Below are positions 1-64,000 of a stretch of DNA of 64,000 bases, in pieces (the first letter of the stretch is position 1; each line of letters begins with the position of its first letter). This DNA is from Diacronema lutheri (lineage: Eukaryota > Haptophyta > Pavlovophyceae > Pavlovales > Pavlovaceae): assembly GCA_019448385.1 (NCBI GenBank), contig JAGTXO010000074.1, positions 1-64,000 of the forward strand. Reading direction: 5' to 3'. The translations under genes and the position numbers were made by a program. The notes under the pieces are model-generated. The model was not told the origin of the DNA and searched no databases. It saw only the letters and a program-made list of their open reading frames with translations.

Positions 1-146
1 CCACCCCCCCGCTTAACATAGGGCAGCAGCATGGCGCCGCGGGCAGCCAGGACCCCCCCCCCCCCCCCCCCCACCCCCCCCCCCCCCCCCCCCCCACCCA
101 CCCCCCCCGCTTAACATAGGGCAGCAGCATGGCGCCGCGGGCAGCC
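1..146. repeat. Direct duplication around a C-run at the left edge
   Basis: A block of about 48 bases (1-48, containing gcttaacatagggcagcag) is repeated almost exactly at about 98-146. The copies are separated by a long C homopolymer broken by single A residues. It lies just beyond the last visible exon of the leftward gene, probably inside an intron of that gene. Homopolymers of this length are also prone to assembly error, so the exact copy spacing is uncertain. Confidence 0.8.
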
Positions 147-150
147 TCAC

Positions 151-1230
151 CAATACGAATCGTCCCACGCGCTCACGTCGAGCACAATCTCGATCGCACG
201 GCACAGAACCGACGCGCACGCCGCCTGCGCACCGCCGGCGGCGAGAGGCGGGCGGAGGGAGCGGGAGAGGAAGGGGGCGGACGGAGGGAGCGGGAGAGGA
301 AGGGGGCGGGCGCGCGGCGCAAGGCGAGCGTCGGGGCGCGCGGTTGAAGGCGCCACGCCGCGCGCGCGATCCGCGACGGCGCAACGGCGTAACGGCCGGC
401 GCAGCAGCGTAACGGGCGCACCTTGTCGATCGGCGGGCAAAACGCTACGGCCGGCGCGCCACTCGGCGCGCGCTGGCTCGTGCGGCCATCGCCCGCCGTC
501 CAGACGGTAAGCCAACCGCCATCGCTCGCACCGCCGCCTGCACCCGCCGCGCGACCGGCGGTCGCCGGGTTCGCGCAGATTCGAATCGAGAGGACGTGGC
601 CGGGGTTGGCGGTTTCGAAGACCGTAACGGCCGAGAGAAGGACGGGCCGGCTGAGGCCAAGGCGGATCCACTCGCGCGTCGAGCCGGCGGGCGGCGCCGG
701 CGCCCACGCCCTCGGGTCGTGCCCCGCGCGCGGGTAGACGACGGGCTTGCCCACGATGGCGCGCGCACCGTTCTCAGCTTTTGAAAATTGAGATGAGAAG
801 GCAAGAACCGACGCGGCGTGCTGCGTGATGACGCCCCGCTGCGCGACGGTGACGACCGCGCTCGCCGCGCTCGCGCCGCACACCGTCCCGCCGCCGCCGC
901 CCACGGCTGTGCCCACCAACGGTGGTGGCGGGAAGGCAAAGTTGCCGCCGCCGCCACCGCCACCGCCACCGCCACCGCCACCGCCGCCGCCACCGCCGCC
1001 GCCGCCACCGCCACCGCCACCGCCGCCACCGCCACCGCCGCCGCCACCGCCGCCGCCGCCACAGCCACCGGTACGCGCGCCAGCGGCCGCGCGCTCGCCG
1101 CGCGCGCCGGCGGTGGCGGCGCGCGCGGGCGGCTGCGGCGGCGGCGGGAAGCACGCGCCGCGCGCGCCTGCGCCGCGACATGCGCCACCGCCGGCGCCGG
1201 CGCCGGCGCCGGCGCCGGCGCCGGCGCCGC

Positions 1231-1268
<38 letters not shown>

Positions 1269-3318
1269 TCAGGCGCGCCGCCCGCCGTTTGCTTGCTGAC
1301 TGTGAGCTGTCGGCTTACGCCTTTGCCCCTAGACTTGGAGTAGAGGCCGTGCTTGCGCGCAATGCGGTGGACCTGGGGCAAGGGAGAGTGTGATGGTAAA
1401 TGGGGGCGAGGGCGAGTGTAACCGTTGCAAAGACCGTTACATTTCATTAGGACACATGCGCGCCACGCACGCACGCACGGGGCTCGGCCAGGGAGCCACG
1501 GGCAGGCGCAGCCGGCGCGCAGCGTTTTCGCACGCCGCGTCGCGCCACGCGCAGGGCGCGCACGGCGCACGGCGCGCGGCGCGCGGCGCGCAGGACGCGC
1601 GGCGCAAGGCGCGCGGCGCAGCGCACCAGCTTGCGCTCCTCCGCAGTCAGCTCGCGGTCAAAGGTGAGCGACGCGCGAGCGCCATCGCCGATGAAGGCGA
1701 GCAGCGCACACTCCACGCCGCCCTTGAGCGCCACGGCCACGGGCAAGTTGTCCACGCAGCCGAGGCCGACACCCTCCGGCAGAGCAACGGCCTCAACGAT
1801 GGTGGCCTGCCCGGTTCGGCCCTTGCCCAGCCCCTCGCCGGGTGTCCAACCCATCCGTAACAGCGCCTCGTAACCGAAACCCGTCTCGATCGCCGCGGCG
1901 GACGCGCCAACGCGCCCGCCGCCGCGCAGCGCCGCGCGGCCCAGCTCACCGCTCGACTGGGACACGCGCGCGCCGGCGGCGGCCGCAGCCGCTGCCTCGG
2001 CGGCGGCGGCGGCGGCCTCGGCGATGGCGGCGGCCTCGGCGGCGCCGGCCATCGCCTCCGCCTCGTCGGCGCGCGTGTTGCCCTCGACCTCGCCCGCCGC
2101 TTGGACGAACGAGATGAAACGGCCGTCGTAACCGCCCGCGGTGTAACGGCCTCTGCCGCGTGTGCCGTTCCCGACGCGGCCCGCGCCGCGCGGCGCTTCG
2201 AGCGTCCGACCAACCGTCGCGGCGGCGGCGGAGGCCGGCCGTGCGGCCGGCGGGGCCGGCGCGGCGGGCGCGGCGGGCGCGGCGGGCGCGGCGGGCGCGG
2301 CGAGCGCGGCGGGCGCGGCGGGCGCAGCCGGCGGCGGCTGTGGCAGATCGGCGGCCGCGGCGTCGGCCGCGCGGCCGCGTCGGCGATCGGCGCGCTGGCC
2401 GGCGGCCTTGTCCTGCTTGGGCGCGGTCGCGCCGGCGAAAGTTGCGGCCGCGGGCGGCAGCGCGCCCGTGCCGAGCGGCGGCTCGCGCACGGCCTCGGCC
2501 GTTGGTGCCGCGGGCTTTGGAGGCGCGCGGCCGGCCGGTCGCGGCTGCGACGCCGCCGCCGGCGCCGGGGGCGGCGGCGGCGGGGCGGCGCCCGCCGCCA
2601 GGCGCACGCGGAGCGCGGCAAGTGAGACGGCGGCGGCGGGCTCGGCGAGCCACGCGCCCTTCGACCGCGCCGACGCCTCGACGAGCAGCTCCGCCACCGA
2701 GCTGCAGCCAAAGGCGCCGGCGTCGAGTGGATTCGCGGGGTGTGCGATGCGATACGCGTGGGCGAGCTGCGCGCCGGTGACGCTGGCGGGTGTACCGATC
2801 GCCGGCTGTTTCGCATCGGCGGCGGGGCGCTCGGCGTGCGGGCTTAGCATCGCGCCTGCCTCGGCGCGCGCGAGCAGGATCGCGCCGAGGCGTGCCGACA
2901 GCTCGGCGAGCGCCCCGTCTGCCGCGCTGCCCGGCGCGCCGCCGGCGCGCGCCGCGGCCGCGGGCGGCGCGGGCGGCGCGGGCGGCGCGGGCGGCGTGGG
3001 CGGTGCGGGCGGCGCCGGCGCGGTGCGCGCGCGGCCGAGCGGGCGGCCAGCGTGCACCATCGCCGCGACGGGCACGACGCTGTGCAGCAGCGGCCCGGCC
3101 AGCACGAACGCGGGCGCGGCCGGCGGTGGCGGGAAGGCGGGCGGCGGCGGCGGACCCGCGCCGCGCATCGCGCCGCGGCCGCGGCCGGCATCAGCGCCGG
3201 AGCGACCGCGCCCACGCCCGCGCCCGCCGTGCGCCGTGCCGACGGTGACGCCCGCGCCCGCGAACGGGTTGGCCGGCAGCCGCGCTGCCGGGGGGTCGTT
3301 GGCGGCGTTCGCGCTCAT
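151..3318 (-). CDS. G-patch and R3H domain protein (NKRF-like) with C-terminal discoidin-like part; likely partial at left edge
   Basis: Exons 3318-1627, 1372-422 and 224-151 join in phase. Start ATG is at 3318 (MSANAAND). Exon 1 encodes an RG-rich, Pro/Ala-rich N-terminus, then a G-patch (about residues 515-555, GYEALLRMGW...GEGLGK). The first splice joins TAEERKL to VHRIARKHGLYSKSRG, restoring an R3H domain with its R-x3-H core. The order G-patch then R3H is that of human NKRF, which stimulates the DEAH helicase DHX15/Prp43, so a role in RNA processing is likely. After an Asp-run and a very long Gly-run, exon 2 continues into VVYPRAGHDPRAWAP and VFETANPGHVLSI, matching the discoidin-like domain seen in FBXL4; exon 3 extends it (LDVSAWDDSYW). 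A good donor (GTGAGG) after position 151 suggests further exons beyond base 1; otherwise a TGA at 149-147 ends it. One gene or two merged ones is unresolved. Confidence 0.72.
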
Positions 3319-3395
3319 CGCGACCGATGGGCGCGCAGGAGTTGGCGTGCGTCCGGAGAGACCCGGACCACCGCATTTTCGATTCAACCGCGTTG
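3319..3395. promoter_or_regulatory. Very short divergent intergenic promoter region
   Basis: Only 77 bp separate the start codon of the leftward G-patch/R3H gene (3318) from that of the rightward SGNH gene (3396). Both promoters and both 5' UTRs must fit here or overlap the coding exons. I see no TATA box. The only lower-GC patch is cattttcgattcaa around 3374-3387. Confidence 0.55.
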
Positions 3396-5451
3396 ATGGT
3401 GGCGCCACTTTTCTGGTCGGAGACGGCAGAGGCCGTGCGCCCAAAGCGGCGCCGGGCGCGTGTCAGCGCAGCGTTGTGCTGCGCTGCGCTGGCCATCACA
3501 TGTGCCGCCACACTGCTCAGTGCCACGATCAGGCGCGCGCGCTGGCCCGCGCGGTTGCAGGACGCGCCGCCGGCTGCGGACGCGCCGGCCGTGAGGCAAC
3601 TGGGCAAGCTGCGCGTGGCGGTTGTCGGCTCGAGCCACGCGCAGCACGCTGGCCTCGCCCTGTCCTCGTCGCTCTCTGCCTCCCGCTTTGAGCTGACCCC
3701 GTTCGTGACCGACGCGGCGACGGCGTGGAAGAACGTCTCGTGGTGCGGAGGTGGGCTGCCAGCCGGCGCATCGCCGCGCCGCCCCGCGCGGCCGAGCGCG
3801 AGCCGCGCAGCGGGCGGCGCGGCGCGGCGCGCCGGCGGGCGCGCGCGCGTGTGCCACGCCGCGCGCGCCGCGCCGCACGGCGGCGCTGCCGCCCACCCCG
3901 ACCCCTCTGCTCGCGCGCGCGCACCGATTCCGACCTGTCCGCCGCGCGGCCCCCACCGCACGCCACGCGCCGCGCGCGCCGTGCGCAGGCATCCACTTCC
4001 CGATCTGGAAATTCTTGCCGGCGGTGGACGCGTACAGGCCGCACGTCGTGCTCCTCTGCACGGGCGCCTCCGACTCGCGCGCGTGCTTCTGGGATCGGTG
4101 CCCGGATGCGAACGCGCCGTCATATCGCCTCGGCGACCATTACGGCCAGAACCTGCGGGAGATGGCGCTATGGCTGACGGAGCGAGGGTACTACGTGCTG
4201 CTCGTCACGCCGCCCGCATTCCTTGTCGGGAAGACGCAGTTTGGTCCGCGCCGCACACGGACCGCAATTGTTACTCGCGCCGTTACCACTCGCGCCGTTA
4301 CCACTCGCGCCGTTCCCACTTGCGCCGTTCCCACTTGCGCCGCTCGCATGTGCTCCGCGCCGCACTCTGCCTCCGCTCGCCGCAGCGCGCCCACCGCGCC
4401 GCGCCGCCCTCACCGCCGCCCTCGGCCCTGCACACGCACCGTTACCCCCCACGTCCCCAACCGCCGCACCCCCAACCGACGCACCTGCGGCTCACGCACC
4501 CCCAACCGACGCACCTGTGACTCACGCACCCCCCACCGACGCACCTGTGACTCAGGTGACTGTGACTCAGTTGACCATCTTTTCGGCCACTCGGACCCGA
4601 GGCGCGTTTTCAACAGGTCGCGCATCGAGACGCACATCGTCCCGGCGCAGCGCTTCGTGGTACGGCGCTGGTCGGCTGCCACGCCGGGCCGCACGCCACG
4701 CCAACAACGCGTTGCGCCCTCCCTCGAGCCGCAGCGCAGCGCGCGCAGAAACGCAAACAGCGCGTTGCGCCCTCCCTCGAGCCACAGCGCAGCGCGCGCA
4801 GAAACGCAAACAGCGCGTTGCGCCCTCCCTCGAGCCACAGCGCAGCGCGCGCAGAAACGCAAACAGCGCGTTGCGCCCTCCCTCGAGCCACAGCGCAGCG
4901 CGCGCCGCACCGCGCGCCGTAACGCCAACCGCGCGCGGAGCCGACGCACCGCCACGCCGCGCGCTCTGCCCGCCACGCCCTCGCCGCAGGCCGAGCGGAT
5001 GTGGAACGTCGGCCTGTACGACCTGCACGCGCTCTCGCGCAAGCACGGCTCGGCGGGCATCTACCACGACTGCGCGCATTTAAAAACCAGCGCCACGGCG
5101 TTCGCACTTTACGCGCGGCTCGGCGCGATGCTCAACGCGTTGCGCGCGCAGGTCTTCGAGCCGGCCGCGTCGGCGAACGCGCGGCTGTGCGCCTCCGCGC
5201 GCTGCCGCGCGCACAACGCGGCGGTGATGCCGCCCGGAGCGCCCGGACCGGAGTTTTTCGATTTTGGCAGCGCCTTGCCAACCTTTGGCACCGACGGAGC
5301 GGCGGTGGACGCGGACGCGGCCTCGTCGGCGGTCGGCGCGCCGCTGCCGCAGGGCGGGTTGACTGACGACGGGCGGAGGCGGCGGAGACGGTTGTCCGCC
5401 GCGCCGCCCGCGCGGCTCGTACGCGCGGGCGCTGAGCCACACCCTTTTTGA
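3396..5451 (+). CDS. Type II membrane SGNH/GDSL-hydrolase-like protein
   Basis: Four exons join in phase to 386 aa: 3396-3750, 3989-4243, 4571-4659, 4990-5451. A basic N-terminus precedes one hydrophobic span (VSAALCCAALAITCAATLL, about residues 25-43), so the protein is probably a Golgi/ER type II membrane protein. The lumenal part begins KLRVAVVGSSHAQH, the position of the block I nucleophile-Ser motif of SGNH hydrolases. VVLLCTGASDS resembles block III. GIYHDCAHLK near residue 250 gives the Asp-x2-His pair of block V. This fits acyl/acetyl-esterases acting on glycans, but the substrate is unknown. The splice joining KTQF to VDHLFGHSDPRR recovers a conserved-looking 30-residue exon. Introns 2 and 3 carry tandem repeats. 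The C-terminal 90 residues are low complexity. It is convergent with the next gene, stops 112 bp apart. Confidence 0.7.
4244..4570 (+). repeat. SGNH gene intron 2 with short tandem repeats
   Basis: The intron contains about five diverging copies of a 15-bp unit (core cgccgttaccactcg) at about 4279-4350 and several copies of a unit based on ccaaccgacgcacctg at about 4460-4555. It is open in more than one frame, but the splice model excludes it. Confidence 0.7.
4660..4989 (+). repeat. SGNH gene intron 3 with 53-bp minisatellite
   Basis: Four near-identical copies of a 53-bp unit (starting gttgcgccctccctcgag at 4711, 4764, 4817 and 4870) fill most of the intron. The donor is GTACGG and the acceptor is ctcgccgcag. 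Confidence 0.8.
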
Positions 5452-5563
5452 AATCGATCCAATCTTTGAGCCACAGTCATCTGTGGGGGCCACCCTTCCG
5501 CGTGTGTCAAGCCGCTGGCTGTCCGGCTGTCCGGGCTGTCCGGCTGTCAGAGGCCCGGAGCGC
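5452..5563. other. Convergent intergenic interval
   Basis: The 112 bp between two convergent stop codons must hold both 3' ends. It has a short tandem run of gctgtccg units at about 5517-5548. No canonical AATAAA signal is present. Confidence 0.5.
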
Positions 5564-8500
5564 TCAGCCGCTGAGCCAACGAGGCCGCCGCGCGCGCTGC
5601 GAGCCGCCGACCGGCAGCGGCGGCGCGGCCGCGAGCGGCGCGTACGCCACGCGCGCGTGCAGGTCTGCGCCGGCGCTCGCGGCCGCGACGACCGCCGCGC
5701 GCCGGAGCAGGCGTGCGGCGGGCGCGGCGAGGAGGAGGATGATGAGGAAAGTTCCGAGAAGGGCGGGCGCGCGTCCAAAGTCGGCAAATGGCACATAGCG
5801 GTGGTTCGGCTGCGCAAGGGGCAGGGCGCGCGCTGGCCCGGCCGTGTCGCGCGAGACGTTGCCTGCCCCCGCCCCACTCCCCCCCCGGACGCCATTGCTA
5901 CTCGCGGTCGTGGGCTGCCGCATGCCATGCGCGGCTGCCGCGTGTAACGGCCACGATGGCGGTCGGCCGCTTCGGGCCGCGCCGCTTTTGCGCTCGGCGC
6001 CGCCCGGCACCGTTCGCGCGACGCGATCGAACAAGCGGACGGACGCAGTGCCGCCGTCGGGCCCCTGCGGCGCGCGAGCACGTGCGCCTGCGCCCGCGGC
6101 GGCGGCCAGCCTCGGGCCCGAGCCGCGCCCGAGCCGCGCCGGCTCGTCGCCACCGGCGCGCAGCCGCCCCGCGCCGGCAGCGAGGTCAGCGCGCGGCCGA
6201 CGGCGCGACGTAGCTTGCTGTTTTAAAAGCGCGCACAGTGAGCTGACTGAGCTGACTGAGCTGACTGAGCTGACTGAGCTCGAAGCGCCCGCGCGTCGCG
6301 CGTCCGCGCCGCGCGTGTCCCGCACGGCCTCGTGCACGGTCGCTGCGGCGCGCGCCGCGTCCATGCCGCGAAAGTCGAGGACGGTGAGAAGGGGCGGAGG
6401 CGGCGAAGCGCGCGCGCGACCAGCCGCCTCCGCCTCCGCCTCCGCCTCCGCCTCCGCCTCCGCCTCCGCCTCCGCCTCCGCCTCCGCCTCCGCCTCCGCC
6501 TCCGCCTCCGCCTCCACCTCCGGCGCGAGCGCCGCGCGCAGCGCCGCGCCGCGCGCCATGTCGTCCGCGCCGAGCGCGCGCACGCGCACAACGCGCACAC
6601 GCGCGGCCTCGGCGAGCGCCACCTCCGCCTCCGCGCTCAGCTCGGCGCTCGGCTCGACGAGGTGGGCGTTGAGCGCCGGCGGGAGGTTCGCTGGCGACAC
6701 GAGCGCCGCGCGGCAGCCGTCGAGCGCGCCGGCGCGCGCGCCGGCGCCCGCCGCTGCGTGCGGCCTGACGAGCCAGATAGCAGGCGCGAGTCCGCCATCG
6801 TGTACGCGCGCGAGGCGCCGTTGCCGCCACGATGGCGGCGGCGGCGGGTGCAACGGCGGCTGCCGCGCCAGGCGGCGCCCGCGCGCCTTGTCGGCGACAG
6901 ACCGCGCGCTCGGCGCGCGCGCCATCGCCGCGTCCGGTGCGTCCGGCGCGTCCGGCGCGTCCGGTGCGTCCGGTGCGTCCTGTGCGTCCGGCGCGTCCGG
7001 CGCGTCCGGTGCGTCCGGCGCGTCCGGCGCGTCCGGTGCGTCCGGTGCGTCCGGTGCGTCCGGCGCGTCCGGTGCGTCCGGCGCGTCCGGCGCGTGCCGC
7101 CCACCGACGACGACGAGCGTGCCCCGACCGCAGAGGTGGCGGACATGATTGCGGTCGGCGACGCGCTCGCGCGCGGATAGGCCGATGGTGCGCTCGGGCA
7201 GATACGGCGTCACGGCCGCGTAACCAAACGTTACGGCAAGGCGCGCGAGCGGTGTAACGTGCGACGTGACGTAGGCGGCGTAACGGCCGAGCGCGGCGGC
7301 GTCGAGCGCGCCGCGCCGCGTGCCGCGCGCGCCGCCGCCGCGCTCGGCCGTTACACCGCCGCGCTCGGCCGTTACGCCGCCGCGCTCGGCCGTTACGCCG
7401 CCGCGCTCGGCCGTTACGCCGCGTAAACTCGCGCGACCGGCGCGGCTCGCGAGCCTGCGGCGCGCCGGCAAAGCCACCGACGTAACCGTCGCGTAACGGC
7501 CGTCGAACCCCATCGGCCGCGCGTCGGCGGGCGCCGGCGGGCCGAGCGCCGGCGGGCCGAGCGGCGTCGGCGGGAGGCCGCGGATGGCGAGCAACCGCAC
7601 GCCCGGCGCGGTGCGGTTGGTGGGCGCGTGTCGAAGTGCTTCGTCCACTCCGGGTTCCCATCCTCCGAGCGCGCGCATCAGAATCTCGCGCGACGGCCTG
7701 AGCCGCGACAGGCAGGCATAGGCGGGGGCGGCGGCGGAGGCGGAGGCGGAGGCGGGGGCGGGGGCGGGGGCGGGGGCGGGGGCGTAGGCGTAGGCGTAGG
7801 CGTAGGCGGGGGCGTAGGCGTAGGCGGGGGCGGGGGCGGAGGGGGCGGATGCGGCGTGGCGCGGCGCGCACGGGCGGGCGATGTGAGCAACGCTCGACCA
7901 GCCAATGGCCGTGAGCGCGCCGCGCGGCGCCACACCCGTGCTCTTCGCCCACCCGCCCTCCCAACCTGGTGCCTTGCCCCGCCCTGCCCATTCCGCGCCC
8001 CCAGTGTGGTACCCTGCCCCGCCCTGCCGCGCCCTGCCCCTTCTGAGTGGGATACCCTGCCCCGCCCTGCCCCCTTCCCCGCCCTCCAGTGCGGCGCTGC
8101 GGCGCCCCCAGTGCGGTGCTGCCGCGCGCGCCGCCGCTGCCTCGCACGCAGCAGCCCCCCCGCCGCCGTCCGCGCGGGCTCGGCACCTATTATCCGTAAG
8201 CGCAGAAAGGTGCATTGCCAGCGCTGGCGGGTGCCCGCCCCCTCCGCGCGAGTCCAGTGTGAGCGGGCAGCGCAGCGTCTCGACGCGCGCGCCGCGCCGC
8301 TCGCGCCGCGCCGCGCCACCCGCCGCCTTCGAACTGCCGCTCGTCTCCGAGCTCGTGTTCGTCGCCAAGAACGTACGTGCGCCCGCGCCCGCGCGCCCGC
8401 GCGCGCCCGGCGGCGGCGCGAGCAGCGGCGCTCGCGCCGGCAGGGCCGCGCACCGCGCCGCGCGCACGAGCATTTGCTCATCAAAATGGGCGAACGCCCA

Positions 8501-10401
8501 CTCCGGCGCAATTAAAAGATGGCGCGCCCGCGCGGCCGGTCGAGGCGACGCGTCGCCGCCGGCCTGGCGGGCAGCGTGCGCGGGCGGCGCGGGCACGTCG
8601 GGCGCACTGGCGAATGGGACGCGCTCCGCACCGCGATGGGCGCCCGCCGCGCCGCCGCCGGCGAGCGCGGCGCGCGCGGCCACCGCGGCCGCCTCCGCCT
8701 CCGCCACGGTGGGCAGCCGCTCGGAGGCGGACACAGCGGCGAGCGCGCCCGCGCGACCGAGCGCGTGCCCGCCCTCTCGCACGGGCAGCGGGCACAGCCC
8801 GAGGGCTGCGCGTGGGCGGCCGTGCGCTGGAGGCAGCGCGGCGAGCGACGCGGACGCGGCGCGTTCCTGCGCGCGCACGGCGGCGCCGAACGCGCGCAGG
8901 CGGGCGACGCCCCAGCGAGCCGCGCCCTGCCCGCCCAGCCACTTGTGCAACGTGAATGCGAACAGTCGCAATCGTGGCCGCGCAGCCGCCGGCACCGCCG
9001 CCGGCGCGGCCGCCGGCGCGGCCGCCGGCGCGGCCGCCAACGCGGCCACCGTCGAATCGGCAGAGGTGCTGCCGTCCACGAGCTGGCCGGCGGCGGCGTC
9101 GGCGCCGGCGTCGAGGCCGTCGGCCGACGCAGCGGCGGCCGCCGCGTCCCACGCCTCGCGCAGGCGCAACGCGACGGCGGCCGCCCGCTCGATGTCGTCG
9201 TCTGCGCCGCCGACGCCGCCGTCGCCGGCGGCCGCCGCGGCGGGGGCACCGGCGGCGCGCGCGCGGCGCGGCGGGGCGGCGGTTACGCCGCCGCCGGCGG
9301 TTACGTCGGCGCCGGCGGTTACGCCGGCGGCGGCGGCTGCGTACGGGGCGAGGAGCGCAGAGGCGAGCACGTCGTTCAAGTTGGTCTGCTCGTTGTCCAG
9401 CTTGCGCGGCCAGCGCGGGCCGCCGTCGGGCGCGGCGAGGAGCAAACCGGCGGCCGGCGCGGCGGCGAAGAGGTCGATGCGCGCAGACAAGTCACAGAGG
9501 GCCCAAAGTGCACCGTCCTTACTCGGCGCGGCGCACGGCGCGCTGGAAAGCGGCGGGCCGTCCGGGCGAGGGAGTGCGCCGCCGGCCGCACCGCCGCGCC
9601 GTGCCGAGCCGAGCGGCGCGTCGTCGCCGCCGTCGCTCGTGTTGGAGGGGAAGGGGTTGGCCATGGCGGCGTCGCTGCCGTCGCCCGTGTTGGAGGGGGA
9701 GGGGTTGGCCATGGCGTCGTCGCCGCCGTCGCTCGTGGAGGAGGGGGAGGGGTTGGCCATGGCGGCGTCGCCGCCGTCGCCCGTGGAGGAGGGGGAGGGG
9801 TTGGCCATGGCGGCGTCGCTGCCGTCGCCCGTGGAGGAGGGGGAGGGGTTGGCCATGGCGGCGTCGCTGCCGGCCCCCGTGGAGGGCGGGAGAGCGCGGA
9901 CGAAGACGAGGCCGCCGTTGGCGAGCGGCGAGTCGCGCTGCACGACCAGCGCGTACCGCCCAAACTGGCCGTCACCGTCACCGTCACCGTCACCGTCACC
10001 GTCACCGTCACCGTCTTCATCGTCGCCGCCCGCGCCGCCCGCGCCGCCCGCGCGACCCGCGCCGGCGGCGGCGCGCGCGGCGCGCGCGCGCGGCGGCGCG
10101 TGGCACGCGCCGAGCGCGGGAAAGGGGTCGGCCCACCATATGACGTCCGAGTCAGTTTGGAGCACGCAGACATTCCAGTCAGCGCCGAGCGTTGCGAGCG
10201 CGCGCTTGCGGTCTGCGAACAGGGAGGAGCGCGGGTTGGGCGGAGTGACGATGGCGGCGGCGCTGCTGCTGCTCGCGCGGTTGGCTCGCACGCCCGCGCC
10301 GTGCGCTGCGCGCGCGCCGCCACCGCGCGGGCTGGCCGCGCCGCCGGCGCCGCCCGCCGCGTCGCCGGGTCCGCCGTCACCGCCGCCCTCGGCGCGTGAC
10401 C

Positions 10402-10442
<41 letters not shown>

Positions 10443-10969
10443 CACGCGCACGCAAGGTCGATCCCCTCGTCCTCTTCGCCGTCGCCGCCTCCGCGCGCAC
10501 CCGCTCCGCCGGCCGGCGCGCGCTCGGCCGGATTGCGCCGGCCGCCGGTGCGCACGCGCCGGCCGAGCGCGCGCAGCGCGTCGCACTCGGTGGCCGAGGT
10601 GGTGAGCGTGAGCACGCGGTAGCGCGGCAGTGACGCCACGCTGCCGCCCGCGCGCTCGCGCCGCGCGACGCCGCGGCCCTCGTCGCTCGGCGCGCGCGCG
10701 CCGGTCGGTTCCGCGTCGGCTGCTGCGCGGCGGCGCGCAAGCGCCTCGAACCGGCGGAAGCGGAGCGCGAGGTTGAGCGCGCCGGCAAGGCCGGCGGCGT
10801 TGGCGGTGAGGAGGACGAGGTGACCGCCGTGCGCCCACGCCGAGATCGCGGCGAGCACGCGCGGCGACTCGATCTCGCCGACGGGCGCCGCCGCCTCGCC
10901 GCGCATATCGAGTCGCCGGGGCGCACACGATGGCGTCCGCACGATGGCGTCCCCCCCTGCCCTTTTCAT
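5564..10969 (-). CDS. Large nucleotide-diphospho-sugar transferase-like protein (GT77-type)
   Basis: Modelled as exons 10969-8454, 8333-8187 and 7697-5564 (about 1598 aa, phase-consistent); further introns at the 3' end are possible. The first third carries a GT-A-like nucleotide-sugar transferase core: HGGHLVLLTANAAG, then LQTDSDVIWWADPF with a DxD motif, then NGGLVFVRALP, then DNEQTNLNDVLAS, typical of the PF03407/GT77 family that transfers sugars in the Golgi. Later segments are LHKWLGGQGAARWG and LLIAPEWAFAHFDEQML. Exon 2 to exon 3 joins HLSALTDN to RPSREILMRALGGWEPG. The protein is bloated by in-frame repeats: Gly-Asp run, a 16-residue SPSSTGDGSDAAMANP-type repeat, Asp-Ala-Pro run and Glu-Ala run. 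The C-terminus has one hydrophobic span (ALLGTFLIILLLAAPA). The start ATG faces the PP2A-A gene 94 bp away. Acceptor sugar is unknown. Confidence 0.6.
6415..6516 (-). repeat. Coding hexanucleotide array (Glu-Ala run)
   Basis: About 16 copies of ctccgc on the + strand encode an uninterrupted Glu-Ala alternating tract in the sugar-transferase-like protein. Confidence 0.85.
6937..7096 (-). repeat. Coding 9-bp array (Asp-Ala-Pro run)
   Basis: About 17 copies of a 9-bp unit (gcgtccggt/c) encode (Asp-Ala-Pro)n, with one Gln-Asp variant, inside the sugar-transferase-like protein. Confidence 0.85.
7320..7425 (-). repeat. 18-bp tandem repeat
   Basis: Four copies of a unit based on ccgcgctcggccgttacg. 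In the sugar-transferase frame they read Gly-Val-Thr-Ala-Glu-Arg repeats. Confidence 0.8.
7698..8186 (-). repeat. Sugar-transferase gene intron 2, repeat-rich
   Basis: Between donor GTGCCG and acceptor cggctcag (read on the - strand). It holds long G/C-rich hexanucleotide arrays (7717-7850) and a degenerate array of ccctgccccgccctgcc-type units (about 7970-8090). Confidence 0.6.
9640..9890 (-). repeat. Coding 48-bp minisatellite
   Basis: Six copies of a 48-bp unit containing gaggggttggccatggcg encode a 16-residue repeat rich in Ser, Gly, Asp and Ala in the sugar-transferase-like protein. It sits between the NGGLVFVRALP block and the next conserved block. Confidence 0.85.
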
Positions 10970-11063
10970 CGAAATCGCTTTTTCGGTTGTGAGGCGCGCC
11001 GAGGCCACAGGGCTCACCACCGCGCCGGCCCAGCGCGCTCCCGAGCCAGCCGCAGGCGGCACG
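10970..11063. promoter_or_regulatory. Short divergent promoter region
   Basis: 94 bp between the start codons of the sugar-transferase-like gene (-) and the PP2A scaffold gene (+). A less GC-rich patch, gaaatcgctttttcggttg, lies at about 10971-10989. No TATA box is seen. Confidence 0.5.
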
Positions 11064-14000
11064 ATGGCGGGCGAACGCGCCCTCGAGATCTTCAAAGAGG
11101 ATCTATCCGGCGGCATCGAGGTGCGCGCCGCGCGCCGCGCCCGCCGTGTGCCGCGCGGCGCGCGCGGCGCGCGCGCCCGGTTGGCCCCGCGCGCGCGCCG
11201 GGCACGCGAGGCGCGGGGGCGCGCATCTGCCATGCCGCGCGGCGCGGCGGGATGGCGCGTGGCGTGGCCTGCACCGAGCGTGCCACGCTCGCCTTGCACG
11301 CGCGCTGCGTGCGCCGCACTCCGCCGTGCCGCGCGCCGCGGCCTGCGCAGCCCGCCGCGCGGCTGCCTCGGCGCGCGCGCGCGCGCTCCTTCGCTGCGTG
11401 TCACGCGCGCGTGCGCCGCTCGTCGCGCGCTGCGGCGCGTGCCGCTCGTCTCTTCGCCTCGGTCCCACCACCGCGCGCGCGCGCCTCGCCGCCCCGCCCG
11501 CACGGGCGATCGCGGCGCGGCGACGCCCGGCGGTCGCGCGTGCGCCCCGCCGCCACGCGGCCGCCCGTGCGCGCCGTAGGTTGCCAAGGCGGCCGCGCAG
11601 CGCATGTCGGTGATCGCGGTGGTGATGGGCAAGGCAGCGACCAAGTCGCAGCTCCTCCCCTACGTCATCGAAAAGGCGCGCGGCCGCCGTCCGCCCGCGC
11701 CAGGGCTGCCCCCTCCCCCTCCCTCCCTCAGCGAACAAAACAAAATGTTGCGCTTTCAAAACGCGCGCGCGCGCTCGTCGCGGCGCGCACCCCACGCCCG
11801 GACAGGTGCGCGACCCGGAGACAGCTGACGAGATTCTCTACCGCCTCGCCGAGCAGCTCGACATTGCGCACCTTATCGGCGGGTGCGGCGCGACGGCCGG
11901 ACTGCGCCGCGCGCCGGACCGCTGCGCCGGACCAACGCGCCGGACCGCTGCGCCGCGCCGCGCGCTAGACCGCGAGGGCTCGCCGCGCCGCGTGCCGCGC
12001 CGCACCACCGCCGCGCGGCTTCTCTCGCTCGCCCCCTTTTCCCGCGCCCCTTTTTCGCGCCCTTTTCCCGCCCCCCCCCCCCTCCCCCGCCCCCTTTCCC
12101 GCCCGTCTTTCCCGCCCTACCCCCCCCCCCTTCCGACCGCCCCCGTTTCACACCGGACATTCCCCGGAACCCGCACCCCGCGCGCTTGCCCAGCTTCGAC
12201 CCGATGCTCGTCGCCCCCCTTGAGGCGCTGTGCCAGACGGAGGAGACCCTCGTACGCGACGCCGCGGCCAAGTCGATCAACGCGCTCGTCGCGGCGGGCT
12301 CGGGCAGGGAGGCGAAGGAGTTTTGGGCGCCCATGCTTGTCCGCCTGTGCGCCGAGTCCAACTGGTTCACCGCGCGCGTCTCCGCCGCGCGGATCTACGC
12401 GCGGATCTACGCCGCCGTCGAGGGCGCGCCCGACCCCGACGAGATGCTGATGGCGCTGCGCGAGTTGATGACGGCGCGCCTCGTGCAGGACGAGGCGCCG
12501 ATGGTGAAGCGCGCGGCCGTGACGGCGCTCGGCGAGCTCGCCGCGCAGTGCAAGGGCAAGGCGGTGCGTTGCTGCGACGCCATGCTGCGACGCCATGCTG
12601 CGACGCCATGCTGCGACGCCATGCTGCGACGCCATGCTGCGACGCACCGGCGCGGCGCGGCGCGGCCGGCGCGCCGCTGCCGCGCGGCTGGCCGGTGGGC
12701 AACGGGCCCGTGGGCGTGTGGGCGTGACGTGCGAACGGCCCCGCGCGCCGCTCACTCCCTTCCCGCCCCCTTTCCCGCACCCTTTCCCGCCCCTTTCCCG
12801 CCCCTTTCCCGCCCCTCTCCCGCCCCCTTTACCGCCCCCTTCCCGCACCATTTCCCGTACCCTTTCCCACCCCCCTTTCCCGTCCCCTTCCCGCCCTGCC
12901 TCCCCGCCCCGCCTCCCCCCCCCCCCCAATCCTCCTCCCCGGCACCACCGCGCGCGAGCAGGTCGTGCGCGACGAGATGCGCCCCATTTTAAAGCAGCTG
13001 CTGCTGCCGCCGTCGGCAGGCGGCGCCGCCATCGCCGAGGGCGACGCGGTCCGCGTCGCGGCCGTCGGCGCGCTGCCCGCCTTCGCCGCCCTCTGCGCGA
13101 ACACGGCGGAGGGGCACGCGGCGCTCGTGGAGTTGTGCACCGCGGTCGCGCACGACCGCTCGTGGAAGCTGCGCGTGGCGCTCGCGCAGGTGCCCGCCGC
13201 GCCGCGCTCCACCGCGCCCCATCCCCATCCCCATCCCCATCCCCATCCCCATCCCCATCCCCATCCCCATCCCCATCCCCATCCCCATCCCCATCCCCAT
13301 CCCCATCCCCATCCCCATCCCCCATCCCCCATCCCCATCCCCATTTCCCTTGTCTTGCAACTACCCCCCCTCTCCCTCCATCGCCTGTCCGCCACGCCGC
13401 GCCCCACCGCGCGCATTGCCCCCCCCCCCCCCCCCCCCCCCCCCCCGTCCATCAGCTGCCCGACCAACGCGCGCGCGCCCGCCCGCCCGCCCGCCCCGCC
13501 CGCCCCACCCCGTGCCGGCTGCCCGCCGCTGCAGTCGCTGGGCGCGGTGGCCAAGGCGGCGGCGAGCCGGGCGGGCCAGGGCGGCTCGAGCGGCAGTGGC
13601 GGTGCCTCGACGTCATCGGCCGAGTTCGCCGCCATCTTTGACGCGCTGCAACGCGACCCTGAGGCTGAGGTCCGTTTCGTCACGGCCAATCGGTCGGCGG
13701 AGATGGCCGAGGCCACGGCGCCGGCGGAAGTCGCACAGGTGCGCGCGTACTGGGGGGGGGGGGGGGGGCGCTGAACGCAGCGCCGCGCACAGGCGCACCG
13801 CCGCGGTTGCGCCGCCGTCTTTCAAACCCCCCCCCCCTACCCCGCCAACCCTTCTCTCCTCCCCCCCCCCCTCCTCCCTCCCCTCCCCCCCTCCCCCGCC
13901 AACCAACCCCCCCCCCCCCCCCCCCCCCTCCTCTTTTTAGGTGATTGTGCCCAACCTGCTCGCCCTCGTCACCGACAAAAGCTACCGCACCGCCCACGAG

Positions 14001-15936
14001 CGCGCAGCCCTCAGCGCCATCCTCGTCCCGCTCATTTTAAAAGTCGACGCGGGCTCTGACGCGGCGCAGCGCATTGTGGGCACGGTCCGTCGCTTGGGGG
14101 GGGGGGGGGGGGGGCACCGCTGCGCCCAGCCGCTGCCGCTATCGCGCGTTTTGCGTGACAGCGCCCTGGCCTTGACACCCCCCCCTCCCCCCCGTTCCCC
14201 GCCCCCTTCACCCGTGCCCTTATCCCTCCCTACCCCCCTCCCTACCCCCCCCCCCCCCGTTTAGGTGGGTGCAATCCTCTCCTCGCAGGACGATTCGCAA
14301 TTCGTCCGCATCCAGCTCATCGAATCATCACCCAAGCTCGTCGCCGCCGTTGGCCCCGCCTCCGCCGCGGGCAAGGACCTCCTTGCCAAGCTCCTCCGAT
14401 TCCTCGAGTTGCCCTCCGGCACCGCCGCCGAGGCCTCCGCGCGCGCGGCCGCCGCCGCCGCCGCCGCCGCCGCGTCGGGCGCCGACGCGCCGATCGCCGG
14501 CTCGAACCCGAAGTGGTGCTGGCGGCTGCGGTATGCGGCAGCGGACGTGGTTGGCAGTGACGAATTCCTTGGCCTCGGGCTCGATTTGTACCGCGAGCAT
14601 CTTGCACCGATCACCAGGTGCGCGCGAAGGGGGGGGGGGGGGGGGGGGGGGGATGGCGGGGGGCTTGGTGGTGGGCATGGCGGGGGGCATGGTGGGGATC
14701 GGTGGGGGGCGGGGGGGATGGCGGCGGGCGGTGGGATGGCGGCGGGCGTGGGCGTGGGCGTGGGCGGGAGGGTGGGTAGGTGGGTGATTTTGAAAAAGGG
14801 CGTGTGTACGGGGCGCCTGCGGCCTGGCTGGCATCGGTGGCAGCTGCGCATGGCGCCTGCCATCCCCTCGCCATATAACCTTTGCCCCCCCTCCCCCCCC
14901 CACCCCCCCCCCCCCCCCGCGCGCGCATCACCCACTCACGCCCACCCCCCCTCCCCTCCATTTTTAAAAAACGCCTCCTAATCCTCCTCAACCCGCAGGC
15001 AGGCGCTCGTCGACTCGTGCGCGCTCGTGCGCGTCGCGGCGCTCGGCGCGGTCGCAAAGTGGGCGGCCAAGTACGCAGGGCACGGCGCGGCGCACGGGCA
15101 ATGGGCAGACGAGAACCTTGTGCGCGCACGCCCCTTTTTAAAGGTCCCCCCACCCCTCGCCTCCCTTCCCCCCCACCCCCTTGACCGTTCTTCCCCTTCC
15201 CCCCCCCCCCCCCCTTCCCCCCCCCCCCTCCCCCCCTTTGACCGCCCTTCCCTCCCCCCACCCCACTCCCCTCGACCGCCCTTCCCCCCCCCCCCCCCTC
15301 CCCCCCCCCGCAGGTGTCCGAGCTCACCAGCCTGCGCGCAGCCGCCGAAAAGGGCGCGCTCGCAAAGTCATACGCACATCGCCTTACGACCATCCACGGC
15401 CTCGAAGTCTCCGCCGGCTACCTCTCGTCCAACGGGCTCGCGACCCTCGCCGGCCTCATCGCCGACAAGGACGCGATCTGCGAGACGCCCAACGTGCGGC
15501 TGGCGGTGGCGCGTTGCTTTGGCCGCTTGTCGCAGTCCCTCGACTTCCAGGGCAGTCCGGTGGAGGGCGTGTGCGTCGCGCAGGCGCACGCACGCGCGCG
15601 CGCGCTTTGGCCCCGCACGCTCGCGTGCGCGCGCGCACGCCGCCTTGCTGCCCTACCCTGCCGCCTCTCCCCCCCCCCCCCCTCCCCTCCCTCCTCTCCT
15701 TGACTCCATCCCCCGGACTCCCACCCCCCCGGACTCCCCCCCGGACTGCCTTCCTCCCCACCCTCCTCCCCCTCCCCTTCCCCCTGCGCAGAGTCAACAC
15801 GACCCTGCACAAGCTCGCCACAGACGCCGACATCGACGTCAAAGCGATGGCCGCCGCCGCCCTCGCCTCCGAGAGGCTGCCTCTCACCTTCACGGCATGG
15901 GGGCCGAACGGCGCGCCGTGGATTCCCGCCAAGTGA
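11064..15936 (+). CDS. PP2A 65-kDa regulatory (scaffold) subunit A
   Basis: Eleven exons: 11064-11120, 11589-11675, 11806-11882, 12194-12563, 12962-13189, 13535-13738, 13941-14075, 14265-14617, 14999-15143, 15314-15570, 15792-15936, giving about 685 aa. The protein is a HEAT-repeat solenoid that holds the PP2A catalytic and B subunits. Blocks align in order with human PR65: SQLLPYV, YRLAEQLDIAHLIGG, LEALCQTEETLVRDAAAKS, ESNWFTARVSAARIY, DEAPMVKRAAVTALGE, DRSWKLRVALAQ, DPEAEVRF, DSQFVRIQLIES, KWCWRLRYAAADV, ALVDSCALVRVAAL, YAHRLTTIHGL, NVRLAVARCFG, DADIDVKAMAAAAL. It is about 100 residues longer than the usual 589, from Ser/Gly and Ala insertions. The exon 2 end is uncertain: the best alignment implies a GC-AG intron (AAAAG then GCGCGC); a GT alternative shortens the protein by four residues. 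Confidence 0.9.
12564..12961 (+). repeat. PP2A-A intron 4 with 13-bp repeats and C-rich tract
   Basis: Just inside the donor are about six copies of a 13-bp unit (gctgcgacgccat, about 12569-12642), then a long array of ccctttcccgc-type units up to the acceptor. Confidence 0.8.
13190..13534 (+). repeat. PP2A-A intron 5 with (catccc)n array
   Basis: Roughly 20 copies of the hexamer catccc at about 13217-13345, then a C-run of about 28 at 13418-13446, then the acceptor ccgctgcag. Confidence 0.85.
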
Positions 15937-16658
15937 CCCGGACCGCCGGGTCCGGGCCGCCGGGTCCGGGCCGCCGGGTCCGGGCCGCCGGGTCCGGGCC
16001 GCCGGGTCCGGGCCATGCGGCGTGCGCGAACGGTGCACACCGCCGCGCCCCGGCGTGCGGAGCGGCCGGCGGCCCAGCGCCCAACGGCCACACCCCGGCC
16101 GGCAGGGCACAACGGGCGTGGCGACGTGGCGCGGCTGCGAGCGGCCGGCCGGCGTGTACGGACGTCGGCTTGCAGGCCGAGCGCGAAAGAGGCGCGTGGC
16201 ACGCGGCCCGTCCTGGAATCTGTGGGTATCGGGGGTGGGAGGGGAGAAGAGAGGGGGGAGGAGGGGAGAGCGGCAGCTGTGCACGCGATGGCACAAACGC
16301 GCGGCGTGGCAAATCGAACGCGCCCAAGCACGAGTGCGCGCTATGCTGTATGCACCACGCCGCGCACACAGTCAGGAAGTCACAGGGGGGCGCACCCAGT
16401 GAAGAGGCATGGATGCGTCCCTGCCCTGCCCTGTCAATCACCCTGCCGCGCCATGTCAGTCACAACTCACAATCCATAGACAAGCGGATGATGCGAGCAC
16501 GAGCGGATGATGCGAGCACCTAGCCGCAGTCGTGCAGTGAAGCGGGCTCGGCCACGCGCGCGCCTCACTCGCGCGCGCGGATGTGACTCGCGCGTGGGGT
16601 TGCCACCGACCTACAGCGCAGCGCACCGACCGTTACACGCGCGACGCGCGGCGGCGGC
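15937..16658. repeat. Convergent intergenic region with 15-bp tandem repeat
   Basis: Lies between the PP2A-A stop and the stop of the leftward helical-repeat gene. It starts with about five copies of a 15-bp unit (gccgccgggtccggg, 15941-16014). A 19-bp direct repeat gagcggatgatgcgagcac, with a one-base variant, occurs at about 16484-16519. I see no gene; the rest is presumably 3' UTR. Confidence 0.6.
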
Positions 16659-16901
16659 TCACGCGCGGTGGCCACCCCGCCGCCGCGCGCGCGCGGCGCC
16701 GACCGCCGCCCCGGCGGGCACGGCCCCGCGCGTGAGCGGCGAGCGCGGGCCGGCGGCCAAAACGGCGCGAAACTTTGGCAAGGAGCGCACCGGCTGCTGC
16801 GCCACGAGGAGAAGGGGCGAGCAGGCGGCGAGGGCGCGCAGCTCGACGGCGCTTAGCCGGCGCGCGCTTGAGCCGCCGCCGTCAGGCGCTCCGCCGCCGC
16901 G

Positions 16902-16934
<33 letters not shown>

Positions 16935-17313
16935 ACCGCCGTCGCCGCCGCCACCGCGCGCCGCGCCGCGCGCGCCCATCTGCCACCAGCCGGGCGGCGA
17001 GCCGCGCGCAGGCGCGCGAACGCGCGCCACGCCGTCGCCACGGAACGCGCGCCAGCGCCGCAGCGCGCGCGCCAGCCGCGCGACGCGCCGCCGCCGGCGC
17101 GCGCCGGGCGCGCCGCGCGCGCGCGCGCCACGCGCGCGCCAGCACGCGAGCGCCTCACGCGCGCGCGCGCGCTCGCGCGCGAGGCGCGCGGCGAGCAGCC
17201 GAGCGCCGTGCGCGCCACGCAGCTCGACGACGGCCGCCCACACGTGCGCGTGCGCGCCCACGTCCGCCCACCAGCGCACGCGCGCGCCGCGCCACGCGCG
17301 ACGCTCGAAACCA

Positions 17314-17345
<32 letters not shown>

Positions 17346-17590
17346 ACCGCCGCCGCCGTCGCCGCCGCCGCCGCCGCCGTCACCTCCGTCGCTGCCGAGC
17401 AGCGCGGCCGCGACCGCCCAGCGCGCGAGCGCCGCGCGGCGAGCGCGCGCGGCGCGCGCGCGCTGCGCGGCGTCGGCGGCGCGCGGCGCGGCCGCGCGCG
17501 CGGCCGCGCGCAGCCACACGCGCAGAGCGGCGCGGCGCCGCGCGGCGGCGCGGCCGGCCGCGGCCGCGGCCGCGGCGCCGCCGCGCCGCT

Positions 17591-17621
<31 letters not shown>

Positions 17622-20600
17622 TGTCGCGCGCGCCCACGCGACGGCGAGCGTCGTGGCGGCGCCGAGCGCGCGCACCGCACCGCGCTGCCGCACGCCGGCG
17701 ACGCCGCGCACGAACCGGCGCCACGCGCCGCGCGCGCGCGGCGGCGCACGCCGCGCGGCGCGCGCGCCAGTTCGGTGCGCGAGCGCGGCGGCGACGCGCC
17801 GCGCCCAGCGGCGCGCGAGCAGGCGAAGGTGGCCGTCGCACGGTGCGGCGCCGCCGCGCGCCGCCAAGCCGCGCGCCGCGCGCGCGCGCCGACGCCAGCG
17901 GCGCGCGGCGTGCGCAAGGCCGCCGGCGCGCGCGCGAGCGAAGTGCGGCGGCGGCGCGGCGCGTGCGGCGCGCGCCCACGTGCGCACGGCGGCCGCGCGC
18001 TGCGCGCGGCGCGCGAGCGCCGCACGGATCCGCGCGCGCGCCGCCGCGCGCACCGCGCGCAGCGCGCGCGAGGTCGCGGCCGCCGCCGCGCGCGTGCGCG
18101 CGAGCGCGTGCCGGGCGGCCGCCGCGCGGCCGCCGCTCGCGCGCAGCGCGCCGCCGGTGCGCCACGCGGCGAGCGCGGCGCGCGCGGCGCGGCGGGCGCG
18201 CGCGTCATCCGCCGCCGCGCCACGCGAGACGAGCGCGCGCTCGGCCGCGGCACGCACGCGCGCCGCGCCGCGCCGCGCGCCGCAGCGCCGCGCGCCGCGC
18301 GCCCACGCGAGCAGCGCGCGGCGCGCGCCGCCGGCGTCGGCGGCGGCAACGGCGGCTCGCGCGTCGGCGCCACGCCGCGCGCGGCGCTCAGCGCGCCAGC
18401 GCCAGCGCCACACGCCCGCGCGCGCCGCGCGCGTGCGTGCCGCGCTCCGACGGCGCGCGGCGGCGACGAGCGCCCGCAGACCGCCGCCGAGCGCCGCCGC
18501 GCGGCCGGCGCGCGCGGCGGCGGCGGCTGCAGCCGCGGCCACGGCCGCGCGGCGCAGCGCGCGCAGCGCCGCCGCGCAGCGCCGCGCGCGCGCCGACGGC
18601 GCGCGCGTCGGCGCCGCCGCCGCCGCCGCCGCGGCGCCAGCGCGCGGCCGTGGCGGTGGCCGTTGCCGCCGCCGCCGCGCGCCGACGGCGAGCAGGCGCC
18701 ACGCGCGCGTGCCGCGCCGCGCGCGCGCGCGTGCGCGCGCCGCGTCCGCGGCGAGCGCGCGCACGGCGGTGACGAAGGCGCGCGCCTGCGCGTCGCGCAG
18801 GCGGCGGAGCGCCGTGGCGGCGCGCAGGCGGCCGGCGCCGAGCCCACCGGCCGCGAAGAGCGAGCGCGCGGCGAGCTGGCGCGCGCGCCGCGCGGCGCTC
18901 GCGAGCCAAAAACGGTGCGCGCACAGCGCGTCGGTCGCGGCACGCGCGAGCGCGGCGGGCGCAATGTGCACGTGCCACGCTCGCAGCGCGCGCCGCAGCG
19001 CGCGCGCGCGCCCGCCGACGGCCGCGGCGGCCGTAGCTGCGCGGCGGCGCGCCGCGCGCGCGCGCGCGTCCCGCAGGGCGCGCAGCGCGCGGCGCACGCG
19101 CGCGCGCGCGGCGTGCGCGGCGGCGCGCGCGGCGCGCGCGGCGGCGCGCCGCCACGCGCGCAGCGCCGTGCCTGCGGCGGCGACGGCGCCGCGACCGCGC
19201 CGCGCCCAACCGCCACCGCTGGTGCCGGTGCCGCCGCCGTCGCCGCGGCCAGCCGTGCCCGCTGCCGCCCGCACGCCCCCGCCGCCATCCGCCGACGCGC
19301 GCGCCCCCGGCGGCGGCGGCGTCGGCGGGAGCGACGCGATCGGCTCGGAGGCCGGCCAACGACGCGTGCTGGCCGGCGGCGGCGGCGGCGGCGCGATCGG
19401 CTCGGAGGCCGGCCAACGACGCGTGCCGGCCGGTGGCGGCGGCGGCGGCGCGATCGGCGGCGCGCGCGGCGCGCGCGGCGCGCGCCATGCGCGCCATGCG
19501 CGCCATGCGCGCCATCGGCGAAGCGCACGTCCACGGCCGTCGCCGTACGCGCCGCCGACGGCCGCCGCGAGCCGCCACGCGGCGCGCAGGCGCGCAAAGG
19601 CGCCGCCGATCGCTGCCGTGCGCGCCGGACGCGCGCGCGCGAGCGCGCGCGACGCGGCGGTGCGAGGGCGCGCGCGCGCGCGCGCCCAGCGCGTGACCGC
19701 CGCGCGCGCGGCGCGCGTGGCGCGCGCGGCGCGCGCGGCCGCGGCGTTCGCGCCGGTCACAGCGGCGGTGGCGCGCGTCGCGGCGGCGGCGGTGGCGTGC
19801 GCGCGCCACTCGCGCAGGCCGCGCCGCCGGTGCGACGCGCGCAGCCGCCGCGCGCATTCGCTCGCGTCGCGCGCGACACGCGCGGCCGCCGCCAGCCGCG
19901 CGAGCGCGCCGCCGCCGTCGACCGCGCCGGCGGCACGCGCGGCGAGCATGGCACGCGTGGCGCGCGCGCTCGCGCGCGCGGCGGCGAGCCGCCAGCAATG
20001 CGTCGCGTCGGTGAGCGCGAAACGCGTCTCGCTGCGCGCGCGCGCGCGCGCCGTTACGGCCGTCGCGCGCCGCGCGGCGCGGCGCCAGCGCGCGAGCGCG
20101 GCACGCGCGCGCCGCGCGGCGTGGTGGCGCGCGGCGAGTTGGCGCAACGCGGCGACGTCGCCCGCGTCGACCGCGCGCGGTGCGAATGCACGCAGCGCGC
20201 GCACCGCGCTGACCGTCACCGCGCGCTCTACCGCCGCCGCTTCAAGTCCCGCGACGCCCAGCCGCCCGTACGCGTGCGCGTTGAGCGCGCGCAGCGCGCG
20301 CGACGCGCCCACCGCCGCGGCGACGCGGCGCACGTGGGCGCGCGCGCGCGCGGCCGCGCCGGCGCGCCGCAGCGCGCGCACGGCGCGCGCTGCGCCGCGC
20401 GCGGGCGACGCGGCATCGAGCGCGCGCGCGTGCCGACGCAGCCACGTCCGCCGTCCAACGGTGGGCAAAGCGCCGAGCCAACGGTCGAGCGCGGCGGCCG
20501 TCGCGGCGCGCGCGGCCGTGGCGCCGCGCGCCGCGCACGCGCCGCGCCGCACCGCCGCGGCGGCGCACGCGAGCTGCCAGTCGCGTACGCGCGCCACGAG

Positions 20601-21284
20601 CGCGGCGACGCGCGCCGCGCGCGCCGCGCGCGCCAAGCGCGCGCCACGCGCGGCCGCGCGGCGGAGCGCGCGGAGCGCGCGCTTGAGCGCGACGCGATCG
20701 TCGGCGCCGACGCCGTCGGCGCCGGCGCCGTCGGCGCGAGCGCGCCATTGCGCGGCAGGCAGGAGCTGCCAGCGCGCGAGCGCGTAGGGCAGCGAGCTCA
20801 GCGGCCGGCGCGGCGCGGCCGTCGGCGGCGTCGCGGGCACGACGGCGGGTCCGGTCGAGGCGCGCCGCCAGCGGCGGAGCGCGCGCAGCCGGACGAGCGC
20901 GCGCGCGCGCGCGCGCCGTGCGCGCAGCCCCATCCACGCGCTCAGCGCGCCGCCCGCGGCGCTCGCGGCCGCGAGCTGCGCGAATAGCGACGCGGGCGCA
21001 AGCTCGACCGATAGACGCGATGCCTCGGCAGCGAGGAGGCGGCCGGCGGCGGCCCACTCGCGCGTGCGCGCGCCGAGCGCGTGCGCGCGCGCGCGCGAGC
21101 GCAGCGCCGCGCGCCGCGCCCAGAGCGCGCAGCTCTCGGCCCACGCGCGCAGCGCGCGGCGCGCGTGCGCGCGCCGACAATTGGCGTTCGCGACGCGTGC
21201 CGAGTGCGCGGCGCGCGCCGACGCGGGGAGCCGCGCCGCGGCGTGTGCCCGCCACCGCGCAAGCGCGTCCTGCGGCGCCGCCAT
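16659..21284 (-). CDS. Ala/Arg-rich helical-repeat protein resembling Sfi1 (centrin-binding) repeats
   Basis: One uninterrupted frame of 1541 aa from ATG 21284 (MAAPQDALARWRAHAAARLP) to a stop at 16659. The protein is mostly predicted alpha-helix with irregularly spaced units of the form A-L-x-x-W followed by basic residues (RALRAWAESCALWARR, RALRRWRRA, ALARWRRAARR, GLREWRAHA, TALRAWRRAA, RALRAWHVHIA, RALRRWRAF). This spacing of Leu and Trp every 25-70 residues recalls Sfi1 repeats, which bind centrin at basal bodies and spindle poles; that function is an inference. A Pro/Gly-rich hinge with a duplicated RRWPASEPIA segment sits near the middle. Long open frames also exist on the + strand here because DNA of this composition has almost no stops. 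The - strand frame is preferred because of its recurring Trp-centred motif and clean start. Confidence 0.5.
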
Positions 21285-21768
21285 CGCAGGCCGTTTCACC
21301 TCCGTGCTGCATAATCCCGAAAAAAAGGCTCGCACCCGGACTCCTCCCTATCCGGGTGCGAGCCTTTTTTTTTGGGGGGTTTTGAGAGAGAGCCTGGTGC
21401 TTAGGACAATGGCCGAGGTCACCTTCGCACCAGCGGTGCGTGGTCTGCCCGCAGCGCACGGCGCCGCTCTCGCCAACCAGCTGCATTGCCGCATTCGCGA
21501 CGCTGACGCCGCCCTCGCACCCTTGCCACCCTGTGGAAGCTGATCGCATTTTTGCATGCAACGCTCGCGTCATCTACGTGTCAGCGCATCCTCGCCACGG
21601 TGAGGACGGAACCGCTGATCGCCATCGCCTCATGTCTTTCTTCCCACGAGCTTTGCACCGCGCCCAGCGCAGAGCTCGCCGGGGCACGCCCTCTCGGCGA
21701 TGCTCCCGACGCGCCGCCTCGGCTGCCTGTACCCGACGCCGTTCTGTGCGCTGCCGGACTTTTCGCCT
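21285..21768. other. Intergenic region between tandem leftward genes
   Basis: Holds the 3' end of the kinase-like gene and the 5' region of the Sfi1-like gene. It is less GC-rich than its surroundings. Apart from the perfect hairpin at 21320-21371, I recognise nothing. A 44-codon frame on the + strand (21410-21544) has no family resemblance and is not called. Confidence 0.5.
21320..21371. terminator. Perfect 21-bp hairpin with A/T-tailed arms (terminator-like)
   Basis: Arms 21320-21340 and 21351-21371 are perfect complements (A7 then ggctcgcacccgga, mirrored by T-rich 3' arm), with a 10-nt loop ctcctcccta and T9 after the stem. It looks like a bidirectional intrinsic terminator. It lies 36 bp upstream of the Sfi1-like start codon and about 400 bp past the stop of the upstream leftward gene. 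In a nuclear genome its role is unknown: it could be a 3'-end or 5'-UTR structure, or a transposon remnant. Confidence 0.6.
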
Positions 21769-22801
21769 TCAGGCGCCCGGATGGACGACATCTAGCGCCG
21801 TGAGCGCGCCGAGCCGCTCGGCCGTGTGCTCGAGGCGCACGGCGAGCTCGTGCCACGCGCGGAACGCGGTCGCGGCCGACGCCGCGCACGGCGGCCAAGG
21901 CTCGCCGCGCCCGCCGCCGCCGCCGGCGCGCCGCGCACTGCTGGGAGCGCCGTCGGCGCAGAACGCGGACGCGTCGACGCCGTGCGCGGCGCACGCGGCG
22001 GCGATGAGCGCGCGGTGCGTGCCGGCGAGGCGGCGCAGTCCAACCACCGTCGCGCCCTCGCCCGTCGTGTCCGCGTGCGCGTGCGCGTGCGCGTCCGCCG
22101 CGCGCCGGAGCGCGGACGCGAACGCGCGGTCGGCAGCGGCGCCGCCGCGGTCGGTGGCGAGCGCCAACGCGCCGCCGCTCGCCGTGCGCGCGCGCAGGCC
22201 GCCGCGCGGCGTGGCGCGCGGCGGCGTCGGCGCGCCGCTGCTCGTCACGCTGCTCGAGCGTCGGCGGAGGCCGCCGCCGCCGACGCCGCCGCCCGCGCCC
22301 GAGCACGCGCCGACGCCGTTGGACGCCGCGGCCGTGGGCGCGACCGGCGTGCCTAGCGATGGCGGCAGCGGCGTCGGCGTCGGCGGCGGCTCGCCGAGCG
22401 AGCGCAGCGCGGCGTGCAGTGCGGCGCGCACGGGCACCAGATCGCGCGCCAGCCGCGCCGCGTCGTCGAGTGCGTCCGCAACCGCGCCGACGAAGGCGGC
22501 ACATGCGCCATTCTCGAGCTGCGCGGCGGTGGGCGGGTGCGCGCACTGCGCGCCCGCGAGCCACAGCAGCCTGTTCGCCGCGAAGATGTCGAGCACGGCG
22601 CGGCGCGCGTCGGGCGCGCCGCCCAAGCGCAGCGCCTCTGCGGTCGCGCGCAGCGCGCGCAGCCGCGCGCACGCCGCGGCCTCGCCGAGGTTGGCCGGCT
22701 CGCGCGACCGCGCGCCGCCACCGCCGCCGTTCTCGCCGCTTGGACCGCGGCCGTCGCCGCCGCCGCTGCTGCTGACACCACCACCGCCACCACCGCCACC
22801 A

Positions 22802-22843
<42 letters not shown>

Positions 22844-25791
22844 CCACTGCCGCCGCTGCCGCCGCCGCCACTGCCGCCGCTGCCGCTACTGCTGCTCGAC
22901 GCGGAGCGGCTGCGGCTGACCGCAACGACGCGTGCGCCGCGCGCCTCGTCGCGCGCGCCGACGCCGCCGCCCACCACCGCCGCCGCCGCCGCTGCCAGCG
23001 CCAGCGGCGGCGCGCCGAGCGCCGCGAGGAGGCGCGCAAACGCCGCCGCGTCCTCGCGCCTTTTAAAAGAGGGCGGCCTGCGAGGGATGGCCTGGTCGAT
23101 GGCGACGAGGGTGCCGTCGGGCGCAACGAGCGCGTTCTGCGGATTGCCGCGCCAGCCGAGCAACGGCAGCGCGAGCCTGTCCTCGTTGCGCAGCGTGCAG
23201 TCGAAGACGACCAACCGGCCAAGCGCCGCCGCGAGCTGCGAGAAGGCACGCGCCGGGTCGGGCAGCGCGAGCAGCACGTCCTCCGCGTAGCGCAGCTCAA
23301 CACCGCGCACAAACTCCATCACGAGGCACGCGCACCGCGCGCGCGGCCGCCCGCGCGCCGACGCCTCGCCGCCGTCGTCGTCGTCGTCGCCACCGTCGAC
23401 TTCGGCGTGGGCGCGCCCCGCGTCGGCCGCGCCGACGGGCCGCGACGCGGTCGTGCGGCAGTTGCCCGCCATGGCGGCGGGCGGGCGGGTGCACGTGTCG
23501 AGCTGCAGCGCGCCGACGAGCGCCGCGCCGCCCCACTGCGCGGGCAGCGCGCGCGCCGCCGCGCACAGCGCCGCCCACTCGTCGGCACCGTCACCGTCAC
23601 CGTCACCGTCACCATCACCGTGACCATCACCATCACCATCACCTTCACCGTCACCGCCACCGCCACCGCCGTCACCCGCGCCACCCGCACCGCCGCCGCC
23701 GCCACCGGCCCCGCGGACGAGCAGGCGGCAGCGCGGCACGCGCACGCCCATCCGCGCGGCAAGCGCGGCGGCAAACGCCTCGGCGCGCGTCTCCTCATCC
23801 GTGCGCGCGAGCTTGAGCACCGCGACGCGCTCGTTCGCTGCCGCGCCCGCCGCGTCGGCCGCCGCCGCGTCCGCCGCCGCGTCGGCGTCGGCGTCCGCCG
23901 GCGCGGCGTCTGCCGACGCGGCGGCCGCCGCGGCGCGCGCGAGCGCGCGCGCGGCGACGGCGGCGGCGGGCTCGACGGGCGAGGGCATCGCGAGCGCCGT
24001 CGCCTCCGCCTCCGCTCGCGCGACGGCCGCCGCAGTCTCAGCGGCGAGCGTGTTGACCACGACACGCCGCCGCCGGCCGCCGCCGCCGCTGCCGGCGTCG
24101 TCGGCGGTGGCGCCGGCGGCGGGCACGTCGTCGACGCTGCCACCGCCGCTGCCATCGCCTCCTCCGCCCACCGGACCGTCCGGCCGCCATGCTTCGCTCG
24201 TCCGGCTGCCGCCGGCGCTGGGGTCCGGTGCGGTCGGCGCGGCGGCGGCGGCGGCGGCGGCAGTCGCGATGAGCGTGTCGCGGCCAGCGACGAGCAGCGC
24301 GCCGCCGTGGCCGCCGCAGCCGTGCGCGCCCGGGTGCGAGCCGCGCGCGCCGCGCCCGCGCCGCGCCTTTGGCGGCGGCGGCGTCGACCAGGCGGCGCGC
24401 GCGCCCACGCGCGGCGCGTGCGCGCTCGACGGCGTTGGCGCGCACAGCGGCGGCGTGCGCACGCCGCCGTCGGCCGCGTCCGCGTCATCGCGGCCCGCGC
24501 GGCCCGCGCCCGCCGCCACATCGCCGGCCGAGCGGGCGCTGTCGGCGGGTGACACGAGCATCGCGTGGGGGTGCGCGAAGAGGAGGAAGAAGACGTCACC
24601 GCCCGAGTTGACCTGAAAGCCGCACGCCGCCGCGACCGCCGCGACCGCCGCGGCGGCCGCCGCGATCGCCGCGCCCGCGACGGATTCGCCGCGGCAGTCC
24701 GGCCCGCCTCGGCCGTCCGGACCGCCTCCGCTGTCCGGCCCGCCCAGCGCCTCCGAGCGAATCGCGCAGCGCAGCGCGCCCCAGCCGGCGGCGTGCGCGT
24801 CGGCGCGCCACGCGCCCTCCCGCCGCGCGCGCCGCGCGCACAGGCTGCGCACGTCGAGCGGCTCGGCCGCGCGCAGCCGAAGGCGCGAAACTGCCGGATC
24901 GGCGGCGATCGTGTCCGTCGCGGCCGCCATCGACAGGCGCGTTGCGAGGGTTGCGAGGGTAGCGCACGCGGAGGCGGACGCGAAGAGCGAGGCGCGGATC
25001 GACATGCGTAGCGACGCGCGCAGCGGCTCGGCGATCGCCGCGACCGCGAGCGCCGACAGCCGGCGCGCGCGTCGCGTCGGGCCGCCACCGCCGCCGTCCG
25101 CCGCCGCGCCGGCCCCCGCCACCGTGCCGCCCGCGCCGACGGCCGATGACGCGGACGCGTCGCGGCGCAGCGGCCATGGCGCGGCGACGGCGCGCGCGCC
25201 GCTCCCGTCCGCGCGCTCCGAGCCGCCCGGCTTGGCGAGCGCCTCGCGATCCGTTGGCCTCGAGCCGGCGACCGACGCGCGCCCGCGCCGGCGCGCGTGC
25301 TCGGTGGCGCGCAGCGCGATGCTCTGAAGCACGGGCAGCTCGCCCAACCCGAGCGAACGCGAGCGACGGTGCGCCGCCGGGCGCGCCTCAGCGCGCGCGC
25401 ACCCCGTCCATCCGCCGTCCGCTGAATTGGCGTCGGCGCCCGTCGGCGCCTCGTGCGCGCCGCAGCCGCTCCGCGCGAGCGCCGCGCTCAGCCTGGTGCG
25501 CTGGTGCGCGCCCTCGGGCGTGACGGAGTGGTCGGCTGATGGCGGTTCAGGCATCGCATCGGCCGCCTCGTCCTCGTCCATCTCCGCCTCCTCGCCGGAC
25601 GACGATGTTGCGGCCGCGCGTGGTGCGCTGCGCGCGGCACGCTGCGACGCGCCGCGGCCGCGCCGGCCAGCGGCCGCTGGCGCGGCAGCGCGGCGGCGCG
25701 CGCGGCGCTTGAGGATACGGGCGAGGGCAAGCGCGACGAGCGCCGTGGCCAGCGCCGCGCCGCCTGCGCCGCCCACCGTCAGTTGTGCCAT
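21769..25791 (-). CDS. Membrane-anchored protein with actin-fragmin-kinase-like catalytic domain
   Basis: Intronless frame of 1340 aa from ATG 25791 (MAQLTVGGAGGAALATALVALALARILKRR), which begins with one hydrophobic span and a basic stop-transfer. Ser/Ala/Gly-rich linker fills residues 40-590. A kinase-like core follows: VAVLKLARTDEETRAEAF (a Lys in strand 3 and acidic helix), CLVMEFVRGVELRY (hinge), then LVVFDCTLRNEDRLALPLL, GWRGNPQNALV and GTLVAIDQAI. The N-x-D-R, G-N-x-x-N and I-D-x-x-I elements match the atypical actin-fragmin kinase fold (PF09192), related to PI3/4-kinases. The core is interrupted by a Gly-Asp run and a long Gly/Ser run, both from in-frame microsatellites. The last 450 residues are helical with LAGTHRALIAAACAAHG near the end. 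Substrate and localisation are inferred only. Confidence 0.6.
22745..22895 (-). repeat. Coding triplet/hexanucleotide array (Gly/Ser run)
   Basis: A (ccaccgccg)n-type array on the + strand encodes a Gly/Ser tract within the kinase-like protein. Confidence 0.7.
23588..23662 (-). repeat. Coding hexanucleotide array (Gly-Asp run)
   Basis: About 12 copies of ccgtca/ccatca encode an alternating Gly-Asp tract. The same hexamer array encodes a Gly-Asp run in the sugar-transferase-like protein (9969-10016). Confidence 0.8.
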
Positions 25792-26251
25792 CCGCGCGCG
25801 CTCGGTGGCGCGAACGGGCACCTGTGCCCGAATTCGCCGCGCGAGCTTGATCAGAAGCCGACGTTTTATTCGCCTTCAGTGAAGGTTCATGTAATCGCCG
25901 GGGATCAGTCGTCGCATGGCCACAGTCATGCGACTTTTACAGTCTGCATGGCGCTCACCCGGTGACGCGCAAACCAAAGCTCATTCGGCGACCACGTGGG
26001 GCCCGGTTAAGGCGGCGTGCGCCCAAGTAAATGGGGTGGGCGAGGCGGATGCTCGCGGCGCGCCATTCGAGTGTACAGGGCCGCCCCTCGGCGCGCCCGA
26101 CGGCGATGGCCACGCGTTGGGCCACCGGCGCGCGTCGCGTCGCCGTGCACGAGCGCGGCACGCCCCGACGGGCACGCTCGGGCCGACGCCGCTCGCGGCG
26201 AGGCAGCCGTGCGCGATGCCGTGCGCGATGATGCCAATGAAGACGGGGAGC
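25792..26251. other. Intergenic region, lower GC
   Basis: Between the start of the kinase-like gene and the stop of the plastid protein gene, both leftward. 25850-26000 is notably less GC-rich and holds an 8-bp inverted repeat gtcgcatg...catgcgac (about 25911-25934). 26227-26250 duplicates a coding block of the plastid gene. This is presumably 3' UTR plus promoter. Confidence 0.5.
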
Positions 26252-26602
26252 TCAGTTGTTGCCAAAGCCGCCCGTGGCGAGGACGATGATGCCAATGAAG
26301 AAGGGGAGGACAATGGCAGCCAGACCGATCAGCACGGCCGGGCTCTTGATCTTCTCCTCGTCCGACTTCTTCTCCCACGTCGAGATGAACGCCTTGTCTG
26401 GCTCCTCGTCCGGACGGATCATCGCGAGCGCGGCGCACGGCGCGCGGAGCGGCGACGGCGGGCGCGCGGCGGCGGCGTGCACCAGGCCAATCGGTCGCGA
26501 GCGCAGCCCGCCGATCGCCCGCGCGCTCGGCGCCACGGCGAAGCCGCTCGCAGCCGCGGCCGTCGCGAGCAGGAGCGCGATTTGCAGCGGCAGTCGCGTC
26601 AT
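26252..26602 (-). CDS. Small plastid-targeted single-span membrane protein, unknown function
   Basis: 116 aa from ATG 26602. Residues 1-20 (MTRLPLQIALLLATAAAASG) are a signal peptide. The site A-A-A-S-G-F-A-V-A-P resembles the ASAFAP motif of complex-plastid algae, and a basic Ala/Ser-rich transit stretch runs to about residue 55. The mature part has an acidic/charged stretch (DEEPDKAFISTWEKKSDEEK), then one strongly hydrophobic helix (AVLIGLAAIVLPFFIGIIVLA) and ends GGFGNN. Size and layout suit a low-molecular-weight thylakoid membrane subunit, but I recognise no named subunit. A 24-bp block encoding LPFFIGII is repeated immediately downstream of the stop. Confidence 0.8.
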   Translation of the reverse strand: MTRLPLQIALLLATAAAASGFAVAPSARAIGGLRSRPIGLVHAAAARPPSPLRAPCAALAMIRPDEEPDKAFISTWEKKSDEEKIKSPAVLIGLAAIVLPFFIGIIVLATGGFGNN

Positions 26603-26897
26603 TGCGCAGGGCAGGCGAACGCACAATTCTTTCGGATCCTCTCGGGCCAACGGAAGCCCGGACTCTCGGACCCGTCCACGGACGTTTGCAGTGGGGGCAC
26701 TGGCACTGGCGCCAGCGTCGCCGCTGCTGCGGGCGGGCAACGGTGGCCCGTGGCCCATCTGGACCAACGGAATCCCGGACACACACCTCGCCGCTGCTGC
26801 GGACGGGCAACGGCGGCCCATACGAACCACCGGAAGCCCGGACTCACGCGTCACAACTCACAAGTGACTCACACCTCACAGACTCACAGCTCCCAAC
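26603..26897. repeat. Degenerate roughly 75-bp tandem repeat upstream of plastid gene
   Basis: Three to four diverged units combine ctcgccgctgctgcgg, gggcaacgg, ggcccat and cggaagcccggactc. The last copies merge into short actcaca-type repeats (26850-26900). The region separates the plastid-protein start from the stop of the receptor gene and must hold the promoter. Confidence 0.7.
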
Positions 26898-29800
26898 TCA
26901 CACCTCGCCGCTGCTTCGACGCTGCAGCCACGACGCGGCGGCGGCGCCGCGCGCCGCCTCGGCCGACTCGGCATCGCTTGGCTCGTGCCGCGGGCCGCCC
27001 GCGCCGCCGATCGCTGAGGCGCGTCGCTGCACCCACCGCACAAGCCGACCTACGCCGCCACCGCCACCATCGCCTCCGCCGCCACCGCCGCCCGCGTCCG
27101 TGCTCGCGCTCCGCACGGGCAACGGCGGCAGCGAGCGCCGGCCAGTGCGGCTCGCCTCGCCACTGCCGCCGCCGCCGCCGCAGCCGCCGGCAATGAGCGC
27201 CGGTGCGGGCGGCGCCTCGACGACCCTGCTGAGAATCTCTTTAAAAATGAGCTCCTCGCGGAGCGCGCGCGCGGCCGCGTGCTGCTCGGGCACGGGCTGC
27301 TGCGCGGCCCTGCGCTCCGCCACACGGCCGCAGCTCGCGCTGCCTGTCGAACCGCCCATCGTCGTGAGCCCGTCGCGGTCGCCCGCCGCGCCGCCGCGGC
27401 GCGCCGCCACCTGCCGGCCGGCCGGCAGCGGCAGCGGTGAGGGCACGGCGCTGCCGCAGGCGGCGGCGGAGGCGGCGCGCGCCCACGGCGCGCCGCGCTG
27501 CGCGACGGGCGAAGCGCTGCGTGACGAATCTCGCCCATCCACCACTGCACTCAGCGTGCGCCGGCGCGCGAGCGCCGCGCGCGCGCCCGCGCCGCCGACG
27601 GTCGGGGCGAGGCTGGCGTACGGCCGCGGCGGCTCGGTGGCAGAATCCCGGTCAACGACCGACGCGCCGCGCGCGGGCGCCGCGGGCTGCGCGCCGCCGC
27701 CGCCGCCGCGCCCGCCGCCCGCCGCGCCCCCGGCGCCACCCCCGGCGTCGCCCCCGACGCCGCCCGCGGCGTCGCCCGCGGCGCCGCCCATGGCGCCCGC
27801 GCCCCCGCGCCGCATCTGCTGCGGCAGGTCATGCGTCGGCGCGAAGGCGCCGAACCCTTCGACGACGACGACGCGCGCGCCGCGCCGACCGTCCGCGACC
27901 GGGTCGACGGCGAGATCGACGGCCACAAGCTCGTCGCACTCGTCGCCAAACGTGTCGGAACAGAGCGAGACGGCATTGACGAGCAGCTGTGCGGTGACGA
28001 GGCGACATAGCTCCGCGCCGCCGCCGCGCGCGACGCTCGGCTCGTCGCGCGCGCACGCAGCCGCGACTTCGGCGAGGAGTGCGTCGCCCTCGCGCGCTGC
28101 CGCCCAGCCGAACACCTTGTGGCACGCGCCGCGCTTGCGCACGGCAGTGGCGACCTCAAAGAGTTGGTTCGCGGTCAGCGCGCACGACGCGAGCAGCGCG
28201 ACGCACCCCGGCACGCGCACGCTCGCGACGCGCGCCCACGCCTTGTCCGCGTGCGCGCCCGCCGCGCTGCCGCGCGCGCGCGCGTCGTCGGGCGAAACGC
28301 GCGCGTCGGACGCGGCGGCGCTCGTGCGCGCGGCAGACTCGCGCACGCTGCCGCCGCCGCGCGTGCGTTCAAACCACTCGCGGTCGAGCGCGTGCGAAAG
28401 GCCCGCGCGTGCCGCCGCGTCCGCCGGGTCGGCCGTTACGCCGGTCCACAGCGCGCCGTGCGCGCCGCGCACGTCCGCGTGCAGCAGGTCGCAGAGCGTT
28501 CGATGCGCGGGGTTCGAGCCGCCGCCCGTGCGCGCGGCAGCGGCGCGCGCGAGCGCGTCGAAGAGCTCGGCGGGCAGCGCGCACGCCTCGATGAGGCGCG
28601 GCGGAAGGAGCACCAGGGGCACCCCCAGCACTTGGCAGTTTGCGCAGAGCTCGCGGCACGCGGCGCGCGCGCGCGGCAGCGTGCTCTCCGCCTCGACCTC
28701 GAGGCGGAGCCAGTAACCATCGACGCCGAGGGGCACGTCGGCCGGCGCGTCGCTCGACGGCGTGGGCGGCTGCGCGCGGCGCGACGGCGAGGCGCTGTCG
28801 CGCGCGTCCACGGCGACGAGCTCGCGCCCGGCGGCGGCCGCGGCCGCCGCGCCGCGCGCAGCCGCCCGCGCGGCGACGGCGGCCTGCGCGCCAGTGAGCG
28901 GCGAAGCTTGCGGGCCGAGTGCTGGGTGCTGGGGGTGCCCCTGGTGCTCCTTCCGCTCGCGCCGCAGGCCGACGCTCACACGGCCGAGCGGCGATGCGAT
29001 GCGCAAGGAGGAGGAGGAGGAGACGGAGGCGACGGGGGGGAAGGCGCGCGAGACGCCGCAGAGGTCGTCGCCGCCGCCGCCGCCGTCGTCGTCGTCGCCG
29101 CCGCCGCCGCCGTCACCGCCGTGCGCGCGAGCCGGCGCGCGCGCCGACATGCGCGCCGCGCTGGCGCGCGGCGTGGGCACGGGCCCCCAAAGCGTGCCGC
29201 GCAGATGCGCCTCGCACGCGCTCGCGCCGCGCGCCGGCGGCTGAAACGACCGCGCGTCGATGGAATAGGGTGCGTTGACGGCCGTCCCGCCGCCGCGCTC
29301 GACGGGCGATGGCGGCCGCCGCGCGCCGAGCGGACGCACGCGCGCGCCGTGCGTGGCGGCGCGGCTCGGCGTATGGGCGGCCGTGGCGGCTGCGGCGGCG
29401 GCGCAGGGCGCCGCGGCGTGCAGCGAACGCGCCGCCGTTGGCGAGAAGCTTCCGGAAAGTGCCTTGGACGCGCCCGCCGCGCCTGCCGCGCCCGCCGCGC
29501 CCGCCACGCCCGCCTGCACGCGCGGCGCGAAGCTGCCCGAGAACGCCTTGGGCTTGGTGTCCCCCGCGCCGGCCGCGTTGTTGGTAGGCGCGAGCACGGA
29601 TGCGCAGCCGTGCGTGAGCTGCAGCAGGCAGTAGCAGCTGCCCGGCTCGGACGGGTAACGGTCAGGCTCGGACGGGTAACGGTCAGGCTCGCCCGCCGCG
29701 CGCCGCGTGACGTCGGCTTCGCCTGCCGCGCGCGCCGCGCCGTCGGCCGGCGCGTCGAAGGGGAGATTTAAATTGAGCGGCTCGTAGACCGCCGCGGCCT

Positions 29801-31388
29801 CGAGCGCGCGCTCGAAGGACGAGCGGGCACAGCGGCAGTCGGTCGCGGGCGGCGCGAGGCCGACGGGCGTGAGGCCGACGGGCAGCGGCGAGCGCGCGCC
29901 GCGCACGGGCGACGCGGCGGCGGCGGCGGCGATGATCGCATCCGCGCGCGCCGACGCGGCGGCGGCGCGCGCATCGCGCTCGGCCAGGTCGCGCGGCGTG
30001 CCGCGCGCGCCCGCACGCGCCGGCGACTCGGCGCGCGCGCCGTCGAAGTCGGCGTCGGCGTCGCCGGCGGCCGGCGCGAACAGCGCGCTCGCGCCGCGCT
30101 GCGCGCCGGCGAGAAGCGCGGCACACTGCGCCGGCACCGGGCTGCGCTCGTCGACGAGCGGCTCGGTGCGCGACGCGCGCGACGACGAGAACGACGCGCC
30201 GTCGCCCACCTGCGTGGCGACGGCTGCGGCGGCCGCGGCGAGCACGGCGCACGCGCCCTCGTCCACGTCGCCGAGCGCGGTCACGGCCTCCGTCTTCTCG
30301 CGGAAGAGGAGCGGGCGCGTGCGCGCGAACGCGGCGATGAGTGGTGGCACCGCGCACGTGAGCACCAGCCGCACCGCGCGCCCGACCGACGTGTACACCG
30401 CCTCGACGGCGGCGAGCTCCGCCTCGCCCGTCGCGCCCTCGTCGAAGACGTGCACCGCCGTCGCTGCCTCCAGGCCGAGCTCGACGACGAGCGCGCGAGC
30501 CGCGCTCAGCCCGCCGCCGTCGGCCCGCGCGCCATCGCCGCCGGCTCGCGCGCCATCGCCGCCATCGCCGCCATCGCCGCCGACGGCCTTGGCATCGCGC
30601 TGCTTTTGAAAGACGAGCACCGCCCGCACCGCCACCGCGTTCACGTCGAGCAGCGCGCGCAGCAGGAGCAGCGTCGCGCCCTGCGAGACGGTCGGGGCGT
30701 CGTGCAGCACGAGGAGCAGCTTCTGCCGGAACTCGGGCGCGAGATGCGCGCCGATCCCGCGCGCCAGCGCGCGCGCCACGAAGACGGACAGCTCGCGAGG
30801 CGCGTGCACGCCGTGCTCGTCGGCGCTCACGCCGATGACCTCGTGGCGCACGCCGCGCACGACCACGGGCGTGGGCGTGAAGACGGCTGCGGCGATGAGC
30901 GGCGAGCACGCGAGGATCGCGAGCACGTCGTACGCGTTGAACGAGACGACCAGGTCTGGAGCACGCAGGCGACGTGCGGGCGCGGCGTGCGACCGGTGCC
31001 GGAGCAGTGGACGGTCAGCGCCGGCCGGGGCGAGGCGCGGCGCGGTGGGCGGCTCCACGCGCGGACGCGGGCGCGCACCCCAAATCGGGTCGGTCGGCCC
31101 GCGATCGACCGCCCTGCCCGCGCAAAAGGTGCGCGAGAACCAGTCGCGGTCGCAGCGCGCGGGCAGGCCTTGGCGCTCGGCCGAGCCGGCGGGCGCGCAC
31201 GCCCTCCGCCACAGCCGCTCGATCGTGTCGCGCTGCGTCTTGCGCAGCCGCCAGCCGATCGGGTTGCCCGACTGCGCGAGGTGGTCGTAGATGTCGCGCC
31301 GCGCCGGCGCCGCGTACCTGCACGTTGCGCCGGCGAAAGGCGCGGCAGGGCCGGGCGTGCGTGAGCGCGCGCGCCCCGCCCCTCCGAG

Positions 31389-31423
<35 letters not shown>

Positions 31424-34044
31424 GTTGCGCGCGCGCGCGCACGGCGTGTGCAGCGGCGCGAAGGAGCATGCACGCGCGCGCGCACGCGGCGTGTCTCGTG
31501 AGCACTGTCATCGGGATGCGCAGCGCCTGCAGCTGCGAGTAGAGGAACGCCGCGGCGCGTGGGTCGAAGACGTTGTTGTGCGCCTCGTCGGGCAACAACG
31601 CGGGCTCACGGCTCGCGGCGGGAGGCGCGTCTGCGGACGCATTGGCCGCGGCGGACGGCGTTTCTTCGGCGGAGGTGTGGGCGCCGCAGCGGCCCTTGCG
31701 CCGGCCGCTGCTTAGCCTTGCGCTGCATCCGCCAACCTCAGCCGTGCCGCGCGCGCAGCGCTCGCGCGGTGGCGACGCGGCCGCGGGCGCCGGATGCGGC
31801 CTGAGCGCCGCCACGTCGACGCCGCCCATCACGACGACGCGCTTGAGCTTTGCGACGCAGAGCGGCGCACGGTCGCGCAGGAAGAGCGCCGCGTCCTTCA
31901 TGGACGAGATGCAGAGCAGCGTGACCGAGTGCGGCGGCGCCGCGTCGAGTACCCGCTGCAGCAGCGCGCGGCCGGGCTCGATCGTCATCGCGCGCTGCGA
32001 CTCGACTGCGCGCGTGCGGGGCAGCGCCGATGGGCATGGGCAGAAGGGGGGGGGAGGGGGGGGGGGGGGGGGGGGGGTGGCAGGGGAGACTCAGGCAGGC
32101 AAGCGGCGACGCGGCTGAGACGCTGTGTGCGCGTGTGCACGGTTCCACCCGGCCGCGCGCGCACGCGCGTGTCGCCCAGCCGCGCGCACCTGGCGAGATG
32201 TAGCCCGCCGCAGTTTCGGAGAACGTGTCGCGGTGCGTGAGGCTGCCGCCGTCGCTGCCGACGCCAACAGGCACCGCCTGTAGCCGAAGCGCGTCGAGTG
32301 TGCCGCGCACGAGGCGCGCGCGCGCCGCGGCGGGCCGCAGGTTCGCAACCACCGCGAGCAGCTCGATAAGCTTGTGGTCCGTCAGGAAGCGCGCCATCAC
32401 GAGCGCCATCTCGTCGTCGAGATCCTCGCCCGCGTCCGTGATGATCACGATGCGCTCTGGCTCGAGGCGCGGCGCGGCGGCCGATTCGTCGAGGCGGGAC
32501 TGGAGCCTGCGCAGCCGCTGTCGGTACGCGAGCGCCGCCGCGCCGCTGCACAGCACAGCCGAGCCGAGCGTGACGATCGCGAGGAGCGTCTGCCAGCCGG
32601 GCGGACGCGAAGCCCCGGCGCCAAGCGCAGCGCCGCCGGCCGCGCGCGCGCCGCCCGCGCCGCGCGCGGCGCGAGGCGAGGCCGACGGCGGCTTGCCATC
32701 GCTCGGACGCGTCGACGTGCCGTCGGCGTACACGAAGGATGGGCTGAGCGCCCACCCCGAGCCAGGCGTGTGCTCGCCCATCTCGCGCACGCGCTCGAGC
32801 GCACCTCCGCCGCCGCCGTCGGGCGAGGGCGCCCAGCGCAGGTTCTCGAGGACGACGGCCACGGCGTTGAATGCGCGCGAGCCCTGCGCGTCGAAGTACA
32901 CGTCACCCGACGCGCCGGCAAAGCCGAGCCGGCCGATCCCAGCGGTGAGCGCGGCGCCGCCCGGGAACGTGCCACGCGCCTCGCCCAGTCCGGGCGCGCA
33001 CGCGGCGAGCGCGACGGCGACGGTCGCGTCGTACGCGAACGCGACCCAGTCGTCTTCGGGCGCGCGCATCGCGAGCGCCTGGCTGATCATCTCACCCGAG
33101 CCCGACCGCGCCGCCCAGCCAGCGTCGCCGAGCAGCGCGTTGACCTCGTCGTCTCCCACCGACGCCCACGCCGCTTTGAGCGCCTCCCACGCGCGCTGGC
33201 CGTTGCGCCCGCCGGCAACGCGCACGAGCGCCGAGCCGTGGAGGAGCCGCGCCAGCTCGTCTGGCAACGCCGGCGAGCCGATGAACGTGCCGCCGAGCAC
33301 CCAATGGTAGCCGCCGCCGATCATGCCCAGCTGCCGCGCCGCGTCGACGAGCAGCCGCCAGTCGTCTTGCTGCCCGACGGCGGCGATGATACGCACGTCG
33401 CCGAGCGCGCGAAGCGCAACGTTGATCGTGGTCGGGTCGGCGAGCTCGAACGACGCGGCGACAAGCTCGATCCCGTGCTCCGCGCACCAGCGGCCGAGCG
33501 TCTGCGCGTACCCGATGCCGAACAGGTCTGCCACGTGCACGATTCCCATCCGCCGCCAGCCGCACGCGCGCACATACGCGCCGACCGACGCGGCAACCGC
33601 TTCGTCCGACGGCACCACGCGCGAGAAGTGCTTGTATGTCGCGACGTTGTCCAGCGCGGGCGACGTTGTCGCGAAGCCGACCTGCGCCGTGTCGAGGTAG
33701 CCCGCGAGCAGTGCGATCGGCGCGGCCGCGCCCGACGTCTCGGGCCCAACGACCACCTGCCAGCCAAACGTGTTCACGCCCGCAATATACGCGAGCAGCG
33801 CCTCCGACGCCACGCGTGCGCTCGTGCCCACCACCGCGCGGGCCTGCAGCTCGAGCGGGCAATCAGCGAGCGCGCCGAGTGCGGGCACGATTGTGCCGTT
33901 CCACTCGCGCACGTGGCGCAGCGCGAGGAGCGTGCCGATGAGGAGCTCGCCATTCGCCATCACCCCCACGCGCACCACCGCCGCGCGCGCCGCCGGCGCG
34001 AGCGCCAGCGCGAGCGCCGTGAGCGCCACACCTCTCGCCTGCAT
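26898..34044 (-). CDS. Receptor-like fusion: PBP1/ANF-type ligand-binding domain, TM, tandem nucleoside-hydrolase-like domains
   Basis: Exons 34044-32190, 32005-31486, 31317-31079 and 30955-26898 join in phase to 2223 aa. A signal peptide (residues 1-21, ALALALAPAARA) precedes a type-1 periplasmic-binding/ANF-receptor-like domain (about 25-440: GVNTFGWQVVVGPETSGAAA, FATTSPALDN, FSRVVPSDEAVA, GWRRMGIVHVADLFGIGYA). One TM (about 480-503, LLAIVTLGSAVLCSGAAALAY) precedes an inosine-uridine nucleoside hydrolase-like domain: IVIITDAGEDLDDEMALVMA (Asp-rich metal motif), SVTLLCISSMKDAALF, VVVMGGVD, HNNVFDPRAAAF, and, across introns, LTRHAAYAAPARRDIYD and SFNAYDVLA. A second, degenerate copy follows: KLLLVLHDAPTVSQG (Asp cluster lost), LVLTCAVPPLIAAF, CQVLGVPLVLLP, LDREWFERT, VPGCVALLASCAL. 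Low-complexity linkers separate the parts. Ligand and substrate are unknown. Confidence 0.78.
28601..28956. repeat. Perfect 31-bp inverted duplication inside the receptor gene
   Basis: 28601-28631 and 28926-28956 are exact reverse complements (core ggagcaccaggggcaccccc). On the - strand the left copy encodes VLGVPLVLLPP of the second hydrolase-like domain. The right copy is read antisense in the upstream linker. 294 bp separate them. Confidence 0.9.
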
Positions 34045-35003
34045 GTCGTGCGTCCCCTCAAGTTCCGAGGTATGCAGAGCCGGAGGTCGAAATGGTCTGC
34101 CAGCCCAATACATTTTAAGGACCAGATGTGTCGCTTTTGGTAGCGTTCGCCGGTACACCGTGAACAGACATGGGCGAAGTTCAGGTCAGTTTCACAGCGC
34201 CGACGCTGGCGGAAGGGAACAGATATGGGCGAAGTTCAGGTCAGTTTCACATACGCGAGAATGGAAACTTGGTGTGACGTTCCCATGCTCGCGTATGTCG
34301 CTTGTCCGCGGCGGCGGCGAAAGCGGCTGACGCGCCGCTGCCCGGGCGCGCCCGCACACCCGCTCCGCCGCACCACGTCCAGCCTTCACCGCCGAGCACC
34401 ACGCTTACGGCCCAGAAACGCGCCAAGTTGGCGCGTTTCTGGGCCGTAAGTTGCTCGCGGGCCAGCAACTTGTGCAACTTCTGGCGCGAGAAGGGCAGCG
34501 GCATGTGCAACTTACCCGCCGGACCGGGCACGTGTGGGGACTTGATCCGCAGGTGCTCGCGCAACTGCATGCTTACGCGCAGCCACCTGTCAGCCCGTCT
34601 CCGACCAACTGCGCTACTTCCACCCGGCGACGGCGGCCGGCGTGGCGAGCGCGGCCGCGCAAAGGTGTGGGAGGGCGAGGATGGAAACGGGCATGGAGGG
34701 GCTCGGGCGAAGCAACGCCGATGCCGGCGGCGCGAATGCCTCGAGCGCGATCAACTCCGAGCGTCAAATGCTGCCAGCGAGCGCCCGCTTTCCGGCCAGC
34801 AATGCACAGTCGTCCGGCCAGAGCTCGCCGAGCGTCAACAATGCATCGGCGAGCTCTGAGCGCACGCGCACGCACGTCGCCGTGCAGGCGCGCTTCCACA
34901 CGGACGCGCTACGCTCATGTCTAGCAGCGCTCAAACAGGCGGGCTGCGGGAGACTGAGAGCGCGAGTGAACACAGTGATGCCGCACTTAGCCATCCTCTG
35001 GTC
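34045..35003. other. Intergenic region with direct repeat and several palindromes
   Basis: Between the receptor start and the stop of the next leftward gene. It holds a 35-bp direct repeat (34162-34196 and 34217-34251, one change), an imperfect 20-bp hairpin (34249-34298), a near-perfect palindrome (34404-34450) and a 13-bp hairpin (34819-34858). No coding potential is recognised. It presumably includes the receptor promoter and the 3' UTR of the upstream gene. Confidence 0.7.
34404..34450. repeat. 47-bp palindrome with a single-base centre
   Basis: The 23-base arms (starting cttacggcccagaaacgcg) are exact reverse complements around a single G at 34427. A second short hairpin (aagttgct...agcaactt, 34448-34470) abuts it. 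Confidence 0.9.
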
Positions 35004-36960
35004 TCAACCGTGCGCTTCGCCCGCCGCAATCATCGTCATCGAGGCGACGTCGGCGGCGGCGGGCTCGCCGGTGCGCGCCGCTCCACCCGGCTTGGCGCCG
35101 CCGCCGGCGTCGTCGCCCCACTCCGAATCGGAGCCGCCGCCAGGCTCGGCGTCCGAGCCTGCGCCGGACTCGCCCTCGCTCTCGGAGTCGGAGCCGGGCT
35201 CGGTCGCGCGGCGCGGCGCGCGCGCCGGCGCACCCGAGCGCCATCGGCCGTGTGCGCGCGCGAGCAGTGCGGCTACGCCCGCGAACGCGGCCGCGCCGCC
35301 GGCCCATGCGCCCGGCGGCGCGTCGGCGAGCGCGAGCGCAGCACACGACACGCCGCCGCCCGCCGCCCAGAGCACGAGCACCGCGCGCTGCGCCGCGCGC
35401 CGCTCGCCCGTGCGCGCGGCTGCGCCGAAGAGCGGACCACCCCGCCCGGCGGCCGCCTCGAGCGCGCACCGGCTGAGCACGGCGAGAAGCAGCGCTGAGC
35501 TGTGGTGCCAGCTCCCGTGCGCCCAGTCGCATACCGCCTGCGCGCGCGCGCGCTCCGCGTCGGTCATGAGCGGATCGGACGCGACGCGCCGCTTTGCCGG
35601 GTCCCACACGCCCAGATTGACGTAGACCGTGCAGCCGCCGAGGAGAAGCAACGCCAGCGCGTACTCGCCCAGCAGCGCGCCGCGTGCGCGCAGGCCGTCG
35701 CCGAGCGTCGCGCGAAGTGCGCCGCCGAGCGAGCGCGCGCCGGCCGCCGCCGGCGCGGGCGCGACGGCTGCGGGTGGGCGCGTGCGTAGGAGCAGCGCGG
35801 CTGCGTCCGCGCCGCCGGCGAGCAGCGCGCACGCGCCGAGCGGCAGCCATGTTTGAAAGTAGACCGATGGCGGTGCGCGGTTGAGTAGGAGGCCACATGC
35901 CGCGCCGATGGGTGCAGCAGCGGCGAAGCGGCGGTCGAGGGGCGAGCCGGGCGCGTAACGGGTGCCGCGGGCGGCGTGCGTGAGGCCGTGCACCGCCGTG
36001 ACCGCGAGGAGGAGAAGGAACGAGAGCATCGCCACCTTGTCCGCCTGCGCCGCGCCGCAGCGCGCGGGCGGGCGGGCGGGCGGCCGGCGCGGCAGGGCGG
36101 CGGGCGGCGGGCGGCGGGGCAGCGGGCGGCGGTCGGCACGCAGGGCCGTGTCGGGCGCGCGCGGTCAACGTACGCAGCCGCACCTCGTGCTCCCACGAGC
36201 CAAAACGGCTGCCGCCGAGGTGGTGCGCCGCCGACGCCGCTCCGAGCATGGTGAGCAAAACGCCGAGGGCGCCCGCCGGCGCGCCAGGCAGCGACCGTGG
36301 CTGCTCGAGCCTTTGGGGGGGCATGGCGGGGTGATAGCGCGCGACTGCACCGCGGCCAGCGTTGCCGTCGGCGTGCGAGCTCGGCCCCGGCCTCGCCAGC
36401 CCGCCGAGAGCCGCGAGGCCGATGCCATGCGCGCCGTACCTGCCAGGCGCACGATGGGACACGGCGCGCGCGGTGTCGGCGCGCGTGCGAGCATGCAACG
36501 CGGCACGCGTCGGTCCTTATCGCGGTACTGGCGCGGACCGCACGCGCGCGCCGGCCACGCACGCAAGGCACGACGCGACGGCGAACGGCTCGCGCAGCGG
36601 CGCGAGGGGCTGCATCGCCGTCGACGCATAAAAGAATTCAGCCCAGTCGGCCGTCAGATTGGCGGCGTGCGCGAGGTGCAGGTTGCGCAGATCGCCCTGC
36701 TTGTGCCGCTCACGGCGCGAGCCGATTGCCCAGCGCAGCGTCGACCTATTCGAGTGCGCGCGGAACATCTCGGTCGGCACCCAGCGCGCGCGTGCGTCGA
36801 ACGTGTGCGCGACGAGCCGCGCGGACGGCGGCGCGAGCGCGTGCACGAGCAGCGCGTAGGCAGTCGAGGCGATTAGCGCGGCCGACGCCCAGCGCGCGTG
36901 CTGCAGCAGCGCCGGCTCCTCCCGCCACCCGCGCCGCACGTCGGCGTTGACTCCCACCAT
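35004..36960 (-). CDS. Polytopic membrane protein, about 10 TM segments, unknown function
   Basis: Exons 36960-36563, 36439-36184 and 36044-35004 join in phase to 564 aa (start MVGVNADVRRGW). Hydrophobic segments include ASAALIASTAYALLVHALA, PFAVASCLA + YGAHGIGLAALGG (joined by splicing), ALGVLLTMLGAASAAHHL, VAMLSFLLLLAVTAVHGLTH, LPLGACALLAGGADAAALLL, YALALLLLGGCTVYVNL and SALLLAVLSRCALEAA. Conserved-looking polar pieces between them are HSNRSTLRWAIGSRRERHK, LTADWAEFFYAST, FGSWEHEADK and a His-His pair before a TM (HGSWHHSS). Repeated His at membrane edges is reminiscent of CREST-type membrane hydrolases, but I cannot assign it. The C-terminal tail is acidic/Ser-rich. An upstream GTGAGT within 36983-36996 looks like a donor, so an untranslated first exon is possible. 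Confidence 0.6.
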
Positions 36961-37031
36961 CTGGCCGGCCACCGCCCCGGCGACTTTTGTACTCACTTTT
37001 GCCGAGAACGATGTCCTCGACCGTCCAAGGC

Positions 37032-37043
37032 AAAATATTTATG
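37032..37043 (-). promoter_or_regulatory. TATA-like element
   Basis: On the - strand ATAAATATTTT lies about 75 bp upstream of the polytopic membrane protein start codon, an unusual AT-rich patch in this DNA. Confidence 0.5.
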
Positions 37044-37850
37044 AGTGTGCCGCCCCTCGGCCCCACCCGGGCCCGCCCGGTCGGGCCTGGCCGGGGTCAA
37101 GTGCGTGCGCGAGCGCTGGACGAAGAGTGATCCGCTCGCTCGTCTCATACCCCCGCCGCACGATGCGCCCACGGCCCACGCCGACGGGCGGTGGCGCGGC
37201 GGCGCCCTCGGCACGCCGCTGGCCAGGCCGGCAAGCGGCCGCCGGCGAGGCGCCTGTGCGCCGTCGCAGCCGCGGCTGCCGCACCTCGGCGAGCCGCCGC
37301 CGCTGGCTACGTGCCTCGCCGGCGCCCGGCGCGATTGGCGGGCGCGCTGGTGGTGAAAAAGGAATGGGAAGGGGTCGCTGCGAGGCGGCTCGCTCGCTCG
37401 CGCTGCGCACGGCGCACCAAGCGCCCACCTTGCCATGCGCAGCACGCGCGCGGGTCGTGCAGCTCGAGCCCGCCCCGACCTGCCGAAACCTCGCGCGCGC
37501 GAGCCCCCACGCCCACTCGGCCGTGCGCGGCGGTCGTGCGCGTGGTGCGAGCGCCGGCGACGGCGGCCAAGGTACGCGAAACGGCGAAGCAAACAAGGCG
37601 AGATTGCTGCTCTGATCCGCGCCCGGCCTGCGCTTCAATCTCGTTGCCGCTCGCGCCCGGTCCAGCGAGGAGGGGGCAGCGCCAGACGTTTCACCCAGGA
37701 ATCGGGCGCCCGCGGCTCTTTTTCATCCTGTGAAGTTTTGTTCGGCACCTGCGCACACGTCGTCGTCCGCGCCGATGAGGCGCTCGCCGTCGTCATCTGG
37801 CGGGGCGTCAGGCGCGCGCACCGCCTCCGCGCTCGCGCACGGCGCACGCC
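37044..37850. other. Divergent intergenic region, no gene recognised
   Basis: About 0.8 kb upstream of the glucan synthase start. It is GC-rich, with one less GC-rich patch (ctctttttcatcctgtgaag, about 37715). No repeat array, RNA gene or convincing exon is seen. It could contain the glucan synthase promoter and an untranslated exon. Confidence 0.4.
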
Positions 37851-40498
37851 ATGCGTGCGTCCGCCGCTGCCGCGCTGCGCCGCGCGCTCACCGCGCTCGC
37901 GCGCCTGGCCGTGCGCCGGCCGCGTCGTTCGCGGCGCGCAGGCATGCCCCCGCGCGTCTCGTCGGCGAATGACCTGGCGCAGCTGGACACGGACGCGTGG
38001 CGCAAGAACCCGTCGTACACCAACCTCGCCGCGCTCGCCACCGCCCACCAGGACGAGCGCCCGCGCGCGCAGCCGCGCGATGTGGGCGGCAACGCGGGCG
38101 AGCGCGCGGCGCAGGCCTACTCGCAGGCGATGGAGCTGATCCACAAGGGGCTCATGCTCGTGCGCGCGCGCGCCGAGCTGCACGCCTCGACCACTCCGCG
38201 TGCCGCGCTGCGCGCGCGCCGACCGCGCCGCGCCGACCGCGCCGACCGCGCCGCCGCGCCGACCGCGCCGACCGCCGTGCGCGCAGGACGTCAACTCGCC
38301 GATGCAAGCGGTAGAGTGCTACCAGCGCGGCTCGGACCTGGTGTCGGAGGCGCTCGAGCTCGAGGCTTCGCCCATCGAGGCCGACCGCTACCAGCGCACG
38401 CTCGACATGTGCGAGGAGCGGATCCGGTTCATCACCCGGACCAACAACCGGCTGCAGACCGACTCGCAGCTCCGGCAGAAGGTGAGCCAGGGCGGCGCGC
38501 TCGACGTGCTGGACGAGGGAGCGCTCGCGGAGTCGGAGCTGCGCGGCGCCTCCGCCCGCCTCTCCGCCACCGCGTACACGCGCCGCGCCACCAAGAACTT
38601 CTTCGCCGCCGAGCAACCGGAGACGCTGCCGCCCGCGCTGCGCGACGCCGCCGAGGCCCTCGGCGACGCCTTCCCGACGCTCGCGCGCCGCTTCGGCTTC
38701 CAGCAGGAGAGCGTGCGTTGCCAGCAGGAGCACCTGCTCCTCCTCCTCGCGAACACCGCCTCGCGCGAGGGCGGTCGCGCTCTCTCGTCGCTGCACGCCA
38801 AGCTGCTCTCGAACTACCGCCAGTGGGCGCACGCTCTGCGCGTCGAGCCGGCGTGCGCGCGCACGACGGACGTGCCCAACTCGAAGATCACCGACCTTGT
38901 GCTGCTGATGCTGATCTGGGGCGAGGCGTCCAACCTGCGCCACATGCCCGAGGCCCTGTGCTTCCTCTTCCACGCCATGCGCCTCGACGTGCGCGCGGCG
39001 GCCGGCGCGGGCGGCGGCGCGCGCGCCGGCACGTCGGCGCGCTCGCCCGGCTGGTTCCTCTCGCGCGTGATCGCGCCGCTCTATCGGACGGTGCGCGTGG
39101 CGATCAACACGCGCAAGGGCTCGGGCGAGCTCGAGTCGCACACCGCGCGCATCAACTATGACGACGCAAACGAGTTTTTTTGGAGTCCGGCATGCCTCCA
39201 TTTTTGCTACCATGATTCGCCGAGCGACGACGATGGCGGCCTGGGCGGGCTCGCGGGGCCCGGCGTCGCGCCCTACCTGGGCAAGGAGCTGACGGAGCGG
39301 CTGTCGGCCAAGGCGGCGGCGGCGGCGGCGGCGGGTGCCGTCAGCGCGCGCCCCGGCGCCGAGCCCGAGCCACGCGCCGGCGCGCCCACGGGCGCGGGGG
39401 GCGCCGCGGCCGCTGCCGCGCGCGCATCGGCGGCCGAGCGCGCGTGCGCCGACGGCGCGCCGGCGATCGGCGACGCGCCGCTGCGCAAGACGTACATCGA
39501 GCGGCGTTCGTGGCTGCACCCGATCAAGTCCTTCTGGCGCATCCACGCCTTCTGGCAGCTCGTCGCGCACGCGATGCTCGCGTGCGCGGCCTGCGAGGGG
39601 CGGACGGGCGTGCTGCTCGACGCGCGGCTCGCGCTGGCGCTCGCGCACCTGCTGCCCGCGCACGCGGCGTACGCGGTGATCGGCGAGCTGCTCACGCTCT
39701 TCGTGCTCTGGGGCAAGCTGCGCGAGCGCGCCTCTGAGATCGCGCAGTCCGGCGCACGCCTGCTGATCAAGATTGCGCTCACCGCCGCGCTCGTGCGCGC
39801 CTACGCGCGGCTGCCGTGGGGCGGGCTGCGGCCGGGCGCGCCGATCGGCGGCTGGGCGGCGGAGCTGTGGTCGACGGAGCGCGCCGCGAGCGTCGCGCTC
39901 CTCGCGTACGCCGTGCCGCTGCTCGTGTCGCTGCCCGCCTGCCTGCTGCCCGCCGTCTCGACCAAGGCGCGCAACATTGAGCGCGGCCCGTTCAAGTGGG
40001 CGGCGGACTTTTGGTGGCCGGCGAACCGGCTGCTGCTCGGCAAGGACTGCCACGAGTCGCAGGCGGCCACGCTCTCGTGAGGCGCGCCTGCGCGCGCGCG
40101 CGCGCGCCGCGGCGCGCGCGCTGCGGCGTGCGTCGCCCACGTGTGCGCCAACCCCCCCCCACCCCCTTCCTCCTGCGGCGTGCCACCTGCGCCCGCTTGT
40201 GCCACCTGCGCCTGCGCCCGCGCCTGCGCCTGCGCCTTCGCCTGCGCCTGCGCGTGTCCGCTTGCCTCTTCTGGGCACGGCTCTTTTAAAAATTGCGCAG
40301 GTACTGCCTCTTCTGGGCTCTGCTATTTGCGTTCAAAGTCGCCTTCTCGTACCGGCTGCAAATCGCGCCCCTTTACGCGCCCACCGTCGACTTGTGGGCG
40401 CGCCGCTCGGAGCTGGGCACGGTGGTGTCGTTGGCGCTCGTCTGCGTGCGGTGGGTTCCCATCTTACTCACATACCATCTTGACACGCAGGTGAGCCA

Positions 40499-40536
<38 letters not shown>

Positions 40537-40539
40537 GGG

Positions 40540-40571
<32 letters not shown>

Positions 40572-41334
40572 AGGAGGGGAGAGGAGGAATTGGTTGGAAG
40601 CGGGAAGGGTGGAGGGGCTGGGTCATGTGGGACAGGGTGGGCGGGATGTGCGGGTGGATGGGTGAAGGGTGGAAGGGCTGGGTGATGTGGGATGGGGTGG
40701 GCGGGATGTGTGGGTGGATGGGTGAAGGGTGGAAGGGTCGGGTCATGTGGGACAGGGTGGGCGGGATGTGCGGGTGGGTGCGATTGGGTCGCGCAGCGGA
40801 GCCGCGCGCGTCGCGCCCACTCGCCGCCCGCGCCCAATCGCCGCGCGCCCTCATACGCCCCCCCCCCCCCCGCCCCTCCCCCCCCCCCTCTCCCTCCTCT
40901 TCTTTTCAAATTGCGCGCGCGCAGATTTGGTTTGTGCTGTTGAGCGCTGCGTACGGCACGGTCATCGGTTGGGCCCTGCGCATCGGCGAGGTGCGCGCTG
41001 CGCACCGGCTGTCACACACCGCGCCCGCACTACACCGCCCTCGCCCCCCCCTCGCCCCCCTCCCCCCTTCCCCCCCTCCCTTCCCCTTCCTCCCCCCCCC
41101 CCCCCCCCCATAGGAAGCGCCCTGCCCGCTGTGATTTGTTCGCTCGGACTAGACTCTCTGAGGGCGGCTCTCGCCAAAGCGGTGCTGACACACACACACA
41201 CAGCGACTGAGCGAGCGGGGCGCCTATTCCACCCACAGTGCCCCCCCCCCCCCCCCCCCCACCCACCCACCTTTCCCCTCACACCCGCCTGCCCCACCCA
41301 ACACACCACCGCGAACCCCAACCGCTAACCCCCT

Positions 41335-41367
<33 letters not shown>

Positions 41368-44300
41368 CCCCACCCACACACCATCCCTTCCCGCCAGGTG
41401 CGTGACATTGCAACCGTCCGCCGCCGCCTCGTACCCGCCATCGAAGCATTCAATGCCACGTTGCTCTCCGCCGCCGCGCGCACGCGCCTCGGCCTCGACA
41501 GCGGCGCGCACGGCGCGTTGCCGCCCATCTCGCGCGCGGGCGGCGTGGGCGGCGTGGGTGGCGCGGGCGCGGCGGGCGGCGCGAGCGGCCCTGCGGGTGC
41601 GAGCTCGTCGCTCTACTCCGCCGTGCGCACCGTTGGCGCCGGGCTGGTGGGCGGCGTCGGCGGGCGCGGCGGCAATGGGCTGGGCGGCGGCGGCGGAGCG
41701 GGCGGCGATGGCGTCAGTGTTGAGCTTCGTCAGGCGCTGCTGCCCGGCGGCGCGGGCGGCGACGACGCGGAGGCGCACGGCGGCGCGTCGGCGGCGGAGC
41801 GCGACGTGGACGACGCGGGCAGCAGCGGCAGCGCGCGCTCGGAGCGGATCATCTTCTTCGCGCAGGCGTGGAACGAGGTGATTGACGAGATGCACTCATC
41901 CGATCTTGTCTCGAACCGCGAGCGCGACTGCCTGCTCTTCCGCGACTGGCGCGCGGTGGGCGAGGGCGGCGCCTTCTCGCGCGCGGCCTACCTGCCCGTC
42001 CTCTGTACCGCCGGCCGTGTCGCCGTCGCGTGCGATGTGCTCACCGCGCTGCGCGCCGAGCTCGGCGGCGGCGGCGGCGCGGCCGCGCCGCCGCAGGGCA
42101 CGTACACGGAGCGGCGGCGGATCGACTGCGAGCGGCGGCTCACGGCGGCGTTCGCGCGCGACGTGCACATGGCCGAGGCCGTCGTCGAGGCGCGCGAGCT
42201 TGCGCTGTGGGTGCTAACCGCCACCCTTGGCCCACGCCACCACCCGTCGCTTCGCCGTCTCGACGCGCTCGTCACCGACGCGGTGCGCGCGTGGCGCCGC
42301 GTTGACCTGGTCATTCCGCAGAGGCTCTCGGCGGCGATCAAGGCACTCGTCGAGCTGGCGAACACGCTGCTCGCGTACAAGGTGCCGCCCGTCGACGAGG
42401 CGGCGGTGTCCGCCGCCGCCGCCACCGCCGCCGGCGGCGCGCCCGGCGGTGGCGGCGCGCCCGGCACGCCAACGTCGGCGGGCGCGCGCCGCGCGCCGCA
42501 GCCGCCAGCCAACCCGGCGGTCGGCCGCGTGGTGGACAAGTTGCGCGCGCTGCTCGACGCGCTCAAGCGCGCGCTCGGCCGCTCGGCTGAGCGCCTCGGC
42601 GCTGAGCTGGACAACGCAAAGTTTGTGCAGGATGGCTTCTTCTGGGACGAGGGATACGCGGCGGCGCAGCTGCGTGCGCTCAAGGAGTCGGCGGGCACCG
42701 AGGGGCGGCTGCGTGGCCTCGTGCTGCTCCTTACGACCGCCGAGCTCGATGCACAGCCGCTGGGTAGGGAGGCGCAACGCCGTCTGACCTGGTACGTCAA
42801 CTCGCTCTTCATGGCGAAGCCCGACGCGCCGCCCGTGCGCGCCATGCCGTCGTGGACGATCATCACGCCCTACTACTCGGAGGACTTGCTCTACTCGGGC
42901 GCGGAGCTGTCCCAGACGAATGACGATGGTGTGAGTGTGCTCTTCTTTTTGCAGAAGGCGCACCCGGAGGAGTGGGCCAATTTCTTGCAGAGGCTCGGTG
43001 TGCGGGATGAGGGCGAGCTGCGCAAGAAGGTGGGCTGCGTTGCGATGCCACGCCACCTGCCCTGCCGCTACCCGCTACCCGCTACCCGCTACCCGCTACC
43101 CGCTACCCGCTACCCGCTACCCGCTACCCGCTGCCCGCTGCCCGCTGCCCGCTGCCCGCTGCCCGCAGCCCGCTGCCCGCTGCCCGCTGCCCGCTGCCCG
43201 CTTACCAAACCCAAACCCCCCCCCCCCCCCCCTCTCCCCTTCCCTTTGCGCAGGGCCTGATGCTCGAGCTGAGGCTGTGGGCAAGCATGCGCGGCCAGAC
43301 CCTCGTGCGCACCGTCGACGGCGAGATGGTCTGCGAGCGCGCGCTGCGGCTGCAGGCGGCGTGGGACGGCGTACCCGCCGACCAGATCGACGACCTCGTG
43401 CGCCAGAAGTTCTCCACCATCGTCTCTTGTCAGATTTACGGTGCGCACGATCGCACGCGCGCAGGCGCACGCGCGAGCCCCCGGACCCACCGTCGAGCCA
43501 CCGGACCCTCGTCGAGCCCCCGGACCCTCCAGCGAGCCCCCGGACCCTCGTCGAGCCCCCGGACCCTCCGGCGAGTGCGCAGGCGCACGTGCGAGCGCGT
43601 GCCTGCGCTCATGTGCGAGCCTCCCACTCCCCCACCACCGCCATGACCGCCGCGCCGACGGCAGGCTCGATGAAGCGGCAGAAGTCGGACAAGGCGGCGG
43701 ACACCGAGTTCCTCCTCCGGCGCTACCCCAACCTGCGCGTCGCCTACGTCGACCGTACGTCGCAGATGCACACGCTCGTCGGCGAGGACGGGCTCGCGTC
43801 CCTTACGGAAACGATCCGATGGTATTCCGTACTCATCCGATGTGAGCCGACAACGGGCGCAGTGGTTGAGATCTACCGGGTGCAGCTGCCGGGTGACCCG
43901 ATCGTGGGCGAGGGCAAGCCCGAGAACCAAAACCACGCGATCATCTTCTCGCGCGGCGAGGCGCTGCAGACCCTCGACATGAACCAGGCGGGCTACATCG
44001 AGGAGGCTTTTAAAATGCGCAACCTGCTCATGGAGTTTGGCGCCAATTCGGACGCGACCCGCCCGTGCACGCTCGTCGGCTTCCGCGAGCACATCTTCAC
44101 CTCCGGCCTCACCTCCCTCGCCACCTTCATGGGCTTGCAGGAAGGTGCGCATGCGTGGCCATCGTGCGATGCGAGGACGCCACTGTGGGACAGCGCCCGC
44201 TGCTGCCGCTCTGTGGAGTGGCGGCCATCGTGCGATGCGAGGACGCCACTGTGGGACAGCGCCCGCTGCTGCCGCTCTGTGGAGTGGCGGCCATTGTGCG

Positions 44301-47300
44301 AGAGCGAGAGCTGTGCTCATTGCACCCACCCACCCACCCACCCACCCACCCGCTGCTGCCGCTCTGTGGAGTGGCGGCCATTGTGCGAGAGCGAGAGCTG
44401 TGCTCATTGCACCCACCCACCCACCCACCCACCCACCCGCTGCTGCCGCTCTGTGGAGTGGCGGCCATTGTGCGAGAGCGAGAGCTGTGCTCATTGCACC
44501 CACCCACCCACCCACCCACCCACCCGCTGCTGCCGCTCTGTGGAGTGGCGGCCATTGTGCGAGAGCGAGAGCTGTGCTCATTGCACCCACCCACCCACCC
44601 ACCCACCCACCCGCTGCTGCCGCTCTGTGGAGTGGCGGCCATTGTGCGAGAGTGAGAGCTGTGCTCATTGCACCCACCCACCCACCCACCCACCCACCCG
44701 CTGCTGCCGCTCTGTGGAGTGGCGGCCATCGTGCGATGCGAGGACGCCACTGTGGGACAGCGCCCGCTGCTGCCGCTCTGTGGAGTGGCGGCCATCGTGC
44801 GATGCGAGGACGCCACTGTGGGACAGCGCCCGCTGCTGCCGCTCTGTGGAGTGGCGGCCATCGTGCGATGCGAGGACGCCACTGTGGGACAGCGCCCGCT
44901 GCTGCCGCTCTGTGGAGTGGCGGCCATCGTGCGATGCGAGGACGCCACTGTGGGACAGCGCCCGCTGCTGCCGCTCTGTGGAGTGGCGGCCATCGTGCGA
45001 TGCGAGGACGCCACTGTGGGACAGCGCCCGCTGCTGCCGCTCTGTGGAGTGGCGGCCATCGTGCGATGCGAGGACGCCACTGTGGGACAGCGCCCGCTGC
45101 TGCCGCTCTGTGGAGTGGCGGCCATCGTGCGATGCGAGGACGCCACTGTGGGACAGCGCCCGCTGCTGCCGCTCTGTGGAGTGGCGGCCATCGTGCGATG
45201 CGAGGACGCCACTGTGGGACAGCGCCCGCTGCTGCCGCTCTGTGGAGTGGCGGCCATCGTGCGATGCGAGGACGCCACTGTGGGACAGCGCCCGCTGCTG
45301 CCGCTCTGTGGAGTGGCGGCCATCGTGCGATGCGAGGACGCCACTGTGGGACAGCGCCCGCTGCTGCCGCTCTGTGGAGTGGCGGCCATCGTGCGATGCG
45401 AGGACGCCACTGTGGGACAGCGCCCGCTGCTGCCGCTCTGTGGAGTGGCGGCCATCGTGCGAGAGCGAGAGCTGTGCTCATTGCACCCACCCACCCACCC
45501 ACCCACCCACCCGCTGCTGCCGCTCTGTGGAGTGGCGGCCATTGTGCGAGAGCGAGAGCTGTGCTCATTGCACCCACCCACCCACCCACCCACCCACCCG
45601 CTGCTGCCGCTCTGTGGAGTGGCGGCCATTGTGCGAGAGCGAGAGCTGTGCTCATTGCACCCACCCACCCACCCACCCACCCACCCGCTGCTGCCGCTCT
45701 GTGGAGTGGCGGCCATTGTGCGAGAGCGAGAGCTGTGCTCATTGCACCCACCCACCCACCCACCCACCCACCCGCTGCTGCCGCTCTGTGGAGTGGCGGC
45801 CATTGTGCGAGAGCGAGAGCTGTGCTCATTGCACCCACCCACCCACCCACCCACCCGCTGCTGCCGCTCTGTGGAGTGGTGGCCATTGTGCGAGAGTGAG
45901 AGCTGTGCTCATTGCACCCACCCACCCACCCACCCGCTGCTGCCGCTCTGTGGAGTGGCGGCCATCGTGCGAGAGCGAGAGCTGTGCTCATTGCACCCAC
46001 CCACCCACCCACCCACCCGCTGCTGCCGCTCTGTGGAGTGGCGGCCATTGTGCGAGAGTGAGAGCTGTGCTCATTGCACCCACCCACCCACCCACCCACC
46101 CACCCGCTGCTGCCGCTCTGTGGAGTGGCGGCCATTGTGCGAGAGTGAGAGCTGTGCTATTGCACCCACCCACCCACCCACCCACCCGCCTCCTTCGCCC
46201 CCCTCACGGCGTTACGCGCAGGCTGTTTCGTCACGCTGTCACAGCGCGTGCTCACGTCACCCCTTCGCATGCGCATGCATTACGGCCACCCCGACCTCTT
46301 CGACAAGCTCTTCTCGATGACGCGCGGCGGCGTCTCCAAAGCGTCCAAGGGGATCAACCTGTCCGAGGACATCTTCGCCGGCTTCAATCACACGCTGCGC
46401 GGCGGTCGCGTCGCGTACGCAGAGTACGTGCAGGTGGGCAAGGGGCGCGACGTTGGCATGCACCAGATCTACAAGTTTGAGGCCAAGCTCTCACAGGGCA
46501 ACGGCGAGCAGATGATCTCGCGCGACGTGTCGCGGCTGGGCGAGCGCCTGGACATGGCCCGCCTCCTCTCCTTTTATTATTCGGGGCCCGGCTTTTACCT
46601 CAATGTCGCGCTCACCGTGCGCGCGCCGCGCCCGCCGCGCGCTCATCTGCGCGTGCCCCGCGGCCCGCTCACCTCCCGCCCCCTTCCCCTGCACCCTCCT
46701 CTCCCCCTCCCCCCCCCCCCCCCCCTGCACCCCCTTGCCCCCCCTCTCTCTCCCCCTTCTTCCCGCTCACCTTCCGCCCCCTCCCCCCTGCCCCTGCCCC
46801 TGCCCCTGCCCCTCCCCGCTCACCTTCCCATCCCCACCCCCTGCCCCCTCTTTCCCCCCCCCCCCCCCCCCCCCCCTCTTCCCTCCTCCTTCTGTACGCG
46901 CAGGTCGTATGCATCTACGTGTTCCTCTACCTGCAGCTGTGGACGGCGCTCTTCCCCGTCTCGGCCGCGCAGCCGCTGCCCTACCAGGACCTGCTCACCC
47001 TCGAGTGGACGCTGCAGCTCGGCCTGCTCCTCATCATCCCCACCTTCTGCTTCCTCGCCATCGAGCAGGGCGTCTTCCACGCAATCTACGAGATCGTGCG
47101 CACCGTGCTCTTCGGCTCGCCGCTCTTCTTCATGTTCCACATGGGCACCAAGGCGCACTACGTTTCGTCAACGCTCAAGTTTGGCGGCGCGCGCTACCGG
47201 CCGACCGGCCGCGGCTTTGTGATGCGGCACGAGGGCTTCGCCGAGATTTACCGCTTCTTCGCCGCGTCGCACTTCACGCCGGGCTTCGAGCTGCTCGGCG

Positions 47301-48960
47301 CGCTGCTGCTTTGGCTCTTCCTCGGCGGCTGGGACGCGTCCGACGAGAGGGGCTCGGGCCACTACTGGCGCGCCGTCTGGGCGTCGTGGGCGATGGTCGT
47401 CGCGTGGCTTTTCGCGCCCTTTTGGTTCAACCCCGTCGCACTCGAGTGGCGCAAGCTCGAGGACGACCTGACGGAGTGGCGGCGGTGGATGGCGCGCGAA
47501 GGCACCGCGCCCGAGTCGTCGTGGCTCGCGTGGCACCACGAGGAGTGCTCGCACATCTACGCGACGCGCTCGTCCCTCAAGATGTTCCACGTCCTCGCGC
47601 CCGCGCTGCGGTGCGCAGCCGCGCACTGTGATTTGATGCACTGCGATGCGATGCGATGCGATGCGATTTGATGCAATGCGATGCGATGCGATGCGACCTT
47701 GCGGCGCCGATCGACGGGCGCCCGCGCCGCGGCGCCATCATCCGCGCGCGCGCGCGAGCGCGCCGCGCGTCGCTCACGCGCGCGCACACCGCGTGCGACC
47801 GTCCAAACCCGCCATCGTGTTTTGGTCCCGTCGACCGCCATCGTGGTTTTTTCCCCTCCGCCCGTCGCAATATGATGGGCGCAGCCATCTCGTCACCTTC
47901 CTCGGGCTGATCAACGCGGTGAACGCGGCACACCCGCCGCAGGCCGCCGACTCGGACCTCGAGGCGTACGGCTATGGCCTCGCGCGCGTGACCGCCATCC
48001 TCGCGGCCATCTTCGTGCCGCTCGGCCTCGCCAGGCTCGGCGAAAGGTGCGCGGTGCGCGGCGGCGTGAGATGGCGCGGCGTGGCGCGAAATGGCGCAGC
48101 ACGCGCGGCGCTCGGCGCGCGCGCGCGCGCGCAGCCACGCTGCGCCGCGCAGGCCGGCGCTCGCGCGCGCCAGCCGCGCGCGCGACCCACCGTCGACGCC
48201 GTCCGACCAACCGTCGACGCCGTCCGACCAACCGTCGACGCCGTCCGACCAACCGTCGACGCTGTCCGACCAACCGTCGACGCCGTCCGACCAACCGTCG
48301 ACGCCGTCCGACCAACCGTCGACGCCGTCCGACCAACCGTCGACGCCGTCCGACCAACCGTCGACGCCGTCCGACGCGCCCCGCGCCCGTCCGACGCGCC
48401 CCGCGCGCCCGCCCACGCGCGCGCCCGCCCTCGCACCGCGCAGCCTCCTCGAGCGCGGCGCCGATGAGTCGCCCATCCTGCGCCGCGCCTTCTCGCTCTG
48501 CGCGGGCGCGCTCTGCGTCTCCGCCGTCGTCGTGCCGCTCGCCAAAGGTGCGCGCTCGGCCGCACAGACGCGCCGCGCCGCGCCGCGCCGTCGCGTCAAC
48601 GCCGCCGCGCTCTTGCGCGCGCGCGCACGGGGGCTCAGCGCGCGCGCCGCGGCGCCTGCGGCACGCCGCGCAGGCTGGACGGACGGGCACGAGCTGCTGC
48701 GCGCGCTCGTCTCCGGCTGCTACTTCCTCGCCTTCCTCGTGAACTGCGCCTTCGCCTCGGGGCTGACGTTGCCGGTGGTCACGTCGCTCTGCTGGTTGTA
48801 CGACTACGCGTGCGGCATTGCCCTCCAGTCGCTCCTCTTCGCCCTCTCGCTGCTCGGCTTCGTCAACGAGCTGCAAGTGCGCACGCTCTTCAACGCGGCC
48901 TTCCAGCGCGGCCTGCGCTACGCCGACCTCATGGTGTCGATCCCGCAGAAGGCTGATTAG
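37851..48960 (+). CDS. 1,3-beta-glucan (callose-type) synthase, GT48, with MIT/Vta1-like N-terminus
   Basis: Twelve exons join in phase to 2102 aa: 37851-38159, 38287-40076, 40301-40490, 40925-40990, 41398-43029, 43254-43440, 43665-44144, 46222-46616, 46904-47610, 47885-48046, 48444-48547, 48674-48960. It transfers glucose from UDP-glucose into 1,3-beta-glucan at a membrane. The N-terminus has an MIT/Vta1-like helical region split by intron 1 (SQAMELIHKG, then MQAVECYQRGSDLVSEAL). FKS1-type block is LIWGEASNLRHMPEALCFLFH. The catalytic region carries WTIITPYYSEDLLYS, NDDGVSVLFFLQKAHPEEW, LRLWASMRGQTL, VSCQIY, IGEGKPENQNHAIIFSRGEA, FREHIFTSG, RMRMHYGHPDLFDK, MTRGGVSKASKGINLSED, then C-terminal TMs with KAHYVSSTLKFGGARYRPTG and WLFAPFWFNP. 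The start is ATG 37851; a second Met at 37944 is possible. Plant homologues are about 1900 aa; the excess is Gly/Ala inserts. In such algae the product may be storage or wall glucan. Confidence 0.93.
40491..40924 (+). repeat. Glucan synthase intron 3: G-run, 60-bp minisatellite, C-run
   Basis: After the donor (GTGAGC) comes a nearly pure G tract of about 70 bases (40500-40571). Three copies of a 60-bp unit follow (starting near 40622, 40682 and 40742, core gggtggatgggtgaagggtgg). A C-rich tract (40860-40890) precedes the acceptor. Confidence 0.85.
43030..43253 (+). repeat. Glucan synthase intron 5 with 7-bp array
   Basis: A run of heptamers changes from ctacccg (43066-43130) to ctgcccg (43131-43200), then a C-run before cag. 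Confidence 0.85.
44145..46221 (+). repeat. Glucan synthase intron 7: 2-kb two-module minisatellite
   Basis: The 2077-bp intron is almost entirely 27 units of two related modules sharing gctgctgccgctctgtggag. Module A is 66 bp (contains gatgcgaggacgccactgtg). Module B is 87 bp in its full form (contains gagagcgagagctgtgctc plus a cacc array). The order is A2-B5-A11-B9 starting at 44158; units within a block are nearly identical, and later B units vary in the number of cacc copies. No stops occur in several frames, but flanking exons splice cleanly across it (GLQEG to CFVTLSQRV) as in known glucan synthases, so it is intronic. Confidence 0.93.
47611..47884 (+). repeat. Glucan synthase intron 9 with (gatgc)n array
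   Basis: A pentanucleotide array gcgat/gatgc with interruptions at 47634-47697 follows the donor GTGCGC. Confidence 0.8.
48047..48443 (+). repeat. Glucan synthase intron 10 with 21-bp minisatellite
   Basis: Nine copies of a 21-bp unit (contains ccaaccgtcgacgccgtcc) occupy 48187-48372. Confidence 0.9.
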
Positions 48961-49029
48961 CGCGCGCGCGCAGCGGCCGCATGGGCCGCAGGCGCGCGCG
49001 CTGCGCCAAGCGCGCACGTGGCGACGACA

Positions 49030-49067
<38 letters not shown>

Positions 49068-49556
49068 GCCCGCATACTCCGTACCGCTCAGCCCTCCGAA
49101 GCGCGCTCGCTTGAGAGGACCCCGACCGACGCGTGCCCGGCTGCCTAGCCCGCGCCCGTGGCGCGCCGTCTTCCTCTCGTCGCACCGCCCTGCGCCACTC
49201 GCGCGCACTGGTGCGCGTACGCGCTCTCCGCACAGCACACATCCGTCGCCGAGACCGAAGCCACCCCATATGGCCTACATGAGGGTGAATTGCGCTTGAC
49301 CGGCACCCTCCCGTGAGGAGGACGCCGGCTGCTTCTTGACATGTCACATGATGCTCAAAACATGTCACACGCCCACCTTGGCCAAGGCACCCCTGCCGGC
49401 ATGGCGGTGGTGGGCCATGGCGGCGATAGAGCCGTGTAGCATGCTCGCCAGTCGCCGCCGACGACACAGGCGCGAGCGCGGCCTTGCGCCTGCGCGTGGA
49501 GCCATGCCGCGCAGCGGCGCACCGCGCGGGTACGCGCTGCAGCGCAGCAGCCCTCC

Positions 49557-49588
<32 letters not shown>

Positions 49589-49614
49589 CCCCCGCCCCTC
49601 TCGCCCCCTCCTCC
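48961..49614. other. Convergent intergenic region with (CA)n microsatellite
   Basis: It lies between the glucan synthase stop and the stop of the leftward Cys-rich gene. A (CA)n run of about 18 repeats is at 49027-49065. A C-run of about 28 is at 49560-49587, next to the leftward gene's stop. Nothing else is recognised. Confidence 0.7.
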
Positions 49615-51147
49615 TCACGTGAGCGCGGGGAAGGCGACGGCGATGCACGAGTAGAGAGCCGTGCGGTTGCGCGTCGGGCACGCGCAGCGGAACAAGTCAA
49701 AGGCAATGCCCGCCTGCGTGCGCGACGCGAGGTACGTGTCGCACCCGTTCGACACGCAGTCGCCACGCCGCATGCCGTGCTCGAGTGCCACGGGCCACCA
49801 GCTTGCGCTCGGCAGGCACATTTGCGAGCACGTGCCAACGCCCTCGCCCTCCATTTTGAAAGCGCGCGCGTCGGGTTCGCACACCTCGTGCTGCGCGCGC
49901 AGCGGCCGGTCGCCGCCGAGCCCCGCATCTCCCGCGAGCCGCGCGGACATGCCGAGCGGCGCGCCGAGCTGCAGCGGCGCGAGGCGCTCGCGCGAGACGA
50001 CGACCTCGTCCTTGCGCGTGTAGGAAAGCCATTCGCCTGGTCGTGATGCGGCGTGGTCGGGCTGGCATTGCGAGAGGAGGACACACGATGGCATCGCCGT
50101 CGCCGCGCGCAGCGCCGAGAAGGCGATCGCGACGCACCGCCCGCCGCTCGCGCCGCCACCATTCCCGCCGCCATTGTTACCAAAGCCGCCATTGTTACCA
50201 AAGCCGTTACCAAAGCCGCCACTGTTACCAGAACCGCCATGACCGTCCGAGCGGATGCACGCATCGCAGCATTCGGCGAGCGTTCGCGCAGAGGTCGTGG
50301 CGAGGAAATGCTTCTCGCGCAGCTGGCACGCCTGCGCGGGCGGGCGCTCGGCCACGCGCCGCGGCGCCGTGCGCGCGCGCGCCGCGCCGTCCGCGCTCGC
50401 GCCAAGCAGGCCGACGACGTCGCCGGAAATGTCCGCGCCTGGCCGCCGCTCGGGCGCCGAGACGAGGCCCTGCCGCGCGATGTCGGGCGCGACGGCGGCA
50501 AAGCTGGCGCTCGCCGTCGTGCACGCCTCGTACGCCAGCGGCTCGGGGCACGCGTCCGCGCGCGTCTCCGCGCCGCGCCGCGACGTGTCGGCACGGCACT
50601 GCGCGGCGGGCAGGAGGCCGAAGCGCGCGAGCCCGTCAGACCACGAGCACGCGCCGGTGAGCGCACCGGTCGCGCCGGCGGCGGGGACCCACGCGCAGCA
50701 CCAGCGGCCGGTCTGTGACTCCGACGGGTCGAAGCTCGCCTCGCACCATGCCTTGCACTCGTCGAGCGTCGAGCCCGCGCGCCGCGTCGCGACGAGCCGC
50801 TCCGTCCGCGTGTGGCCGGCGCACTGCCAGCCGTACTGGCCGGCATCGGGCACGCCGAGCGCGCGCACGTGTTCGCGCAGCGAGGCGGCCAATGTCGGCC
50901 ACACCCCGCACCGCTGCACGTCCGGCGACTGCGCCCACGAGAGCGAGCCGTAGCGCGTGCTCCCGTGGTTGATGTGCGCGTACCGCGAGTCCGCGGCGAC
51001 GTCGGGCGGCCGGTGGGCGACGTGCGCGTGGCCGGCGCGGAGGCGGGCGGGCGGGGCGGACGGCGCGTGCGAGTCGAGCGCGAGGATGGCGCCGCCGACG
51101 ACGAGCAGCGCGGCGCCGCCCAACGCGAGCGCCGGCGCGGCCCGCAT
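49615..51147 (-). CDS. Secreted or signal-anchored Cys-rich protein with PAN/apple-like region
   Basis: 510 aa, no intron, from ATG 51147. Residues 1-27 ([20 protein letters not shown]) form a signal peptide or anchor. The lumenal part has at least 24 Cys. The first Cys cluster has [31 protein letters not shown] and RWCCAWV. A second, PAN/apple-like stretch runs from [20 protein letters not shown] to [11 protein letters not shown], interrupted by a Gly/Asn run. A final cluster is [30 protein letters not shown] and [11 protein letters not shown] with two N-glycosylation-like sites. The layout suggests an extracellular carbohydrate- or protein-binding role, not assigned. It is divergent from the DEAD-box gene with 102 bp between starts. 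Confidence 0.6.
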
Positions 51148-51249
51148 TCGAGCGGCGGGCGCGCCCCAAAAGCGAGAAGGGGAGAGTCGGAGCTGATCCT
51201 CTTTCCTTCCCCCTTTTTTATTGGGGGCCCTGTTTCGTCGACGGCCACG
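51148..51249. promoter_or_regulatory. Short divergent promoter region
   Basis: 102 bp between the start codons of the Cys-rich gene (-) and the DEAD-box gene (+). It contains a pyrimidine-rich tract and ttttttattggggg (51214-51227), the most AT-rich patch, with an inverted CCAAT core. Confidence 0.5.
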
Positions 51250-52084
51250 ATGCCGCCGGAGGAGACGCCGTCCTTTGACGCGCTCGGCCTGGCGCCGCCG
51301 CTCGTCGAGGCGTGCGCGGCGCTCGGGTACAAGCGGCCGACGCCAATCCAGGCGCAGGCCATTCCGTACGCCCTCGCCGGCCGCGACATCATCGGTCTCG
51401 CCGAGACGGGCTCGGGCAAGACGGCCGCGTTCGCGCTCCCGATCCTCCACCGGCTGCTCGAGAAGCCGCAACCCTTCTACGCGCTCGTGATCGCGCCGAC
51501 GCGCGAGCTCGCCTTTCAGATCACTGAGCAATTTGAGGTGCGTCGCCGCGCCGCCGCGCCGTCGCGCCGCCGCGCCGCGGCGAGCGCGCGCTGCCGCGCT
51601 CACGCGCCGCGCACTCGCGCGCGCGCGCGCGCGCGCTCATGGGCGGCGCAGGCGCTCGGTTCGGTGATCGGCGTCAAGGCAGTGACGATTGTGGGCGGTA
51701 TCGACATGATGACGCAGGCCGTGCAGCTCGCCAAGCGCCCGCACGCCATCGTTGGCTCCCCTGGCCGCGTGGTCGATCACCTGCAGAACACAAAAGGCTT
51801 TTCCCTCCGCTCGCTGCGCGCGCTCGTGCTCGACGAGGCGGACAAGCTGCTCGCGATGGACTTTGAGAGGGAGATCGACAAGATCCTCGCCGCCATCCCC
51901 ATCGAACGCAGCACCTACCTCTTCTCTGCGACAATGACCTCGCAGGTTGCAAAGCTGCAGGTGGGCGCGCACACCGCGGCGTGCGGCGGCGTGTGGTGCG
52001 CCGCGCGTCCGCGTGCGGGCGGCGGCGGGCGAGGCTTGGCGCACCTTTGGCCCCTCTGTCGCGCGCGCGCGCGCGCATCAGCAT

Positions 52085-52115
<31 letters not shown>

Positions 52116-53469
52116 TGCCCGCACGCCACTCACCCACCCTCACTTGAGCTCACCCTCAAGCCCTGCCCCCTTCCCCCCTGCCCTGCCCCCCCCCCCCCCC
52201 CCCCCTTTTCTGGCCGCGGCGCAGCGCGCTTCGCTCGTCGACCCGGTGCGCCTTGAGGTCTCGTCAAAGTACCAGACGGTTTCAACGCTCAAGGCATCGT
52301 ACCTGTTCGTGCCCGCCAAGCACAAGGACGTCTACTTCGCCTATGTGATGAGCGAATTGGCGGGAAATTCCGCCATCGTGTTTACGCACACGTGCGCGAC
52401 GACGCAGCGGCTCGCGCTGCTGCTGCGCGCCCTCGGCTTCGGCGCGGTGCCGCTGCACGGCCAGCTCTCGCAGCCGATGCGCTTGTCCGCGCTCAACAAG
52501 TTCAAGGCGGGCGAGCGCTCCGTCCTCCTCGCCACCGACGTCGCCTCGCGCGGCCTCGATATCCCGTCGGTCGACGCGGTGGTGAACTACGACGTGCCAG
52601 TCAACTCGAAGGACTACATCCACCGGGTGGGCAGGACGGCGCGCGCGGGGCGGGCGGGGCGCGCGATCACGATCGTCACGCAGTACGATGTCGAGCTGTA
52701 CCAACGCATCGAGTATATGCTTGGTGCGTGCGGAATGGGGAAAGGGGGGGGGGGGGGAGGGGATGAGGGAAAGGGAGGGGGAAAGGGAGGGGGAGGGGAA
52801 GGGGAAGGGGAAAGGGAGGGGAGGGGAAGGGAGGGGAGGTGCCATGGCGCAAGAGGGCTGCAGCGCAAGAGGGCTGCAGCGCAAGAGGGCTGCAGCGCTG
52901 CACCCAGAGGGGAGGTGCCATGGCGCAAGAGGGCTGCAGCGCAAGAGGGCTGCAGCGCTGCACCCAGAGGGGAGGTGCCATGGCGCAAGAGGGCTGCAGC
53001 GCAAGAGGGCTGCAGCGCAAGAGGGCTGCAGCGCTGCACCCACCGCACACCGCAGCTCGCACGCCCCTCGCCGCTCGCACTTGAATGACGCCCAATTGCC
53101 CCCCAATTGACTCCCTTTTGAACCCCTTTTGATTTCTTCCTATAAGGCACAAAGCTCGAGCAATACGATGCGCCCAAGGACGAGGCGATGCTCCTCGCCG
53201 AGCGGGTGGCCGAGGCGCAGCACGCGGCCGCGCTCGAGATGCGCGAGCGTGACAAGAGCAAGCGCGCGCGCGGAGGCGGCGCGCGCGGCGGCGAGGACGA
53301 TGGCGGCGGCGGCGACGACACGGGCATCGACCCGGCGCTCGAGCGGCTCGCGGGCAAACTGGCGGGCGGCGGGAGGCGGGCGGGGCGCGGCCGCGGGGGC
53401 GGCGGCGGCGGCGGTGGGCGAGGCGGCGGTGGACGTGGCGGTGGCAGGAAGGCGCCGCGCGGGCGGTGA
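51250..53469 (+). CDS. DEAD-box RNA helicase, DDX47/Rrp3 family
   Basis: Exons 51250-51537, 51652-51960, 52225-52723 and 53147-53469 join in phase to 472 aa, the normal family size. Motifs in order: Q motif [12 protein letters not shown] (residues 28-39), AETGSGKT (51-58), PTRELA (83-88), GSPGR (131-135), DEAD (157-160), SAT (near 187), then [11 protein letters not shown] and [11 protein letters not shown] in the second RecA domain. [25 protein letters not shown] matches the NTKGF signature of DDX47/Rrp3, which acts in the nucleolus on early pre-18S rRNA processing. The C-terminal tail is RGG-rich. Intron 3 carries a GC-rich repeat array. Confidence 0.93.
52724..53146 (+). repeat. DEAD-box gene intron 3 with nested 16-bp/60-bp repeats
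   Basis: Copies of a 16-bp unit (cgcaagagggctgcag) are organised in larger blocks of about 60 bp bounded by gaggtgccatgg (52840-53040). A G-run lies just after the donor, and the acceptor is ttcctataag. Confidence 0.85.
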
Positions 53470-53889
53470 GCGGCGCGCCTCGGGCGCGCGCCCCGGCCCC
53501 CGGACGACCAGCCGCCAGCCAGTCAGGTATATAGGGCGCGGTCCGGGCTGGTCCGGCCAGTGTAAGGCTGAGAGTACGACCCGGGTCGTACAATCAAGGG
53601 TTAAAAGCCAGCCAATGAGCGCTCGAGGGGTCGGGGCGAGGCTTATGACGAGCCTAGGACCGAGACACCCTCCTGACCGGCCGATTTGGAGTAGAATTCG
53701 GGGTCGAGCGGGCGCGGCGGACGGAGGGCCCGAGCCGGGCCGACGGAGGGTCCGACCCCGGAATGCGGGCGACCGGAAGGGCTTGGGTGATTTACGCCTA
53801 GTAGAATAGAATGGCGGATTCCGGGGGGGCTCGCAACTGGCATCGCGCAAGCTGAGGCCCCCTGACTGACCGGACCGCGCCGAGTGCGC
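53470..53889. promoter_or_regulatory. Noncoding stretch with TATATA box and 18-bp palindrome
   Basis: After the DEAD-box stop the composition shifts to lower GC. TATATA is at 53528-53533. The perfect 18-bp palindrome gtacgacccgggtcgtac is at 53574-53591. A second roughly palindromic piece, ttatgacgagcctagg, lies near 53643. It could be the control region of an element lying to the right; no gene is recognised. Confidence 0.45.
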
Positions 53890-54245
53890 GTGCACCCCGT
53901 GGAGGGCGCGGCCAGTCGGACACTCTTCGCGACTGAGCTCGCCGCGGCATACCGTGCGCTGCGCCGGCGCGCTACTTGCCGTTGGCCGAGCTGCGGGTGT
54001 TGCGCACCGCCGTGTTGCGCAGCCAGCGGCTGGATGCGCCGGTGGCCGGAACCTTGGCGCGCTTTGGCTAAGCGACCTCGGCCTGCACAGACTCGAACGC
54101 GTGCGTAAACTCGAGGCGTTGCAGGTGGCGAGCACGTGAGTTCGCGTAGGAGGTCTTGTACTCGGTGGCCTGACTGTCGACCGACGAGAGCTTGGGCGAG
54201 TTCGGCGGCACGTTGGCTCACTTGGGCTCGGTGCGCGGCTCTGCC

Positions 54246-54278
<33 letters not shown>

Positions 54279-55400
54279 CTTCGGACTCGCTGCCCGGCTC
54301 TGCCTGTGCGGGCGCGATGCACTCGGACTCGATGCCCGGCTCTGCCTTCGTGGGCGCGGTCGCGGGCACGGGCGCGCCCTCGACCCGTCGCGGTTGAAGA
54401 CATCGAACTCGACGCACACGCCGTGGTCCTTGAAGTCGGTGGCCTCGCTGTCGTTCGCGTAAGCCTCGGGCGAACTCGCAACGAGCGACGACATCTCGGC
54501 GTGGAGCCAGCACATCTCATGCTGCACCGCGTGTTCAGGTTCTCGAGCGCTCCGTTGAAAGAGTCACTCTCACCGAGGCGCTCGCTGCACCACACCAGAT
54601 AGCCATCGAGCTTGTGAGCGTGCTCGTGCGCCCGTGCGAGGTCCTTGGAGAGCGCGTCGGCGCGCGCGCACATGCCGTCGCATGACTTGGCCGGTGTCAT
54701 GCTGTGCTTCCAAGGCCTGGTGCTCGGCGTTGAGCGTGTCGTGATCCTCGCGAACGAGCTGCAACCAGCTGCAGCAGCCGCGCGACGCCGCTGTCGCCGA
54801 CGATGCGCTGGAGCATGTGGCCCATGAGGTGTGCGCGGCACGTGGCGAGCGCCACATTTTTGCGCAGCAGCGCGAGGATCCGGGCGCCGCGGACGAGCCG
54901 GCCCATGCACTTGAGCGCGTATATTCGGCCGCACATGCACGCGCCGACGACCGAGTCGGCGGGCCCGCCGTCGAGCCAAAAGTTGGCCTCGGCCGCATCG
55001 CGGCGGCGGGCGACGCGCTGAAGGATGCGCACGCGGTAGTGCCGGTCGACGAGCAGCTCGTCGCCGAAGATCTCGTCGGGCAGCAGCTCGGAGACGTTCT
55101 GGGGGTACATGCTGTGCGAGCGTGCACGCGACGAGATCTCGTCGGGCGTGCCGTCCGTTCGTTCAGAGCAGAGCGCGTCGGACCGGCAGACAGACGATGC
55201 AGCGCGCGAAGGCACCTGCGGCGCGCGGCGTGGCCTCGCGTGCCGTCACGAAGCCGCCTGCGCGCACTGCGGAGGCGGCGAGCGCGACGAGGGCGGGCGC
55301 GGACGAGGTGCTGAGCGGCGTCACGTACGCGCCCTCGCTCGCCGAGCTCGACGCCGCGGCGCTGACGATGCGCGCGGCGTACCACACCGACCGCCCCTGA
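53890..55400 (-). pseudogene. Decayed coding region of unknown family
   Basis: Read leftward, pieces of protein-like sequence occur in more than one frame. One part has balanced composition (LLPDEIFGDELLVDRHYRV, FWLDGGPADSVVGACMCG), then a helical, coiled-coil-like stretch. A Ser-Glu-Pro-rich tandem repeat follows near 54230-54390. The frame is broken several times, so it is best regarded as a dead gene or a relic of a mobile element. I do not recognise the family. Confidence 0.4.
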
Positions 55401-55530
55401 GACGATGCGCGGCGCCCGCGGAGGACTGGTCCGTTGGCGCGCAAACCGTGGGCGAAAGGGCGCGAAGCCAACGGCCGTCCGCGCACGTTCAAACGCGCGC
55501 ATACGGGTGGCATCCTCCCACCTTCGGCGC

Positions 55531-56390
55531 CGCTTTCTAAAAGGGTGTAGGGTGTAGGGTGTAGGATGCAAAACAAGCCCTCCCCACATTTGGGCCCGAC
55601 GTCATTCCTTCTTCGAAGCCGTGACGTTACTCACATACGAGTACCTTTACTTAGTGTAGGATGTATCTATTCTCTAGGTATTTGCATAGTGTAGGGTGTA
55701 GGATAAGTACGGTTATGAAAGTCCGATAGGGGGGAGAAGGAATGACGCTGTGACGAAAGAAGGAATGACGTCGGGCCCAAATGTGGGGAGGGCTTGTTTT
55801 GCATCCTACACCCTACACCCTACACCCTTTTAGAAAGCGGCGGCGCCTCGGAGCATGGCGGCTCGACAGCATGGCGCCTCGACAGCATGGCGTCGTCCAG
55901 CGTGGCGTCCAGGATGGCGACTGCGCCCGGGCCGTGACGCCGCGACGTCGTTCGGCTGCGTCACGGAGGAGCGCCATCCGTGCGCCACGGAGGAGCGGCA
56001 GGACCACGACGCGGCGTGACGCTGGACGACGCCATGCTGTATAGGCGCCATGCTGTCGAGCCGCCATGCTCTGAGGCGCCGCCGCTTTTCAAAAGGGTGT
56101 AGGGTGTAGGGTGTAGGATGCAAAACAAGCCCTCCCCACATCTGGGCCCGACGTCATTCCTTCTTTCGTCACAGCGTCATTCCTTCACTCCCTGTAGGAC
56201 TTTCGTAACCGTACTTATCCTACACCCTACACTATGCAAATACTTAGAGAATAGATACATCCTACACTAAGTAAAAGTACTCGTATGTGAGTAACGTCAC
56301 GGCTTCGAAGAAGGAATGACGTCGGGCCCAAATGTGGGGAGGGCTTGTTTTGCATCCTACACCCTACACCCTACACCCTTTTAGAAAGCG
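55531..56390. mobile_element. Foldback DNA element: two inverted roughly 308-bp MITE-like copies around a spacer
   Basis: 55531-55839 and 56083-56390 are inverted copies of one unit. Each unit itself has about 83-bp terminal inverted repeats starting cgctttctaaaagggtgtag and including three copies of the heptamer agggtgt. The inverted similarity continues another 65 bp into the spacer (to about 55905 and from about 56017; contains gcatggcggctcgaca tandem units), so the whole element is one inverted repeat with arms near 375 bp and a 111-bp centre. There is no coding capacity. The two copies differ at few positions, implying recent origin. Target-site duplication is not clear, since both flanks carry ggcgcc. 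It is a non-autonomous plain DNA transposon of unassigned superfamily. Confidence 0.85.
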
Positions 56391-56492
56391 GCGGCGCCTC
56401 AGAGCATGGCGCCCGCCCGCTCGAGCCGGACCTCCGCGCAGCCGGACTCGCCCCGCCCCGGGCTGCTCTGGCTGGGCGACGTCGTGCGCGCC

Positions 56493-56969
56493 TCAGAACG
56501 CCGCGCTCGCCACGCGCACGTAGCCCTCGTCCGGGTCCGGCTCGGGCGCCGCGTCGCGCACCGAGCGCGACGCGGCCTCGACGCCCGGCGTTTCGGCACG
56601 CGAGGCGACGGATGCCTCGTCCGGCCGGCCCCACGGCAGCTGCAGCTCGAGCTGGCGCTGGATGATGCGCGGCGTCGCCACGCGCCCGTGCTGCACCTCG
56701 CGACGTCGCGCGCGCACGTAGAGCACGATCGCCACCGAGCCGCTGAGGCCCATCATCGCGCCGAGCAGCACCGAGATTGTGGTCTCATTGTCTGCTTGGG
56801 CGCGAACGGAAAACGCGCGAAGGGTGGCGACGAAGATCGTTGGGTTGGGTTGGGCCACCGGCTCCCGAGGATTGCTTGTGGCGCTCGACTGACCGTTGGC
56901 CCAGCTTTTTTTTTTCTCGAACCTACTGTGGAGCCGCCTGCAGCGTGATCTCCCGCGCACAACGACCAT
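56493..56969 (-). CDS. Possible small single-span membrane protein or last exon
   Basis: A leftward frame ending at 56493 encodes ADNETTISVLLGAMMG followed by LSGSVAIVLYVRARRR, a clear membrane span with a basic stop-transfer, then an 80-residue polar tail ending EGYVRVASAAF. The most upstream plausible ATG (56969) overlaps the ATG of the rightward gene in the palindrome CCATGG. Alternatively it is a terminal exon after an acceptor at about 56797 (gcccaagcag). Balanced composition argues for coding; no family is recognised. Confidence 0.35.
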   Translation of the reverse strand: MVVVRGRSRCRRLHSRFEKKKSWANGQSSATSNPREPVAQPNPTIFVATLRAFSVRAQADNETTISVLLGAMMGLSGSVAIVLYVRARRREVQHGRVATPRIIQRQLELQLPWGRPDEASVASRAETPGVEAASRSVRDAAPEPDPDEGYVRVASAAF

Positions 56970-59900
56970 GGCCGCCATCGACCTGCGCGCCTTCGACGCG
57001 GCGCTCGTCAACTGCGAGATCGTGAGCACGCGGCCGGTCAAGCCGAGCGAGCAGGCGCGCACGGTCGACAAGCTGAGCTACGGGCCGTCGCGCCGCGCGC
57101 TCGCCTTCGTCTCGCCGCCCTGCGTCGTCGACTGGCCCGAGCTCACGGGCGACGGCAACTTTGGCACCATGTACGGGCCGACGGACGTCGACAAGGCGGC
57201 GTACACGGCCGGCGTGACCGACAAGGAGCTGCCGATTGAAGGCGCGCCGCTCGCGCAGATGGACGCCTACTTTGGCGCCCTGCGCGCCATCGACGATCAG
57301 CGCGTCGAGACGGTGCACGCGCGCCAGAAGGAGCTGCTCAACACGCGCGGCCTCTCGAAGGAGGAGGTGCGCGGCAAGCTCTCGCCCGCCGTCAAGCCCA
57401 AGTACGAGGACGACACGCTCGCGCACACGCGGCTGAACATGTCGACGCGCACGTTCACGTGGGCGGGCTCCGAGCGCGTCGTGCCGCTCGTCGACGCGCG
57501 GCGCGAACCGGTCGACGAGATCCGGCACGAGGACGTCTGCGCCATCGCCACGCAGCTCGACTGCGTCTACACGGGGCTCACGGGCTCGATGTTTGGCACC
57601 AAGTGGAACGTGTGCGGGGTCATGCTCCTGAAGCGCGCCGAGCAGCGGCCGCAGCCCGGCTCGGACGCCTTCGCCTCGTACGGCGTGCCCGCCTGGGCCG
57701 ACACGTTCGACTCCACGGGGCTGTACGTGCCCGACGAGCGCGAGCGCGCGGCGGCGCTCGCGGCGGTGGCCGGTCTGCGCACGGCGCGCGCGCCGGCCGG
57801 GCCGGGCGGGCGCGAGCTCGCGCGCGCGCAGGGCTACCATCGCGCCGAGCGGGCTGCGAGCGCGGCGGCGGCGCGCGCGGCGATGGCCGAGGGCGGCCAG
57901 CAGTGCGCGCTCCACGGCGCGGTCGTCAAATCGGCGCTGCGCGGCGTGGGCAACCGGCTGCATCTTTGCGACGCGCCGGGCGGAACGGGCAAGACGTTCG
58001 TCGAGCGCGCCATTATCGCCGCCGTGCGCGCGGATGGGCACGCGGTCGTCGTGGGCGCGTCCTCGGGCGTCGCCGCCACGCTGCTGCCCGACGGCCGCAC
58101 CTTCCACTTGACCTTCAAGGTGCCCGGCGGTGCCGACTCCGACGGGCAAGCCGTTCAATGGCGTGCCGCGCTCCGAGCGCGGGCGCTCCCTGGCCGCCGC
58201 GGCGGCTGGTCGTGTGGGACGAGGCGCCGATGCAGACGCGGTGCCACCTCGACTCGCCTGATCGGTGTTTGCGCGACGTGACGGGCGTCGACGAGCGCTT
58301 CGGCGGCGAGACGCTGCTGCTCGCCGGCGACTTTCGCCAGTGCTTGCCGGTGGTGCGGCGCGGCTCGCGCGCGCAGATCGTGCGCTCCTGCCTCAAGTAC
58401 TCGGCGCCGTGGCAGCACGATCGGCAGCACGCCTTGGTCGAGAACGTTCGCGCCTCGAGCGCGGCGCGCGACACGGGCGACGCGCTCGGCGCGGGCGAGT
58501 GGGCGGAGCTGCTGCGCAGCCCCGGCGACGGCGCCGTTCCCGCGGCGGTGCCGGCGGCCGGGGCCATGCCCGGCGCATTCCCGCTCGATCCCGTGCAGCT
58601 GCCCGAGGCCGTCGGCGGCGTCCCCATCCGCGTGGGCTCGGCCTACCCGACGGAGCTCGTGACGACTTTGTCCACGGCGCGACGTGTTGGACCGACGACG
58701 GCTCGCTGTGCGACCGCGCGGTGCTCTGCGCCAAGCAGACGGACGTGGCGCGGATCAACTGGCTGGTGATCGGCCGCTTCCCGGGCGCGGCGGCGAGGTG
58801 CGCGTCGGCGGACGAGCTGGCGCGACGACGGGGCGGGCAAGCAGATTGCGCGGGCGTCGGTCGAATTCCTCGACTCGCTCGAGCACGCGCAGATGCCGCA
58901 CCGCGTCCTCGACCTGAAGCCCGGGATGGTGGTGATGCTGCCGCGCAACCTCTCGCCCGGCGAGGGGCTGTGCGGCGGCACGCGGCTGATCGTGCGCGGC
59001 GTGCGCGCCGGCGGCCGGCTGCTCGAGTGCGCACGACCCGGCGCGGCCGCCGGGCGCGACAGCACCGTGCTCGTCGCGCGTGTCGACCACCACTCGCCCG
59101 ACGACGGCACGTTCGCGCTTGTGCGGATGCGCCGCCAGTTCCCCGGTGCGGCCGGCGTAACGAGGCGCAGGGGCAAGCGCTCGGGTGCGCGGGCGTGTGG
59201 CTCGCCGAGCCGTGCTTCACGCACGGCCAGCTCCACGTGGCCGCTTCGCGCGTCGGGCACACGTCGCGCGTCCGCTTTGCGCTCGGCGCGGACCTCGTGA
59301 CGCGCAGCGTCGTCTTCAAAGAGGTGCTCCGCGCGGTCAGCGGTGGCGAGGCGGCGGCGGCGGCGCTCGCCGCGGCCGCCGTCGCCGCCGCGCGCGAATG
59401 CGCGGCGGCGGCGCGCGGTGGCGGCGAGCGCGGCGGGCGCGGCGCGGACGGCGCGCGCGGCGCCGGCGGCGGGCGGCGCGCTGGCGGCGGGCGCGCCGCC
59501 GGCGCGCGGTGCTGGCCAGCACCCGCCGGCGCGACGCCCGCCGCGCCGCTCGCGCCGACGCGCAGCCGGCGGATGCTCGCCAGCACCGCGCGCCGCGCGA
59601 CCGGCCCGCGTACCTGCGCGCCCTTCGCGGGCGCGCAGGGCGGCGCCAATGCGGCCGGCGTGCAGGGGCCTCAAGCCGGCGCGCCGCCCGCCGCCGCGTG
59701 GGTCGCCGCCACGCGCGTGCCGTCGGCGCTGCCGCCGCCCGGCGTCGCGCTCGCGCCGCAGCCGCCGCCGCCGCCGTCGCCGCCGCCTGCCGCCTGCCGG
59801 CAAGCTGGGCAAGCGCGCAGCGGCGGCGACGGCGGTGCGCGATCCGGCGAGCAGGCGGCGCGCCGCCGAGCCGGGGGCGGGCTCCGTGGGCGACGAGGCT

Positions 59901-60079
59901 CGCCCGCCACTGGCACCACTCGCGCGCCGAGCGCGCACAACGCGCGGGAGTCCGCTGCGTGGCCGGACAAAGCTGCGGTCACGGCTGAGGGGCGGATCCG
60001 ACACGCCGTGGCCGTACAGCACATCGAGCAGGGAGGCCGTCACATCGACATGAATTTAAGTGCCACATCGAGCACGTGA
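56968..60079 (+). pseudogene. Broken virus- or transposon-type gene: unrecognised N-terminal domain plus PIF1-type helicase
   Basis: The first 250 codons (from ATG 56968) encode a compact domain (GDGNFGTMYGPTDVDKAAYT, QLDCVYTGLTGSMFGTKWN) that resembles single-strand-binding or uncharacterised proteins of large DNA viruses; this is tentative. The frame continues into a PIF1-family helicase: Walker A APGGTGKTF, SSGVAATLLPDGRTFH, then Walker B VVWDEAPM, LAGDFRQCLPVV, LKPGMVVMLPRNLSPGEG and a C-terminal HGQLHVAASR motif. This helicase class is typical of Helitrons and of large DNA viruses; no Rep (HUH) domain is visible, so a plain Helitron is less likely. The helicase part is broken in about four places, hence treated as a fossil. 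The GC-rich tail after about 59350 has no recognisable domain. Confidence 0.6.
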
Positions 60080-61110
60080 TACCCTGCGGACTGGCGCCAC
60101 TCCTGCCGCCCCTCGCGCCGAGCCCGCGGGGCGCGCCGGGCAGTTGTTGCGCGCGCACGCAGCACGCAGCGCGCAGACAAGACGTGAAAAATGTGTCGCG
60201 GCGAGGACGAGGGCGAGCCCCGGCGGCTCGGCGAGGCGTCGCATCTCACACACACAGTGGCGCACTCCGAACGGCCCGGTCCACATTGCCCCCCCCCCCC
60301 CCCCCCCCCCCCCCGCGCGCGCGGCTAGCCGACGCGCCGGCCTCTTGCTCGCGGCTGTAGACCCGGGCGCTGAGGGCCTCGTACATGCCGGGTGGCCGAG
60401 GGACAGAAGCCCGTCTCGGTCACGCTCGTGCAGCGCAAGCGCACTGCGCACGCGCGGCACGCGACCGCGCGCGAGACGGGCCACCGTGCAGCGCATCGGC
60501 CCCCGTCGGCGCCGGGTGCGCCGGGCGGCCGCGCCCTATGCGGCGCGCGGCGTGGAGCACCGAGGGCGCACGGTGCTGGAGGCCAACGAGCGGGTCAGCT
60601 TCACGCGCGCGCACACGCATGTGCGCACGCAGACGCGGCACGTGCACAACCCGCCCGCGCGGCTGAGCGCGCGGGCGGCGCGGCGACCTCAACTGGCGCG
60701 CGTGCACGCTCGCGGCGGCGCGGTTCGAGTGCGTGCATGCGACCGGGCGCGGGTTCCGGCCCGAGCAGCTGCTCGTTGTGTGCGGCAGCTGGCTGCACCG
60801 GTCGCGCGGCGGCGGCCGTGTGCGAGGCAAGCCGCCCGCGCTCGGTGAGGGGCTTGCTTTGGGCGCTGCGCCGGCTCGACATCGCGACGACCCTCGTACC
60901 CAAGCTGCGGAGATCCAACGGATGCTCGCAGCTGCGCGAGGTGAAGCGGAAGTGCGCCCGCTCCGAGCGCGACGCCCGCCGCGGACGCCGACGGCGCGCC
61001 GCTGGCCCGGCCGCGGCTGGCGGGCCGCGGCCGGTGCGGCGCGGCACCGGCACGCTGCAGCCGTACGTACGCGCGCAGAGCGCCGGGCGGTCGCAGCGCG
61101 TGGCGGGTGG
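60080..61110 (+). pseudogene. Decayed sequence, no recognised gene
   Basis: Short protein-like stretches (for instance RTVLEANERVSFTRAHTHV and RGFRPEQLLVVCGSWL) appear in different frames, suggesting another dead gene associated with the broken element to the left. A C-run of about 27 bases lies at 60289-60314. Family unknown. Confidence 0.3.
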
Positions 61111-61116
61111 CGCGGC

Positions 61117-61605
61117 GCGATGCCCGCGGCGGCAAGCGTGACTCAGCGCGGCAACGTCGGGAGTGGTGCAGGCGGCGTTGAAGCGAACGAGAAGGTGGAC
61201 GCGGCGGCGATGAGCGGCCACGGCCACACCGGCGCGTCACGGCCGCCGCCTCCGTCGCCTCGCGCGCGGAAGCGCGCGCGGCCGGCGCGACGGACGACGG
61301 CAGGGGCGTCGGCCGTGGCGGGCGTCGTGGGCGCGCCGCGCGCCAGCCACGCCGGCCTAGCCGGGCCGTCGTCGGCGTCGTCGTCGTCGGCGGCCTCGTC
61401 GTCGTCGGCCGGAACGGCGGCGCACTCGGCGCGAAGGAGGCCGACGGCAGCGCCGGCGACGCGCGCGTGTTGCCGCCTGCCGACAAGCTCGTCGCGCCGT
61501 GCGAGCGCGGTGTCGCCGTGTCGCCCTCGGCGGGCGACGTGGCGTGCGGCGCACGCGACGTCGACGCGGCCGCTGCCGCACGGCGGAGCAGGCGTGGCTG
61601 GTGCG
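61117..61605 (+). pseudogene. Diverged partial copy of the 5' part of the next gene
   Basis: MPAAASVTQRGNVGSGAGG here parallels MPMAASVTKGPGVGDGAGG near the start of the gene at 61924, and similarity continues patchily (His-Thr-Gly region, then SPSAGD and DVDAAAA). The copy does not stay in one frame and ends at a G-run, so it looks like a truncated tandem duplicate. Confidence 0.5.
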
Positions 61606-61638
61606 GGGGCGGGGGGGGGGGGGGGGGGGGGGGGGGGG
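61606..61638 (+). repeat. G homopolymer
   Basis: About 31 G residues in a row (with one C near the start) mark the end of the diverged partial copy. Confidence 0.85.
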
Positions 61639-61809
61639 TTGGTTGGGGGGTCGGTCGATAAGGTCGCTGGGGACAATCTCCCATCAGAAACTCCCGCTTA
61701 AACAGCCGCTAGGGCGGCCGCGTCCGGCACGCCCAGCGCCGCGACGAGCGCGATGCATTCCACGAGCGCAGTGGTACATCGCTCGCCGTGGGGCGCACCA
61801 CGGGCCTTC

Positions 61810-61816
61810 TATAAAT
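61810..61816 (+). promoter_or_regulatory. TATA box
   Basis: TATAAAT within ccttctataaatttttgag, in a locally AT-rich patch 108 bp before the ATG at 61924. The sequence from 61640 to 61923 has no coding signal and likely is promoter plus 5' UTR. Confidence 0.6.
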
Positions 61817-61923
61817 TTTTGAGGCCAAGAGCGACGTCTTATCACACTTTCAAAAGCAGCGGATCAAAAGGCGTCTGCCAATCCGCCCGCGAGGACGACC
61901 GACGCGGACGACCAGCACGCGCG

Positions 61924-64000
61924 ATGGCGCAGGAGACGACCGGCTCGATGCCCATGGCGGCAAGCGTGACCAAGGGCCCCGGCGTCGGAGATGGCGCAGG
62001 TGGCGACGAAGCGATCAAGGTGGAGGAAACGGCGAAGACGAGCGGCGACGGCTGCACCGGCACGCCTCCTCTGCGCCCGGCCGCGCGCGCGGCCGGCGCG
62101 GCGGACGACGGAGGGGCGGCGGTCGTGGCGGGCGTCGAGGGCGAGCGCGACGCACTCGCCAAGACGGGTGCCGGCGGCTGCGACGACGACGCTCGCGAGC
62201 CGCTGTCGGCCGGCAAGCCCGGCGCACTCGCCGCCGCGGCGACCGTCGGGGGTCTCGGCGAGCTCGTCGGCAGCCTATGCGCGTGGCTGGCGCACGGCGC
62301 GGCTGGTGGCGCCATCGCGGCCATCTCCCCCGGGACGGCCGCGCGCGGAGCAAACGGCACGCCGCAGCGCGCCGAGCCGCCGGCCGCCGGCGATCCCGTC
62401 GCTCCGCACGCGTGCGTCGCCGCTGCGGCGCCCTTGGCGGGCAGCGCGGCGGCGCCGTCGTCGGCCGCGCGCGACGCGCAGCGCGGCGTCGCGGGATTCG
62501 ACGCGGCCGCGCACGCGCACGCGCGCGACGGCAGGCGGGCGGCACGGCGGATGCGCAAGCAAGAGGGGGCGGTGCACAGGGCCTTCCGCAAGTCCCTCTG
62601 GCGCGACGCGACGTTTGTCGAGTTCGTTGAGAAGCTGCGCCCCGACGGCAGCGCGCAGCTGCTCGCGCGCGAGCCCACGCGGCACGCGGCGGCGGTGCTG
62701 TGCGAGCTCGCGCGCGGCCGCGACGGCGCGAGCGGCGCGGCCGGGCTGCTGCACGAGATGAGAGCCGCCGATGCGCGCGCGCGCGAGGCCGCCAAAGCGG
62801 CGGAGGCAGCGCGGCTTGCGCACGGGACGCTGCGCATCGTGGCAACCGTGGCGCTGGGCGGTGCGGTCTTCGCCGGCATGTCAGCGCTGGTCGTTGCTTG
62901 CGCGGCGCGCACGGCGACCGGTGCGCTTTTTGGGGCCCGCCGCCCGCGGGCGGCCGCGCGCGGAGCCGACGACGCGCTCGGCACGCTGCAGCGCGCCGAG
63001 CCGCCGCCCGCCGACAAGGGCAAGCGCAGGCGCGCCAGAGCCAACGACGACCCCGTCGACGCGGCGCGCAAGGCCGTGGGCAAGGCGGAGGGCAACTGCC
63101 GCAAGGCAGCCCGCCGGCTGCACCTCGCTGCACTGGGCGAGGAGGAGGCGCAGCAGCGCGTGCTCGACGCCGAGGCGGCGGAGCAGCTGGCGCGCTCGCG
63201 CGAGCCGGCCGGCGGCTGGGTAGGCAGCGCGCGCGCGCGCGCGCGCGCCCCGCCGCGCGCGCGCCCGTCGATTGGCGTGCGCGCAGCGCAGAACGGCGCG
63301 CCAGCTCCGTCACCTGCGCGCCGCCGCGCCCGTGCCCCTCGCGCGCAGGGGCGCCCTGCGGACTTGCGGCTGCAACAGGCGCACTTTGGCATTCGCGAAG
63401 ATGCCGACGCGGATGTGCGCCGCGCGCACGAGGCGCTGCGCCGGGCGAGACAGGGTGTGGCGTGCGCCAAGGCCAACGTGCGGCAGATGGAGGCGGCGTT
63501 GCTCAACGCGACGCGCTGCGCCACCGCGGTGCTCGCGCCGCGTGGCGTGCCGGAGGGTGACGAGCAGGCCGCGGCGAGAGAGCAGGCGGCGCTGGACCGG
63601 GAGGCGCCGCCGGCCGCGGAACGCGCGGCGCCGACGGCGCGCTCGCCCTCGGAGCTGCCGTCCGAGTGGGGCCCGCCAGCGGTCGGCCGGCGCCCGACGC
63701 CGTGTGCACTGTCGCACGCCGCGGGTCGCGGGGACGACAACCCGTTTGCGCCGCTCGCAACCGTCAGCGGTGATTGGTCGCCCACGCCGAGCTTGCGCCC
63801 GCCGTCCTCGCCGCCGCGGCAGCCGCCGTCCGACCGCCGCAGCGCGCAGCGTCGCAGCGCGCGCGCGCGGCCGCCGAGGCCGACCGTTTCACCCGAGGAA
63901 GCGCTCGCAGCCGAGCGCCAGGCGCGCGCGCTGTCGGAGCAGGCGGAGCAGAGGCGCGCCAAAAAGGCCGCCGCCAAGGCCGCGCGCCGCGCCGCGCGCG
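61924..64000 (+). CDS. Uncharacterised protein with hydrophobic hairpin and coiled-coil region (partial, runs off right edge)
   Basis: Open from ATG 61924 (MAQETTGSMPMAASVTKG) to the window end, at least 692 codons with no stop. Ala/Gly-rich N-terminus; a hydrophobic stretch near residues 110-130 (LVGSLCAWLAHGAAGGAIAA). A charged helical region (about 200-310) contains RAFRKSLWRDATFVEFVEKL. A strong membrane-like segment follows (about 308-325, IVATVALGGAVFAGMSALVV). Then come long Arg/Ala/Glu coiled-coil segments and a Pro/Ser-rich part, ending in another Glu/Arg/Lys helix. A block RAEPP with its flanks occurs twice (near codons 150 and 355), an internal duplication. It has its own TATA box and a truncated copy upstream. 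I recognise no family; it may belong to the mobile-element-rich block. Confidence 0.5.
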   Translation, partial: MAQETTGSMPMAASVTKGPGVGDGAGGDEAIKVEETAKTSGDGCTGTPPLRPAARAAGAADDGGAAVVAGVEGERDALAKTGAGGCDDDAREPLSAGKPGALAAAATVGGLGELVGSLCAWLAHGAAGGAIAAISPGTAARGANGTPQRAEPPAAGDPVAPHACVAAAAPLAGSAAAPSSAARDAQRGVAGFDAAAHAHARDGRRAARRMRKQEGAVHRAFRKSLWRDATFVEFVEKLRPDGSAQLLAREPTRHAAAVLCELARGRDGASGAAGLLHEMRAADARAREAAKAAEAARLAHGTLRIVATVALGGAVFAGMSALVVACAARTATGALFGARRPRAAARGADDALGTLQRAEPPPADKGKRRRARANDDPVDAARKAVGKAEGNCRKAARRLHLAALGEEEAQQRVLDAEAAEQLARSREPAGGWVGSARARARAPPRARPSIGVRAAQNGAPAPSPARRRARAPRAQGRPADLRLQQAHFGIREDADADVRRAHEALRRARQGVACAKANVRQMEAALLNATRCATAVLAPRGVPEGDEQAAAREQAALDREAPPAAERAAPTARSPSELPSEWGPPAVGRRPTPCALSHAAGRGDDNPFAPLATVSGDWSPTPSLRPPSSPPRQPPSDRRSAQRRSARARPPRPTVSPEEALAAERQARALSEQAEQRRAKKAAAKAARRAAR

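What the first reader, a model, noticed from the sequence alone, without database searches (positions are those of the whole stretch)
26898..34044. Receptor-like fusion of a PBP1/ANF ligand-binding domain to tandem nucleoside-hydrolase-like domains
A signal peptide, an extracellular type-1 periplasmic-binding-protein fold, one TM and an intracellular nucleoside-hydrolase-like domain in one polypeptide is an architecture I do not know. Phase-consistent splicing across three introns restores hydrolase motifs (LTRHAAYAAPARRDIYD and SFNAYDVLA), which argues the fusion is real. Sensing an extracellular ligand and coupling it directly to purine/pyrimidine nucleoside cleavage would be a new kind of receptor output.
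Basis: partly seen in the sequence, partly recalled or inferred. Interest (0 to 1): 0.85.

Follow-up and report, generated by a model that had tools for sequence, protein, structure and literature searches.

The report
Algal receptor with HopQ1-like enzyme domain
A marine alga encodes a receptor-like protein whose outside part resembles animal glutamate and hormone receptors and whose inside part is an enzyme-like domain best known from plant-pathogen effectors, and sister genes carry other outside parts, which suggests an undescribed way for cells to turn an outside signal into a change in nucleotide messengers.

Summary
The gene is there as read: minus strand 34044-26898, four exons, three GT-AG introns, 2,223 aa. 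One uninterrupted exon carries signal peptide, PBP1/ANF ectodomain, one TM segment and the start of the intracellular domain. The genome is the haptophyte Diacronema lutheri. The intracellular domain has a nucleoside-hydrolase fold but is not a canonical nucleosidase: it has the DXXXDXDD motif, and its relatives match XopQ far better than true nucleosidases, i.e. the HopQ1-like (HLP) clan. HopQ1 failed on standard nucleosides; XopQ binds ADP-ribose and is reported to cleave 2',3'-cAMP/cGMP. So the architecture is supported and the proposed nucleoside-cleaving output is not. The plan recurs: a D. lutheri paralogue is PstS-like ectodomain-TM-HLP, with an apparent orthologue in Pavlovales sp. CCMP2436; three more D. 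lutheri genes are TM-HLP, and an environmental protein is 7TM-HLP. The ANF form itself was found in one species. Best reading: receptor-HLPs in which small-molecule-binding ectodomains gate a metal-dependent hydrolase or sensor of ribosyl/cyclic nucleotides. Catalysis, ligand and transcripts are untested.

The parts
32190..34044 (-). exon 1 (aa 1-618): signal peptide, ectodomain, TM and start of NH1 in one open frame
   Evidence: same frame in P0001 from an ENA contig
33982..34044 (-). predicted signal peptide, about aa 1-21 (by eye and hydropathy only)
32869..33804 (-). PBP1/ANF ligand-binding domain (Pfam ANF_receptor, aa 81-392)
   Evidence: E 6.5e-29, E 1.3e-28
32530..32586 (-). single TM segment (aa 487-505) with a basic cytoplasmic flank
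   Evidence: hydropathy; K/R in 15 residues: 1 before, 5 after
30756..32448 (-). NH1, HopQ1-like domain (about aa 533-938, interrupted by three introns)
32413..32436 (-). DXXXDXDD metal-site motif DAGEDLDD (aa 537-544)
32006..32189 (-). intron 1, 184 nt, GT..AG
31486..32005 (-). exon 2
31318..31485 (-). intron 2, 168 nt, GT..AG
31079..31317 (-). exon 3
30956..31078 (-). intron 3, 123 nt, GT..AG
26898..30955 (-). exon 4, to the stop codon (end of NH1, degenerate NH2, low-complexity stretches)
30246..30734 (-). first half of degenerate NH2 (aa 946-1108), aspartate motif lost
28086..28682 (-). second half of degenerate NH2 (aa 1630-1828), parted from the first by about 520 residues of low complexity

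Best explanation
This is a type I, single-pass receptor-like protein of the haptophyte Diacronema lutheri. Shown from sequence: signal peptide, PBP1/ANF ectodomain, one TM segment, then a HopQ1-like (HLP) nucleoside-hydrolase-fold domain with its DXXXDXDD metal motif intact, then a degenerate second copy. It is one of five TM-HLP genes seen in this alga: PBP1/ANF ectodomain here, PstS-like in one paralogue, no ectodomain in the frames read of three others. Inferred: the ectodomain binds a small extracellular molecule, and closure and/or dimerisation changes the activity of the intracellular HLP domain, which hydrolyses (or senses) a ribosyl or cyclic-nucleotide messenger such as 2',3'-cNMP or (c)ADP-ribose rather than ordinary nucleosides; the second, site-less copy acts as a regulatory pseudo-enzyme. 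It would thus work like a receptor guanylyl cyclase or an ANF-TM-phosphodiesterase, with another enzyme as output.
For: Architecture in one frame. TM-juxtamembrane-NH alignable with Pavlovales sp. CCMP2436 P0066 (51% over 133 aa) and set beside P0051. Paralogue C86 (L032): PBP_like_2 E 2.4e-16, PstS as best PDB match E 4.4e-21, TM and NH in one frame (2,061 aa held; 2,434 aa); P0066 is 62% identical to it over 260 aa spanning ectodomain end, TM and NH. Tree: seven TM-HLPs plus the 5'-truncated P0007 form a 100/99 clade. HLP identity; DXXXDXDD in 59 of 66 related proteins and 16 of 18 D. lutheri ORFs (recounted). Activity of the clan: PMC11685791, PMC8910321, PMC9963460. Precedent for ANF-TM-cyclic-nucleotide enzyme: P0008, ANF_receptor 2.2e-46 and PDEase_I 2.5e-66.
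Against: No transcript, no biochemistry, no ligand. The ANF form was found in one species only, P0001 being the same sequence. The ectodomain model failed. The modelled NH structure is that of a relative. Metal motifs do not prove catalysis; the review that I saw passages of files XopQ under catalytically inactive NH folds. None of the eight other D. lutheri HLP ORFs run through Pfam showed an ectodomain, so receptor fusion is a minority use. One TM-HLP of the alga (C5b) falls outside the clade.
Confidence: 0.55

Rival explanations
1. A receptor-coupled ordinary nucleosidase: ligand binding triggers cleavage of purine or pyrimidine nucleosides.
For: Pfam names the domain IU_nuc_hydro; the NH fold and metal aspartates are kept.
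Against: Non-canonical DXXXDXDD; closest solved relatives are XopQ; HopQ1 and XopQ fail on standard nucleosides.
Confidence: 0.12
2. A catalytically silent receptor: the HLP domain binds a ribosyl nucleotide such as ADP-ribose and acts as an intracellular sensor or scaffold, so that the protein integrates an outside and an inside signal.
For: XopQ binds ADP-ribose at the site equivalent to the catalytic site and closes around it (PMC8910321); the second NH copy has lost its motif.
Against: NH1 keeps DXXXDXDD, NN and the C-terminal YD; XopQ has reported phosphodiesterase activity.
Confidence: 0.2
3. A cytokinin-type output: the HLP domain releases free bases from riboside 5'-monophosphates.
For: HopQ1 was reported to hydrolyse iP-riboside 5'-monophosphate (Hann et al. 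2014, as cited in PMC6019455, passage).
Against: No test here; other reports on the clan point to 2',3'-cNMP or ADP-ribose.
Confidence: 0.08
4. Two genes read as one: a PBP1 membrane protein and a separate HLP gene with its own start.
For: None of eight other D. lutheri HLP ORFs run through Pfam has an ectodomain; no transcript was examined; GC3 is weak evidence in so GC-rich a genome.
Against: One open frame, and no Met between aa 422 and 546; TM-NH joins in paralogues and in Pavlovales sp. CCMP2436.
Confidence: 0.05

Closest known systems
HopQ1-like proteins (HLPs): HopQ1/XopQ and fungal, moss and algal relatives
   Same: NH fold, DXXXDXDD motif, best PDB matches by sequence and by the fold of a relative; HLPs of heterokonts and haptophytes are in print (PMC6019455, passages)
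   Different: Joined here to a TM segment and an ectodomain, with a second degenerate copy; the passages that I saw mention no such fusion
Canonical inosine-uridine nucleoside hydrolases
   Same: Overall fold and Pfam family
   Different: DXDXXXDD absent; much weaker sequence and fold match
Natriuretic-peptide receptors / receptor guanylyl cyclases (layout recalled) and class C receptor ectodomains
   Same: Signal peptide, PBP1/ANF ectodomain, one TM, cytoplasmic enzyme-type domain; mGluR ectodomains are the best PDB matches
   Different: No guanylate cyclase or kinase domain found in this protein; the output domain is an HLP
P0008, a marine transcriptome protein: signal peptide-ANF-TM-PDEase_I
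   Same: Related ectodomain (26%; DGTS..PSDG before the TM shared) and same layout
   Different: Cyclic-nucleotide phosphodiesterase instead of HLP
D. lutheri C86 paralogue (L032) and P0066 of Pavlovales sp. CCMP2436
   Same: Ectodomain-TM-NH in one frame; C86 is in the same NH clade (P0066 was too short for the tree)
   Different: PstS-like ectodomain instead of PBP1/ANF; P0066 holds only the end of that ectodomain

Membership tests
HopQ1-like proteins (HLP clan) | DXXXDXDD in place of DXDXXXDD | tested here: met
   DAGEDLDD at aa 537-544; 59 of 66 related proteins, the seven without it being mostly fragments; definition from PMC3608555 and PMC11685791
HopQ1-like proteins (HLP clan) | NH fold closer to XopQ than to classical enzymes | tested here: met
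HopQ1-like proteins (HLP clan) | Ca2+ binding; 2',3'-cNMP or ADP-ribose chemistry | not testable with these tools
   needs purified protein
Canonical nucleoside hydrolases | DXDXXXDD aspartate motif | tested here: not met
   motif at that place is DAGEDLDD
Canonical nucleoside hydrolases | nucleosidase activity | not testable with these tools
   needs an assay
PBP1 / ANF-receptor ectodomain family | Pfam ANF_receptor match over the cut-off | tested here: met
   101.5 bits, cut-off 25.4
PBP1 / ANF-receptor ectodomain family | two-lobed PBP1 fold in a model | tested here: inconclusive
   model pLDDT 40.5
Receptor guanylyl cyclases | cytoplasmic guanylate-cyclase domain | tested here: not met
   Pfam at E 1 finds ANF_receptor and IU_nuc_hydro in aa 1-938 and only a sub-threshold AstA match (E 0.14) in the rest; none of the six cyclase stretches found in the genome lies on this contig

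The most novel reading that the evidence does not exclude
Pavlovophyte algae have a class of receptor enzymes that my literature searches did not turn up: nutrient- or signal-binding ectodomains of binding-protein folds (PBP1/ANF, PstS-like) gate an intracellular HopQ1-like hydrolase that removes ribosyl or cyclic-nucleotide messengers (2',3'-cNMP, ADP-ribose, cADP-ribose). Chemistry that plant pathogens use in injected effectors is then an ordinary transmembrane signalling output in algae, reached more than once (also 7TM-HLP).
Probability: 0.38. Interest if true: 0.88.

Novelty: new variant of a known kind. Interest (0 to 1): 0.74.

Why it matters
HLPs have been studied mainly as plant-pathogen effectors, and the papers seen here do not agree on their substrate. 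Finding them as the cytoplasmic part of receptor-like proteins with recognisable small-molecule ectodomains gives a testable setting: if a ligand (phosphate for the PstS-like paralogue, perhaps an amino-acid-like molecule here) changes turnover of 2',3'-cNMP or ADP-ribose, this would be a new receptor output and would suggest what the HLP fold is for. It also suggests that ANF-type ectodomains, best known with guanylyl cyclase, have been paired with several nucleotide-processing domains in protists (P0008 with a phosphodiesterase, this gene with an HLP).

Tried and rejected
Ordinary nucleosidase output: rejected as the main reading (motif, sequence and fold comparison). Two-gene artefact: judged unlikely (paralogues). 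ORF length alone as evidence: rejected, because in a region of 75-79% GC long open frames are common on both strands. GC3: kept as weak support only, since introns also reach 0.75-0.95 in single phases. Ectodomain structure prediction: failed. Viral origin: one scan of viral contigs found no confirmed relative (12 stretches matched a pattern). The other ANF gene (C74, L012): its C-terminal part looked TIR/HET-like to me by eye, but Pfam gave nothing beyond the ectodomain at E 0.1, PDB nothing better than E 0.59, and none of the six TIR_2 stretches of the genome lies on C74, so I do not claim it. An FN3-like ectodomain in P0006 is by eye; Pfam shows only sub-threshold matches. Literature: I saw search listings, and passages of six papers (PMC8379373, PMC8910321, PMC3608555, PMC11685791, PMC9963460, PMC6019455), none in whole. 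Searches for a published receptor-NH fusion listed none that I could recognise from titles and the starts of abstracts; one search showed only 8 of 1,423 papers, and the library holds open-licence papers only, so this is weak evidence of novelty.

Limits of counts: searches scored 7,994, 7,992 and 7,992 candidates (the ones sharing most words), within a length range, so the absence of a second ANF-HLP is weak. I fetched DNA around 24 of the 41 Pfam NH stretches of the genome and ran eight of the HLP ORFs through Pfam. The script prints 19 ORFs, one of which is a false name match, so 16 of 18 have DXXXDXDD. Its 59 of 66 counts proteins, not domains: in some tandem proteins the first copy lacks the motif. 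The tree has 60 rows: 56 of the 101 (second copies, near-copies and short rows mostly dropped) and four new ones, two of them partial; the tool warned of long branches (P0057 and the main D. lutheri group), and three label changes may mean one gain and two losses. Of the three short TM-HLPs only L033 was run through Pfam; upstream exons of L034 and L035 were not looked for.

Full report
What the window is. The window is contig C54, bases 1-64000, of a 43.49-Mb genome in 103 contigs. The D. lutheri NIVA-4/92 paper gives 43.503 Mb, 103 contigs, a longest contig of 3.042 Mb and an 852.26-kb contig statistic (passages of PMC8379373); contig C9 here is 3,042,068 bp and C11 852,258 bp, so I identify the organism as Diacronema lutheri.

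The gene. On the minus strand four exons (34044-32190, 32005-31486, 31317-31079, 30955-26898) joined by GT..AG introns of 184, 168 and 123 nt give 2,223 aa and one stop. Exon 1 alone holds signal peptide, ectodomain, TM and the first 86 or so residues of the NH domain. In a region of 75-79% GC long frames are cheap, so length is no evidence; what counts is that two Pfam domains fall in one frame (ANF_receptor 6.5e-29, IU_nuc_hydro 6.8e-10), that no Met lies between aa 422 and 546, and that the spliced joins line up with relatives. Third-position GC is 0.85-0.93 through exon 1, which fits coding sequence but is weak, as introns reach similar values in single phases. A public protein from an ENA contig has the same frame (P0001).

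The ectodomain. Best PDB matches are metabotropic glutamate receptors (mGluR6 E 1.5e-8), with GABA-B, a plant glutamate receptor and calcium-sensing receptors below. The genome search found two ANF_receptor loci, this one and C74. The only other protein found with a related ectodomain, P0008 from a marine transcriptome, is signal peptide-ANF-TM-PDEase_I and shares the DGTS..PSDG stretch before the TM. My structure prediction of the ectodomain failed for want of sequences.

The second NH copy. A profile of second copies matches aa 946-1108 and 1630-1828 at 102.6 bits in all; of 500 block-shuffled controls 10 were reported, the best at -0.1 bits. The aspartate motif is lost and about 520 low-complexity residues split the copy. 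By my count 34 of the 66 related proteins show two copies, so 'tandem' is right, with the second copy degenerate here.

A family of TM-HLPs. With this NH domain as query the genome gives 88 matched stretches, five of them this gene's own exons; merging stretches within about 2 kb by eye leaves about 76 other loci. The closest are C86:624206 (65%), C5:194708 and 195351 (62 and 64%), C89:770133 and 770876 (65 and 71%) and C5:1004109 (51%). I fetched all four places. C86 is one frame, 2,061 aa of which are held: PBP_like_2 in two stretches (E 2.4e-16), PstS as best PDB match (E 4.4e-21), TM at 924, then NH1. The other three have a TM segment a few dozen residues before the NH domain and no ectodomain in the frames that I read; upstream exons are not excluded. 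P0066 of Pavlovales sp. CCMP2436 is 62% identical to C86 over 260 aa spanning ectodomain end, TM and NH, and P0051 of the same species is TM-NH. In a 60-row tree seven TM-HLPs and P0007, whose 5' end is missing, form a clade with support 100/99; C5b lies outside it. An environmental protein, P0048, is 7TM (PF00001, 7.2e-21) plus NH (Pfam NH match below the cut-off, E 1.5e-4) and falls among second-copy sequences. On these trees receptor-type fusion therefore has at least two gains, or one gain with losses. Other partners: NUDIX (P0019), TPR (P0057), WD40 in a D. lutheri HLP (L015), and several TM-like segments after the NH domain in D. lutheri ORFs (hydropathy only).

How it probably works. 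Shown: the order of parts and the kept metal motif. Inferred: an outside ligand, transmission through one TM with a basic juxtamembrane stretch, and control of a ribosyl- or cyclic-nucleotide hydrolase or sensor. The alga also encodes TIR_2 (six stretches), class III cyclase (six stretches) and PDEase_I domains (22 stretches), so several kinds of nucleotide messenger are plausible; this is context, not evidence.

Against. One species for the ANF form; no transcripts; no biochemistry; database searches limited by candidate number and length; the structural match is of a relative; none of eight other D. lutheri HLP ORFs run through Pfam has an ectodomain. Confidence is about 0.9 in the architecture, 0.95 in the HLP assignment and 0.4-0.5 in a ribosyl/cyclic-nucleotide catalytic output.

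Noticed in passing
L032:817-6999 (G000:C86:620501-627500): A paralogue with a PstS-like ectodomain, TM and HLP in one frame: a candidate phosphate receptor-enzyme, with an apparent orthologue (P0066) in Pavlovales sp. CCMP2436.
   Followed up: yes
L012:2655-5729, minus strand (G000:C74): The only other ANF_receptor locus found in the genome: ANF ectodomain, a hydrophobic stretch, then a domain with an ISHQW..WVDF..RGWCRLE pattern that looks TIR/HET-like by eye but matched nothing significant in Pfam or PDB.
   Followed up: partly
G000, about 76 loci besides this gene, many on C34: A large expansion of HopQ1-like proteins in D. lutheri; several ORFs have TM-like segments after the NH domain and one (L015) has WD40 repeats.
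   Followed up: partly
P0048, P0019, P0057, P0008 (public proteins): 7TM-HLP, NUDIX-HLP, TPR-HLP and ANF-TM-PDEase_I fusions in environmental or transcriptome proteins.
   Followed up: partly
window 21772-25875, minus strand: 1,368-aa frame with a weak actin-fragmin kinase catalytic match (E 1.1e-5, just over the cut-off) and long low-complexity runs.
   Followed up: no
window 17400-20200: Stretch of extreme GC (0.879 over 18001-20000) made of degenerate GC and GCGCGCGGC repeats.
   Followed up: no
window 26620-26910: Short repeated motifs just downstream of the gene (period-15 unit GACTCACACCTCACA at 26866-26906; other similar units seen by eye).
   Followed up: no
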